From Candidatus Falkowbacteria bacterium RIFOXYA2_FULL_38_12 (GTDB lineage Bacteria > Patescibacteriota > Patescibacteriia > XYB2-FULL-38-15), in assembly GCA_001778095.1 (NCBI GenBank), contig MFGA01000008.1, positions 26,431-66,944 on the forward strand: a stretch of DNA of 40,514 nucleotides, given 5' to 3'. Every line of letters starts with the position of its first letter. Position 1 is the stretch's first letter. Below the pieces are notes generated by a model. That model was given only the letters and a program-made list of their open reading frames with translations, was not told where the DNA came from and searched no databases. This document shows positions 1 to 40,514 of the stretch, piece by piece. The translations under genes and the position numbers were made by a program.

Positions 1-907
1 AACAGCAGTCTTTATCTTAGCCGATCCTTCGGGGATAGTTCCCTTAAATATCGGACAAGGCTATGTTTTGCGCCGTTTGATTCGTCGAGCTATTCGCTAT
101 GCAAAAAAAATAAATATGGCGAACAATCTCGCGTCACTCGCTGAAATAATTATTAATATTTACAAAGAACAATATCCTGAATTAGCCGAAAAACAGAATA
201 TAATCCTGGGTGAATTAAAAAAGGAAGAAGAAAAGTTTGCGAAAACTTTAGAGAGGGGGCTAAAGGAGTTTGAAAAGTTGGAAGAGGTTACCGGCAAGGA
301 AGCCTTTAATCTTTTTTCTACTTATGGTTTTCCTTTGGAGCTGACAAAAGAATTAGCAAAAGAAAAAAATATTTTTATAAACGAGGAAGAATTTGAAAAG
401 GAATTTAAAAAGCATCAAGAACTTTCTCGCACCGCTTCGGCCGGCGCTTTTAAGGGTGGGCTGGCTGATGCTTCAGACGAAGTAAAAAAACTGCACACGG
501 CTACGCATCTTTTGCATGCCGCTTTAAGAAAAGTTTTAGGAAATCATGTGGAGCAAAGGGGAAGCAATATTACAACGGAAAGATTAAGGTTTGATTTTTT
601 TCATCACGAAAAAATGTCGCCGGAGCAAATTAAAGAAGTGGAAGATTTGGTTAACGAAGTGATCAAAAAGAATTCTCCTGTTGTATACGAAATAATGTCG
701 GTGGAAGAAGCAAGGGAAAGCGGAGCAATCGGTCTTTTTGGAGATAAATACGGCGATAAAGTAAAAGTTTATTCCGTGGAAGGTTTTAGTAAAGAAATCT
801 GTGGTGGTCCGCACGTTTCCAATACCAGCGAGCTCGGCCATTTTAAGATTATAAAAGAAGAGGCCTCCAGCGCGGGGGTGAGGAGGATTAAGGCGGTGTT
901 GGAGTAA
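1..907 (+). CDS. alaS: Alanine--tRNA ligase, 3' part (5' end outside window)
   Basis: Charges tRNA-Ala with alanine in the cytoplasm. The reading frame is open from base 2, and the first residues (ADPSGIVPLNIGQGYVLRR) match the conserved end of the AlaRS aminoacylation core, so the ATG at 68 is internal. The editing domain follows, with its zinc-binding residues visible as HLLHA (HxxxH) near base 510 and CGGPH (CxxxH) near base 802. The protein stops at GVRRIKAVLE, exactly where the editing (tRNA_SAD) domain normally ends. The C-Ala (DHHA1/oligomerisation) domain found in most bacterial AlaRS is therefore absent, and the stop is followed by non-coding DNA. The family call is certain; the missing domain is read directly from the stop position. 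Confidence 0.97.
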   Translation, partial: TAVFILADPSGIVPLNIGQGYVLRRLIRRAIRYAKKINMANNLASLAEIIINIYKEQYPELAEKQNIILGELKKEEEKFAKTLERGLKEFEKLEEVTGKEAFNLFSTYGFPLELTKELAKEKNIFINEEEFEKEFKKHQELSRTASAGAFKGGLADASDEVKKLHTATHLLHAALRKVLGNHVEQRGSNITTERLRFDFFHHEKMSPEQIKEVEDLVNEVIKKNSPVVYEIMSVEEARESGAIGLFGDKYGDKVKVYSVEGFSKEICGGPHVSNTSELGHFKIIKEEASSAGVRRIKAVLE

Positions 908-965
908 AAAAGTGAGTATAATATAGGGAGCACACATTATACACAAACACTTCGTATATTAACTA

Positions 966-1480
966 GTTGTGACGAAATTGTTTTTCGCTCTCTTTCTAAA
1001 AATATTTTTTAATAAATCACCTTAGCTTGAAAATATGAAAATTGTAATCTGCGGAAGTATGTCGTCAGCCTGTCAAATGGTGGACGCCAAAAAAGAATTG
1101 CTTCAAAATAATCACGAAGTTATATTGCCGAAAAACACTGAACAATATGCGGAGAAAGTTTTGGCAGAAGAAACCGCTCATGAGTCAACCAAAAATAAGA
1201 TCGAACATGATTTGATTCGTGATTATTTTGAAAAGATAAAAAACGCTGATGCGGTATTGGTGGTCAATGTAGATAAAAAAGGTATTTCTAATTATATCGG
1301 TGGCAATTCTTTTTTGGAAATTGGTTTTGCACACATTCTCAATAAACCAATTTTCATATTAAATGATATTCCCGAGATGATTTATACTGATGAAATTTTA
1401 GCAATGCAACCCGTCGTGCTAAACGGTGATTTATTAAAAATACAATAAGGAAGAGAGAGTGAAAAACAACATCGCACAAC
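966..1480. repeat. Inverted repeat bracketing gene 1035-1448
   Basis: The arm at 966-994 (begins GTTGTGACG) is the reverse complement of 1451-1480 (ends TCGCACAAC) over about 29 bases, with one 2-base insertion, one single-base insertion, one wobble-type change and one 2-base mismatch. The left arm lies in the leader 40 bases before the ATG. The right arm starts 2 bases after the stop. The two neighbouring genes have the same arrangement. Confidence 0.85.
1035..1448 (+). CDS. Nucleoside 2-deoxyribosyltransferase-like protein
   Basis: A small Rossmann-like protein of 137 residues. It opens with a strand plus loop (MKIVICGSMS). Near residues 88-108 it has IGGNSFLEIGFA followed by NKPIFIL. This resembles the nucleoside 2-deoxyribosyltransferase signature, in which a Gly-rich turn is followed by the catalytic Glu (here probably E95) and a KP-[IV] strand. 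Members of this fold cleave or transfer N-glycosidic bonds of nucleosides or nucleotides, but many relatives are uncharacterised, so the substrate is unknown. The start at 1035 has no Shine-Dalgarno sequence. The gene sits inside a long inverted repeat (966-1480) and opens a cluster of nucleotide-handling genes. A TIR-like or DUF4406-like relative is a possible alternative. Confidence 0.6.
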   Translation: MKIVICGSMSSACQMVDAKKELLQNNHEVILPKNTEQYAEKVLAEETAHESTKNKIEHDLIRDYFEKIKNADAVLVVNVDKKGISNYIGGNSFLEIGFAHILNKPIFILNDIPEMIYTDEILAMQPVVLNGDLLKIQ

Positions 1481-1481
1481 A

Positions 1482-1604
1482 GCGTGTATGAGGTTCAAGA
1501 AAAAGTGCGTTAATAATTTTCAAAGGTTGCACTTTTTCTTTCACTCAAATTTCGCCTCCTCTATTGAGAAAAATAAGGAGGTCGGCGAAACTTATCATAC
1601 ACGC
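1482..1604. repeat. Compound palindrome with attC-like features
   Basis: An outer stem of 10 perfect pairs (1482-1491 with 1595-1604, GCGTGTATGA) encloses two hairpins: 1497-1508 with 1529-1540 (12 perfect pairs) and 1550-1560 with 1576-1590 (11 pairs with a 2-base bulge). It is followed by ACGTTAGCTG (1608-1616), which resembles the R' core of integron attC sites, and preceded by CGCACAAC (1473-1480), which is placed like an R'' box. The CACAAC of that box is complementary to the start of the preceding unit (GTTGTG at 966-971). No integrase gene is in the window. Confidence 0.75.
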
Positions 1605-1608
1605 AAAC

Positions 1609-2450
1609 GTTAGCTGAAATATTTTCAATTTTCTAAAATATACATATGGATTTAGTCACAACAGGAGCGGCGCTCGCCGTAGGTAAAAAAATATTTGGTA
1701 AAACTTTAGATGTTATATCTGCTGATATTGCCAACCTATATCAAAAGGGACGTGATAAAATCATTGAAAAAGTAACTAGCAAAATTGCCAATATTGATGA
1801 CGGAAAAACTGCTAATCTAAGGGTTACGCGTGATGTCTTTTGGAATGGATCGTTTACCGATGAGGCAATTTGCGCTGAATATTTTGGTGGAATTTTGGCT
1901 TCTTCGAGGAGTATAGATGGAAAAGATAACAGTGGTGTTTACTACGTCGATATCATTAAATCATTGTCGTCAAAACAGTTGCTTCTGCATTACGCGATAT
2001 ATTCATCGCTGAATAAAATTCTTACATCCAATCCTGATAAAATTAAGCTTAATCCGGGTCAAGAAAATGAACTTCAAAAAGAGCAATTGTTTCTTTCTAC
2101 CAATGAGCTTTTGAAAATTATTGACGACAATGATTTCGGTCGTGACCTTCATGCACTTCACGCAAAAGGATTAATCGGCGATTTTCAAACTGACTCTCAC
2201 AAGCTTAAGAATGAGCAGGTAGTCCCCAACCTAAAAGTTTCACCGAAATCATTAGGCATTCAACTATATGCTGTAGCCTACAACAAACTTACAGAGTGGC
2301 GTAATTTTACTACTGTTAATTTCGGCGAATTTGATGATATCGAATCGCCAAATTTTTATGGCCAAAATATTATGGAGTTGCTTGATAGTGCTGGAATTAA
2401 AGATGAAGAAGTTCAAAATAAGGAAGAAAATTGAAAATACATCAGCTAAT
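1609..2450. repeat. Inverted repeat bracketing gene 1646-2434
   Basis: Bases 1609-1634 (GTTAGCTGAAATATTTTC and onward) pair with 2425-2450 in 23 of 26 positions. The right arm contains the stop codon of the enclosed gene. The internal 2-base mismatch (TT opposite CA next to TC) falls at the same place as in the 966-1480 pair, which argues for a common architecture. Confidence 0.85.
1646..2434 (+). CDS. Unknown protein of 262 residues
   Basis: I do not recognise a family. The N-terminus (LVTTGAALAVGKKIFGKTLDVISADIANLY) looks like an amphipathic or weakly hydrophobic helix, and the rest appears soluble and mixed alpha/beta. A conserved-looking stretch, AICAEYFGGILASSRS then GVYYVDIIKSLSSKQL (about residues 72-115), may be a core motif. 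There is no signal peptide, transmembrane segment or catalytic signature that I can name. The start at 1646 has no Shine-Dalgarno sequence. The whole gene is enclosed by a 26-bp inverted repeat, and its upstream neighbour is an attC-like palindrome, so it may be a mobile cassette cargo gene. Such cargo often has defence or stress roles, but nothing in the sequence proves that. Confidence 0.75.
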   Translation: MDLVTTGAALAVGKKIFGKTLDVISADIANLYQKGRDKIIEKVTSKIANIDDGKTANLRVTRDVFWNGSFTDEAICAEYFGGILASSRSIDGKDNSGVYYVDIIKSLSSKQLLLHYAIYSSLNKILTSNPDKIKLNPGQENELQKEQLFLSTNELLKIIDDNDFGRDLHALHAKGLIGDFQTDSHKLKNEQVVPNLKVSPKSLGIQLYAVAYNKLTEWRNFTTVNFGEFDDIESPNFYGQNIMELLDSAGIKDEEVQNKEEN

Positions 2451-2501
2451 ACGGCATATCTGGTTCAGAAATTTTATACTATAATAAAGCCAAAATTTAT
2501 A

Positions 2502-3155
2502 AAAAATTATTTTAGGCTATGATTTATTTAATCGGGGGTCCGCCAAAGTGCGGAAAAACAACATTAGCAAAAAGATTATCAAAATCAAAAGGCATTCCCT
2601 GGGTGTCTACCGACACTCTTCAATGTGTCATAAAGCCGTACATGAATAAAAAGTATTTTTCAAAAAAGTTTCCTACCAATAATCAAAGAGGAAAAAACAA
2701 TGACGAAAAATACTCCAAATATTCAACAAACGAAATCGTTGAAGCATATCAGCAACAAGCAAAAACCTCGTATCAAGCGATTGATATGTTTACAGTTTGC
2801 GAAATTACAGATGGTAATGATTTTGTCGTTGAGGGTTATCACGTTGAACCTGAATTAGTCGCTGATCTAAACTCAAAATATCCCAATAAAATAAAGAGTA
2901 TTTTTCTTATCAAGACGGATGAATTAAAATTTATAAACGACATTAAGAAAAGCACAACTCCGAATGATTGGATTATTGCCAGAACAAACAAGGAAGAAAC
3001 ATATGGCAAGATCGCAAAAATGATCTGTGAATACGGAAAATTTTTTAAAAAGGAATCCGAAAAGCACGGCTTTAAAGTTCTGAATATGGACGATGATTTT
3101 GATAATCAAATAAATGAAGCTATTAAATACCTGACGATCGCCTAAAATAATTTTT
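2502..3155. repeat. Inverted repeat bracketing gene 2519-3145
   Basis: Bases 2502-2517 (AAAAATTATTTTAGGC) are the exact reverse complement of 3140-3155, 16 of 16. The left arm ends 1 base before the ATG and the right arm covers the stop codon. Complementarity continues imperfectly outward for several bases. Confidence 0.85.
2519..3145 (+). CDS. P-loop kinase-like protein (AAA/zeta-toxin-like fold)
   Basis: A single-domain P-loop NTPase of 208 residues. The Walker A motif is GGPPKCGKTTL at residues 6-16, followed by a helix (AKRLSKSKG) and then WVSTDTLQ, where small-molecule kinases usually carry the acidic substrate-binding residue (STD). A later segment, FVVEGYHVEPELV (about residues 102-114), matches the second strand and substrate region of the 2-phosphoglycerate-kinase/shikimate-kinase-like group. 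The substrate cannot be read from the sequence. The gene follows the unknown protein at 1646 and is tightly framed by a perfect 16-bp inverted repeat, with no Shine-Dalgarno sequence. A similar but distinct kinase is encoded at 3504. Confidence 0.8.
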   Translation: MIYLIGGPPKCGKTTLAKRLSKSKGIPWVSTDTLQCVIKPYMNKKYFSKKFPTNNQRGKNNDEKYSKYSTNEIVEAYQQQAKTSYQAIDMFTVCEITDGNDFVVEGYHVEPELVADLNSKYPNKIKSIFLIKTDELKFINDIKKSTTPNDWIIARTNKEETYGKIAKMICEYGKFFKKESEKHGFKVLNMDDDFDNQINEAIKYLTIA

Positions 3156-3196
3156 AAATAAGGAGGAGATTTTTTACATCATTTTTTCTTTCTTTT

Positions 3197-3499
3197 ATGA
3201 AAAAAATAATTTTAATAATAATTGTCGTTCTACTTCTCGGATTTTTTGTCCCAAAAATTTTTATTAAAGATTCGTATAGTTTAAGTCAAGATGATAGAGA
3301 TAGTATTACTATGCTCGCATACGATCAATTTAATAATTTTATGGAGAAACTTTTAATAATAGAAATTACAATAGATGACAAAAAAGACGAGACCGTTTAC
3401 GCAAGCGCTTACACTTTTGGAGGTTTAAAATACGCGACGTTGGAATTAAATTTTAGACACGAAGGGAAAATAACTTGGCGAAGATGGTCGGGAAAATAA
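3197..3499 (+). CDS. Small membrane-anchored or secreted protein
   Basis: 100 residues. Residues 1-22 (MKKIILIIIVVLLLGFFVP) form a hydrophobic helix after two lysines, a signal anchor or uncleaved signal peptide. The remaining 75 or so residues are polar, with an apparent beta-rich C-terminal part (YASAYTFGGLKYATLEL). No family recognised. A strong AAGGAGGAG sequence (about 3161-3169) lies some 28 bases upstream, too far for the ATG at 3197. Either it belongs to a different start (an ATT at 3182 is in frame and better spaced) or it is not used. The gene ends 4 bases before the next start, so it is probably cotranscribed. Confidence 0.65.
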   Translation: MKKIILIIIVVLLLGFFVPKIFIKDSYSLSQDDRDSITMLAYDQFNNFMEKLLIIEITIDDKKDETVYASAYTFGGLKYATLELNFRHEGKITWRRWSGK

Positions 3500-3503
3500 T
3501 ATT

Positions 3504-4013
3504 ATGAAGTTAGACCTATTGGCTAAAAAAATTTTGATCGTTGGGGACTATGGGCGAGGCAAAACGACATTGGCACAAAAACTTTCCCGGAAATTAGGGA
3601 TTCCATATTATTCAACAGATGATTTTTATTGGAAAAGAAAATTTTTAGAAAAGCAAGACAAGGAGAGCAGTATTAAGGAAATTAATCAGAAAGTTTATTC
3701 TCAAGATAACTGGATTGTTGAGGGGGCAACTTATTATCTCGTGGGTGGAGGGTTCAAGACCGCCAATCTTATAATTTATCTTTCTTTTCCAAATATTTTT
3801 TCTCAATGGTGGGCAATAATCAGAAGACATCAAAAAAGAGAAAATGAAACTTTTTTGAATTTAATTAAGCTCCTACGCCACGCGTTATATAAAAAATACA
3901 ACTGGGGATATTTAAAAAATGAGCCAAAAATGTTAGAATTACTTGAGCCATACGAAGACAAAGTAGTGATTTTAAGATCTTTTAAAGAAATTGATAATTT
4001 TATTAACACATAG
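3504..4013 (+). CDS. P-loop kinase-like protein (adenylate-kinase/FlaR-like)
   Basis: 169 residues with Walker A GDYGRGKTTLAQKLS (about residues 14-28), then IPYYSTDDFYWKRKF. The latter is the typical acid-plus-aromatic substrate loop of the family often labelled DNA topology modulation protein FlaR, which are adenylate-kinase-like P-loop proteins of uncertain role. WIVEGATY (about residues 71-78) and IYLSFP (about 92-97) are the following strands. Cytoplasmic; probably a nucleotide or small-molecule kinase. It begins 4 bases after the preceding gene and ends 3 bases before the next, which argues for one transcript. It has no inverted-repeat bracket like the gene at 2519. Confidence 0.8.
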   Translation: MKLDLLAKKILIVGDYGRGKTTLAQKLSRKLGIPYYSTDDFYWKRKFLEKQDKESSIKEINQKVYSQDNWIVEGATYYLVGGGFKTANLIIYLSFPNIFSQWWAIIRRHQKRENETFLNLIKLLRHALYKKYNWGYLKNEPKMLELLEPYEDKVVILRSFKEIDNFINT

Positions 4014-4016
4014 AAT

Positions 4017-4558
4017 ATGATAAAAATAACATATTTTCCTCACGGGACAACGAAGGATAACGAAAACAAAATTTCTTCCGGTTGGTCTGACGCCGAACTT
4101 TCTGAATTAGGAATTCAACAAGCTGCTGAGCTAAAAGACAGGATTAGGGATAAGCACTTTGATGTTGTTTTTTGCTCTGATCTAAAACGAGCGGTAAATT
4201 CCGCAAAATTGATTTTTGGGGACGAGATTAAAATAATCTCGGACGCAAGATTGAGAGAATGCAACTACGGAAAATATAATTCCGGTCCTTCGGAAGTCGT
4301 TGAGCCTATGCAAGAAGAAAATATAATAAAAAAATTTCCCGAGGGAGAAAGTTATGAAGATGTAAAGTTAAGGATTGGTGATTTTTGAATTTTTTAAAAG
4401 AAAATTATGACGGAAAGCAAGTTGCTATCGTCGCTCATAAGGGTCCGCAGTTAGCGCTTGATGTGCTTTTAAAAAACAAAAATTGGGAGCAGGCATTTGC
4501 TGAAGATTGGAGAAAGACGAAAACATGGCAACCCGGGTGGGAATATATTATAAAATAA
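4017..4558 (+). pseudogene. Histidine phosphatase (phosphoglycerate mutase-like), frameshifted
   Basis: The first 123 residues (4017-4388) show the histidine-phosphatase fold: FPHGTT at the N-terminus, CSDLKRAVNSA (about residues 57-67) and LRECNYGKY (about 84-92). A TGA at 4386-4388 stops the frame inside a T run. From 4385 the -1 frame continues without a break to a TAA at 4556-4558 and encodes the missing C-terminal part, including VAHKGPQLALDVLL with the second catalytic histidine. One lost T explains the break. A sequencing or assembly error, a true pseudogene and slippage at UUU-UGA are all possible. The usual RHG motif reads PHG, so the normally conserved arginine is absent. Neighbours suggest a nucleotide-related role. 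Confidence 0.8.
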
Positions 4559-4567
4559 TTTTATCTT

Positions 4568-5020
4568 ATGCCAAAAGAAAGATTTAAAATTACGCCAGCC
4601 GTTTATCTTTATTTAGAAAAAGATGGAATGGTTTTACTACAAAGACGTTTTAATACGGGATACGAAGACGGCAATTATAGTTTGGTCGCCGGACATCTCG
4701 ACGGAGGGGAAACTTTTAGTCAGGCGATGATACGCGAATCCAAGGAGGAGGCTGGGATAATTTTGAAATTAGAAGATCTTCAAGTGGTTCATGTTATTCA
4801 TCGTCAGGTTATTTCCAAGGATGTCGGAGCAAGAGAAAGAATTAATATATTTTTGAAAGCCAAAGGCTGGAGTGGTGAGCTAAAAAATATGGAACCGGAT
4901 AAATGCGACGATTTAAATTGGTTTCCGCTCGATAATCTTCCTCAAAATACTATACCTTATGTTAAGCAGGCGATAGAATCTATTCAAAAGGGGATATTTT
5001 ATGGTGAATTTGGATTTTAA
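4568..5020 (+). CDS. NUDIX hydrolase
   Basis: Hydrolyses a nucleoside diphosphate linked to another group, as in house-cleaning or 8-oxo-dGTP removal. The exact substrate is unknown. The protein has 150 residues and a complete Nudix box at residues 42-64: GHLDGGE, then RESKEEAGI, with the metal-binding REXXEE glutamates all present. The N-terminal strand (PAVYLYLEKDGMVLLQRR) and downstream VHVIHRQ fit the fold. It begins 10 bases after the frameshifted phosphatase gene and is the last gene of the accessory cluster. No Shine-Dalgarno sequence is visible before the ATG. Confidence 0.92.
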   Translation: MPKERFKITPAVYLYLEKDGMVLLQRRFNTGYEDGNYSLVAGHLDGGETFSQAMIRESKEEAGIILKLEDLQVVHVIHRQVISKDVGARERINIFLKAKGWSGELKNMEPDKCDDLNWFPLDNLPQNTIPYVKQAIESIQKGIFYGEFGF

Positions 5021-5051
5021 TTTTTGCTGACAACTCTACTTTTACAAGCTA

Positions 5052-5080
5052 TTGACACATTTTAAGCAAAACAATATAAT
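5052..5080 (+). promoter_or_regulatory. Consensus sigma-70 promoter of the infA-ribosomal operon
   Basis: TTGACA (5052-5057), 17-base spacer, TATAAT (5075-5080): a perfect match in both boxes and spacing. It is the only strong promoter seen before infA, which starts 294 bases later. Transcription from it would put the whole palindrome at 5095-5345 into the mRNA leader. Confidence 0.85.
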
Positions 5081-5094
5081 AAAACTAGTAAAAA

Positions 5095-5345
5095 TAAACA
5101 ATCTAGACATAAGAACTGGAAACTAAAAGAGGTTCAGTTTCTTGGTTCGCATAGACATCACGTTCTAAAATCGTACTCAATAACTTGTTAAAATCGTCTC
5201 TGGCTTGTTTTTCACTAGAAAATTTCTCACCGTAGCTACTGCTACGACTCAAGATTTTCTACGCTCCAAAACTGCGCTAGAGCCAATTTTCCCTACGTTC
5301 TAAATACGATTCCGGAACGTGATGTCTATATATTTTAGTTGTTTA
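5095..5345. repeat. Long imperfect palindrome forming the infA leader
   Basis: The core arms 5151-5165 and 5315-5329 are exact reverse complements (15 bp, ATAGACATCACGTTC). Complementarity continues inward through further blocks toward a centre near 5240, where CGTAG and CTACG form the tip. Outer arms TAAACAA (5095-5101) and TTGTTTA (5339-5345) also match, leaving a smaller hairpin (about 5110-5147) as a side branch. The gene-free stretch 5021-5373 consists of the promoter, this structure and the infA start region. Confidence 0.8.
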
Positions 5346-5373
5346 ATTCCGCCTTGGCGGAAGAGCGTTTCTT

Positions 5374-5598
5374 ATGCAGAATGAAAAAAATAAGGAGTTT
5401 ATTGAAGTCCTTGGCCAGGTAGAAGAACTTTTACCGGCTGCGACCTTCAAAATCAAGCTTGAAGACGGTCATTCTATTTTAGGCCATCTCTCGGGCAAGA
5501 TGAGGATGAACAAGATCAGATTATTGCCGGGCGACAGGGTAAAAATTGAAATGACTCCTTACGATTTGACAAAAGGGAGAATAGTGTATAGATTTTAG
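5374..5598 (+). CDS. infA: Translation initiation factor IF-1
   Basis: 74 residues, the normal IF-1 length. It binds the ribosomal A site during initiation with IF-2 and IF-3. An S1/OB fold is visible: [61 protein letters not shown], with the typical end of the family. First gene of the infA-rpmJ-rpsM-rpsK-rpsD-rpoA-rplQ-rplM-rpsI block, the same order as the end of the spc and alpha operons in many bacteria. The start at 5374 follows the long palindromic leader; only a weak GGAAG precedes it. Confidence 0.97.
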
Positions 5599-5613
5599 TA
5601 GAGCGAACTTAGT

Positions 5614-5628
5614 AATCTCACGGAGATT
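5614..5628 (+). terminator. Small hairpin plus T-rich tail between infA and rpmJ
   Basis: AATCTC (5614-5619), loop ACG, GAGATT (5623-5628), followed by a T-rich run (TTTCTTTTTATTT). The stem is short, so at most a partial terminator or processing signal that could lower expression of the downstream genes. Confidence 0.35.
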
Positions 5629-5674
5629 TTTCTTTTTATTTACTTTCTAAAGATTAAATAATTTTATCCGGTTT

Positions 5675-5788
5675 ATGAAGGTTAGAGCATCAGTCAAGAA
5701 AATATGCGCATCGTGCAAAGTTGTAAAACGCGGAAAGCGTATTTTTGTAATTTGCAAAACCAAAAAACATAAACAAAGACAAGGCTAA
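5675..5788 (+). CDS. rpmJ: 50S ribosomal protein L36
   Basis: 37 residues, the family norm. Found by reading the frame between infA and rpsM: it starts [15 protein letters not shown] and ends [10 protein letters not shown]. The zinc ribbon residues are intact (C11, C14, C27, H32), so this is the zinc-binding form of L36. It ends 2 bases before the rpsM start. No Shine-Dalgarno sequence before the ATG at 5675. Confidence 0.95.
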
Positions 5789-5790
5789 TT

Positions 5791-6183
5791 ATGATAGTAA
5801 GAATTGCCGGGGTGGTTTTACCTCAAAATAAAAGAATAGAAGTAGCTTTAACTTATATTTATGGTATTGGCCGAACACAAGCCAATAAAATTTTGGTTTT
5901 GGCAAAAATAAGCCCGGACGCGCGAACTAACGCCCTGACGGACGATGAAGCCAATAAATTGAGAGAATTGATTGAAAAAGAATATAGAGTGGAAGGGGAT
6001 TTAAAACGCGATGTTTTCAGTAATGTTAAAAGATTGAAAGAAATCGGATCATATAGAGGAACAAGGCATGCCAAAAAACTTCCGGCAAGAGGTCAGAGAA
6101 CCAAAACAAACTCTCGCACGGTTCGCGGAAATATGAGAAGAACAATGGGTAGTGGGCGAAAAGATGCCAACCAAAAGACTTAA
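5791..6183 (+). CDS. rpsM: 30S ribosomal protein S13
   Basis: Head protein of the small subunit that contacts the P-site tRNA and the 50S subunit. 130 residues with the family start ([27 protein letters not shown]), the helix-two-turns-helix region, and the basic tail [24 protein letters not shown]. The end ([11 protein letters not shown]) is slightly longer than in E. coli. An AAGG 9 bases before the ATG is one of the few possible ribosome-binding sites in the operon. Confidence 0.97.
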
Positions 6184-6200
6184 ACTTATTAATTTAGATT

Positions 6201-6701
6201 ATGACTGACGAACAACAAACAATCGCTTCCGATCTTCCCGACACAGGAGAAACCGCAGTTGAAGAAACCGACAAAGAAGAAAAAAAGACAGAAGATGCGA
6301 AAGCAAAAAGCGGAAAGAAACCAATGAAGGGAAAGAAAAAGAAAGTCGTAAGACATGTTCCTGTCGGATGCGCCTATATTCAGGCTACATACAACAATAC
6401 AATCATTACTTTAACTGATCTAAACGGAAATACTTTGGGCTGGTCAAGTTCCGGTTTGTGCGGATTCAAAGGACCGAAAAAGTCAACTCCTTACGCCGCC
6501 GGTCTTGTTGTGAAAAATGTCGCGGAGAAAGTGCTGGATTATGGGTTGCAAGAGGTGAATGTTTTTGTTTGTGGAGTAGGTTCAGGACGAGAAGCGGCTG
6601 TGCGCGCCCTAAATGCTAATGGTCTTAATGTTTTATCAATAAAAGACACCACTCCTATTCCTCACAATGGATGCAGAGCGAAAAAGCCAAGAAGAATTTA
6701 G
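6201..6701 (+). CDS. rpsK: 30S ribosomal protein S11 with charged N-terminal extension
   Basis: Platform protein of the small subunit near the mRNA exit. The conserved S11 core begins at about residue 50 ([25 protein letters not shown]) and ends [11 protein letters not shown], as expected. The total of 166 residues exceeds the usual 125-130 because of an N-terminal extension of about 48 residues. Its first half is acidic ([15 protein letters not shown]) and its second lysine-rich ([13 protein letters not shown]), probably disordered. A similar extension occurs on S9 at 8960. The start at 6201 is the first ATG after rpsM; an internal start would leave the charged stretch untranslated, but the frame is open and close-packed. 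Confidence 0.96.
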
Positions 6702-6727
6702 TAAAATAAAAATCAATATTGTAAAAT

Positions 6728-7357
6728 ATGGCAAAAGAGAAAAAATCAAAATGCGCGCGTTGCCGCAGAGAAGGAGAAAAGCTTTTTTTGAAAGGTGATC
6801 GTTGTGGTACCGCGAAATGCGCTTTTACAAGAAGAAGTTATCCGCCGGGCGTTCATGGTCCAAAAGGAAAAGTTCGCTTAACCGGTTATGGCACTCAGCT
6901 TAGAGAAAAACAAAAAGCGAGAAGAATTTACAGCATTTTGGAAAAACAATTTAAAAATTACTTTATAAAAGCCAGTAAAAAGAAAGGCGATACCAGTGAT
7001 TTTTTACTGCAACTGTTGGAAATGCAACTTGATAATGTTGTTTATAGATTGGGTTTTGCCCGTTCAAGACAACAAGCAAGACAAGTTGTCGGACATGGAC
7101 TTATTTTCGTAAATAATAAAAAAGTTAACATTCCTTCTTTCCAAGTAAAAGCCGGTCAGACAATCAGTATCAAACCAAGCATGCTCGAGAAACCGTTATT
7201 TCAAAATTTGCCACAGATTTTAAAAAAACATGAAACCCCAAATTGGCTTGCTATGGATATCGTTAAATTGGAAGGGAAAGTTTTGGGCACTCCGAAAAAA
7301 GAAGAGGTTAAAACACAGTTTGATCCTAAACTGATTGTTGAGTTTTATTCAAGATAA
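6728..7357 (+). CDS. rpsD: 30S ribosomal protein S4, zinc-binding type
   Basis: Primary assembly protein of the small-subunit body and, in some bacteria, a translational repressor of its operon. 209 residues. The N-terminal zinc site is present (C9, C12, C26, C31), then YPPGVHGPKGK, and a C-terminal S4 RNA-binding domain (LDNVVYRLGFARSRQQARQVV, about residues 99-119). Normal length. Lies between rpsK and rpoA as in many genomes. The ATG is preceded by AATATTGTAAAAT, with no Shine-Dalgarno sequence. Confidence 0.97.
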   Translation: MAKEKKSKCARCRREGEKLFLKGDRCGTAKCAFTRRSYPPGVHGPKGKVRLTGYGTQLREKQKARRIYSILEKQFKNYFIKASKKKGDTSDFLLQLLEMQLDNVVYRLGFARSRQQARQVVGHGLIFVNNKKVNIPSFQVKAGQTISIKPSMLEKPLFQNLPQILKKHETPNWLAMDIVKLEGKVLGTPKKEEVKTQFDPKLIVEFYSR

Positions 7358-7380
7358 AAATTATTAAAATTTATATCTTT

Positions 7381-8202
7381 ATGGAGTCAATCATTCTACC
7401 GTCAAAAATCGAAATTAAAAAAGGCAAGCTTCCAAACCAAGCTACGATTACGGTTGAACCATGTTACTATGGTTATGGCACGACTTTGGGTAATGCCTTA
7501 AGACGGACGATTTTATCAAGTTTACCGGGAGCGGCGGTGACTGCCGTAAAGATAAAGGGAGTTCAACATGAATTTTCCGCGATTCCTCACGTCAAAGAAG
7601 ATGTGATTGAGGTTATTTTGAATTTAAAACAGTTGAGAATGAAAATTTATCAAGAGGAACCGGTCAAATTAATTTTGAGAGCAAAGGGAGACGGCAAGGT
7701 GACCGCGGTCAATATAGAAAAAAATTCAGAAGTTGAGATAGCAAATCCGGATTTATTTATCGCCACCCTTACAAATAAAAATGCCGAGCTGGAGATGGAA
7801 ATTACCGTCAGCCAAGGAAGAGGTTATGTTCCGGTTGAAGCCAGATCAAAAGAAAAACTTGAAGTTGGCGCGATAGCCATAGATTCTATTTTTACTCCGG
7901 TAAAAAGTATCGGCTACAAAGTTGACAATGTCCGCGTTGGCGACATAACAAACTATGATAAATTGATTTTAGAACTTGAAACGGACGGAACAATTACTCC
8001 GGAAGACGCCTTAAAACAAAGCGCACAAATTTTGATAAATCATTTTAACTTGTTTTTAAACGAAGGTCAGGAAGAATTTAAGACGGAAGAAGTTGAAGAA
8101 ACTAGCGTTAGCGAGGATGTGGAAGAAGAAACAGAAGAAGAAGTTGTTGAAGAAACCGACGAGAGCCCTAAGAAAAAAAGAGGAAAAGCGAAAAAAGTTT
8201 AA
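7381..8202 (+). CDS. rpoA: RNA polymerase alpha subunit lacking the C-terminal domain
   Basis: The alpha dimer scaffolds assembly of beta and beta-prime. The N-terminal domains are complete: GYGTTLGNALRRTILSSLPG (dimerisation, about residues 31-50) through SAQILINHFNLFLNEGQ (about 218-234). After that, where the helix-hairpin-helix alpha-CTD should be, there is only an acidic tail of about 40 residues (repeated E, V, T) ending KKKRGKAKKV. The length is 273 against about 315-330 in most bacteria. With no alpha-CTD, the enzyme cannot use UP elements or activators that contact that domain. The stop is followed directly by the rplQ leader, so the domain has not moved to the next frame. Confidence 0.97.
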   Translation: MESIILPSKIEIKKGKLPNQATITVEPCYYGYGTTLGNALRRTILSSLPGAAVTAVKIKGVQHEFSAIPHVKEDVIEVILNLKQLRMKIYQEEPVKLILRAKGDGKVTAVNIEKNSEVEIANPDLFIATLTNKNAELEMEITVSQGRGYVPVEARSKEKLEVGAIAIDSIFTPVKSIGYKVDNVRVGDITNYDKLILELETDGTITPEDALKQSAQILINHFNLFLNEGQEEFKTEEVEETSVSEDVEEETEEEVVEETDESPKKKRGKAKKV

Positions 8203-8241
8203 AGTTAAATAAAAGTTATATTCTAATTCAAAATACCGGGT

Positions 8242-8592
8242 ATGAGGCATAGAAAAAAAGGAAAAATTTTAGATAGAAAAGTCGGTCCGCGCAAAGCTTT
8301 ATTCAGAAACTTGGCGGTAAGTTTGGTATTGTACGAAAAAATAAAAACAACCAAAGCAAAGGCCAAAGCGATAAAACCGATCGTTGAAAGATTAATTACC
8401 AAAGGAAAAGATAATGGCATCGCTTCAAGAAGAAATCTATTAAAATATTTATATAAAGAAAGCGCTGTTAAGAAAATATTGGAAGAGTTGGGACCAAGAT
8501 ATAAAGAAAGAAAAGGCGGCTATACGAGAATTTTAAATTTAAAAAGAAGACAAGGCGATGGCGCCGAGATTGTCCAAATTGAATTAGTTTAA
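8242..8592 (+). CDS. rplQ: 50S ribosomal protein L17
   Basis: 116 residues, typical bacterial core length. Begins MRHRKKGKILDRKVGPRKALFRNLAVSL, diagnostic for L17, and ends GGYTRILNLKRRQGDGAEIVQIELV with the conserved RxxD-like C-terminal strand. Sits close to the polypeptide exit tunnel. Directly follows rpoA, the standard order. The ATG is preceded by AATACCGGGT, with no normal ribosome-binding site. Confidence 0.97.
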   Translation: MRHRKKGKILDRKVGPRKALFRNLAVSLVLYEKIKTTKAKAKAIKPIVERLITKGKDNGIASRRNLLKYLYKESAVKKILEELGPRYKERKGGYTRILNLKRRQGDGAEIVQIELV

Positions 8593-8597
8593 TTTTT

Positions 8598-8963
8598 ATG
8601 CCAAAAACAATACTTAAAAGGGAAACCCACACTCTAGACGCAAACGGAGTACCGCTTGGAAGATTGGCTGTTAAGGCAGCTGTTCTTTTACGTGGGAAAA
8701 ATAAAACAAATTACACTGCCAATATTGATCAAGGGGATTTTGTTAATATCACCAACACTTCAAAGGTTAAATTCACCGGTAAAAAATTTACCGATAAAAG
8801 ATATTTTTGGCATACATTTCATCCCGGCGGAAAAAGACAACCGACAATCCAGGATTTATTCATTAAAGATCCGGGAAGAGTAATCAAGAGAGCTATTTAC
8901 GGAATGTTGCCCAAGAATAAGTTAAGAGCGCAAATAATAAAAAGACTAAGAGTCTCCTTATGA
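8598..8963 (+). CDS. rplM: 50S ribosomal protein L13 (short form)
   Basis: Early-assembly protein of the large subunit. 121 residues against about 142 in E. coli. The core is present (HTLDANGVPLGRLAVKAAVLLRGKNKTNYTANIDQGDFVNITN and FHPGGKR), and so is the MLPKNKLRAQIIKRLRV helix. The C-terminal extension after that helix is missing. The start at 8598 lies 5 bases after rplQ. The last bases overlap the rpsI start by 4 bases (ATGA), a sign of translational coupling. Confidence 0.96.
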   Translation: MPKTILKRETHTLDANGVPLGRLAVKAAVLLRGKNKTNYTANIDQGDFVNITNTSKVKFTGKKFTDKRYFWHTFHPGGKRQPTIQDLFIKDPGRVIKRAIYGMLPKNKLRAQIIKRLRVSL

Positions 8964-9532
8964 TAGCAGAAACAAAAAAAGAAACAAAAACTTCAACCGT
9001 TAAGCCGAAAGTTGTAAGAAAAAAGGCCGTTAAAAAAACAGAAAAAACGGAAGAGATTGTTTTAGAAAAAAAAGAATTGGAAGAAGAGATGCCGTTAGTG
9101 GAGGCGCCAGTTGAAAAAAAAGAAATAGTTGAGGGAGTAAAAAGAGTTTATCTATACGCTATTGGCAGACGCAAGGAAGCTATTGCTACGGTTAAGTTAT
9201 TCAAAAACGGGAAAGGAGAAATCACTGTAAATAAGAAAAAATATACTGACTATTTTCGCACTTTTGAACTTGAGCAAATTATCTCCGCCCCGTTAAAATC
9301 AGTCGGCCAAGCGGATAAGGTTGATGTTGAAGCAAGAGTTTCCGGTGGCGGATTGGTTGGCCAGGCGGAAGCGGTTCGTCTCGGAATTTCAAGAGCTCTG
9401 GTGCAGTTAAACATAAATTTTAAAAAGAATTTAAGAAAAGCGGGATTTTTAACCCGCGATCCTAGAGTTAAGGAAAGAAAGAAGTACGGTTTGAGACGCG
9501 CGAGACGTGCACCACAATGGCAGAAACGTTAG
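8960..9532 (+). CDS. rpsI: 30S ribosomal protein S9 with long N-terminal extension
   Basis: S9 places its C-terminal tail next to the P-site tRNA anticodon loop. The family core starts at about residue 60 (VYLYAIGRRKEAIATVKLFKNGKGEITVN) and ends RAPQWQKR, the conserved basic tail with terminal KR. The total of 190 residues exceeds the usual 130 because of about 58 extra N-terminal residues, first lysine-rich then glutamate-rich and low-complexity, probably disordered. The start codon overlaps the rplM stop region by 4 bases. Last gene of the operon; a strong palindrome follows. Confidence 0.96.
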   Translation: MIAETKKETKTSTVKPKVVRKKAVKKTEKTEEIVLEKKELEEEMPLVEAPVEKKEIVEGVKRVYLYAIGRRKEAIATVKLFKNGKGEITVNKKKYTDYFRTFELEQIISAPLKSVGQADKVDVEARVSGGGLVGQAEAVRLGISRALVQLNINFKKNLRKAGFLTRDPRVKERKKYGLRRARRAPQWQKR

Positions 9533-9559
9533 TTTGTATACATGACTCGTTCTTCCCTC

Positions 9560-9639
9560 AGAAATTATATGATTTTTCTAGCGGAAAAACTCGCCTTAAC
9601 GGCTCAAACAGTTTCCGCCATAAAAATCATATAATTTCT
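9560..9639. repeat. Long hairpin after rpsI
   Basis: Bases 9560-9577 (AGAAATTATATGATTTTT) and 9622-9639 are exact reverse complements over 18 bp. Inside them, GCGGAAA and TTTCCGC pair again around a short AC-rich centre. It could end or stabilise the ribosomal operon transcript, but there is no T tail, so it is not a standard intrinsic terminator. Confidence 0.85.
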
Positions 9640-9691
9640 TCGGTTAATCAGTTAAAGGATGTTATATGTAATAATCATAAAATGTTATAAT

Positions 9692-9717
9692 AAGAAGGAC
9701 GTTAACTCGTCCTTCTT
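9692..9717 (+). promoter_or_regulatory. Perfect hairpin just before queA
   Basis: AAGAAGGACG (9692-9701), loop TTAACT, CGTCCTTCTT (9708-9717): 10 perfect pairs ending 5 bases before the queA ATG. TATAAT at 9686-9691 directly precedes it. The Shine-Dalgarno-like GAAGGA lies in the left arm. It may be a terminator for upstream transcription or a structure masking the start region. I see no match to a known preQ1 riboswitch. Confidence 0.6.
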
Positions 9718-9722
9718 TCAAT

Positions 9723-10757
9723 ATGTTGAAGCTTCAAGATTTTGATTTTAATCTTCCACAAAATTTAATAGCTCAAGAGCAAGCAAGTCCGCGCGATGCT
9801 TGTCGGTTGATGGTTGTTGATAGAAATAAAAAAGTAATCAAGCACGATAAATTTTATAATATTTATAAATATCTTGAACCCGGAGATGTTTTGGTTCTTA
9901 ATAATTCAAAAGTGATTCCGGCTCGTCTTTGGGGTAAGAAAATAAGTGGAGGAAAGGTAGAAATACTTTTATTAAGACAAGTCGGCAAAGATTGTTGGGA
10001 ATGTCTTGTCGGGTCGGTGCCTCTTACAAAACAAACAGATTTGGAAATATTTTTTTCCAAAAAATTGAGAGGCACGATCATTGAGCGAAAGACGGATACG
10101 GCTGTAATAAAATTTAATTTATTAGGTGAAAAATTGACAAAGGAAATTTTTAGGATAGGGGAGGCGCCGACTCCTCCGTATATAAAAAGTAAAAGTGAAA
10201 AGTTAAAAGTGAAAAGTTGGTACCAAACCGTTTACGCCAAATATTTTGGGTCAGTTGCGGCGCCTACGGCCGGGATGCATTTTACAAAAAGGCTTCTTCA
10301 AAAAATTGAAAAAAGGGGAGTGAAAATAGAATATATTACTCTTCATGTGGGGCTGGGGACATTTCAACCGGTTAAGGAAGAAGATATTGCAAAGCATAAA
10401 ATGCACAGCGAATTTTTTGAGTTGAATGAAAAAACAGCGGACGCTTTAAACAAGGCTAAAAAATCAGGCAAGAAAATTGTAGCTTGCGGGACAACCTCCA
10501 CAAGAGTGCTTGAGTGTTTAACGGATAAAAACGGTGTTATTAAGCCTAAAAATGGAAGCACTGATATATTCATTTATCCCGGATATAAATTTAAATTTGT
10601 CGATCATTTGATAACTAATTTCCACACCCCGAAATCGACTCTTTTGATGCTTGTTTCCGCGTTTGCCGACAAAAAAACTATTGACAATACTTATAAATTG
10701 GCGATTAAGAAAAAATATCATTTTTATTCTTTTGGCGACGCCATGCTTATTTTATAA
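9723..10757 (+). CDS. queA: S-adenosylmethionine:tRNA ribosyltransferase-isomerase
   Basis: Transfers and isomerises the ribosyl part of S-adenosylmethionine onto 7-aminomethyl-7-deazaguanine in tRNA, giving epoxyqueuosine at position 34 of Tyr, His, Asn and Asp tRNAs. 344 residues, full length. Family motifs: FDFNLPQNLIAQ at the start, LNNSKVIPARLWG, VAAPTAGMHFT, HVGLGTFQPV and CGTTSTRVLE. A lysine/serine-rich loop after PPYI (about residues 155-167) is coded by a perfect 14-bp tandem repeat and replaces the usual acidic loop. No tgt, queG or queH is in the window. The downstream flippase gene starts 3 bases after its stop. Confidence 0.96.
   Translation: MLKLQDFDFNLPQNLIAQEQASPRDACRLMVVDRNKKVIKHDKFYNIYKYLEPGDVLVLNNSKVIPARLWGKKISGGKVEILLLRQVGKDCWECLVGSVPLTKQTDLEIFFSKKLRGTIIERKTDTAVIKFNLLGEKLTKEIFRIGEAPTPPYIKSKSEKLKVKSWYQTVYAKYFGSVAAPTAGMHFTKRLLQKIEKRGVKIEYITLHVGLGTFQPVKEEDIAKHKMHSEFFELNEKTADALNKAKKSGKKIVACGTTSTRVLECLTDKNGVIKPKNGSTDIFIYPGYKFKFVDHLITNFHTPKSTLLMLVSAFADKKTIDNTYKLAIKKKYHFYSFGDAMLIL
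10191..10218 (+). repeat. 14-bp tandem repeat inside queA
   Basis: AAAAGTGAAAAGTT occurs twice in direct tandem (10191-10204 and 10205-10218), in frame with queA. Reverse-complement variants of the same words appear in the clpB leader (about 39359-39392), so this is probably a dispersed short repeat rather than ordinary coding sequence. Confidence 0.8.
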
Positions 10758-10760
10758 CTT

Positions 10761-12233
10761 ATGACTTTAGAACCAAGCCGAATTGCCAAGAATACTATTT
10801 ATTTGACGGTTGCCACTGTGGGGCAAAAATTTTTAGCTTTTTTCTATTTTGCTTTGATTGCCAGAATGATTGGAGTGGAAAACACCGGAAAATATTTTTT
10901 TGTCGTTTCCTTTACTATCATTTTTTCCATTTTTATCGATCTCGGGTTGTCTTCGGTTTTAACGCGCGAGATAGCCAAAAACAAGGAAAAAGCCGGTGAA
11001 TATTTGGGGAATATTTTAACGGCAAAAATATTCTTTTTTATTTTGACTTATTTTGCCGTAGCTTTGACTGTTAATTTTTTGGGATATTCAGCAGAGACGA
11101 AAAATATGGTTTATCTCGCGGGACTTGTTATGTTTTTCGATTCTTTTCATTTGACCTTCTACGCCGTTTTTCGCGGTTTGCATAATTTGAAATATGAAGC
11201 AATGGGCGTGATGGTTGGGCAATTGGTTACTATTACTTTTGGCGGTTTGAGTCTTTTTTGGGGAGCTCCTCTTTATTTTTTAATTATTGCTTTAATTTTG
11301 GGAAGCGCGGCGGTTTTTGTTTATTCGGGACTGCTTTTGAGAATAAAAACGGAAATCAGACCACGGTTAACTCTCAATCGAAAGATACTTCAATTTTTAT
11401 TTAAAATAGCTTATCCTTTTGCCCTTGCCGGAATTTTTGTAAAGGTTTACTCGTATTTAGATTCCATTCTACTTTCAAAATTAGTGGGCGATCTGGCTGT
11501 CGGCTGGTGGAGCGTTGCCTATAAGATAACTTTTGCTTTTCAATTTATCCCCATGGCTTTCGCGGCGGCAATGTTTCCGGCCATGAGCGCTTATTTCGTT
11601 TCGGATAAAGAAATGCTTAGAAAAACTTTTGAGCGAGTATTGTTTTATCTGGCAATAATAGCGGTTCCTCTTGCCACGGGAATTTTTTCTTTAGCCGGGC
11701 CAATTATTTTAAAAATTTATGGCTCGGATTACGCGCCATCGATTATCCCGCTCCAAATCTTGATTTTTGCCATAGTCTTTATTTTTTTAAATTTTCCGGT
11801 TGGTTCGTTCCTCAATGCCACCGACAGACAAATGACCAATACGATGACAATGGGCGCGGCCATGCTTGTTAATATAATTTTGAATATAATTCTAATACCG
11901 TTATACAGCTTCAACGGAGCGGCAATTTCCGCGCTTGCTTCTTATGCCATTTTGTTTTTTCTGGGGTTATATTTCGCCAATAAGGTAATTAAATACAACA
12001 AAATGTTTTTGTTAAAATCCTTGGGAAAAATATTTTTTTCCGCATTGGTTATGAGCGTAGTAGTGATTTTTTTAAGACAAGATGTCAATTTTCTCGTTTT
12101 GATTCCTTTGGGCGCTTTTATTTATTTTGCCATGATGTTTTTAACGAAAGGAATAGAGAAGCGAGACGTTATTAATATCATAAAAATTTTCAAAAAGGAG
12201 AAAGTAATTGAAAATAAAGAAGAGATTCTATGA
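10761..12233 (+). CDS. Polysaccharide flippase (Wzx/RfbX-like, MOP superfamily)
   Basis: An integral membrane protein of 490 residues with about 12-14 hydrophobic helices. The start SRIAKNTIYLTVATVGQKFLAFFYFALIARMIG and the motif GVENTGKYFFVVSFTIIFSIFIDLGLSSVLTREIAK are typical of the polysaccharide-transport branch of the MOP flippases, which move lipid-linked sugar units across the cytoplasmic membrane. It overlaps the following glycosyltransferase gene by 4 bases (ATGA), supporting a joint role in surface glycan assembly. A lipid II flippase (MurJ) is less likely, because the N-terminus and the partner gene fit Wzx better. The start at 10761 is 3 bases after queA. Confidence 0.88.
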   Translation: MTLEPSRIAKNTIYLTVATVGQKFLAFFYFALIARMIGVENTGKYFFVVSFTIIFSIFIDLGLSSVLTREIAKNKEKAGEYLGNILTAKIFFFILTYFAVALTVNFLGYSAETKNMVYLAGLVMFFDSFHLTFYAVFRGLHNLKYEAMGVMVGQLVTITFGGLSLFWGAPLYFLIIALILGSAAVFVYSGLLLRIKTEIRPRLTLNRKILQFLFKIAYPFALAGIFVKVYSYLDSILLSKLVGDLAVGWWSVAYKITFAFQFIPMAFAAAMFPAMSAYFVSDKEMLRKTFERVLFYLAIIAVPLATGIFSLAGPIILKIYGSDYAPSIIPLQILIFAIVFIFLNFPVGSFLNATDRQMTNTMTMGAAMLVNIILNIILIPLYSFNGAAISALASYAILFFLGLYFANKVIKYNKMFLLKSLGKIFFSALVMSVVVIFLRQDVNFLVLIPLGAFIYFAMMFLTKGIEKRDVINIIKIFKKEKVIENKEEIL

Positions 12234-13348
12234 AGAAAGTTTTAATCGCGACAATTGACTTTCCTCCGATTTGCGGAGGAGTGGCGAATTATTTGGCTGG
12301 TCTTGCGGAAAATTTGCCAAAAGATAAAGTGGTTGTCTTGGCGCCGTCGGCGGAGAACACGGAAGAAAAACAATATAAAATTTATCGGAAGAAATTAATA
12401 ACAGACGTTTTTTTCTTATGGCCAAAATGGTTGCCTCTCGTTTATCATCTTTTTAAAATAATAAAAAAAGAAAAGATAGAGGCCATTTTAGTCGGGCAAG
12501 TTTTACCGGTCGGCACCGCCGTATTTTTTTTAAATAAAATTTTAGGTATTCCTTATTATGTTTCCTGTCACGGAATGGATATTTTAATGGCCAAAGAGAC
12601 TTTTCGCAAAAGAAAATTGCTGAACAAAATTTTAGAACAGGCCAAGGGCGTGATTGCCAACAGTGAATTTACAAAAAATGAGTTGATTAAGCTGGGTGTT
12701 TTGTCAGAAAAAATAACAATAATTTATCCTTGTGTTAAAAGCGTGGAGCCGGCGAGCGAAGAGTCGTTGAAAAATATTTCAGAAAATTATAGTTTGGAAA
12801 ATAAAAAAATCGTCCTGACGGTTGGACGACTTGTGGAAAGAAAGGGGCATAACAAAGTTATAGAGGCCTTGCCAATAGTTTTAGAAAAGATTCCGGAGGC
12901 TAGGTATGTAATCGTCGGAGACGGTCCGGAGAGAAAAAGACTGGAAGAAAAAGTTAGAGATTTAAATTTGGAAAACAAAGTAATTTTTGCGGGTAGGGTG
13001 GGGAACAGTGAATTGCCGGCATTTTATCAATTGTCAGATATTTTCGTTACCGTCTCGCGTCAAATCGGAGGAGACGTGGAGGGCTTTGGCACTGTTTATC
13101 TTGAGGCTAATCAATATGGCAAGCCGGTTGTGGCCGGAAGGAGCGGTGGGGCATCTGAAGCGGTTATAGAGGGTTTTAACGGCCTTCTCGTCGATCCTGG
13201 AAGCCCGGAAGATATTGCTGGGGCAATGATTAAACTCTTAACCGACAATGAACTCGCTCTAAAGCTGGGAAAGCAAGGGAAAGAAAGAGTGGAGAGGGAA
13301 TTTTTGTGGGAAACGGACGCGAAAAAGTTGGAAGAATTATTAAGTTGA
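12230..13348 (+). CDS. Glycosyltransferase, GT4 family
   Basis: 372 residues in two Rossmann domains (GT-B fold). The N-terminal half shows the acceptor-side glycine loop (FPPICGGVANYLAGLAE). The C-terminal half has VLTVGRLVERKGHNKVIEALP, YVIVGDGPERKRLE and VEGFGTVYLEANQYGKPVVAG, the EX7E nucleotide-sugar-binding signature of GT4 retaining enzymes. Cytoplasmic or membrane-associated; donor and acceptor unknown. Translationally coupled to the flippase by a 4-base overlap. It ends 6 bases before the end of the convergent kinase gene, with no room for a dedicated terminator. Confidence 0.93.
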   Translation: MKKVLIATIDFPPICGGVANYLAGLAENLPKDKVVVLAPSAENTEEKQYKIYRKKLITDVFFLWPKWLPLVYHLFKIIKKEKIEAILVGQVLPVGTAVFFLNKILGIPYYVSCHGMDILMAKETFRKRKLLNKILEQAKGVIANSEFTKNELIKLGVLSEKITIIYPCVKSVEPASEESLKNISENYSLENKKIVLTVGRLVERKGHNKVIEALPIVLEKIPEARYVIVGDGPERKRLEEKVRDLNLENKVIFAGRVGNSELPAFYQLSDIFVTVSRQIGGDVEGFGTVYLEANQYGKPVVAGRSGGASEAVIEGFNGLLVDPGSPEDIAGAMIKLLTDNELALKLGKQGKERVEREFLWETDAKKLEELLS

Positions 13349-13354
13349 TGAGTT

Positions 13355-13897
13355 TTAGCTGTTAACTATTTCTTTAATTTTATTAAGTCTCTCTTCTAGA
13401 TTTCCCGTTACAGTATAGTATCTTAATTTATTTTTTTTCAATTCGCCAAGAAGAGCAGAGTCAACCTTTTTTCTAAAGCTTTCTTCGGCGCTTTTATCTT
13501 TATGTGGAATTTCCGGTGGCAGATAAATTAAATGAGTGTAATGTCTAGTAAATTCTAGACATATTTTTTTAAAAGCTTTTAGCGCTGGATTTTTTTCATT
13601 TAGATTGTGCACGATTTGCAGGTATAACGGATCCAGAATAAAACCGCCATCAGAAATAAAACTTTTTCCCGAGATGAATCCCTGAAGTTGGGAGCTGAAA
13701 AAAAGAATTTCCATCTCCCAAAATTCTTCCAAGGTTAAATCTAGAGGTGATTTTTTATGAAATCTGTTAAGACACAACTCTTCTGCGATATCTTTGATTT
13801 TTTTCGGAATTTTTAGTTTAGCTGAAAGCGCATTCGTAAGCGTGGTTTTACCGCTAGAGTGAGTACCCAATAAGGCTATCCTAAATGGTTTTTTCAT
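13355..13897 (-). CDS. AAA-type P-loop kinase, NadR/Ttd14-like
   Basis: 180 residues. Walker A is LLGTHSSGKTTL at residues 9-20, the GTHSSGKTT form seen in the AAA_28/NadR-like ATPases. ISDGGFILDPLYL (about residues 81-93) looks like the Walker B/acidic substrate strand, followed by HLIYLPPEIP. Related proteins phosphorylate small metabolites such as nicotinamide riboside or act as regulators. The substrate here is unknown, and no nucleotidyltransferase domain is fused. Convergent with the glycosyltransferase; upstream is a non-coding stretch shared with the methyltransferase promoter. Confidence 0.8.
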   Translation of the reverse strand: MKKPFRIALLGTHSSGKTTLTNALSAKLKIPKKIKDIAEELCLNRFHKKSPLDLTLEEFWEMEILFFSSQLQGFISGKSFISDGGFILDPLYLQIVHNLNEKNPALKAFKKICLEFTRHYTHLIYLPPEIPHKDKSAEESFRKKVDSALLGELKKNKLRYYTVTGNLEERLNKIKEIVNS

Positions 13898-14027
13898 ATT
13901 TTAACATAGATCCGAGCTTGCGCGGATTGCTCTAAATAATAATTCAATTTTTTTATCTTAGGCGAAGGATGGGGGGGGTAAAAGGGATGAACGACCGAGC
14001 ACAAAACATCCCTATGTTCTAATCAAC

Positions 14028-14056
14028 TTGCGAAATTTAATAAGGGTGTGTATACT
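14028..14056 (+). promoter_or_regulatory. Promoter of the methyltransferase gene
   Basis: TTGCGA (14028-14033), 17-base spacer, TATACT (14051-14056), predicting a leader of about 30 bases before the ATG at 14094. No C-box copy overlaps it, so the methyltransferase may be expressed without the controller protein, as is usual in such systems. Confidence 0.6.
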
Positions 14057-14093
14057 AGAGTTAGCACTTAAGTAAGACTTATTCAATTATTTT

Positions 14094-14804
14094 ATGAAAA
14101 ATCAATCACAAAATCTTTTCAATTTTCCAAATAAAAAAACTGGTTATTCTATTTATAATGTTGAAGCTAAGAATAGAAGAAAGCAAAACACATTAGATGA
14201 TTTATATCCCAGATTACCAGCTAAAAAGTTCGACATAATTTATGCAGATCCGCCATGGGATTATAATGGAAAACTACAATTCGATAAAAGCAGTAAAGAT
14301 GCAGACAATATTGATTGGTCAAGAAAAATATTCATTAGTTCGGCATCATTTAAATATCCTACACTAAAAACAAACGAGTTAATGAAACTTCCTATTCAAG
14401 AAATCGCAAAGAACGATTGTCTTTTATTCATGTGGACAACCAATCCCCATTTAACTCAAGCGTTGGAACTGGGACAAGCGTGGGGTTTTGAATATAGAAC
14501 AGTTGCATTTATCTGGGATAAGATGAACCACAATCCTGGACAATATACTCTTTCTAATTGCGAATTATGTTTGGTGTTCAAGCATGGCAAGATACCAAGA
14601 CCGAGAGGCGCAAGAAATGTTCAACAACTAATAAAAGCTCCTAGGAAAAAACACAGTGAAAAGCCAATAGAGGTAATGCAAGCAATAGAAAAAATGTTTC
14701 CAAGTCAAGAACGAATTGAGTTATTTGCAAGAAGAAAAACAAAGGGCTGGTCAGTGTGGGGACTAGATGTTTTTAAGGAAAGTAACGAAGACCCTTTATG
14801 CTAA
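14094..14804 (+). CDS. DNA N6-adenine methyltransferase, MT-A70 family
   Basis: Protective methyltransferase of the restriction-modification unit. 236 residues. The catalytic motif is DPPW at residues 52-55 within FDIIYADPPWDYNG. Other family features are CLLFMWTTNPHL (about residues 113-124), GFEYRTVAFIWDK and the late segment KAPRKKHSEKPIEVMQ, the substrate/SAM-binding region of MT-A70 enzymes. It probably methylates adenine in the site cut by the neighbouring nuclease, which by homology would be CAATTG. It converges with the nuclease gene and their 3' ends overlap by 9 bases (14796-14804). It has its own promoter. Confidence 0.92.
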   Translation: MKNQSQNLFNFPNKKTGYSIYNVEAKNRRKQNTLDDLYPRLPAKKFDIIYADPPWDYNGKLQFDKSSKDADNIDWSRKIFISSASFKYPTLKTNELMKLPIQEIAKNDCLLFMWTTNPHLTQALELGQAWGFEYRTVAFIWDKMNHNPGQYTLSNCELCLVFKHGKIPRPRGARNVQQLIKAPRKKHSEKPIEVMQAIEKMFPSQERIELFARRKTKGWSVWGLDVFKESNEDPLC

Positions 14805-15392
14805 CAGATGTTTGAGTTTTTTATTAAAATGACTGATTAGAGATTTATCGTCTACTGAATCATGCCATAAAAAGAAATGGGCAGAGTACTCGCCATACCA
14901 GCAAGTAATTTCTCTCACACGTTTTGGATCGCGTGCAATATCACCTTGGAATACAACCCAAAATGGTAAAACATCGTCACCAAGTTTTCCGCTCTCTCTC
15001 AATATTTTTAGAAGTCCTGGTGTGAAGAATTTATTTGATCTCTCGTGTGCATTTCCTCTGCCAGCCTTACGAGGTTTTCTTTCTACCCACCCATCCTGTC
15101 TTTTGACTTCTACGTATAGTGTTTTTTTGGTTTTAATATTATCTATGGCAAAATCTGGGATTACTCCATGTGTCCATGTTTCATCGGGACTATAAATATC
15201 TGCTAACACTTTTTTATTTAGTTTTATTTTTGAGTAGATGTCTTTAAATTCTCTTGGCTTTGATCTTATTCTAAAGTCGGAACCTTCAAATTCTTGTAAC
15301 ATTATTTCGTAAAATTTCTTTTCTGCAATGCCAGCATTTCCCCCGCTGGTATCTTGCCAAATCTTTCTTTTTCTTAATTCATTTGTTCCCAT
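14796..15392 (-). CDS. Type II restriction endonuclease, MunI-like
   Basis: 198 residues with strong resemblance to MunI, the EcoRI-fold enzyme that cuts C^AATTG. The PD-(D/E)XK active site is D80, E95 and K97 (PDFAID, then VEVKRQDGW), with the same 15- and 2-residue spacing as I recall for MunI (D83, E98, K100). The segment GRGNAHERSNKFFTPGLL (residues 111-128), then FWVVFQGDIARDPKRVREIT, corresponds to the recognition and scaffold region. The reading frame is intact. It starts 4 bases after the controller gene stop, so the two form an operon. Recognition of CAATTG is inferred from similarity. That site does occur in this window (for example 12252-12257 and 28760-28765), so the host needs methylation. 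Confidence 0.9.
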   Translation of the reverse strand: MGTNELRKRKIWQDTSGGNAGIAEKKFYEIMLQEFEGSDFRIRSKPREFKDIYSKIKLNKKVLADIYSPDETWTHGVIPDFAIDNIKTKKTLYVEVKRQDGWVERKPRKAGRGNAHERSNKFFTPGLLKILRESGKLGDDVLPFWVVFQGDIARDPKRVREITCWYGEYSAHFFLWHDSVDDKSLISHFNKKLKHLLA

Positions 15393-15396
15393 ATAT

Positions 15397-15615
15397 TTAT
15401 TTTTCTAAAGTCATTATTTTTTCAAGTGAAATTCCAAGAGCTTTGGCAATTTTTTCAATATTTTCTAGCGTTATATTTTTTTCAGCTCTTTCAATCATGC
15501 CAATATAAGTGCGATGAACGCCGGCTTGTGATGCGAGTTTTTCTTGTGAGAGTCCCTGTTTGTGTCTTTCCTCTCGCACCTTTTCACCAAATTTTTCTAA
15601 TATTGTTTTGCTCAT
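15397..15615 (-). CDS. Controller (C) protein of the restriction-modification system
   Basis: 72 residues, an XRE/Cro-type helix-turn-helix protein, with LSQEKLASQAGVHRTYIGMI (about residues 19-38) forming the DNA-binding unit and a C-terminal dimerisation helix. Size and position (directly before the nuclease, 4 bases apart, same strand) are those of C proteins. These delay nuclease expression until host DNA is methylated, then activate and finally repress their own promoter. A matching symmetrical operator lies at 15631-15683, just upstream of its ATG. Confidence 0.92.
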   Translation of the reverse strand: MSKTILEKFGEKVREERHKQGLSQEKLASQAGVHRTYIGMIERAEKNITLENIEKIAKALGISLEKIMTLEK

Positions 15616-15630
15616 AAGCTTGAAACGATA

Positions 15631-15683
15631 GCTAACTATAGTATATGGCCTTGCTAATTTTAGTACTACATACTATAGTTAGC
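15631..15683 (-). promoter_or_regulatory. Controller-protein operator (two C-box-like sites) and promoter
   Basis: Two exact 14-base inverted arms (15631-15644 GCTAACTATAGTAT and 15670-15683) each carry the palindrome ACTATAGT, the core seen in C-boxes; their centres are 37 bases apart. On the minus strand, TATACT (15645-15640) is a good -10 box for the C-nuclease operon and overlaps the promoter-proximal site. The distal site lies upstream of the expected -35 region. This suggests activation from the distal site and repression from the proximal one. Confidence 0.75.
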
Positions 15684-15691
15684 ATAGATAA

Positions 15692-15710
15692 AACTCGCCT
15701 TTAGCGAGTT
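15692..15710 (-). terminator. Hairpin upstream of the C operator
   Basis: AACTCGC (15692-15698), loop of 5, GCGAGTT (15704-15710). On the minus strand it is followed by TTTTAT, a modest intrinsic-terminator shape that would shield the C promoter from antisense read-through. The remainder to 15875 is AT-rich with no gene. Confidence 0.5.
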
Positions 15711-15875
15711 AATATAATTTTAAATCTGTTCTCAGGGCGATAGCGGAGAATTCCCTCTAAAATAAATAAAAAGAAATTTGAAAATTTTTTAAAACAGCCG
15801 AGTGATAGTCCGAAAAAAAGCATACTTTATATATTTTTTTATGTATTTCTGTTTTTATACATCACGTAAAAAGGG

Positions 15876-15926
15876 TATAATATATAAACTTAAATTTGTT
15901 AAACCTTGTGGGGATTATAGTATAAT
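15876..15926 (+). promoter_or_regulatory. Candidate promoters of the helicase gene
   Basis: Two TATAAT boxes occur, at 15876-15881 and 15921-15926. The second has TTGTTA (15896-15901) upstream with a 19-base spacer and would give a leader of about 30 bases before the ATG at 15963. Neither has a good -35 box at 17 bases. Confidence 0.4.
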
Positions 15927-15962
15927 AAATGGGGTTTCACAATCGCATTTTTGGGTATTATT

Positions 15963-18872
15963 ATGGAAAATCTCTTAGAAAAACTGAATAAAGACCAAAA
16001 AGAAGCGGTAGTCCACGAAAATGGTCCGCTTTTGATTGTGGCGGGCGCGGGAACGGGTAAAACAACGGTTATCACCCAGAGAATAGCCTGGCTCATTTTG
16101 GAGAAAAAAATAAAACCGGATGAGATTTTAGCCCTCACTTTTACCGAAAAAGCGGCCGGGGAGATGGAAGAAAGGGTTGACCAGATTTTGCCTTATGGCT
16201 ACGTGGATCTTTGGATTTCCACTTTCCACGCCTTTTGCGAGAGAGTGTTGCAAGATCACGCCATTGAAATCGGCCTGCCCGGAGATTTTAAGCTTTTGAA
16301 TCAAACTGCCCAATGGCTTCTTGTTCGGCAAAACTTAGAGAGATTTGACCTGGACTATTATCGGCCGCTCGGTAATCCGACGAAGTTTATTCACACACTT
16401 TTGAAACATTTTAGTCGGGCGAAAGACGAAGAAATTTGGCCGGAAGATTATATTAATTATGTTGAAAATTTAGAATTAAATAAAGACAGTGTTTTTGCCG
16501 AAGAGCGCGACAGATTGAAAGAGGTCGCGAAGGCTTATGGCGTATATCAGCAGTTGCTTTTGGAAAATAATTTTTTAGATTTTGGCGATTTGATAAATTA
16601 TACCTTAAAACTTTTCAGAACCCGCCTTCAAGTTTTGGAAGAATACAGAAAAAAATTCAAATATATTTTAGTGGATGAATTTCAAGATACGAATTGGGCG
16701 CAATACGCCTTAATTAAAATGCTTTCCGCGCCTAATAATAATTTGACAGTCGTTGGCGATGATGACCAAAGTATCTATAAATTTCGCGGAGCGTCGGTCA
16801 GTAATATTTTGCAATTCAAAAATGATTTTCCCGAGGCGGATAGGATAGTTATCAGCGACAATTATCGCAGTAAACAAAAAATTCTTGATTACGCTTATAA
16901 ATTTATCAAACAGAATGATCCAAATCGCCTCGAAGCAAAATTAAATATTTCAAAAAAATTAGAGGCGAAAAGAGAGGGAGAGGGGATAATAGAACATTTT
17001 CATAGTGAAACTGCCGACCTCGAAGCGCAGACAGTTTCTCGTAAAATTTTAGAGCTAAAAAAAGACGATGAAACCTTGAAATGGAATGATTTTGCTATTT
17101 TAGTGAGAGCAAACAGCCAGGCTGAGCTTTTTATGCAAGCCTTTGACAGAGGCGGAATACCTTATCAATTTTTAGCTTCAGCCGGGCTTTATTCCAAACC
17201 GATTATTTTAGATGTTATTGCTCATTTAAAAATTTTAGACGATTACCACGAATCTTCCGCCGTTTACAGAATTTTAAATATGCCCCTAGTCCAATTGGAT
17301 TACGAGGATATCGTAAAGTTGAATTATTTTTCAAGACGGAAGAATTGGTCATTGTACGAAACTTTGAAAAACGCGCCGGTAGCGGGAGTTTCCCAAGAAA
17401 GTTTGAGAAAGATAAATAAAATTTTAGGATTTATTGAAAAGCATGCCGGCATTGCGAGAGAAAAAGGAGTTGGCAAAGCGGTCTATAGCTTTTTGGAAGA
17501 TTTTAATATTTTGAGAGATCTTAGTCATAAATCGGAAGCGGGGGATTTAAGGGCTGTTGAAAATATCGGATACATAAATCAATTTTTAAAAAAGATCGAA
17601 GATTTTGAAAGAACAAATCCGGACAAATCAGCAAAAAAATTTCTTGCGGAGCTGGATATGGCCGTGGAATCCGGAGAAGAGGGAGCGCTCTCTCCCGGCT
17701 TTGAAGAAGGACCGGAAACAGTTAAAATTTTGACAGTGCACGGAGCCAAGGGACTGGAATTCAAATACGTTTTTATTGTTAATTTGGTTGATTTGCGTTT
17801 TCCTTCAACCAACAGAAAAGACCCGATCGAACTTCCCAGAGAATTGATCAAAGAGACTGTCCCCGAAGGAGACATTCATCTTGAAGAAGAAAGACGTTTA
17901 TTTTACGTTGCCTTGACGCGTGGTCGTGATGGAGTATTTTTAACTTCCGCTTCGGATTACGGCGGGCAAAGAAAGAAAAAAATATCCAGATTTTTGATAG
18001 AATTGGGTTTTGTCGCACCGACAGAGTCTCCCAAAAAAAGAGAAGATTATATTGAGAAAAAAGAAAGCGAAAAAACCGGGAAATTTAATTTTAAACTACC
18101 AAGTAAATTTAGTTTCACTCAACTCAAAGCTTTTAAAACTTGTCCTTTGCAATATAAATTTGCTCACATTTTGGCAATACCGGTGAGGGGAAAGTTTGTT
18201 TTTAGTTTTGGAAAAACAATGCACGGCACGCTTCAGAAATTTTTTGAGCAAATGTCCAAAAGAGAAACGCATTGCCAAAAAAAATTATTCGGCGAAGATC
18301 TTGCCCCTTCTTCGGCGTCCTTATCAGCAGATGACCTCCTTAAAATTTATGAAGAAACATGGATTAATGATTGGTACGACAATAAAGCGCACGAAGAAGA
18401 ATATAAAAAACAAGGAAGGCAAAGTTTGCGGGAATTTTATAAAGTTAATCAAGACAATTGGCCAAAGGTTAAATATTTGGAACTAGGTTTTAATTTAAAA
18501 ATAGGGGACTATACTGTAAGAGGGGCGATTGATAGAATTGATGAAAATGCGGACGGAAGCGTTGAATTGGTGGACTATAAAACAGGCAGTTTTCCGCAGG
18601 ATGAAAAATGTTTAGATAGGGATCAGCTTTTAATTTATCAATTGGCCGCGAGCGAAATTTTTAATGAAAAAGTTACTAAGCTAAGTTATTATTATCTAAG
18701 CGAAAATAAAACTTTATCTTTTTTGGGTACGCCGGAAGATTTGTTAAAAACAAAAGAAAAAATCATAGCAACAATAGAAGAAATAAAGCAAAGCAGTTTT
18801 TTGCCGAAGCCGAGCTTGTTCACCTGTAAAAATTGCGACTTCAAAGATATTTGCGAACATAGAATTTTATAA
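15963..18872 (+). CDS. UvrD/PcrA-type helicase fused to a RecB-family Fe-S nuclease
   Basis: A superfamily 1A 3'-5' DNA helicase with a C-terminal nuclease, probably for recombination repair of double-strand ends. Helicase motifs: AGAGTGKTT (Walker A), VDEFQDTNW (Walker B), VVGDDDQSIYKFRGA, TVHGAKGLEFKYVFIV and LFYVALTRGRD. The last 270 or so residues hold a PD-(D/E)XK nuclease (D857, D871 and K873 in AIDRID and LVDYKTG) framed by four cysteines (C727 and C955-x2-C958-x5-C964), the iron-sulfur staple of AddB/Cas4-type nucleases. The frame is open from a TTG at 15951, but the ATG at 15963 (MENLLEKLNKDQ) is the likely start, giving 969 residues. It may replace RecBCD/AddAB as a single chain. 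The DciA-like gene follows 2 bases later. Confidence 0.94.
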   Translation: MENLLEKLNKDQKEAVVHENGPLLIVAGAGTGKTTVITQRIAWLILEKKIKPDEILALTFTEKAAGEMEERVDQILPYGYVDLWISTFHAFCERVLQDHAIEIGLPGDFKLLNQTAQWLLVRQNLERFDLDYYRPLGNPTKFIHTLLKHFSRAKDEEIWPEDYINYVENLELNKDSVFAEERDRLKEVAKAYGVYQQLLLENNFLDFGDLINYTLKLFRTRLQVLEEYRKKFKYILVDEFQDTNWAQYALIKMLSAPNNNLTVVGDDDQSIYKFRGASVSNILQFKNDFPEADRIVISDNYRSKQKILDYAYKFIKQNDPNRLEAKLNISKKLEAKREGEGIIEHFHSETADLEAQTVSRKILELKKDDETLKWNDFAILVRANSQAELFMQAFDRGGIPYQFLASAGLYSKPIILDVIAHLKILDDYHESSAVYRILNMPLVQLDYEDIVKLNYFSRRKNWSLYETLKNAPVAGVSQESLRKINKILGFIEKHAGIAREKGVGKAVYSFLEDFNILRDLSHKSEAGDLRAVENIGYINQFLKKIEDFERTNPDKSAKKFLAELDMAVESGEEGALSPGFEEGPETVKILTVHGAKGLEFKYVFIVNLVDLRFPSTNRKDPIELPRELIKETVPEGDIHLEEERRLFYVALTRGRDGVFLTSASDYGGQRKKKISRFLIELGFVAPTESPKKREDYIEKKESEKTGKFNFKLPSKFSFTQLKAFKTCPLQYKFAHILAIPVRGKFVFSFGKTMHGTLQKFFEQMSKRETHCQKKLFGEDLAPSSASLSADDLLKIYEETWINDWYDNKAHEEEYKKQGRQSLREFYKVNQDNWPKVKYLELGFNLKIGDYTVRGAIDRIDENADGSVELVDYKTGSFPQDEKCLDRDQLLIYQLAASEIFNEKVTKLSYYYLSENKTLSFLGTPEDLLKTKEKIIATIEEIKQSSFLPKPSLFTCKNCDFKDICEHRIL

Positions 18873-18874
18873 TT

Positions 18875-19168
18875 ATGTTTACACCGATTAAAAATATTTT
18901 AATTTCCAATGTAAAAAGCTCTGGTTTCAGTCGTCAGGTTGATGCCGCTCAAGCTATAGAATTTTTTGATAAAGTAATTGTGGAAATTTTTGGCAGTAAT
19001 GTAAGGGAAAAGGCAAAAGCCTTGTATTTCAAGAATCAATCTCTGACCATTGCTTGTCTAAGCTCTGTATTTATCCAAGAAATGTACTTAAGAAGAAGCA
19101 AAATTATCAGAGAAATAAATAAAAAATTGGGCGGAGAAGTTGTAAAATCGTTAAAATTCAGAATCTAG
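18875..19168 (+). CDS. DciA-like (DUF721) helicase-loader family protein
   Basis: 97 residues. The segment VREKAKALYFKNQSLTIACLSSVFIQEMYLRRSKIIREINKKLGGEVVKSLKFRI matches the DUF721 pattern: a KH-like fold with YFKNxxLxI then an EL(Y)LRR helix and a short terminal strand. DciA proteins recruit the replicative helicase DnaB in bacteria that lack DnaC or DnaI. The copy is minimal, with little beyond the domain. It starts 2 bases after the helicase stop, so it is cotranscribed with a DNA-repair gene. Confidence 0.75.
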   Translation: MFTPIKNILISNVKSSGFSRQVDAAQAIEFFDKVIVEIFGSNVREKAKALYFKNQSLTIACLSSVFIQEMYLRRSKIIREINKKLGGEVVKSLKFRI

Positions 19169-19224
19169 CTAAGTTTGCCAAATTGGCGTGGTTTGTTATA
19201 CTTTCAGAGTAAAAACAGGAGGAT

Positions 19225-19605
19225 ATGACTTTAAAACAATATCTATTTTTAATGAGTTTCGGAGCGATCTTGTGCTGGGTTCTTTGGTTTTTGGTTCTCT
19301 TTTTTGTTGATCCGGGCGAGGCGGGCATTTTTGATTTTATTTTTTTCTATCTAAGTCTGTTCTTAGCCTCTGTGGGGTCTCTTTCCGTTTTAGGTTTAGC
19401 TCTTAGAATGAAGTTTAGCAAAGATGAAGTTGTTTTTAGGGCAGTAACGATTTCTTTTCGCCAGGCGGCAATGCTCAGTTTTTTAGTCATAGGCAGTTTG
19501 CTTTTACAGAGTAAAAATCTTCTAAATTGGTGGAACATAATCTTTCTAGTTTTAGCGGTTGTTATTTTTGAGTTTTTCTTTATAACTTACGGGAGGGGGA
19601 GATAA
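19225..19605 (+). CDS. Small integral membrane protein
   Basis: 126 residues with about four hydrophobic segments (near 5-27, 37-60, 76-93 and 101-120) joined by short loops. The central loop RMKFSKDEVVFRAVTISFRQA is basic and probably cytoplasmic. Proteins of this kind are frequent in Patescibacteria next to mreB or DNA-repair genes, but the function is unknown. It has one of the clearest ribosome-binding sites of the window, AGGAGG 4 bases before the ATG. Confidence 0.75.
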   Translation: MTLKQYLFLMSFGAILCWVLWFLVLFFVDPGEAGIFDFIFFYLSLFLASVGSLSVLGLALRMKFSKDEVVFRAVTISFRQAAMLSFLVIGSLLLQSKNLLNWWNIIFLVLAVVIFEFFFITYGRGR

Positions 19606-19630
19606 TTGAGAATCAAAAATCATAAGCTTT

Positions 19631-19667
19631 TACATTTGGCATTTTGATTTTGTAATTTAGAATTTCA
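19631..19667 (+). repeat. Degenerate T-rich repeat, copy 1
   Basis: The short gap between the membrane protein and mreB reads ACATTTGGCATTTTGATTTT followed by GTAATTTAG. A related string (ACATTTGAATTTTGGTCATT then GTAATTTAT) lies at about 35030-35057. The two look like decayed copies of one intergenic repeat. Confidence 0.4.
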
Positions 19668-19675
19668 ACATTTTT

Positions 19676-20722
19676 ATGTTTAATAAAATATTCGGTAAAT
19701 TTTCAAAAGATATCGGGATTGATTTGGGAACAGCCAATACCAAGGTTTTTGTAAAGGATAAAGGGATTGTCATTAATGAACCTTCGGTAGTCTCGCTAAA
19801 CACAAAAACCGGGCAGATAATAGCCATAGGCGAAGACGCGAAAAAAATGCTGGGCAAGCTTCCGCCCCATATTCTCGCTTCCAAACCGATTGTTAATGGG
19901 ATTATCTCCGACTTTGAGGTTGCCGAGAAAATGTTGAAATATTTTATTGATAAAATCCATCAAGACAGCTTTACCCTTCTCCCTCGTCCGCGCATAATTA
20001 TTGGAATACCGCTTGATATTACTGAAGTTGAAAGAAAGGCAGTTGAAGACGCGAGTCTTTCCGCGGGAGCCAGAGAAGTCTTTTTGATTGAAAAAATAAT
20101 GGCTTCGGCAATCGGAGCGCGACTTCCCATTGCTGATCCGGTGGGTAATATTATCGTAGATATCGGTGAGGGAACGACGGAAATAGCGGTGATCGCTCTC
20201 TCGGGAGTTGTGACCTGGAGAACGCTTCGTGTTGCCGGCGAGGAAATGAGTAAAAATATTATTCAATATGCCAGAGAAGTATTTAATCTTTTGGTTGGCG
20301 ATAAAATGGCTGAAGAGGTGAAAATAAGAGTAGGATCGGCTGTTGAACAAAAAGAGCCGTTGTCCATAGATATGAGGGGTCGCGACTTGATAACCGGCTT
20401 GCCCAGATCCGTGACCATAAACGACGTTCAAATTCGTGAAGCTTTGAGTCGTTCAGTTAAGCAAATCATTGACGGGATTAAATCCACACTGGAGGTTACC
20501 CCGCCGGAACTTTTAGCGGATATTTTTGAAAGGGGAATGATTTTAACCGGTGGCGGGGCAATGTTGCGAGGGATTGATCAAATAATTTCCAGGGCTACCG
20601 AGATTCCGGTCAGAATCGCTGACGATCCCATGACTTGCGTGGTCAGAGGAACCGGATTGCTTTTAGAAGACATGCAGTTGCTTAAAGAAATTGCCATTCC
20701 TTCCACTCAAGAAGAAAAATAA
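19676..20722 (+). CDS. mreB: Rod shape-determining protein MreB
   Basis: A bacterial actin that directs lateral wall synthesis under the membrane. 348 residues, normal length. The ATP-binding signatures are all visible: phosphate-1 DIGIDLGTANTKVFV (about residues 13-27), phosphate-2 NIIVDIGEGTTEIAVIAL (about 158-175) and the adenosine motif GMILTGGGAMLRGID (about 285-299). First gene of mreB-mreC-mreD-mrdA. Rod shape is thus implied for the cell. A perfect hairpin separates it from mreC. Confidence 0.97.
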   Translation: MFNKIFGKFSKDIGIDLGTANTKVFVKDKGIVINEPSVVSLNTKTGQIIAIGEDAKKMLGKLPPHILASKPIVNGIISDFEVAEKMLKYFIDKIHQDSFTLLPRPRIIIGIPLDITEVERKAVEDASLSAGAREVFLIEKIMASAIGARLPIADPVGNIIVDIGEGTTEIAVIALSGVVTWRTLRVAGEEMSKNIIQYAREVFNLLVGDKMAEEVKIRVGSAVEQKEPLSIDMRGRDLITGLPRSVTINDVQIREALSRSVKQIIDGIKSTLEVTPPELLADIFERGMILTGGGAMLRGIDQIISRATEIPVRIADDPMTCVVRGTGLLLEDMQLLKEIAIPSTQEEK

Positions 20723-20730
20723 TAAAAATT

Positions 20731-20755
20731 GTAAAAGCAAACCAATTGCTTTTAC
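20731..20755 (+). terminator. Perfect hairpin between mreB and mreC
   Basis: GTAAAAGCAA (20731-20740), loop ACCAA, TTGCTTTTAC (20746-20755): 10 perfect pairs, 8 bases after the mreB stop. No T run follows, so it is more likely an RNA stability or processing element than a full terminator. The loop and right arm contain a CAATTG site. Confidence 0.5.
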
Positions 20756-20766
20756 TTTGGTATAAT

Positions 20767-21564
20767 ATGCAGTCTCGTATTTTTAATAAGCTCGGTCTTG
20801 TTTTAATTTTTCTTTTGTTAATACTCGTAATTTTGCGATATAGCGGAGTGTTGTCCCCCATAGAGGGTTTATTTTTGAAAGCGTTAAATCCAATAGGCAC
20901 TTCCATTTATGGTTTGGAGCAAAAAATAAAAGGAATTTGGGCAAAAGAAATTTCAAGAGAAGACTATGAAAAAATAAAAGAAGAAAATAACAGATTGATT
21001 GTTGAAAATATAAAATTAAATATTTTGAAAGAAGAAAATGAGGAATTAAGGGGGATATTAAATTTTACCAAGCCCGATCAATACAAATTTTTAACGGCGG
21101 AAATACTTGGGCGAGACCCGATTTTTTTAAATTATTTTATTCTCAATAAAGGGTCGGATGACGGTATAAAAGACGGCTTTCCAATCGTTTCTCCCAATGG
21201 TGTATTGGTCGGAAAGATAATCAAAACGGAGAAGAAAATTTCCACAATGATTGTCCCTACTGATACGAATTTTGAAACAGCCGTTTCGGTCTTTGGTCAA
21301 TCTGATAACCATACGTCGGGTTTAGTCAGAGGGGAAAGAGGGCTCGGTATAAAAATGGAATTTATCAGACAGGGGGAAAATATCAATAAAGACGATCTTG
21401 TGGCAACTTCCGGGCTTGAATTCAATATGCCGAAAGGATTGGTTGTGGGCAGAATTGTTGAGGTGGAAAAAGAAGATAAGGTTATTTTTGGGACGGCAAC
21501 CGTAAGTCCTCTTGTGTCCTACGAAAACTTAAGCATGGTTATGGTGATATTACCTCAATTCTAA
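20767..21564 (+). CDS. mreC: Rod shape-determining protein MreC
   Basis: Membrane-anchored scaffold that links MreB and MreD to PBP2 outside the membrane. About 265 residues: cytoplasmic start MQSRIFNK, one transmembrane helix (LGLVLIFLLLILVILRYSGV), a coiled coil (about residues 55-95, EDYEKIKEENNRLIVENI) and the beta-barrel C-terminal domain (AEILGRDPIFLNYFILNKGS to VSYENLSMVMVILP). I chose ATG 20767. The frame is open to a TTG at 20746, but that codon is in the preceding hairpin. TATAAT stands immediately before the ATG, and there is no ribosome-binding site. Confidence 0.93.
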   Translation: MQSRIFNKLGLVLIFLLLILVILRYSGVLSPIEGLFLKALNPIGTSIYGLEQKIKGIWAKEISREDYEKIKEENNRLIVENIKLNILKEENEELRGILNFTKPDQYKFLTAEILGRDPIFLNYFILNKGSDDGIKDGFPIVSPNGVLVGKIIKTEKKISTMIVPTDTNFETAVSVFGQSDNHTSGLVRGERGLGIKMEFIRQGENINKDDLVATSGLEFNMPKGLVVGRIVEVEKEDKVIFGTATVSPLVSYENLSMVMVILPQF

Positions 21565-21570
21565 TAAATT

Positions 21571-22113
21571 ATGTTTTCTTGGAAAAAATTTTTAAAGATT
21601 TTAGGAACTATTTTTTTGATTGCTTTTTTAGCATTTTTTGAAATCAGTTTTATTTCGCTCTTGCCCGCGCCCTTTAACCATTTCAGTTTATTTTTACCGG
21701 TCATTTTTTTTATATCTATTGTTGTTAGCTATCGCCAGGCTCTTTGGCTTGGTTTTCTGGAAGGAATAATTTTAAATATTTTTTCCGTTTTTCCTTTTGG
21801 TTCAATCTCTTTGTCAATAATCATTTCCCTTGTAGTGGTAAATTTTCTTTTAAATAATTTTTTTACCAATAAATCGCTGTATTCCCTCATTATTTTGGGA
21901 ATTCTGGGAAATTTGATTTATTTATTTAATTTAATTCTCATCAAGTTCATATTTTTCCTTTTTGGAATTGGCGGAAATGATGTCAGCGAAGCCCTCTCGC
22001 CGTTTGTTCTATCCGAAAGTCTTTGGCAAAATGCCTTTAATATTTTGATGTTGATTTTATTTTTTTATATTTTTAATTTTTGGGGGAAGAAAATAAAAGC
22101 ATTATTTCTTTAA
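21571..22113 (+). CDS. mreD: Rod shape-determining protein MreD
   Basis: An integral membrane protein of 180 residues with five to six hydrophobic helices and very few charges after the N-terminus (MFSWKKFLKILG). Sequence conservation in MreD is low. The call rests on size, topology, the fragment YRQALWLGFLEGIILNIFSVFPFGSISL (MreD-like core) and its position between mreC and PBP2. It starts 6 bases after mreC and ends 2 bases before the mrdA start. Confidence 0.85.
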   Translation: MFSWKKFLKILGTIFLIAFLAFFEISFISLLPAPFNHFSLFLPVIFFISIVVSYRQALWLGFLEGIILNIFSVFPFGSISLSIIISLVVVNFLLNNFFTNKSLYSLIILGILGNLIYLFNLILIKFIFFLFGIGGNDVSEALSPFVLSESLWQNAFNILMLILFFYIFNFWGKKIKALFL

Positions 22114-22115
22114 AA

Positions 22116-24095
22116 ATGAGTTTCTTCAAAAGAAAATTTAATAGAAAAAATGACGATCCCTTTATCATTAAAGAATCGTTAACTTCGGGTTTTTTACTGG
22201 GCGACGAGAGGACAAAGGGCTGGGTGGAGGAAAATATAAAAATTGACGGATCTGAAGATAACGGAGAGATTTCTTTTGATCGCGACGAATTTATCGGAGT
22301 AGCCTTGAGTTCTAAAAAATTAAATTTATTTTTAGGGATTGCTTTTTTAATAATTACAGTCCTTTTAGCTAAAACGTTCTATCTGCAAGTGGTGAACGGC
22401 GAGCATTATCGAGAGATTGCCGAGGGAAACCGTATTCGCGTAGAAACAATAAACGCGAAAAGAGGTATAATCTATGATAGAAATTTGATCCCCCTTGTAA
22501 GAAATGTTCCATCTTTTTCTTTGTATTTGATATCAGGCGATTTTAAGAATAATGAAAAACGAGAAGAAGCAATCAGTTATCTTGTAAAAAATAATATTAT
22601 TTCAGAACTTGAGTTGAGAGAAAAATTAGCCGTGGCAATTGATTCGCCTTACGCGCCGATTTTATTGAAAGAGAATCTTAGTTACGAAGAAGCGTTGCGG
22701 TTGAAAATTGAAAGCAGTTATATCGCCGGGCTTAATTTGAGACTGGAAAGCCGGCGTGAGTATTTAAATGGCGGTTTGGGAGAGGAAGCAACCTTATCCT
22801 TGTCTCATATTCTCGGATATGTGGGAAAAATCAATCAAGATGAGCTGGAACAAAATAAAAATTATACCCAAGTTGATTTTATCGGTAAAACGGGGATTGA
22901 GTCTGTCTACGAAAAAATTTTACGGGGAGAAAATGGAAAAAAACAAATTGAAGTTGATGCTCTGGGTAAGGAAAAAAGCGTTATTGCCGAAGAAGATCCA
23001 AAAGACGGACAAAACATTATCTTGACTTTGGATATTGATTTACAGAATAAATTGGAGGAAATATTGAAATATTATCTCAAACAAAGAGGCAAAAAAAGAG
23101 CGGCGGCCGTGGTTTTGAATCCGCAAAATGGGAAAATTTTAGCTTTGGTGAGTTTGCCGTCTTTTGATAACAATCTTTTTGCCGAAGGCATTTCTCAAGA
23201 AGAGTACCAAAAATTGATAACTAATCCCGACAACCCTTTGTTCAACCGAGCGGTAATGGGTGAATATCCATCGGGCTCAACAATAAAGCCGACCATTGCC
23301 GCGGCCGCTCTTGAAGAAAAAATTGTTAATAAAAATACATCCCTTTTGAGTGTTGGCGGCCTAAGAATCAGCAGTTGGTTTTTTCCGGACTGGAAAGCCG
23401 GTGGACACGGACTTACTAACGTCACGAAAGCAATAGCTGAATCGGTTAATACCTTCTTCTATATAGTCGGTGGAGGTTATGAGAACACCGAAGGACTCGG
23501 AGTGGAAAGAATTGTAAAATATTTAGATCTGTTTGGTTTTGGAAATAAATTGGGAATAGACTTGCCAAACGAAGGAGATGGCTTTTGTCCAACAAAAGAA
23601 TGGAAAGAAAAAACGAAAGGAGAGCCATGGTATATTGGAGATACCTACCACTTATCCATCGGCCAAGGCGATCTTTCCGTAACCCCCCTCCAGATAGCCA
23701 CAGCCAATTCCGTTTTTGCCAATGGCGGAACGCTTTTTCGACCGCACTTGTTGGAAGCCGTTGAATCCCCAAAACCGATTGATAATGCCGAATATATTAT
23801 AAGAAAAGATCTTGTAAGTCAAGAGAATATAAATATTGTTCGCGAGGGTATGCGTCGAACAGTCACTTCGGGAAGCGCGCAAAAACTTCAAGTTTTGCCG
23901 GTAACTTCGGCCGGAAAAACGGGGACTGCCCAATGGGACACAAGAAAGCCAAATCATGCTTGGTTTACGGCTTTTGCCCCCTACGAGAATGCCGAAATCG
24001 CTATTACGGTACTAGTGGAAGAAGGAGTGGAAGGAAGCGCGATTTCCCTTGATATTGCCCGGGATTTTTTGCTTTGGTACTTTACGAAAGAATAG
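22116..24095 (+). CDS. mrdA: Penicillin-binding protein 2 (peptidoglycan transpeptidase)
   Basis: Cross-links peptidoglycan during cell elongation. 659 residues from ATG 22116 (the frame is open from a TTG at 22080 inside mreD, which I reject). One transmembrane helix (LFLGIAFLIITVLLAKTFYLQVV), a PBP dimer domain, then the transpeptidase with active-site motifs S388-TIK (SGSTIKP), S443-VN and K601-TG. All catalytic residues are present. The N-terminal cytoplasmic part is unusually long, about 70 residues. Partner of MreC/MreD and normally of RodA, which is not in the window. Its TAG stop is the first three bases of the palindrome that follows. Confidence 0.96.
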   Translation: MSFFKRKFNRKNDDPFIIKESLTSGFLLGDERTKGWVEENIKIDGSEDNGEISFDRDEFIGVALSSKKLNLFLGIAFLIITVLLAKTFYLQVVNGEHYREIAEGNRIRVETINAKRGIIYDRNLIPLVRNVPSFSLYLISGDFKNNEKREEAISYLVKNNIISELELREKLAVAIDSPYAPILLKENLSYEEALRLKIESSYIAGLNLRLESRREYLNGGLGEEATLSLSHILGYVGKINQDELEQNKNYTQVDFIGKTGIESVYEKILRGENGKKQIEVDALGKEKSVIAEEDPKDGQNIILTLDIDLQNKLEEILKYYLKQRGKKRAAAVVLNPQNGKILALVSLPSFDNNLFAEGISQEEYQKLITNPDNPLFNRAVMGEYPSGSTIKPTIAAAALEEKIVNKNTSLLSVGGLRISSWFFPDWKAGGHGLTNVTKAIAESVNTFFYIVGGGYENTEGLGVERIVKYLDLFGFGNKLGIDLPNEGDGFCPTKEWKEKTKGEPWYIGDTYHLSIGQGDLSVTPLQIATANSVFANGGTLFRPHLLEAVESPKPIDNAEYIIRKDLVSQENINIVREGMRRTVTSGSAQKLQVLPVTSAGKTGTAQWDTRKPNHAWFTAFAPYENAEIAITVLVEEGVEGSAISLDIARDFLLWYFTKE

Positions 24096-24255
24096 ACCCA
24101 CCGAATAATAATCTTTCGTTACGAAACGCGGTAATTTTAGGCGAAAATTTAGAAAAGCGACGATGTTTATACATTAGTATAAGCAGAGGAGCTTTTATAA
24201 ATTTGTAGCCAAAATTACTAGTTGCAGTAGAAAGGATTATTGTTCGGTGGGTCTA
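24093..24255. repeat. Long imperfect palindrome after mrdA
   Basis: The arms 24093-24116 and 24231-24255 (beginning TAGACCCACCGAA) pair over 24 bases with one mismatch and one bulge. Internal blocks such as GTAATTTTAGGCG and its partner (about 24130-24150 and 24205-24225) continue the pairing toward the centre. It fills most of the 292-base gap before greA and supplies the mrdA stop codon. Its ends (TAGAC...GTCTA) match those of the core arms of the 5095-5345 palindrome. Confidence 0.85.
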
Positions 24256-24261
24256 GCAAGG

Positions 24262-24290
24262 TTGCAAAAAATTTGATAATGGTTTATACT
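24262..24290 (+). promoter_or_regulatory. Promoter of greA
   Basis: TTGCAA (24262-24267), 17-base spacer, TATACT (24285-24290). It starts right after the palindrome and gives a leader of about 90 bases. Confidence 0.55.
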
Positions 24291-24319
24291 TTTTATTATT
24301 AAAATTAATAAAAAACATT

Positions 24320-24347
24320 TACCGTCAAACTAAATATTTTGGCGGTA
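24320..24347 (+). promoter_or_regulatory. Leader hairpin of greA
   Basis: TACCGTCAAA (24320-24329) pairs with TTTTGGCGGTA (24337-24347) in 9 of 10 positions, followed by AGATTTTTAAAAG. It resembles a weak intrinsic terminator placed in the leader, so it may attenuate greA. Confidence 0.45.
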
Positions 24348-24387
24348 AGATTTTTAAAAGACAAATCCCCAAGGGGAGGGAACAATT

Positions 24388-24858
24388 ATGCAAGAGAAAA
24401 AAATTTATGTTTCAGAGGAAGGTTTAGAAAAATTTAAAAAAGAATTGGACGGACTGGTTAACTTTCGTAGAAAAGAAATTACCGAGAGAATTGAAGAGGC
24501 GATAAAAATGGGCGACCTTTCCGAAAATGCCGAATACGACGCCGCGAAAAACGAGCAAGCGTTTGTGGAAGGAAGAATTGCCGAACTTCAAGATTTGATC
24601 AGGAGGGCGGAAATTATCAACCAAGGAAAGAGCAGAAATAATGATCATATTACAGTCGGTTCATTAATTAAAGTAAAAAATAACGGAGATACTCTGGAAT
24701 ATACCATCGTCGGCGTTGCCGAAGCGGATCCCGTAAATGGAAAAATTTCCAATGAATCTCCCTTAGGAAAAGCCTTTTTGGGCAAAAGGGTGGGAGATAA
24801 AATTGATGTCACTGTGCCTAAGGGAATTTTGACTTATACTATTTTGGAGATTGGGTAA
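24388..24858 (+). CDS. greA: Transcription elongation factor GreA
   Basis: Reactivates backtracked RNA polymerase by stimulating transcript cleavage through the secondary channel. 156 residues, standard. The coiled-coil N-terminal domain carries the acidic tip (GDLSENAEYDAAKNEQ, about residues 42-57, with D and E at the hairpin tip). The C-terminal FKBP-like domain ends GKRVGDKIDVTVPKGILTYTILEI. It has its own promoter, a leader hairpin and a strong purine-rich ribosome-binding site (AAGGGGAGGG), unlike most genes here. A clear terminator follows, so it is probably a single-gene transcript. Confidence 0.97.
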   Translation: MQEKKIYVSEEGLEKFKKELDGLVNFRRKEITERIEEAIKMGDLSENAEYDAAKNEQAFVEGRIAELQDLIRRAEIINQGKSRNNDHITVGSLIKVKNNGDTLEYTIVGVAEADPVNGKISNESPLGKAFLGKRVGDKIDVTVPKGILTYTILEIG

Positions 24859-24887
24859 TCCGTTAACCCCATAAACAAAAGATTATT

Positions 24888-24936
24888 AAAGGACCAATGA
24901 GTAATTTTTTCTCAAAAATAGGTCCTTTTATTTTTG
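24888..24936 (+). terminator. Intrinsic terminator of greA
   Basis: AAAGGACC (24888-24895) pairs with GGTCCTTT (24921-24928). An inner TGAG/CTCA pair shortens the loop, and a T-rich tail (TTTTATTTTT) follows. Good placement 30 bases after the greA stop. Confidence 0.8.
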
Positions 24937-24962
24937 ACATTATTTATATTTAGCAGTAAAAT
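24934..24962 (+). promoter_or_regulatory. Promoter of the lysS-ftsQ gene run
   Basis: TTGACA (24934-24939), 17-base spacer, TAAAAT (24957-24962). Its -35 box overlaps the T tail of the greA terminator. It would drive lysS, the RibL-like gene, serS, alr, ddl and ftsQ, which are spaced closely or overlap. Confidence 0.75.
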
Positions 24963-24995
24963 TAAACAATTAAATAAGATTTTATCTAGAAAAAT

Positions 24996-26486
24996 ATGGA
25001 ACAAATTACCGACGAAAGACAAGTTCGCCTTTTGAAGTTGGAAGAGATAAAAAAGCAAAAAATTAACGCCTATCCCTCCACCAGCAAAAAAAGTTTTAAA
25101 ATAGCTACTGTCTTGGAAGATTTTGAAAAATTGTTTGCCAAGAAAAAAACCATAGCTTTGGTCGGACGATTAAAGAGCGTCCGGGTGCACGGCGGGTCGA
25201 GTTTTGCCAATCTTGAAGATGAGAGTGGCTTGATTCAATTATTTTTAAGAAAAGATCGTTTGGGCGACAAGCAATATTTATTTTTTAAAAATTTACTTGA
25301 TTTGGGAGATTTTGTTCGCGTAAAGGGAGTGCCGTTTCTTACAAAAACCAACGAAAAAACTCTTGAGGTTGAGTCAATTAAAATTTTGACAAAAACGCTT
25401 GGGCCATTGCCGGAAAAATGGCATGGACTTTCAGATACGGAAATTCGTTATCGGCAAAGATATCTTGATCTCATCGCTAATCCGCAAGTGAGAGCGATTT
25501 TTAAAACAAGAAGTTTGATAGTTGATTGCATTAGAGAATTTTTAAAAAAGAACGGTTTTATGGAAGTGGAAACTCCGATTTTGCAACCCCTAGCCGGCGG
25601 AGCGACGGCCAGACCTTTTGTGACACATCACAATGCTCTTGATACTGATTTATTTTTGCGCATTGCTCCGGAATTATATTTAAAGAGATTAATCGTCGGC
25701 GGTTTTGAAAGAGTTTTTGAAATAGCCAGATGTTTTAGAAATGAAGGAATTGATTGGTCGCATAATCCGGAATTTACTCAAGTTGAGTTTTACCAAGCTT
25801 ATGCCGATTATAATGATTTGATGGATACCACGGAAAAGTTTTTTCTCCTTTTAATGAAAAAAGTGAATGGTGGATCAATGAAAATCACTTATGAAAAAAA
25901 GGAGATAGATTTTACTCCGCCATATCAAAAAGTGACTTTCAGGGATATCTTAATAAAAGAAGCAAACTGCGACATTGAAGAATATCCGGACAGAGAAAGT
26001 ATGGCAAAAAAAGCGAGAGAAATGGGTCTTGAGGTTTTGCCGTCTGATGATCGAGGAAAAATAATGGACGAGATTTTCAAAAAAGTGGTTCGTCCGAAAA
26101 TTGTCAATCCGATTTTTGTAATCAATCATCCGATTGAACTTTCTCCGCTTGCCAAAAAAATCTATAAAGATCCGCGTTATGTTGAACGGTTCCAGCTTTT
26201 GGTTGCCGGGATTGAATTGACAAACGCTTTTTCCGAATTGAATGATCCGATTGACCAAAAAGAGAGGTTTATGTCTCAGCAAAAAATGCGCGAAGCGGGC
26301 GACGTTGAGGCAATGGAGATTGATAATGATTTTATTACCGCCCTGGAGCACGGTATGCCTCCTACGGCGGGTTTGGGAATGGGTATTGATAGATTAACCG
26401 CCATTATCACCAATTCGCATAATTTGAAAGAAGTTATTTTATTCCCAACTTTAAAACCGGAAAATAAAAACAATGAAGCGATATAG
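24996..26486 (+). CDS. lysS: Lysine--tRNA ligase, class II
   Basis: 496 residues. An N-terminal OB-fold anticodon-binding domain (ALVGRLKSVRVHGGSSFANLEDESGLIQLFLRKD, about residues 52-85), then the class II catalytic core with motif 2 around ARCFRNEGIDWSHNPEFTQVEF (about 246-267) and motif 3 GLGMGIDRLTAI (near residue 470). The typical LysRS region RIAPELYLKRLIVGG is present. The last 14 bases overlap the start of the next gene in another frame, which suggests coupled translation. Complete; no unusual domain loss seen. Confidence 0.97.
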   Translation: MEQITDERQVRLLKLEEIKKQKINAYPSTSKKSFKIATVLEDFEKLFAKKKTIALVGRLKSVRVHGGSSFANLEDESGLIQLFLRKDRLGDKQYLFFKNLLDLGDFVRVKGVPFLTKTNEKTLEVESIKILTKTLGPLPEKWHGLSDTEIRYRQRYLDLIANPQVRAIFKTRSLIVDCIREFLKKNGFMEVETPILQPLAGGATARPFVTHHNALDTDLFLRIAPELYLKRLIVGGFERVFEIARCFRNEGIDWSHNPEFTQVEFYQAYADYNDLMDTTEKFFLLLMKKVNGGSMKITYEKKEIDFTPPYQKVTFRDILIKEANCDIEEYPDRESMAKKAREMGLEVLPSDDRGKIMDEIFKKVVRPKIVNPIFVINHPIELSPLAKKIYKDPRYVERFQLLVAGIELTNAFSELNDPIDQKERFMSQQKMREAGDVEAMEIDNDFITALEHGMPPTAGLGMGIDRLTAIITNSHNLKEVILFPTLKPENKNNEAI

Positions 26487-26883
26487 AAAAATAATGGTTT
26501 TTGGAACTTTTGATATTTTGCATCCCGGTCATATTAATTTTTTAGAACAAGCTAAAAAATACGGTAATTATTTAATTGTTGTGCTAGCGAGAGACGAGAA
26601 TGTTAAAAAGGTAAAAGGATTCTTTCCGCGACTTGACGAGCGAGCGCGCAAAAAAATAGTTGAAGCGCTGGAAATGACAGACGAAGTGATTTATGGTGAC
26701 AAAAAAGATTATTTTAAAAAAATAGAGAAAAATAAACCGGATGTTATTTGCCTCGGCTATGATCAAAAAATTCCAAATAATTTTAGAGAAGAGCTAGAAA
26801 AGAGGGGAGTCGTGACAAAAATCATTAGAATGAAAGCGTATAAGCCGAAACAATATAAGTCATCAATAATTATTAATCCATAA
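26473..26883 (+). CDS. Cytidylyltransferase-like protein, RibL (archaeal FAD synthase)-like
   Basis: 136 residues, one nucleotidyltransferase domain. It has the signature GTFDILHPGHINFLEQAKKYG (residues 11-31) with the catalytic HPGH at 17-20, VLARDENVKKVK, and VICLGYDQKIP in place of the usual ISSTxI-type end of TagD. The combination of ARDxxVxxxKG and LGYDQ is what I associate with archaeal FAD synthases (RibL), which join AMP to FMN. A glycerol-3-phosphate cytidylyltransferase role is the alternative. Bacteria normally use bifunctional RibF, which is unrelated. It overlaps lysS by 14 bases. Confidence 0.8.
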   Translation: MKRYRKIMVFGTFDILHPGHINFLEQAKKYGNYLIVVLARDENVKKVKGFFPRLDERARKKIVEALEMTDEVIYGDKKDYFKKIEKNKPDVICLGYDQKIPNNFREELEKRGVVTKIIRMKAYKPKQYKSSIIINP

Positions 26884-26911
26884 ACAGCAATATTTTTTTA
26901 TAAAATAAAAT

Positions 26912-28204
26912 ATGATGGATATAAAATTTATTAGGGAAAATGAGGAATTAATGAAGAAGGTTACTAAGAATAAAAAGAGTAAAGTTAACCTTACCAGATT
27001 ATTGGATTTGGATGAGAAAAGAAGAGATCTAATTGCCAAAAGCGAAGGATTAAAAGCGAATCTCAACAAACGATCAAAAACAAAACCCAGCCCGGAAGAA
27101 ATAAAAGAACTGAAAAAAATGGGAGATGAGATTAAAGCCATTGCCGAAGAGCTATCTCTTGTTGAAAAAGAATATAACGATTTGATGCTTTTGGTCCCCA
27201 ATGTTTATTCTGACGACACTCCGGTGGGTAATGATGAGACTTCAAATAAAGAAATACTAAAATGGGGCAAGCTCCCGAAATTCAATTTTGAGCCAAAGGA
27301 CCACGTTTCTCTGGGAAAAGACCTTAACATCTTGGATCTTGAAGCTGGAACAAAAACGGCCGGGTATCGCGGGTATTATTTAAAAAATGAAGCTGTTCTC
27401 CTGCATTTTGCTATCTTATGGCATGCTATCAATAAAATGAGAGCCAAGGGGTTTGAACTTTTTCTTCCCCCGACTCTTCTGCGCGAGTTTACTCTTTTGG
27501 GAAGCGGCCATTTTCCCGAAGGAAAGGATGAAATTTATCAAATCGGAAATCCCGGACGCTTGGCGGATGGAAGCGCGCAAGAACAAATTTTTTTGGGCGG
27601 GACTTCGGAGCCGGCTTTGCTTTCTTATTTTTCTGATAAAACTTTAAAAGAAGAAGAATTACCGATAAAAGTTTGCGGATTTTCACAATGCTATCGATCA
27701 GAAATAGGAAGTTACGGAAAAGATTCAAAAGGGATTTATCGTATTCATGAATTTATGAAAGTAGAACAAGTTGTTTTATGTAAGGATAACCTAGAGGAAT
27801 CAAACAAATATTTGGAAGAGTTAAGAGCAATCGCCGAGGAAATGCTACAAGATTTAAAACTACCTTATCGGGTGATTCAGCTTTGTACCGGTGAAATGGG
27901 AACAGGAAAACACAAAATGTATGACATCGAAACATACATGCCGAGCCAAGTATCTCGAAATTTCTACGGAGAGACGCATTCCGATTCCAGTTTAACGGAT
28001 TGGCAAGCTCGCCGTTTAAATATTAAATACAAAAATAAAGATGGCGAGACAAGATTTGCGTACACTTTAAACAATACAGTAATCGCTTCACCGAGAATTT
28101 TAATAGCTATTTTAGAAAATTATCAGCAGGAAGATGGGAGTGTGAAAATTCCCGAGATATTGCAACCTTACTGCGGAGTAAAAATAATTAAAAAGAAAGA
28201 ATGA
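26912..28204 (+). CDS. serS: Serine--tRNA ligase
   Basis: 430 residues, normal. The N-terminal long antiparallel coiled coil that holds the tRNA variable arm spans about residues 30-100 (LDEKRRDLIAKSEGLKANLNKRSK and KELKKMGDEIKAIAEELSLVEKEY). The class II catalytic core follows: FLGGTSEPALLSYF, then motif 2 FSQCYRSEIGSYGKD with IYRIHEFMKVEQV, and motif 3 TLNNTVIASPRILIAILENYQ. A double ATG (26912 and 26915) leaves the start uncertain by one residue. The last 4 bases overlap the alr start (ATGA). Confidence 0.97.
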   Translation: MMDIKFIRENEELMKKVTKNKKSKVNLTRLLDLDEKRRDLIAKSEGLKANLNKRSKTKPSPEEIKELKKMGDEIKAIAEELSLVEKEYNDLMLLVPNVYSDDTPVGNDETSNKEILKWGKLPKFNFEPKDHVSLGKDLNILDLEAGTKTAGYRGYYLKNEAVLLHFAILWHAINKMRAKGFELFLPPTLLREFTLLGSGHFPEGKDEIYQIGNPGRLADGSAQEQIFLGGTSEPALLSYFSDKTLKEEELPIKVCGFSQCYRSEIGSYGKDSKGIYRIHEFMKVEQVVLCKDNLEESNKYLEELRAIAEEMLQDLKLPYRVIQLCTGEMGTGKHKMYDIETYMPSQVSRNFYGETHSDSSLTDWQARRLNIKYKNKDGETRFAYTLNNTVIASPRILIAILENYQQEDGSVKIPEILQPYCGVKIIKKKE

Positions 28205-29331
28205 AGACTTGGATTGAAATAAATAAAAAAAACCTGAACAGTAATTTATCGCAGTTTAGAAAACTGGTTGGTGAAAAAGTAAAAATAATGGGTGTTGTGA
28301 AGGCTAACGCTTACGGGCATGGGCTTGTTTTAACTTCCAAAATTATAGAAAAAAATGTTGATTGGTTTGGGGTTGATTCTCTCACCGAAGGCCTGGAATT
28401 AAGGAAAAATAATATTAAAAAACCCATACTGGTGTTGGGTTATGTTGAGTTAAGCGATTTAAAAACAGCGGTTAAAAATAGGTTAAGCTTAACGGTTTAC
28501 AATAAAGAGACGATAGACTGCTTGGGAAAAATTCCGATCAAAAATCCATATTTTAATCCGAAGATTCATCTTAAACTTGAAACCGGTACGGGAAGACAGG
28601 GGATACAAGAGAATAACCTATTTGATTTTCTAAAATCTCTTAAAAAATATCCCTCAATAAAGATAGAAGGCGCGTCAACTCACTATGCCAACATAGAAGA
28701 TACGACAAACTCCAACTACGCAAAAAATCAGCTAGCCGTTTTTAGAAGAATGGTTGCAGCAATTGAAGCGGATGGTTTTGAAATTCCCTTCAAGCATACG
28801 GCTTGTTCGGCCGCGGCGATACTTTTTCCTGAAACTCGTTTTGATATGGTGCGATTGGGAATCAGTATGTATGGCTTATGGTCGTCAAAAGAAACGAAGG
28901 CAATCGCCAACAGTGGAAAAAATAAATTAAATCTTAAGCCCGCGATTTTTTGGAAAACCAAAATAGCCCAGCTGAAAAAAATAAAAAGTGGCGCGGCTAT
29001 CGGCTATGGTTTGACCGAAATTCTCTCTCGCGATTCTCTCATTGCCATTTTACCAATCGGATATTTTGACGGTTATGATAGAAAATTATCAAGTATTGGA
29101 AATGTCTTAATCCGCGGGCAAAGATGCAAAGTTTTAGGCAGAGTTTGCATGAATATGATTATTGTGGACGCGACGGATTTAAAGAATGTTAAAATTGAAG
29201 ACGAGGCGGTTCTTCTTGGTAGGCAAGGAAAAGAAGAAATCACCACTGAAGAAATCGCCCAGAAAGTAGGCACAATTAATTATGAGGTTATTTCGAGGAT
29301 AAATCCTTTAATACCAAGAATTATTAAATAA
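28201..29331 (+). CDS. alr: Alanine racemase
   Basis: PLP-dependent conversion of L-alanine to D-alanine for peptidoglycan. 376 residues. The PLP lysine is K34 in VKANAYGHG. The catalytic tyrosine of the C-terminal domain is Y269 in AIGYGLTE. Other family segments are LETGTGRQG, HTACSAAAIL, VRLGISMYGLW and LGRVCMNMIIVDAT. Followed 8 bases later by ddl, its pathway partner. The start overlaps the serS stop by 4 bases. Confidence 0.97.
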   Translation: MKTWIEINKKNLNSNLSQFRKLVGEKVKIMGVVKANAYGHGLVLTSKIIEKNVDWFGVDSLTEGLELRKNNIKKPILVLGYVELSDLKTAVKNRLSLTVYNKETIDCLGKIPIKNPYFNPKIHLKLETGTGRQGIQENNLFDFLKSLKKYPSIKIEGASTHYANIEDTTNSNYAKNQLAVFRRMVAAIEADGFEIPFKHTACSAAAILFPETRFDMVRLGISMYGLWSSKETKAIANSGKNKLNLKPAIFWKTKIAQLKKIKSGAAIGYGLTEILSRDSLIAILPIGYFDGYDRKLSSIGNVLIRGQRCKVLGRVCMNMIIVDATDLKNVKIEDEAVLLGRQGKEEITTEEIAQKVGTINYEVISRINPLIPRIIK

Positions 29332-29339
29332 TTTTTATT

Positions 29340-30455
29340 ATGGCTAAAAAAATAAATATTGGGGTTATTTTTGGCGGAAAATCCGGAGAGCATGAGGTTT
29401 CTCTTGTTTCCGCCACTTCAATTATAGAGGCGCTGGATAAGAAAAAATATAACGTTGTTCCTGTCGGTATCACTAAAACCGGCGATTGGCTGGCCACAGG
29501 TGATCCCATAAAAGCGCTAAAAAGTGGCAAGATTAAATACGCTAAAAAAGCTGAAGTTTTAATTCCCGCGCGACAAGGAAATTTTTTACAAGTCGGCAAA
29601 AAAAAGATAAAAATAGATATCGTCTTTCCGGTTTTGCATGGTACTTATGGCGAAGACGGATCAATTCAAGGTTTATTCGAAATGGCGGGAATTCCTTATG
29701 TCGGCGCCGAAGTTTTGGGTTCGGCAATCGGCATGGATAAAGTAGTTCAAAAAGAATTATATAAAAATATTGGCCTGAATGTCTCTAAATATATTTGGTT
29801 TTTTAAAAATGATTGGGAGAAGAAAGGGGAGAGTGAAAATATTTTACGACACATAGAAAAGGACATTGATTATCCTTGTTTTGTGAAGCCGACTAATCTC
29901 GGATCAAGCGTTGGAATCAGTAAGGCAAAAAATAAAAATGAGTTAATTAAGGCTATAAACTTAGCGGCTAAATACGATGAAAAAATTTTAGCGGAAGAAG
30001 CGGTTTTAAATGCCAGAGAAATTGAATGCGCGGTTTTGGGAAATGAAAATTTCAAAGCTTCAATTCCCGGAGAGGTAATTCCTTCGGGTGATTTTTATGA
30101 TTATAATGCAAAATACGTTGATGGCGAATCGGAAATAGTTATTCCCGCAAAACTGTCGGCGGATGTCTCAAAAAAGGTTCAAGAATCCGCTATTAAAGCT
30201 TTTGAGGCGATAAATTGTAAGGGGATGGGAAGAGTTGATTTTCTAATAGATAACAAGAGTGAAAAAATATACATCAATGAGATAAATACTATTCCCGGAT
30301 TTACTTCAATTTCCATGTATCCAAAGCTTTGGGAACAAGGCGGTTTAAGTTATCCCGCTCTGCTTGACGAACTGATTAATTTGGCAATATTAAGGTTTAA
30401 GGAAAAGCAAAACCGTTTGTCTTCCTACGAGCCGGACGAGTCTTGGTATAAATAG
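29340..30455 (+). CDS. ddl: D-alanine--D-alanine ligase
   Basis: ATP-grasp enzyme that joins two D-alanines for the peptidoglycan stem. 371 residues. N-terminal substrate loop VIFGGKSGEHEVSLVSATSI (residues 9-28), central HGTYGEDGSIQGLFEMAGIPYVG, ATP-binding VKPTNLGSSVGISKA, and the metal/substrate end YINEINTIPGFTSISMYPKLW. All family landmarks are intact. Lies between alr and ftsQ; ddl-ftsQ is a conserved neighbour pair of division and cell-wall clusters. Confidence 0.97.
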   Translation: MAKKINIGVIFGGKSGEHEVSLVSATSIIEALDKKKYNVVPVGITKTGDWLATGDPIKALKSGKIKYAKKAEVLIPARQGNFLQVGKKKIKIDIVFPVLHGTYGEDGSIQGLFEMAGIPYVGAEVLGSAIGMDKVVQKELYKNIGLNVSKYIWFFKNDWEKKGESENILRHIEKDIDYPCFVKPTNLGSSVGISKAKNKNELIKAINLAAKYDEKILAEEAVLNAREIECAVLGNENFKASIPGEVIPSGDFYDYNAKYVDGESEIVIPAKLSADVSKKVQESAIKAFEAINCKGMGRVDFLIDNKSEKIYINEINTIPGFTSISMYPKLWEQGGLSYPALLDELINLAILRFKEKQNRLSSYEPDESWYK

Positions 30456-30460
30456 AATCT

Positions 30461-31333
30461 ATGAGAAGGAGGCTAAAAGATTATAATAAAAAAAAGTATA
30501 GCAACCCCTTTTTTAAAAAAAAGGAAAATGCGTCTTTTGGCAGGGGACAGGCTTTTTATTATGGGGCAAAAAACAGGAAGGTGATTGGTTTTTGGAAAAA
30601 GATCATTCTGTTTTTTGTATTTTTGATTTTTGTTTGTCTGATCTTCGGCGCAGTTTATTTTATTTTTTGTTATCCGTATTTTTCCATTAAAAACATAGAA
30701 ATAAACGGATTGGAAAAGATAAATAAGGCGGAAATAGAGAGTGCCCTAAAAAGCCAACTTTCTCAAAAGAAATTATTTATCTTTAATCAAGAAAATATTT
30801 TTGTTTTTGACGTAAAGAAGTTTGAAGAAGAAATAAATTCAAAATATAATCTAGTGTCGCTAAATGTTAATAAAGAGTTGCCGGATTTTTTAAAGATAGA
30901 GGTGGGGGAAAAGCACCCGGCCTTAGTTTGGAAAACCGGAGAAAAATTCTACGAGGTTGATGAATCCGGAATCATAATTCGCGAAATTTTAGCTGACGAA
31001 GCAAATCAAGGCGTGCCAATAGTTTATGATGAAAAAAACATTGAACTAGTAATCAAGGAGGCCGCCCTAAGCAATATAATGGCTGAATTCATCGTTAGTT
31101 TTAAAAAGAGGATAGATGATAGGTCTGATATTAAAATAACGCATTTTAAAGCGTTAGATGATCTGCTGAAAGCCCAAACAAGCGAGGGCTGGGAGATCTA
31201 TCTATCAGGCCAGGATAGCTTAGACCAACAGGTGGAAAAATTACTTTTATTCTTGAAAAATAAGAAAATAACAGTAGGTAGTAATCTTAACTATATTGAT
31301 TTGAGGTTTGAAGATAGGGTTTATTATAAGTAG
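30461..31333 (+). CDS. ftsQ: Cell division protein FtsQ/DivIB
   Basis: A bitopic divisome protein of 290 residues. A basic cytoplasmic N-terminus of about 45 residues (many K and R), one transmembrane helix (about 47-72, IILFFVFLIFVCLIFGAVYFIF), then the POTRA domain starting FSIKNIEINGLEKINKAEIESALKSQ and the beta domain ending NYIDLRFEDRVYYK, the typical FtsQ finish. Starts 5 bases after ddl. No ftsA or ftsZ follows; the next gene is convergent, so the usual division cluster is broken here. Confidence 0.9.
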   Translation: MRRRLKDYNKKKYSNPFFKKKENASFGRGQAFYYGAKNRKVIGFWKKIILFFVFLIFVCLIFGAVYFIFCYPYFSIKNIEINGLEKINKAEIESALKSQLSQKKLFIFNQENIFVFDVKKFEEEINSKYNLVSLNVNKELPDFLKIEVGEKHPALVWKTGEKFYEVDESGIIIREILADEANQGVPIVYDEKNIELVIKEAALSNIMAEFIVSFKKRIDDRSDIKITHFKALDDLLKAQTSEGWEIYLSGQDSLDQQVEKLLLFLKNKKITVGSNLNYIDLRFEDRVYYK

Positions 31334-31417
31334 ATTGGAAATAAATTAGGATAAAAGATATTAATTCAAAGCTTTAAGTGTCGTATAAGGTACATTGTGC
31401 GACTCTATTATTATCCA

Positions 31418-31457
31418 AAAAGAAGGGTTCAGTCTATGCTCCCCTCTTTTATTTTAA
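31418..31457 (+). terminator. Terminator between ftsQ and the M23 hydrolase
   Basis: AAAAGAAGGG (31418-31427) pairs with CCCCTCTTTT (31441-31450), 9 of 10, followed by ATTTTAAT. A further small stem (GTCG/CGAC, 31380-31403) lies upstream. Because A and T runs flank both sides it could act in both directions between these convergent genes. Confidence 0.55.
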
Positions 31458-31467
31458 TCTAAATTTT

Positions 31468-32850
31468 TTAAGGCAAATAATTTAAAGGATTAACGGGAAT
31501 ACCATTTAATCTTGTTTCAAAGTGAAGATGGGGTCCGGTTGTCATTCCACCGGCGCCGGAAGTTCCGGGCATGCCTCCGGATAGGCCGATTATCTGTCCC
31601 CTGATAACATAAGTGTCTTCTTGAACATCAATCCTGGAAAGGTGTCCGTACACGGTAGAAATATTATTGCTATGGATAATCATAACATAGCTATAGCCTC
31701 TTGCTCCCCCGTTTTTTACTCGAGCTACATATCCGGGCGCGGCCGCAGCTACTTTTGATGATTGATAAGCGCGGATATCAATAGCCGGATGCTCAAAAAC
31801 ATAACGATAAGGATAGTCGGGATCATGGAAGGTTGCCGTTATGCCTCGCGCCGGACTGACCGGCCAAGAAAGAGCAATGGAGCCGGTGCTCGCTCCCCCG
31901 CCTCCGGAAAAATTTTTGTCGCTTTCCTCTAATTTTTTTCTAATATTTTTTTCGATAGAATAGATGTCGGAATTTACCTGTGCTTGTTCGTATTTAGCCT
32001 CAAGAAGCCAGTTTTGGAATTTTTTTTCCGTGGCAAAAGTTTCTCCAAGAAGCACTTCTTTGTGGGCGACTTGATCACCCATAGAAGCTTGCAATTTTGT
32101 CAAATTCTCTTTGTTTTTTTCCTCTTCCGTTTGCTTTGCCTTTTTCTCCCCTTCCTTTTTTTGGAGGTCTTCTTTTTCCGCTTTTATTTTATCAAGTGTC
32201 CCTTGCAGATTAATCTGTAATTCTTTCACATACTGCATTTGGTCAAAGACTTCGGAAAAAGATTTGTCAGAGGCAATGATTTGTAAATAGTTTACGCGAT
32301 CACTCTGATTTATGAGTCGCAAAATATCAGCCATGCGCTCTTTATTCTCGGCTAAATTATTTTCCTTTTCCTTAATTTGCAACCCTAAATTTTTTATCTC
32401 CAGCTGGATTTCCTCAATATTTTTTTCAGTTGCCTCAATGTCTATTTTTATTTTTGCTATTTTATTGGAAAGAATAGCCAGCTCTGTTTCTAAGCTTATT
32501 GCCTTTCTTTTTGCGTCTTCTATATTTTTTTGATACGTAGCGGATTTCTTTTTCAGCGTTTCAATTTCTTTTTTTTTTGCCTCCATTTGCCTATCAAGTT
32601 CGGTGATTTCCTCCACAAGCGGATTGGCAGCTTGTTGAGCCAAGGACAGAGGTGCTTGAAATAAAAAGACCATGGCAAATATAAAAATTGCCAGGATCGA
32701 AAAAATGTTTTTTCTATTCCCCCTTAACATGAAATTTAAAAATAATTTTTGAAATTTTTTTGGCTTTAAGCGTACAATTTTTAATATAACCCCGCCCAAA
32801 TTTTCATCCCTTTCTTTGATAATAATTTGGGCGGAGGAAAATTGGTGCAT
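31468..32850 (-). CDS. Murein hydrolase activator/endopeptidase, coiled coil plus M23 (LytM)
   Basis: EnvC/NlpD-like secreted protein of up to 460 residues. A signal peptide or anchor (NIFSILAIFIFAMVFLFQAPLSLAQQA) is followed by a coiled coil over about residues 75-280, then a C-terminal LytM domain with the zinc ligands present: H354 and D358 (HPAID), H403 and HLH at 441-443. The intact site suggests a working peptidase that cuts peptide cross-links, rather than an activator only. The first ATG (32850) has GAGGA 3 bases before it. ATG 32730 would give a more ordinary signal peptide. Probably acts in cell separation or wall remodelling. Confidence 0.92.
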   Translation of the reverse strand: MHQFSSAQIIIKERDENLGGVILKIVRLKPKKFQKLFLNFMLRGNRKNIFSILAIFIFAMVFLFQAPLSLAQQAANPLVEEITELDRQMEAKKKEIETLKKKSATYQKNIEDAKRKAISLETELAILSNKIAKIKIDIEATEKNIEEIQLEIKNLGLQIKEKENNLAENKERMADILRLINQSDRVNYLQIIASDKSFSEVFDQMQYVKELQINLQGTLDKIKAEKEDLQKKEGEKKAKQTEEEKNKENLTKLQASMGDQVAHKEVLLGETFATEKKFQNWLLEAKYEQAQVNSDIYSIEKNIRKKLEESDKNFSGGGGASTGSIALSWPVSPARGITATFHDPDYPYRYVFEHPAIDIRAYQSSKVAAAAPGYVARVKNGGARGYSYVMIIHSNNISTVYGHLSRIDVQEDTYVIRGQIIGLSGGMPGTSGAGGMTTGPHLHFETRLNGIPVNPLNYLP

Positions 32851-32918
32851 TTCCTCAGGATTTAATTAACGCCAATTTTCCGTAGCCAAATATGTGCATG
32901 TCGGGCGATATATAATCA

Positions 32919-33155
32919 CTATTTTACGCCCATTTTATCTAGATTTTCTTTTGCTTCGTTAATCCTTACCTCTGCTTCGTTTTGTGTATCAAAAATCTCT
33001 TCTTTAAGAGTGCTTATAAGATTTTCGCCATCAATTTCAATGATCGCATCTGGCACCATGACAGAAAATTTTCCATCTGGCGTTTGTCCAATTTCAAATA
33101 GTTTTTTTTCTTTTTTTGTTTCTGGTGTGTAACCACACCTTTCTTGACTACCCAT
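32919..33155 (-). CDS. Unknown small soluble protein
   Basis: 78 residues, charged and without a membrane segment. FEIGQTPDGKFSVMVPDAIIEIDGENLISTL suggests a small beta-sheet, followed by a helical, acidic end (NEAEVRINEAKENLDKMG). No family recognised. It is flanked by gaps of about 70 and 140 bases and has no recognisable ribosome-binding site. The coding frame is supported by its length and composition only. Confidence 0.5.
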   Translation of the reverse strand: MGSQERCGYTPETKKEKKLFEIGQTPDGKFSVMVPDAIIEIDGENLISTLKEEIFDTQNEAEVRINEAKENLDKMGVK

Positions 33156-33292
33156 AATAATGTTAGTTAAATAATAAATTAGTTAAATTGCATCATAAGT
33201 TATGCCGACCACTAAAATAAATTGCCAAGAATACTAATAAATAAATTTTTGACTATTTCTTTACATAACTTATATTATAATACTGCTTTTTT

Positions 33293-34789
33293 CTATTTTA
33301 GTAAAATTTTTGCCTCATCTATTTTCTCCAAAACTCTATTTTTACCCAATATCTCCGCTATATCAAAAGGCGGAGGGGAATTTTTAAGCCCGGAAAGAGC
33401 GATTCTGAATGGCCAAAGCATATCCCCTACTCCCAGCCCTTTTTCTTCTATAAATTTTTTAATTTCCACTTCCAAGTTTTCCTTGGAAAAATCTTCTACG
33501 CCAGCCAAAAAGTTTTTTAACAACTCCAGATTTTTTGCAGTATCTTCCTTGCTTGATTTTTTCCAAACAAGAAGTTCGGGGTCATATTCTGATTTTTCAG
33601 TGAATAAAAATTTAACGATTTCCGAGATATCGTCTAGTTTAACCAATCTCTCCCTGGCTAATAAAACAACTTTTTTTATCCAATCATTGCTGACCGTTTC
33701 TCCGGTTTCTTTATTTTTATAATCTTCCCCATCTTTTTCTATCAAACCGGCATCAAGAAGATATGGCAGGCATTTCGCAGTCAAATCAGCCAAATCCATT
33801 TTCCTGATATAGTATTGATTAAACCAATTTAATTTTTCAATATTAAAGACGGCGCCACTTTTGTTTATTTTATCCAACGAAAATTGTTCAACTAGTTCCG
33901 CCAGGCTAAAAATTTCTTGTTCTGTCTTGGGATTCCAGCCTAAAAGGACAACAAAATTGATGATGGCTTCTTTTAGATATCCTTTTTTTAAATAATCCTC
34001 AACAGCCACATCTCCCTGCCTTTTACTTAGCTTTGATTTGTCGGCATTTAAAAGTAATGGCAGATGAGCAAATTGCGGAAGTTGCCAGCCAAAAGCCTCG
34101 TATAGTCTGATATGTTTTATTGTGCTTGAAATAAATTCTTCGCCACGCATAACATGCGTGACCCCCATCTCGTGATCGTCAATCATGTGGGCAAAGTTAT
34201 AAGTTGGGAAACCGTCGCTCTTTATAATTACAAAATCTTCTTGAAATTTCATTTCAGTTTTGATTTCTCCGTGGATTAAATCATTCCAGACACCATTTTC
34301 TTCGGTCGTGTTGTCATCCGGAATCATTTTAAGCCTAATAACATATTTTTCTCCGTTTTTTACTTTTTCTTTTGCTTCATTTTTATTCAATTTATTGCAA
34401 GATCTGTGCGGACCCCAATATCCCGGAGGAAGTTTATTTGTAGTTTGTTCTTCTTTAATTTTTACTAGTTTTTCTTCAGAACAAAAACAATAATAAGCTT
34501 TGTCTTCACTGATTAATTGCTCTGCGTATTTTTTATAGACATCAAGTCTTTTTGACTGAAAAATAATCTCTTTATTATCAAATTTAAGACCAAAATAATT
34601 TACAATATCTATAATTTTATTGTCAGCTCCTTCTATGAATCTGGCTCGGTCAGTATCTTCAATCCGCAATAGAAATTGGCCATTATTTTTTCTGGCAAAA
34701 AGAAAACTATACAATGCTGTTCTAAAATTTCCGACATGCATATAGCCTGTTGGACTGGGGGCGAAACGAGTGATGATTTTATTAGTCAT
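33293..34789 (-). CDS. gltX: Glutamate--tRNA ligase
   Basis: Class I synthetase of 498 residues. The HIGH-type motif is HVGN at 18-21 within RFAPSPTGYMHVGNFRTALY, and the KMSKS-type motif is KLSKRQGD (about residues 249-256). LLRIEDTDRAR and the GVTHVMRGEEFISST segment are family typical. A C-terminal helical anticodon-binding domain is present. Whether it also charges tRNA-Gln cannot be told from the sequence. Many bacteria without GlnRS rely on this plus GatCAB, and no gatCAB is in the window. Confidence 0.96.
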   Translation of the reverse strand: MTNKIITRFAPSPTGYMHVGNFRTALYSFLFARKNNGQFLLRIEDTDRARFIEGADNKIIDIVNYFGLKFDNKEIIFQSKRLDVYKKYAEQLISEDKAYYCFCSEEKLVKIKEEQTTNKLPPGYWGPHRSCNKLNKNEAKEKVKNGEKYVIRLKMIPDDNTTEENGVWNDLIHGEIKTEMKFQEDFVIIKSDGFPTYNFAHMIDDHEMGVTHVMRGEEFISSTIKHIRLYEAFGWQLPQFAHLPLLLNADKSKLSKRQGDVAVEDYLKKGYLKEAIINFVVLLGWNPKTEQEIFSLAELVEQFSLDKINKSGAVFNIEKLNWFNQYYIRKMDLADLTAKCLPYLLDAGLIEKDGEDYKNKETGETVSNDWIKKVVLLARERLVKLDDISEIVKFLFTEKSEYDPELLVWKKSSKEDTAKNLELLKNFLAGVEDFSKENLEVEIKKFIEEKGLGVGDMLWPFRIALSGLKNSPPPFDIAEILGKNRVLEKIDEAKILLK

Positions 34790-34802
34790 ATTTTTATTAT
34801 TC

Positions 34803-34833
34803 CCCTCCCTTCTCGGGAGTGGTTAGGGGAGGG
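34803..34833. repeat. GC-rich hairpin upstream of gltX
   Basis: CCCTCCC (34803-34809) and GGGAGGG (34827-34833) pair around an 17-base loop. It lies in the leader of gltX on the minus strand. Similar CCCTCCC/GGGAGG words recur in the clpB leader at 39188-39347. Confidence 0.55.
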
Positions 34834-34900
34834 TGATTAAAATAAAATCACAAGCTCCAAATATCTAATGCTCAAAATTCAAGACAAACTGACCCAAGCC

Positions 34901-34986
34901 GTCATCCTGAACGGAGTGAAGGATCTCTCGCGGATGCGAGCGACTCTGGGACAAGCCCAGAGATTCTTCGCTCCGCTCAGAATGAC
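34901..34986. repeat. Intergenic palindromic repeat of the GTCATYCTGA type
   Basis: Arms 34901-34928 (GTCATCCTGAACGGAGTGAA and onward) and 34959-34986 pair in 24 of 28 positions, and the four differences are all transitions. Two inner hairpins, CTCGC/GCGAG (34927-34940) and CTCTGGG/CCCAGAG (34944-34962), give a three-way junction. I recognise the GTCATTCTGAGCGGAGCGAAGAATCTC-like word as a dispersed element in many bacterial genomes. The gene-free stretch 34790-35107 otherwise holds the hairpin at 34803 and a T-rich degenerate repeat from about 35005. Confidence 0.8.
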
Positions 34987-35029
34987 AACTAGCTTCTGTA
35001 TGGTTTTAAGGTTTTGAGTCATAGTTTTG

Positions 35030-35057
35030 ACATTTGAATTTTGGTCATTGTAATTTA
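35030..35057 (+). repeat. Degenerate T-rich repeat, copy 2
   Basis: ACATTTGAATTTTGGTCATT then GTAATTTAT, related to the string before mreB (about 19631-19667). It precedes a run of GGGATTT/GTTATTTTGGATTT words up to 35090. No coding potential is seen. Confidence 0.4.
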
Positions 35058-35107
35058 TTTGGGATTTGTTATTTTGGATTTAGTGCTTCTTGTTACTCTT
35101 TTTGCCG

Positions 35108-35851
35108 CTATGATTGTTTCCTATCCATCTTAATTACCTTATAAATAAATACTGCAGTCGCATTAAAAATCCTCTTTATTCTTCTCGGCTCCAAGAAAAG
35201 CCTAAACAACCATTCCAACCCCAGTTTTCGCATCAAGGGTGGCGCTCTTTTTATTTTTCCGGAAATAAAATCAAAGGCTCCGCCAATTCCCATTGCCAAT
35301 TTTACCGAAGGAATATTTTTCAAATTAGCGTCAATCCACTTTTCTTGCTTCCCTCCGCCCAGCGCGACAAAGATGATGTCGGGATTTTTTTCGTTGATTT
35401 TTTTTAAAAAATTATCATCTTTCAACTTTTCTTTTTCTATTTTTCCTCCGCTTTCCGCACCGACTATTTTTAATTTAGGAAATTTATCAATCAATACTTT
35501 GGCTGTCTTTTCCGCAATCCCCTCTTCCCCGCCAAGCAGATAAACACTCTTTTTCTTCCCTTCTGCTATTTTACAGATTTCAAGCATTAAATCAACCCCA
35601 GTGATTCTATCTTCCAGAGGTGTTTTGAGGTAATAAGAAGCTAAAATTAGACCAAAACCGTCGGGAATGGCAATATCTGCCCTATTTAAGATAGCTTTAA
35701 ATTCCTCGTCCTTTTGGGCGCTTAAAACTATTTCCGGATTTGGTGTAATCAAAAAATGCTTTTTACCGTCTTCCAAAAAAGAGCTTATTTCAAGGAGAAG
35801 TTCTTCTTTTTTTATGTTATCAATTAGGGTTCCAAGAATATTAACTTTCAT
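35108..35851 (-). CDS. WecG/TagA/CpsF-family glycosyltransferase
   Basis: GT26-type enzyme of 247 residues that adds an N-acetylmannosamine-type sugar to a lipid-linked precursor in surface polymer synthesis. Family landmarks: MKVNILGTLIDNI at the start, HFLITPNPEIVLSAQKDEEF (about residues 32-51), RADIAIPDGFGLILAS with the likely catalytic Asp (about D64), YLLGGEEGIAEKTA, and DIIFVALGGGKQEKWI. Soluble or peripheral membrane protein. It ends near the repeats at 34790-35107 and lies 8 bases downstream of the RNA ligase family gene on the same strand. Confidence 0.9.
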   Translation of the reverse strand: MKVNILGTLIDNIKKEELLLEISSFLEDGKKHFLITPNPEIVLSAQKDEEFKAILNRADIAIPDGFGLILASYYLKTPLEDRITGVDLMLEICKIAEGKKKSVYLLGGEEGIAEKTAKVLIDKFPKLKIVGAESGGKIEKEKLKDDNFLKKINEKNPDIIFVALGGGKQEKWIDANLKNIPSVKLAMGIGGAFDFISGKIKRAPPLMRKLGLEWLFRLFLEPRRIKRIFNATAVFIYKVIKMDRKQS

Positions 35852-35859
35852 TGAAGTTA

Positions 35860-36411
35860 TTATTTTAAAGGAAATGATTTTAAAACCGTATAGGTTGAAC
35901 CACCTGGATCCAAATGACTTTCCATTAATTCCACACTTTTTACTTCAAAAGATACAGAGGGCAGACTTCCTTCGCAAACTTTTTCGCATTTTATATAATT
36001 TTTTATTCTGGCAATACTCAAATGACCCTTCCACGGTTTTTTATCAATAGGAAAATGCAGATTTTCTAATGTTAGTTCTATTTTTTCAATTAAATGATGC
36101 AACATCTCCGTTTCAGCTATTTTGATAAAAATAATACGCGGATCTCTTGCGTTTGGCAGATATCCAATACTTCCTGTTTTAAGATTAAGACTGGGTGTAT
36201 TCTCCATTACCTCGTCTAAACCTTTTTCTACTAATGAAATTTGTTTTTTATTAAGATTACCGAAAAAATGAAGAGTCAAATGATAATTTTCCGGATAAAT
36301 CCAGCGAATATCATAGGTATTATTTTTCTTTTTAAATTTTTCTAATGATTCGGCAATTTGTTTTTTTATTTCGTCGGGTAGGTTGATGGCAAGGAAGACT
36401 CGTTTGGTCAT
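35860..36411 (-). CDS. thpR: 2'-5' RNA ligase family protein / RNA 2',3'-cyclic phosphodiesterase
   Basis: A 2H phosphoesterase of 183 residues. The first motif is H44-L-T46 in ENYHLTLHFFGNL, the second H130-L-S132 in GHLSIARIK, so the second HxTx box carries Ser instead of Thr. The start MTKRVFLAINLPDEI is the family start; the frame is open upstream to a GTG at 36441, which I reject. It opens 2',3'-cyclic phosphates or reversibly joins 2'-5' bonds; the in vivo substrate is unclear in this family. Confidence 0.9.
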   Translation of the reverse strand: MTKRVFLAINLPDEIKKQIAESLEKFKKKNNTYDIRWIYPENYHLTLHFFGNLNKKQISLVEKGLDEVMENTPSLNLKTGSIGYLPNARDPRIIFIKIAETEMLHHLIEKIELTLENLHFPIDKKPWKGHLSIARIKNYIKCEKVCEGSLPSVSFEVKSVELMESHLDPGGSTYTVLKSFPLK

Positions 36412-36424
36412 AAAATGATATATG

Positions 36425-36976
36425 CTATTTTTTAGAAACACCCAAGTAGGTTGTTCTCGCTTTTTCTAAACAATCCAATGCAACACGTTGAATATCTTCA
36501 GCTTCGTTGATCAGTTTTAAAGTATCTTCCTTAAATCTTGTAATTTCTTCTTCCCTTTTTTGAATGATTGCTGAAGAACATAACACACCGTCTAGCTTCT
36601 TCCTTGTTTCTAAATATTCGATTGCTTTTTGACAAAGCTCATCGGGATACTGCGGATCAGTTAATACTGGACTTTGATAAACTGTTTTCATGAGGTCTTT
36701 CTTTAAAAAATACTCTCTTAATTCAACATACAAGTTGGTTTCTTCGCCGTGTAAAACTCTTTCGAAATTGCCCATATCCCAGTAGTATCGCCTAAATTCA
36801 GTCTGATTGATGTATCCTTTTATGGCATTTATTTTATAGTCTAAATTGTTAAGTTTTTCGTCTAAATCTTTCTTTTTTCGTTGCTTGTGAATTGTCCAAC
36901 GTTCTTCTTTCAACTTCTGTTGTTTACTTTCAAGATCTAAAAACATTAAATTTGGTGATTCTTCGCAGTCTTTCAT
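36425..36976 (-). CDS. Unknown helical protein
   Basis: 183 residues, almost entirely predicted helix with heptad-like stretches at about 15-55 (LESKQQKLKEERWTIHKQRKKKDLDEKLNNL, read in parts) and 140-170. There are four cysteines but no zinc-site spacing, no membrane segment and no signal peptide. No family recognised. It starts just downstream of the beta-helix protein gene on the same strand (24-base gap), so the two may be cotranscribed. Confidence 0.65.
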   Translation of the reverse strand: MKDCEESPNLMFLDLESKQQKLKEERWTIHKQRKKKDLDEKLNNLDYKINAIKGYINQTEFRRYYWDMGNFERVLHGEETNLYVELREYFLKKDLMKTVYQSPVLTDPQYPDELCQKAIEYLETRKKLDGVLCSSAIIQKREEEITRFKEDTLKLINEAEDIQRVALDCLEKARTTYLGVSKK

Positions 36977-37000
36977 ATTAGAATTTATTAAAATTTATCT

Positions 37001-38641
37001 TTAAAACTCATCCGCCCCAATGTCTATTCCGCTTCCTTTTGGCCGTGTTTCTTTATCAAAATCATTAGTCAACCCGGAAATGGTTCGCCCTTGGTCAACA
37101 ACCGAGGAAATTGAACTTTTTAAGTGCAAGTTTCCCGACGCCGGCGCAACAAACCAACTGGCCATAGCATTTGTAACATTATTTGAAGCAGTACCAGATG
37201 CACCGTCTCGCGCACTTATAGCTTTATTGGTTAGATTATTATAAATCTGCAATCCCGTTGTACTTCCAAAACGATATTCAATGGCGTTTGGATAACTATT
37301 GGCCATATAAATAGTGTTGTTGTAGACTTGCGAATTCCTAGCGTCTTCCAATCCGATTTGAACATCGGCAAAACCTTCTGAACTATCGTGATAGATCATA
37401 TTGTTGCGGATAATTCCTCCGACGTGTCCTCTATCTCCCAAACCAAATCCGATTCCCCTATCGCAGTTTATAATTGTGTTTCTTTCCACTAAAGTATTTT
37501 CCGATTCAGACCAAAAGTGTATCGCAAACTCGGCGATATTATCACTTGGACTTTTAATACTTTTAAAAGTGTTTCCTCGCACAATCCAATTTTTAGCATT
37601 GTGAGCATCAACTCCGCCAATATAATATTGCGGACCTCGTCCGGCGCTGTATTCAAATAAACTATTTTCCACAAGTCCATTGTCGGAACTGGCCGACATA
37701 TTTCCGGCATCATAGGCAATTTTTAGCATTTGTTCGCCTGTGTCAAGAAAATGAATATTGTTTGCGGAGAATCCGTCAACATTTGCCTGCAACTGGATAG
37801 CATGATTTGCCACTCTTTTTAAGGTCATATCTTTTACGGAAAAATTATTTCCCGCGACATTAAAAATATGAGAAACACTGCCAGCCATACCGTCTCCTTG
37901 CAAAATAACCGCCTCGCGATTTCCCGAACGGCTTCGGACAGTTACGCCATTTCCGGAAACCCAAAGCATATTGTTTATGGTATAGGTTCCGTTTTCAACA
38001 AGAATGGTTTTTTTAATGCCATTATTTGCGTTTTCCAGAGCATCATTCAGGGCAGAAACATTACTTACAATAATTGAATTTGGATCCTCCGTGTTTGTAT
38101 TGCCACCCGTATCCCCAGTATCGCCTGGAGTATCCCCCCCACTTGTTCCGCCAGTACTCCCCGTGCCACTTATTGTCCCCAATGCAATTTTTGAAAGATC
38201 GGTTGTCGTAATTCCTAAACCCAAACTCCTCATTATATTAAAAGCATCGCTAGGACGACCCAGAAAGTATCTTTTGCCGTTATTTGGGTAAACATACCAA
38301 GCCTCGCCATTTTGCTCTACCTGAAGCAAAATTTTGCCTTTAACACGGTTTATAAAGGTCGTCTCCCCTGTCCAACTGTCATTATTTTTAGGAATTTTGG
38401 CTAAATTAGCGTTAGTTATCCCTAATCCCAAAGATCGCATTATATCAAAAGCATTTTGCGGTCGGCCTAAAAAGTACCTTTTTAAGTTATCCGGGTAGAT
38501 ATAATAAGCCTCACCGTGGCTTTCCACCTGAAGAACGATTTTCCCCTTTACCCTTTCGGCTATTGTTGTTGCGGCAAAGCTGGGGTTAAAATTAAAAATT
38601 ATTAAAGATAAAGACAGTAAAAAGGTTATGATTTTTTTCAT
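37001..38641 (-). CDS. Secreted surface protein: two tandem repeat modules plus a right-handed beta-helix
   Basis: 546 residues. Signal peptide at 1-23 (MKKIITFLLSLSLIIFNFNP). Two copies of a module of about 58 residues, at 28-86 and 98-153, each reading RVKGKI-LQVE then GEA-Y-YP, KRYFLGRP and a DIMRSLGLGIT-like end. A flexible Gly/Thr/Asp linker (158-187) follows. The rest is a parallel beta-helix with many N-x-I/F-x-N turns (for example NNTIYMANS), of the pectate-lyase-like type, ending PKGSGIDIGADEF, as in choice-of-anchor Q proteins. No LPXTG or C-terminal helix is seen. Likely a cell-surface polysaccharide binder or lyase; no catalytic residues can be assigned. Confidence 0.85.
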   Translation of the reverse strand: MKKIITFLLSLSLIIFNFNPSFAATTIAERVKGKIVLQVESHGEAYYIYPDNLKRYFLGRPQNAFDIMRSLGLGITNANLAKIPKNNDSWTGETTFINRVKGKILLQVEQNGEAWYVYPNNGKRYFLGRPSDAFNIMRSLGLGITTTDLSKIALGTISGTGSTGGTSGGDTPGDTGDTGGNTNTEDPNSIIVSNVSALNDALENANNGIKKTILVENGTYTINNMLWVSGNGVTVRSRSGNREAVILQGDGMAGSVSHIFNVAGNNFSVKDMTLKRVANHAIQLQANVDGFSANNIHFLDTGEQMLKIAYDAGNMSASSDNGLVENSLFEYSAGRGPQYYIGGVDAHNAKNWIVRGNTFKSIKSPSDNIAEFAIHFWSESENTLVERNTIINCDRGIGFGLGDRGHVGGIIRNNMIYHDSSEGFADVQIGLEDARNSQVYNNTIYMANSYPNAIEYRFGSTTGLQIYNNLTNKAISARDGASGTASNNVTNAMASWFVAPASGNLHLKSSISSVVDQGRTISGLTNDFDKETRPKGSGIDIGADEF

Positions 38642-38758
38642 ATATTTTTGAAGTTAATTATTAAATTTTCTTTCTAGAGTATAGCAAATAAAACCCTTTT
38701 AGTAAAATAAAAAGTATGGTATATTTTAACTAGGCATATTAATTATTAACGTTTTTTT

Positions 38759-39064
38759 ATGGTGCAAGAAAAAGCCCCGGACATCTTCGAGGGCTATAAT
38801 AAAAGAAGAAAAGAAGAAAAGGGAGAGGCTCCCGAACCCCCAAGTTTAGTGGAAATTATGGAGAGGTTATTATTGGAACGATATGGAAGGGGAAATGAAA
38901 AAATGAAAGCACTTGACTATAATAGTTTAGGTCATTTTTTGCATGTTATGCAGATAGAAAATCCTGATCTAGCGAGCGGATTACAAAAGTATACTGAAAG
39001 ACAAAAAAGCGATGCAATGCTAATAGCATGGGAGAACTTAACAAAAGAAAGAGAACAAAAATAA
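38759..39064 (+). CDS. Unknown small soluble protein
   Basis: 101 residues, charged and mostly helical, with a proline-rich joint (GEAPEPPSLVEI) after an acidic/basic start. No membrane segment or recognised domain. A weak promoter (TTTTAG, 17 bases, TATATT at 38720-38725) precedes it and a strong terminator follows at 39083, so it appears to be an independent transcription unit between the surface-protein gene and clpB. Confidence 0.6.
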   Translation: MVQEKAPDIFEGYNKRRKEEKGEAPEPPSLVEIMERLLLERYGRGNEKMKALDYNSLGHFLHVMQIENPDLASGLQKYTERQKSDAMLIAWENLTKEREQK

Positions 39065-39082
39065 ATTAACCTTCGTATAATA

Positions 39083-39113
39083 AATAATCCCCTACTTTCG
39101 GGGATTATTGTAT
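39083..39113 (+). terminator. Intrinsic terminator
   Basis: AATAATCCCC (39083-39092), loop TACTTT, GGGGATTATT (39100-39109): 10 perfect pairs, followed by GTATTT. It ends the 101-residue gene and directly abuts the clpB promoter. Confidence 0.8.
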
Positions 39114-39141
39114 TTGACAAAAAATCCAGAAAAGCTAAACT
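39114..39141 (+). promoter_or_regulatory. Promoter of clpB
   Basis: TTGACA (39114-39119), 16-base spacer, TAAACT (39136-39141). The CIRCE operator begins 5 bases after the -10 box, covering the expected transcription start. Confidence 0.7.
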
Positions 39142-39145
39142 GTAA

Positions 39146-39172
39146 TTAGCAGTCTTTGGTCGGGAGTGCTAA
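39146..39172 (+). promoter_or_regulatory. CIRCE operator (HrcA-binding site)
   Basis: TTAGCAGTC (39146-39154), 9-base spacer, GAGTGCTAA (39164-39172). The CIRCE consensus is TTAGCACTC-N9-GAGTGCTAA, so there is one mismatch (C to G). Placed over the start of transcription, it predicts heat-shock control of clpB by HrcA. No hrcA gene lies in the window. Confidence 0.9.
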
Positions 39173-39190
39173 TCAAGTAGAATGGTCCCT

Positions 39191-39347
39191 CCCCTTAAGA
39201 TAAGGGGCTGCGTGTCGCTAAAGTTATAGCGACGGCGCAAGGATGGGAGGGGTTATGGATCATGAATAAACGTTCATAACTCCCCCCGCCTGCAACGCTA
39301 TGCTTGCATTCGCGGGCAGGCTTAATCCCCTCTTACCTTAAGAGGGG
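39191..39347. repeat. Composite palindromic element in the clpB leader
   Basis: Outer arms 39191-39207 (CCCCTTAAGATAAGGGG) and 39327-39347 are related to each other and each is itself a palindrome. Between them are stems 39214-39219/39228-39233 (GTCGCT), 39245-39257/39275-39287 (GGGAGGGGTTATG, 11 of 13) and 39288-39293/39316-39321 (GCCTGC). It is more GC-rich than its surroundings. With the CIRCE site and promoter it accounts for the gene-free stretch 39065-39397. Confidence 0.8.
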
Positions 39348-39397
39348 AAATCGCTAACCAACTTTTAACTTTTCATTTTTCACTTTTAATTTACTAT

Positions 39398-40514
39398 ATG
39401 CTTCCACAAAACTTTACCACAAAATCTCAAGAAGCCATGCAACGCGCTCAAGGGCTGGTTTTTGAATATAATCATCAATATCTAGATCCTCTTCATCTTC
39501 TCTTGTCTCTTTTGGAACAAGAAGGTGGAATAGTCGCTTCCCTACTCCAAAAGCTGGGAGTGAACATGGAAGAATTAAAAATAAATATTGAAACCGAATT
39601 GTTGAAATTGCCGAAGGGAAATCCCAAAAAAAACGGAGGCGTAGCGCAAATGAATGTCGGCCAAGAGATGGTTGGGGTTTTTTATCAAGTTGACAAAGAA
39701 GCGAAAAAATTAAAAGACGAATATATCAGTACCGAACATTTGCTTTTGGGTTTAATCAGTGTAAAAAGTAAGGCCGGAGATATTTTGCTTCAATCTGGAG
39801 TGGACTATGAAAAAATATTAAAAGTTTTATCAGAAGTTCGTGGTACGCAAAAAGTTGATTGTCCCGACCCAGAGGGTAAATATCAAGTTTTGGAAAAATA
39901 TACAATAAATTTAACTGAATTCGCTCGCCAAAAAAAGTTGGATCCGGTGATCGGTCGCGATGAGGAAATAAGAAGAGTGATGCAAGTCTTGTCTCGCCGA
40001 ACAAAAAATAATCCGGTTTTAATCGGCGAAGCGGGAACCGGGAAAACAGCGATTGTTGAAGGATTGGCGCAAAGAATTGTTGCTGGAGATATTCCGGAAA
40101 GTTTGAAAGACAAAGAACTGATTTCTCTTGACCTTGGCTCCCTTCTTGCCGGGACAAAATTCCGCGGAGAATTTGAAGACAGGCTGAAAGCGGTTATCAA
40201 AGAAGTGAAACAAGCCAGTGGCAAGATTATTTTATTTATTGACGAACTTCACACTATCGTCGGCGCCGGAGCGATTGAAGGCGCGATGGACGCTTCCAAT
40301 ATGTTAAAACCGGCTTTAGCGCGCGGAGAATTGCATACGATCGGAGCGACAACTTTAAAAGAATATCACAAATATGTGGAAAAAGACGCGGCCCTGGAAC
40401 GTCGTTTTCAGCCGGTTTATGTTGGCGAGCCGACAGTTGAAGATACGATTGCCATCTTGCGGGGCATCAAAGAAAAATACGAGGTGCATCATGGAGTAAA
40501 AATAACCGATTCGG
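39398..40514 (+). CDS. clpB: ATP-dependent disaggregase ClpB, 5' part (3' end outside window)
   Basis: A Hsp100 chaperone that resolves protein aggregates with DnaK. The frame is open from ATG 39398 to the window end (372 codons). The N-terminal substrate domain has two Clp_N repeats ([20 protein letters not shown] and [24 protein letters not shown]). Then comes the first AAA+ module: [31 protein letters not shown], Walker [14 protein letters not shown] (about residues 211-223), Walker [24 protein letters not shown] and sensor [24 protein letters not shown]. The linker before the first AAA+ module favours ClpB over ClpC; the middle domain that would settle it is outside the window. No ribosome-binding site. 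Preceded by a promoter and CIRCE. Confidence 0.93.

Follow-up and report, generated by a model that had tools for sequence, protein, structure and literature searches.

The window, that is, the whole analysed stretch of 40,514 nucleotides, contains a short gene array that begins about 50 bp after alaS and has no integrase gene adjacent to it. The following features were distinguished.

951-978, plus strand: attI-like site, an L arm (t)TCGTATATTAACTAG and then R' TTGTGACGAAAT, with the predicted cut at G966|T967.
967-1609, plus strand: cassette 1 (R' to L'G), which carries gene 1 between R'/R'' arms and has a homologous unit in another CPR family.
967-1000, plus strand: 5' arm of cassette 1, R' TTGTGACGAAAT followed by the extension.
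1035-1448, plus strand: gene 1 (137 aa), nucleoside 2-deoxyribosyltransferase-like by a weak Pfam match below the cut-off.
1450-1480, plus strand: 3' arm of cassette 1, the extension followed by R'' ACATCGCACAAC (1469-1480).
1469-1620, plus strand: attC-like site between cassettes 1 and 2, with R'' at 1469-1480, L'' at 1482-1491, terminal hairpins, L' at 1595-1604 and R' at 1610-1620.
1610-2450, plus strand: cassette 2 (R' to R''), which carries gene 2 between R'/R'' arms.
1610-1634, plus strand: 5' arm of cassette 2, TTAGCTGAAATATTTTCAATTTTCT.
1646-2434, plus strand: gene 2 (262 aa), with weak similarity to Abi_alpha.
2425-2450, plus strand: 3' arm of cassette 2, the extension followed by R'' ACATCAGCTAAT (2439-2450).
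2439-2480, plus strand: truncated attC-like site after cassette 2, in which R'' and L'' (ACGGCATATCTGGTT) are kept and L' and R' are gone; it matches an intact attC at locus L192.
2502-3155, plus strand: kinase-like gene 3 (2519-3145) and the third repeat pair; no cassette can be recognised here.

Cassette 1 is intact, and the window holds one complete and one truncated attC-like site. Between genes 1 and 2 lies a sequence laid out like the attC of an integron: R'' ACATCGCACAAC and L'' GCGTGTATGA are followed by a variable hairpin region, which leads to L' TCATACACGC and R' G|TTAGCTGAAAT. The DNA fold of this site (1469-1620) has a z-score of -5.8 on the bottom strand. Gene 2 has no homologue in 362 CPR genomes, which is typical of cassette genes. 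The end of gene 3 (3158-3179) reads AAGGAGGAGATTTTTTACATC and resembles the 3' ends of real cassettes, with R'' absent. Gene 3 comes immediately after the truncated site and could be either ordinary flanking DNA or a cassette that has decayed.

The first-pass annotation had described three consecutive genes enclosed by inverted arms of one architecture, joining the leader of each gene to its 3' end. We confirmed pair 1 (966-994 with 1451-1480, score 28.25) and pair 2 (1609-1634 with 2425-2450, 23/25 matching, score 20.5), and none of 1000 dinucleotide shuffles reached the score of either pair. When the 5' arm is aligned with the reverse complement of the 3' arm, pair 1 reads TTGTGACGAAATTGTTTTTCGCTCTC / TTGTGCGATGTTGTTTTTCACTCTC and pair 2 reads TTAGCTGAAATATTTTCAATTTTCT / TTAGCTGATGTATTTTCAATTTTCT. 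In both pairs an AA-versus-TG mismatch lies at the identical position after GA. The TT/CA mismatch beside TC seen earlier in these pairs is thus a fixed AA/TG difference between R' and R'', and the arms do differ from gene to gene, being cassette-specific beyond a shared outer motif. Pair 3 (2502-2517 with 3140-3155) matches at 16/16 positions, is AT-rich and also beats 1000 shuffles. However, in this AT-rich genome 4 of 3000 real 80-mers (about 0.1%) match its leader equally well, so that roughly one gene of this kind should occur in each genome by chance. The pair contains neither the R'/R'' motif nor any conserved element of pairs 1 and 2. The single architecture therefore holds for genes 1 and 2, on the strength of the shuffles and the shared motifs, but not for gene 3, with its chance of about 0.001 per gene and its lack of motifs. 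The inverted arms of genes 1 and 2 are the ends of integron-like cassettes, and the gene 3 pair is not a cassette end of the R'/R'' type. An Rfam scan found no relevant RNA family.

Leader/3'-end complementarity is in excess across the genome as well. Among 855 genes, 11 had a score of at least 18, when 1.0 was expected from swapped leader/tail pairs. Apart from dispersed inverted repeats, the excess at this score comprises the two genes of the window, a deaminase gene located on contig C6 and another gene, at C6:48243, whose end motif is the same. Most other high leader/tail scores of the genome also belong to dispersed inverted repeats, and were rejected as cassettes. The window itself has a 54-nt imperfect inverted repeat (5151-5204 and 5276-5329, 72%) whose arms enclose a loop of 71 nt; since C2:69680 has a similar stretch, this repeat is probably a dispersed element. 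There is also a long intergenic hairpin at 9558-9641, to which two unrelated animal microRNA models gave matches below the cut-off on both strands. A microRNA reading of this hairpin was rejected; it is just an inverted repeat.

Genus, family and order offered only 1-3 genomes, too few for a comparison, and we compared the cassette ends of this genome with those of CPR genomes at large. At the start of a cassette stands G|TTRNNYGAAAT (R') followed by an arm specific to that cassette, and at its end the complement of this arm followed by ACATCRNNYAAC (R''). Adjacent cassettes are joined by attC-like hairpins of the form R''-L''...L'-R'. The search for this pattern covered 285 kb, taken from the array side of 40 integrase loci and from the three other arrays of this genome, and gave 29 paired attC sites; the reversed sequence gave 0 sites and the other strand gave 1. 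The pattern misses strongly degenerate motifs, and some cassette calls may span two units (e.g., L071 and L197). The L''/L' stems covary, their sequence varying while pairing is kept. They mostly consist of 10-11 uninterrupted pairs, a few having a one-base bulge, and the AA/TG mismatch of the R box is asymmetric. A perfect NNNN match of R'' to its own R' was found in 9/22 cases, and to the R' of the next cassette in 1/22. Beyond the R box, the arms of 47 R'-to-R'' units pair with a mean score of 10.6 for own arms versus 5.7 for swapped partners, and an extension score of at least 10 is reached by 60% of own arms versus 2.4% of swapped arms; the motif patterns were partly derived from the loci used for swaps, a circularity that the extension test and the reversed control limit, and some G genomes and L loci come from identical records. 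The unit ends are complementary over R and 10-25 or more further unit-specific bases, with the fixed AA/TG mismatch. For classical cassettes the corresponding extension is 9-11 nt in all (PMC2727003).

The attI-like site ties the window array to an integrase elsewhere in the genome. The 43 nt located 5' of gene 1 recur twice: once immediately in front of a gene for a tyrosine recombinase on contig C5 and once before another array on contig C6. Across the 914 kb genome the core of the window attI occurs just 4 times, once adjoining the integrase gene; the fourth copy, at C6:48203, was found by a pattern scan. In total, the genome has one integrase-linked attI (C5:11757-11790) and three further attI-like sites with cassettes. 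The conserved site upstream of related CPR integrases is approximately A-TTCGNATAWWAACGAG|TTANNNGAAAT, and its two arms are reminiscent of dif. The strict pattern lies within 260 nt of the start in 30/43 integrase loci, compared to 11/2720 random windows of the same loci. Thus, an attI site adjoins the integrase gene on C5 and at other CPR loci, and the window array has an attI-like sequence only. Having no adjacent integrase, it would now depend in trans on the C5 enzyme.

Two further arrays of this genome (G000) were inspected. The one at C6:5300-6550 (L006, minus strand) has an attI-like site, a short ORF-less cassette-like unit, a dCMP/cytidine deaminase cassette with long arms, and a closing R' that is identical to the R' of the attI. 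This ORF-less unit is also found at the end of contig C5, where it probably interrupted the assembly. At C6:48203-48910 (L042), a GNAT acetyltransferase gene forms a lone cassette with its own attI-like site, and a near-perfect panhandle of 30 nt encloses the gene.

The catalytic residues R-K-H-R-H-Y of the C5 recombinase are invariant. Its CPR relatives were found in 47/380 sampled genomes (12%), and at 45-75% identity they occur in Uhrbacteria, Nomurabacteria, Berkelbacteria, Magasanikbacteria, WWE3 and other CPR lineages. A scan of viral contigs gave only 6 relatives, mostly distant. Relatives with a weak attI-like sequence upstream but no clear cassettes are also present in a DPANN archaeon (Pacearchaeota; L100, L102), and for L100 this result comes from a simple arm search. 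XerA-like integrases of Bacteroidota (L103-L110) lie near IntI in the tree and have a common C-terminal SPF/SPL motif. In this tree the CPR integrase forms its own clade beside IntI and not inside it, and IntI and XerC/D are each separated by 100% branches. Identity with chromosomal XerC/XerD was considered and rejected: the integrase is a 100% branch apart, a separate XerC/D-type Xer of this genome is encoded on C6, and there are four attI-like sites. Among solved structures the best match, whether judged by sequence or by predicted fold, is VchIntIA (2a3v), the integron integrase of Vibrio cholerae; the fold comparison used a model of the L071 protein (75% identical, pLDDT 88). Residues 181-241 of VchIntIA have no counterpart, the integrase having 18 residues there versus 61, which means that the IntI-specific insert is missing. 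The enzyme passes the model NF040815 (XerA / 'site-specific tyrosine recombinase/integron integrase') with 226.8 at a cut-off of 220, and stays below the IntI model TIGR02249 with 217.7 at a cut-off of 265. It is not an IntI-type recombinase with the additional domain (patch III).

Could this be a canonical integron, with IntI and attC, that has merely gone unannotated in CPR? The layout of integrase, attI and cassettes is the same, the core is G|TT, and VchIntIA is the best PDB match. However, the IntI-specific domain is missing, the tree places the integrase outside IntI, and no match above the IntI cut-off was found in 362 CPR genomes, where positive controls were found at 1e-113 and 1e-154. 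In addition, the mostly uninterrupted L stems do not have the conserved extrahelical G described for attC (PMC2727003). We consider a canonical integron very unlikely.

The cassettes carry one to a few genes per unit, and the main ORF is in sense in 30 of 31 well supported cassettes. Their products include DNA methylases, NUDIX hydrolases, an HNH endonuclease, a deaminase, an acetyltransferase and unknown proteins. Window cassette 1 (967-1481) is 82.8% identical to a unit at L192 in genome G140, which belongs to a different CPR family. The alignment runs from the TT of R' to the AAC of R'', and the flanks differ. Likewise, L071 and L200 have in common a 1.7 kb unit (88% identity), which occupies different positions in their arrays. 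These are apparently mobile, mostly single sense-ORF cassettes with exact ends common to unrelated genomes. The first-pass annotation had offered mobile cassettes with palindromic ends as one of two readings, and the R'/R'' units, the attC-like sites and the unit-exact homologue strongly support it.

The other reading was an mRNA panhandle, which would join leader and 3' end and control stability or translation, mobility being irrelevant. In its favour, the arms either overlap the ends of the coding region or lie immediately beyond them, and base-pairing between them would be expected in a transcript, with duplex values of -25.9 and -22.2 (DNA parameters). However, one outer motif surrounds unrelated genes in many genomes, and the arms stop exactly at att sites beside an integrase. 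The homologues speak in the same direction. The arms of cassette 1 and of its G140 copy differ in sequence, and each pair is complementary; outside arrays the homologues of gene 1 have no arms and score 6-10, which is the null level, when the array copy alone scores 22.75. A further 29 homologues of genes 1 and 3 had neither an R'/R'' pair nor arms. Arms that are missing in non-array homologues and present with a new sequence in the array copy belong to the cassette state and not to the gene. Control by a panhandle is therefore, in our opinion, even less probable than a canonical integron. Independent insertion sequences or MITE-like elements that captured genes between terminal inverted repeats can practically be dismissed: inverted repeats do flank the genes, and dispersed ones occur in the genome, but the arms are gene-specific apart from the outer motif, neither an encoded transposase nor one repeat common to the copies was found (the cassette ORFs have other functions), and the units abut head to tail via shared att hairpins in arrays that start beside an integrase. 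We hold with high confidence that an integron-like system of CPR bacteria has a small cassette array at 951-2480 of the window, at which recombination would take place.

By analogy with integrons, the enzyme would exchange strands at G|TT, and circular cassettes with a reconstituted attC hairpin would be inserted into attI. In a free circle, R'' would meet its own R' and the full arm would pair; in the array, R'' would face the R' of the next cassette and the arm would open. Folding of the two forms of 19 sites gave a mean difference of -13.3 kcal/mol for the circle versus the array (p = 8e-6), and window cassette 1 folds at -49.9 as a circle versus -31.9 in the array. The gene-specific arms may act as a ratchet: free cassettes would be better substrates than integrated ones, and capture would be favoured over excision. 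Most L stems are without extrahelical bases, as would suit an enzyme that does not have the IntI insert by which such bases are read. Integrons could in theory use a double-stranded DNA pathway, and CTXphi is an example of a folded site without extrahelical bases (PMC4792948). On balance, we lean towards a CPR lineage of integron-like platforms of its own, with no IntI domain, with hairpins that imitate double-stranded dif-like sites and with long arms as a capture ratchet; it would represent either the dsDNA-like ancestral state of IntI integrons or an independent origin.

Integrons are gene-capture systems that spread antibiotic resistance, and CPR bacteria are ultra-small. The first-pass annotation knew of no named system whose arms are gene-specific in this way. 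Integrons are such a system, though here the integrase is unusual and the arms are much longer. As in IntI-type integrons, including CALIN arrays without integrase, the integrase is divergent from attI, the cassettes stand head to tail, the attC has the form R''-L''...L'-R' with the core G|TT, and R' and R'' of one cassette are complementary. Unlike them, the CPR system has an integrase without the IntI-specific insert, a dif-like attI and a CPR host. Its R box is extended to GAAAT/ACATC with the fixed AA/TG mismatch, its L stem is mostly without extrahelical bases, and its arms run on for about another 10-25 nt or more, compared to 9-11 nt in all for classical cassettes (PMC2727003). With XerA (NF040815) it has in common a score above the cut-off, the absence of the IntI insert and relatedness to Bacteroidota proteins that have the same C-terminal SPF/SPL motif; it differs in forming a separate CPR clade that is tied to attI and cassette arrays and is not of the chromosomal XerC/D type. 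Users of XerCD-dif such as CTXphi also rely on a folded single-strand site without extrahelical bases and on a Y-recombinase lacking the I2 helix (PMC4792948). However, CTXphi is a single phage that borrows the XerCD of its host, whereas the CPR system has a dedicated integrase linked to many cassettes.

We found no report of integrons in CPR in the open-access literature, the scope of our search. A review of integron-bearing phyla omits Patescibacteria (PMC8618304), and archaeal integrons possess the IntI domain (PMC9668308). Both the definition of integrons and the standard tools that search for them rely on the IntI domain and the classical attC model, so the CPR arrays would be missed by these tools. 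The system makes it testable whether integron-type capture works without the IntI-specific domain, a theoretical possibility raised earlier (PMC4792948). The integrase occurs in about one in eight sampled CPR genomes and would offer these very small genomes a general means of exchanging genes.
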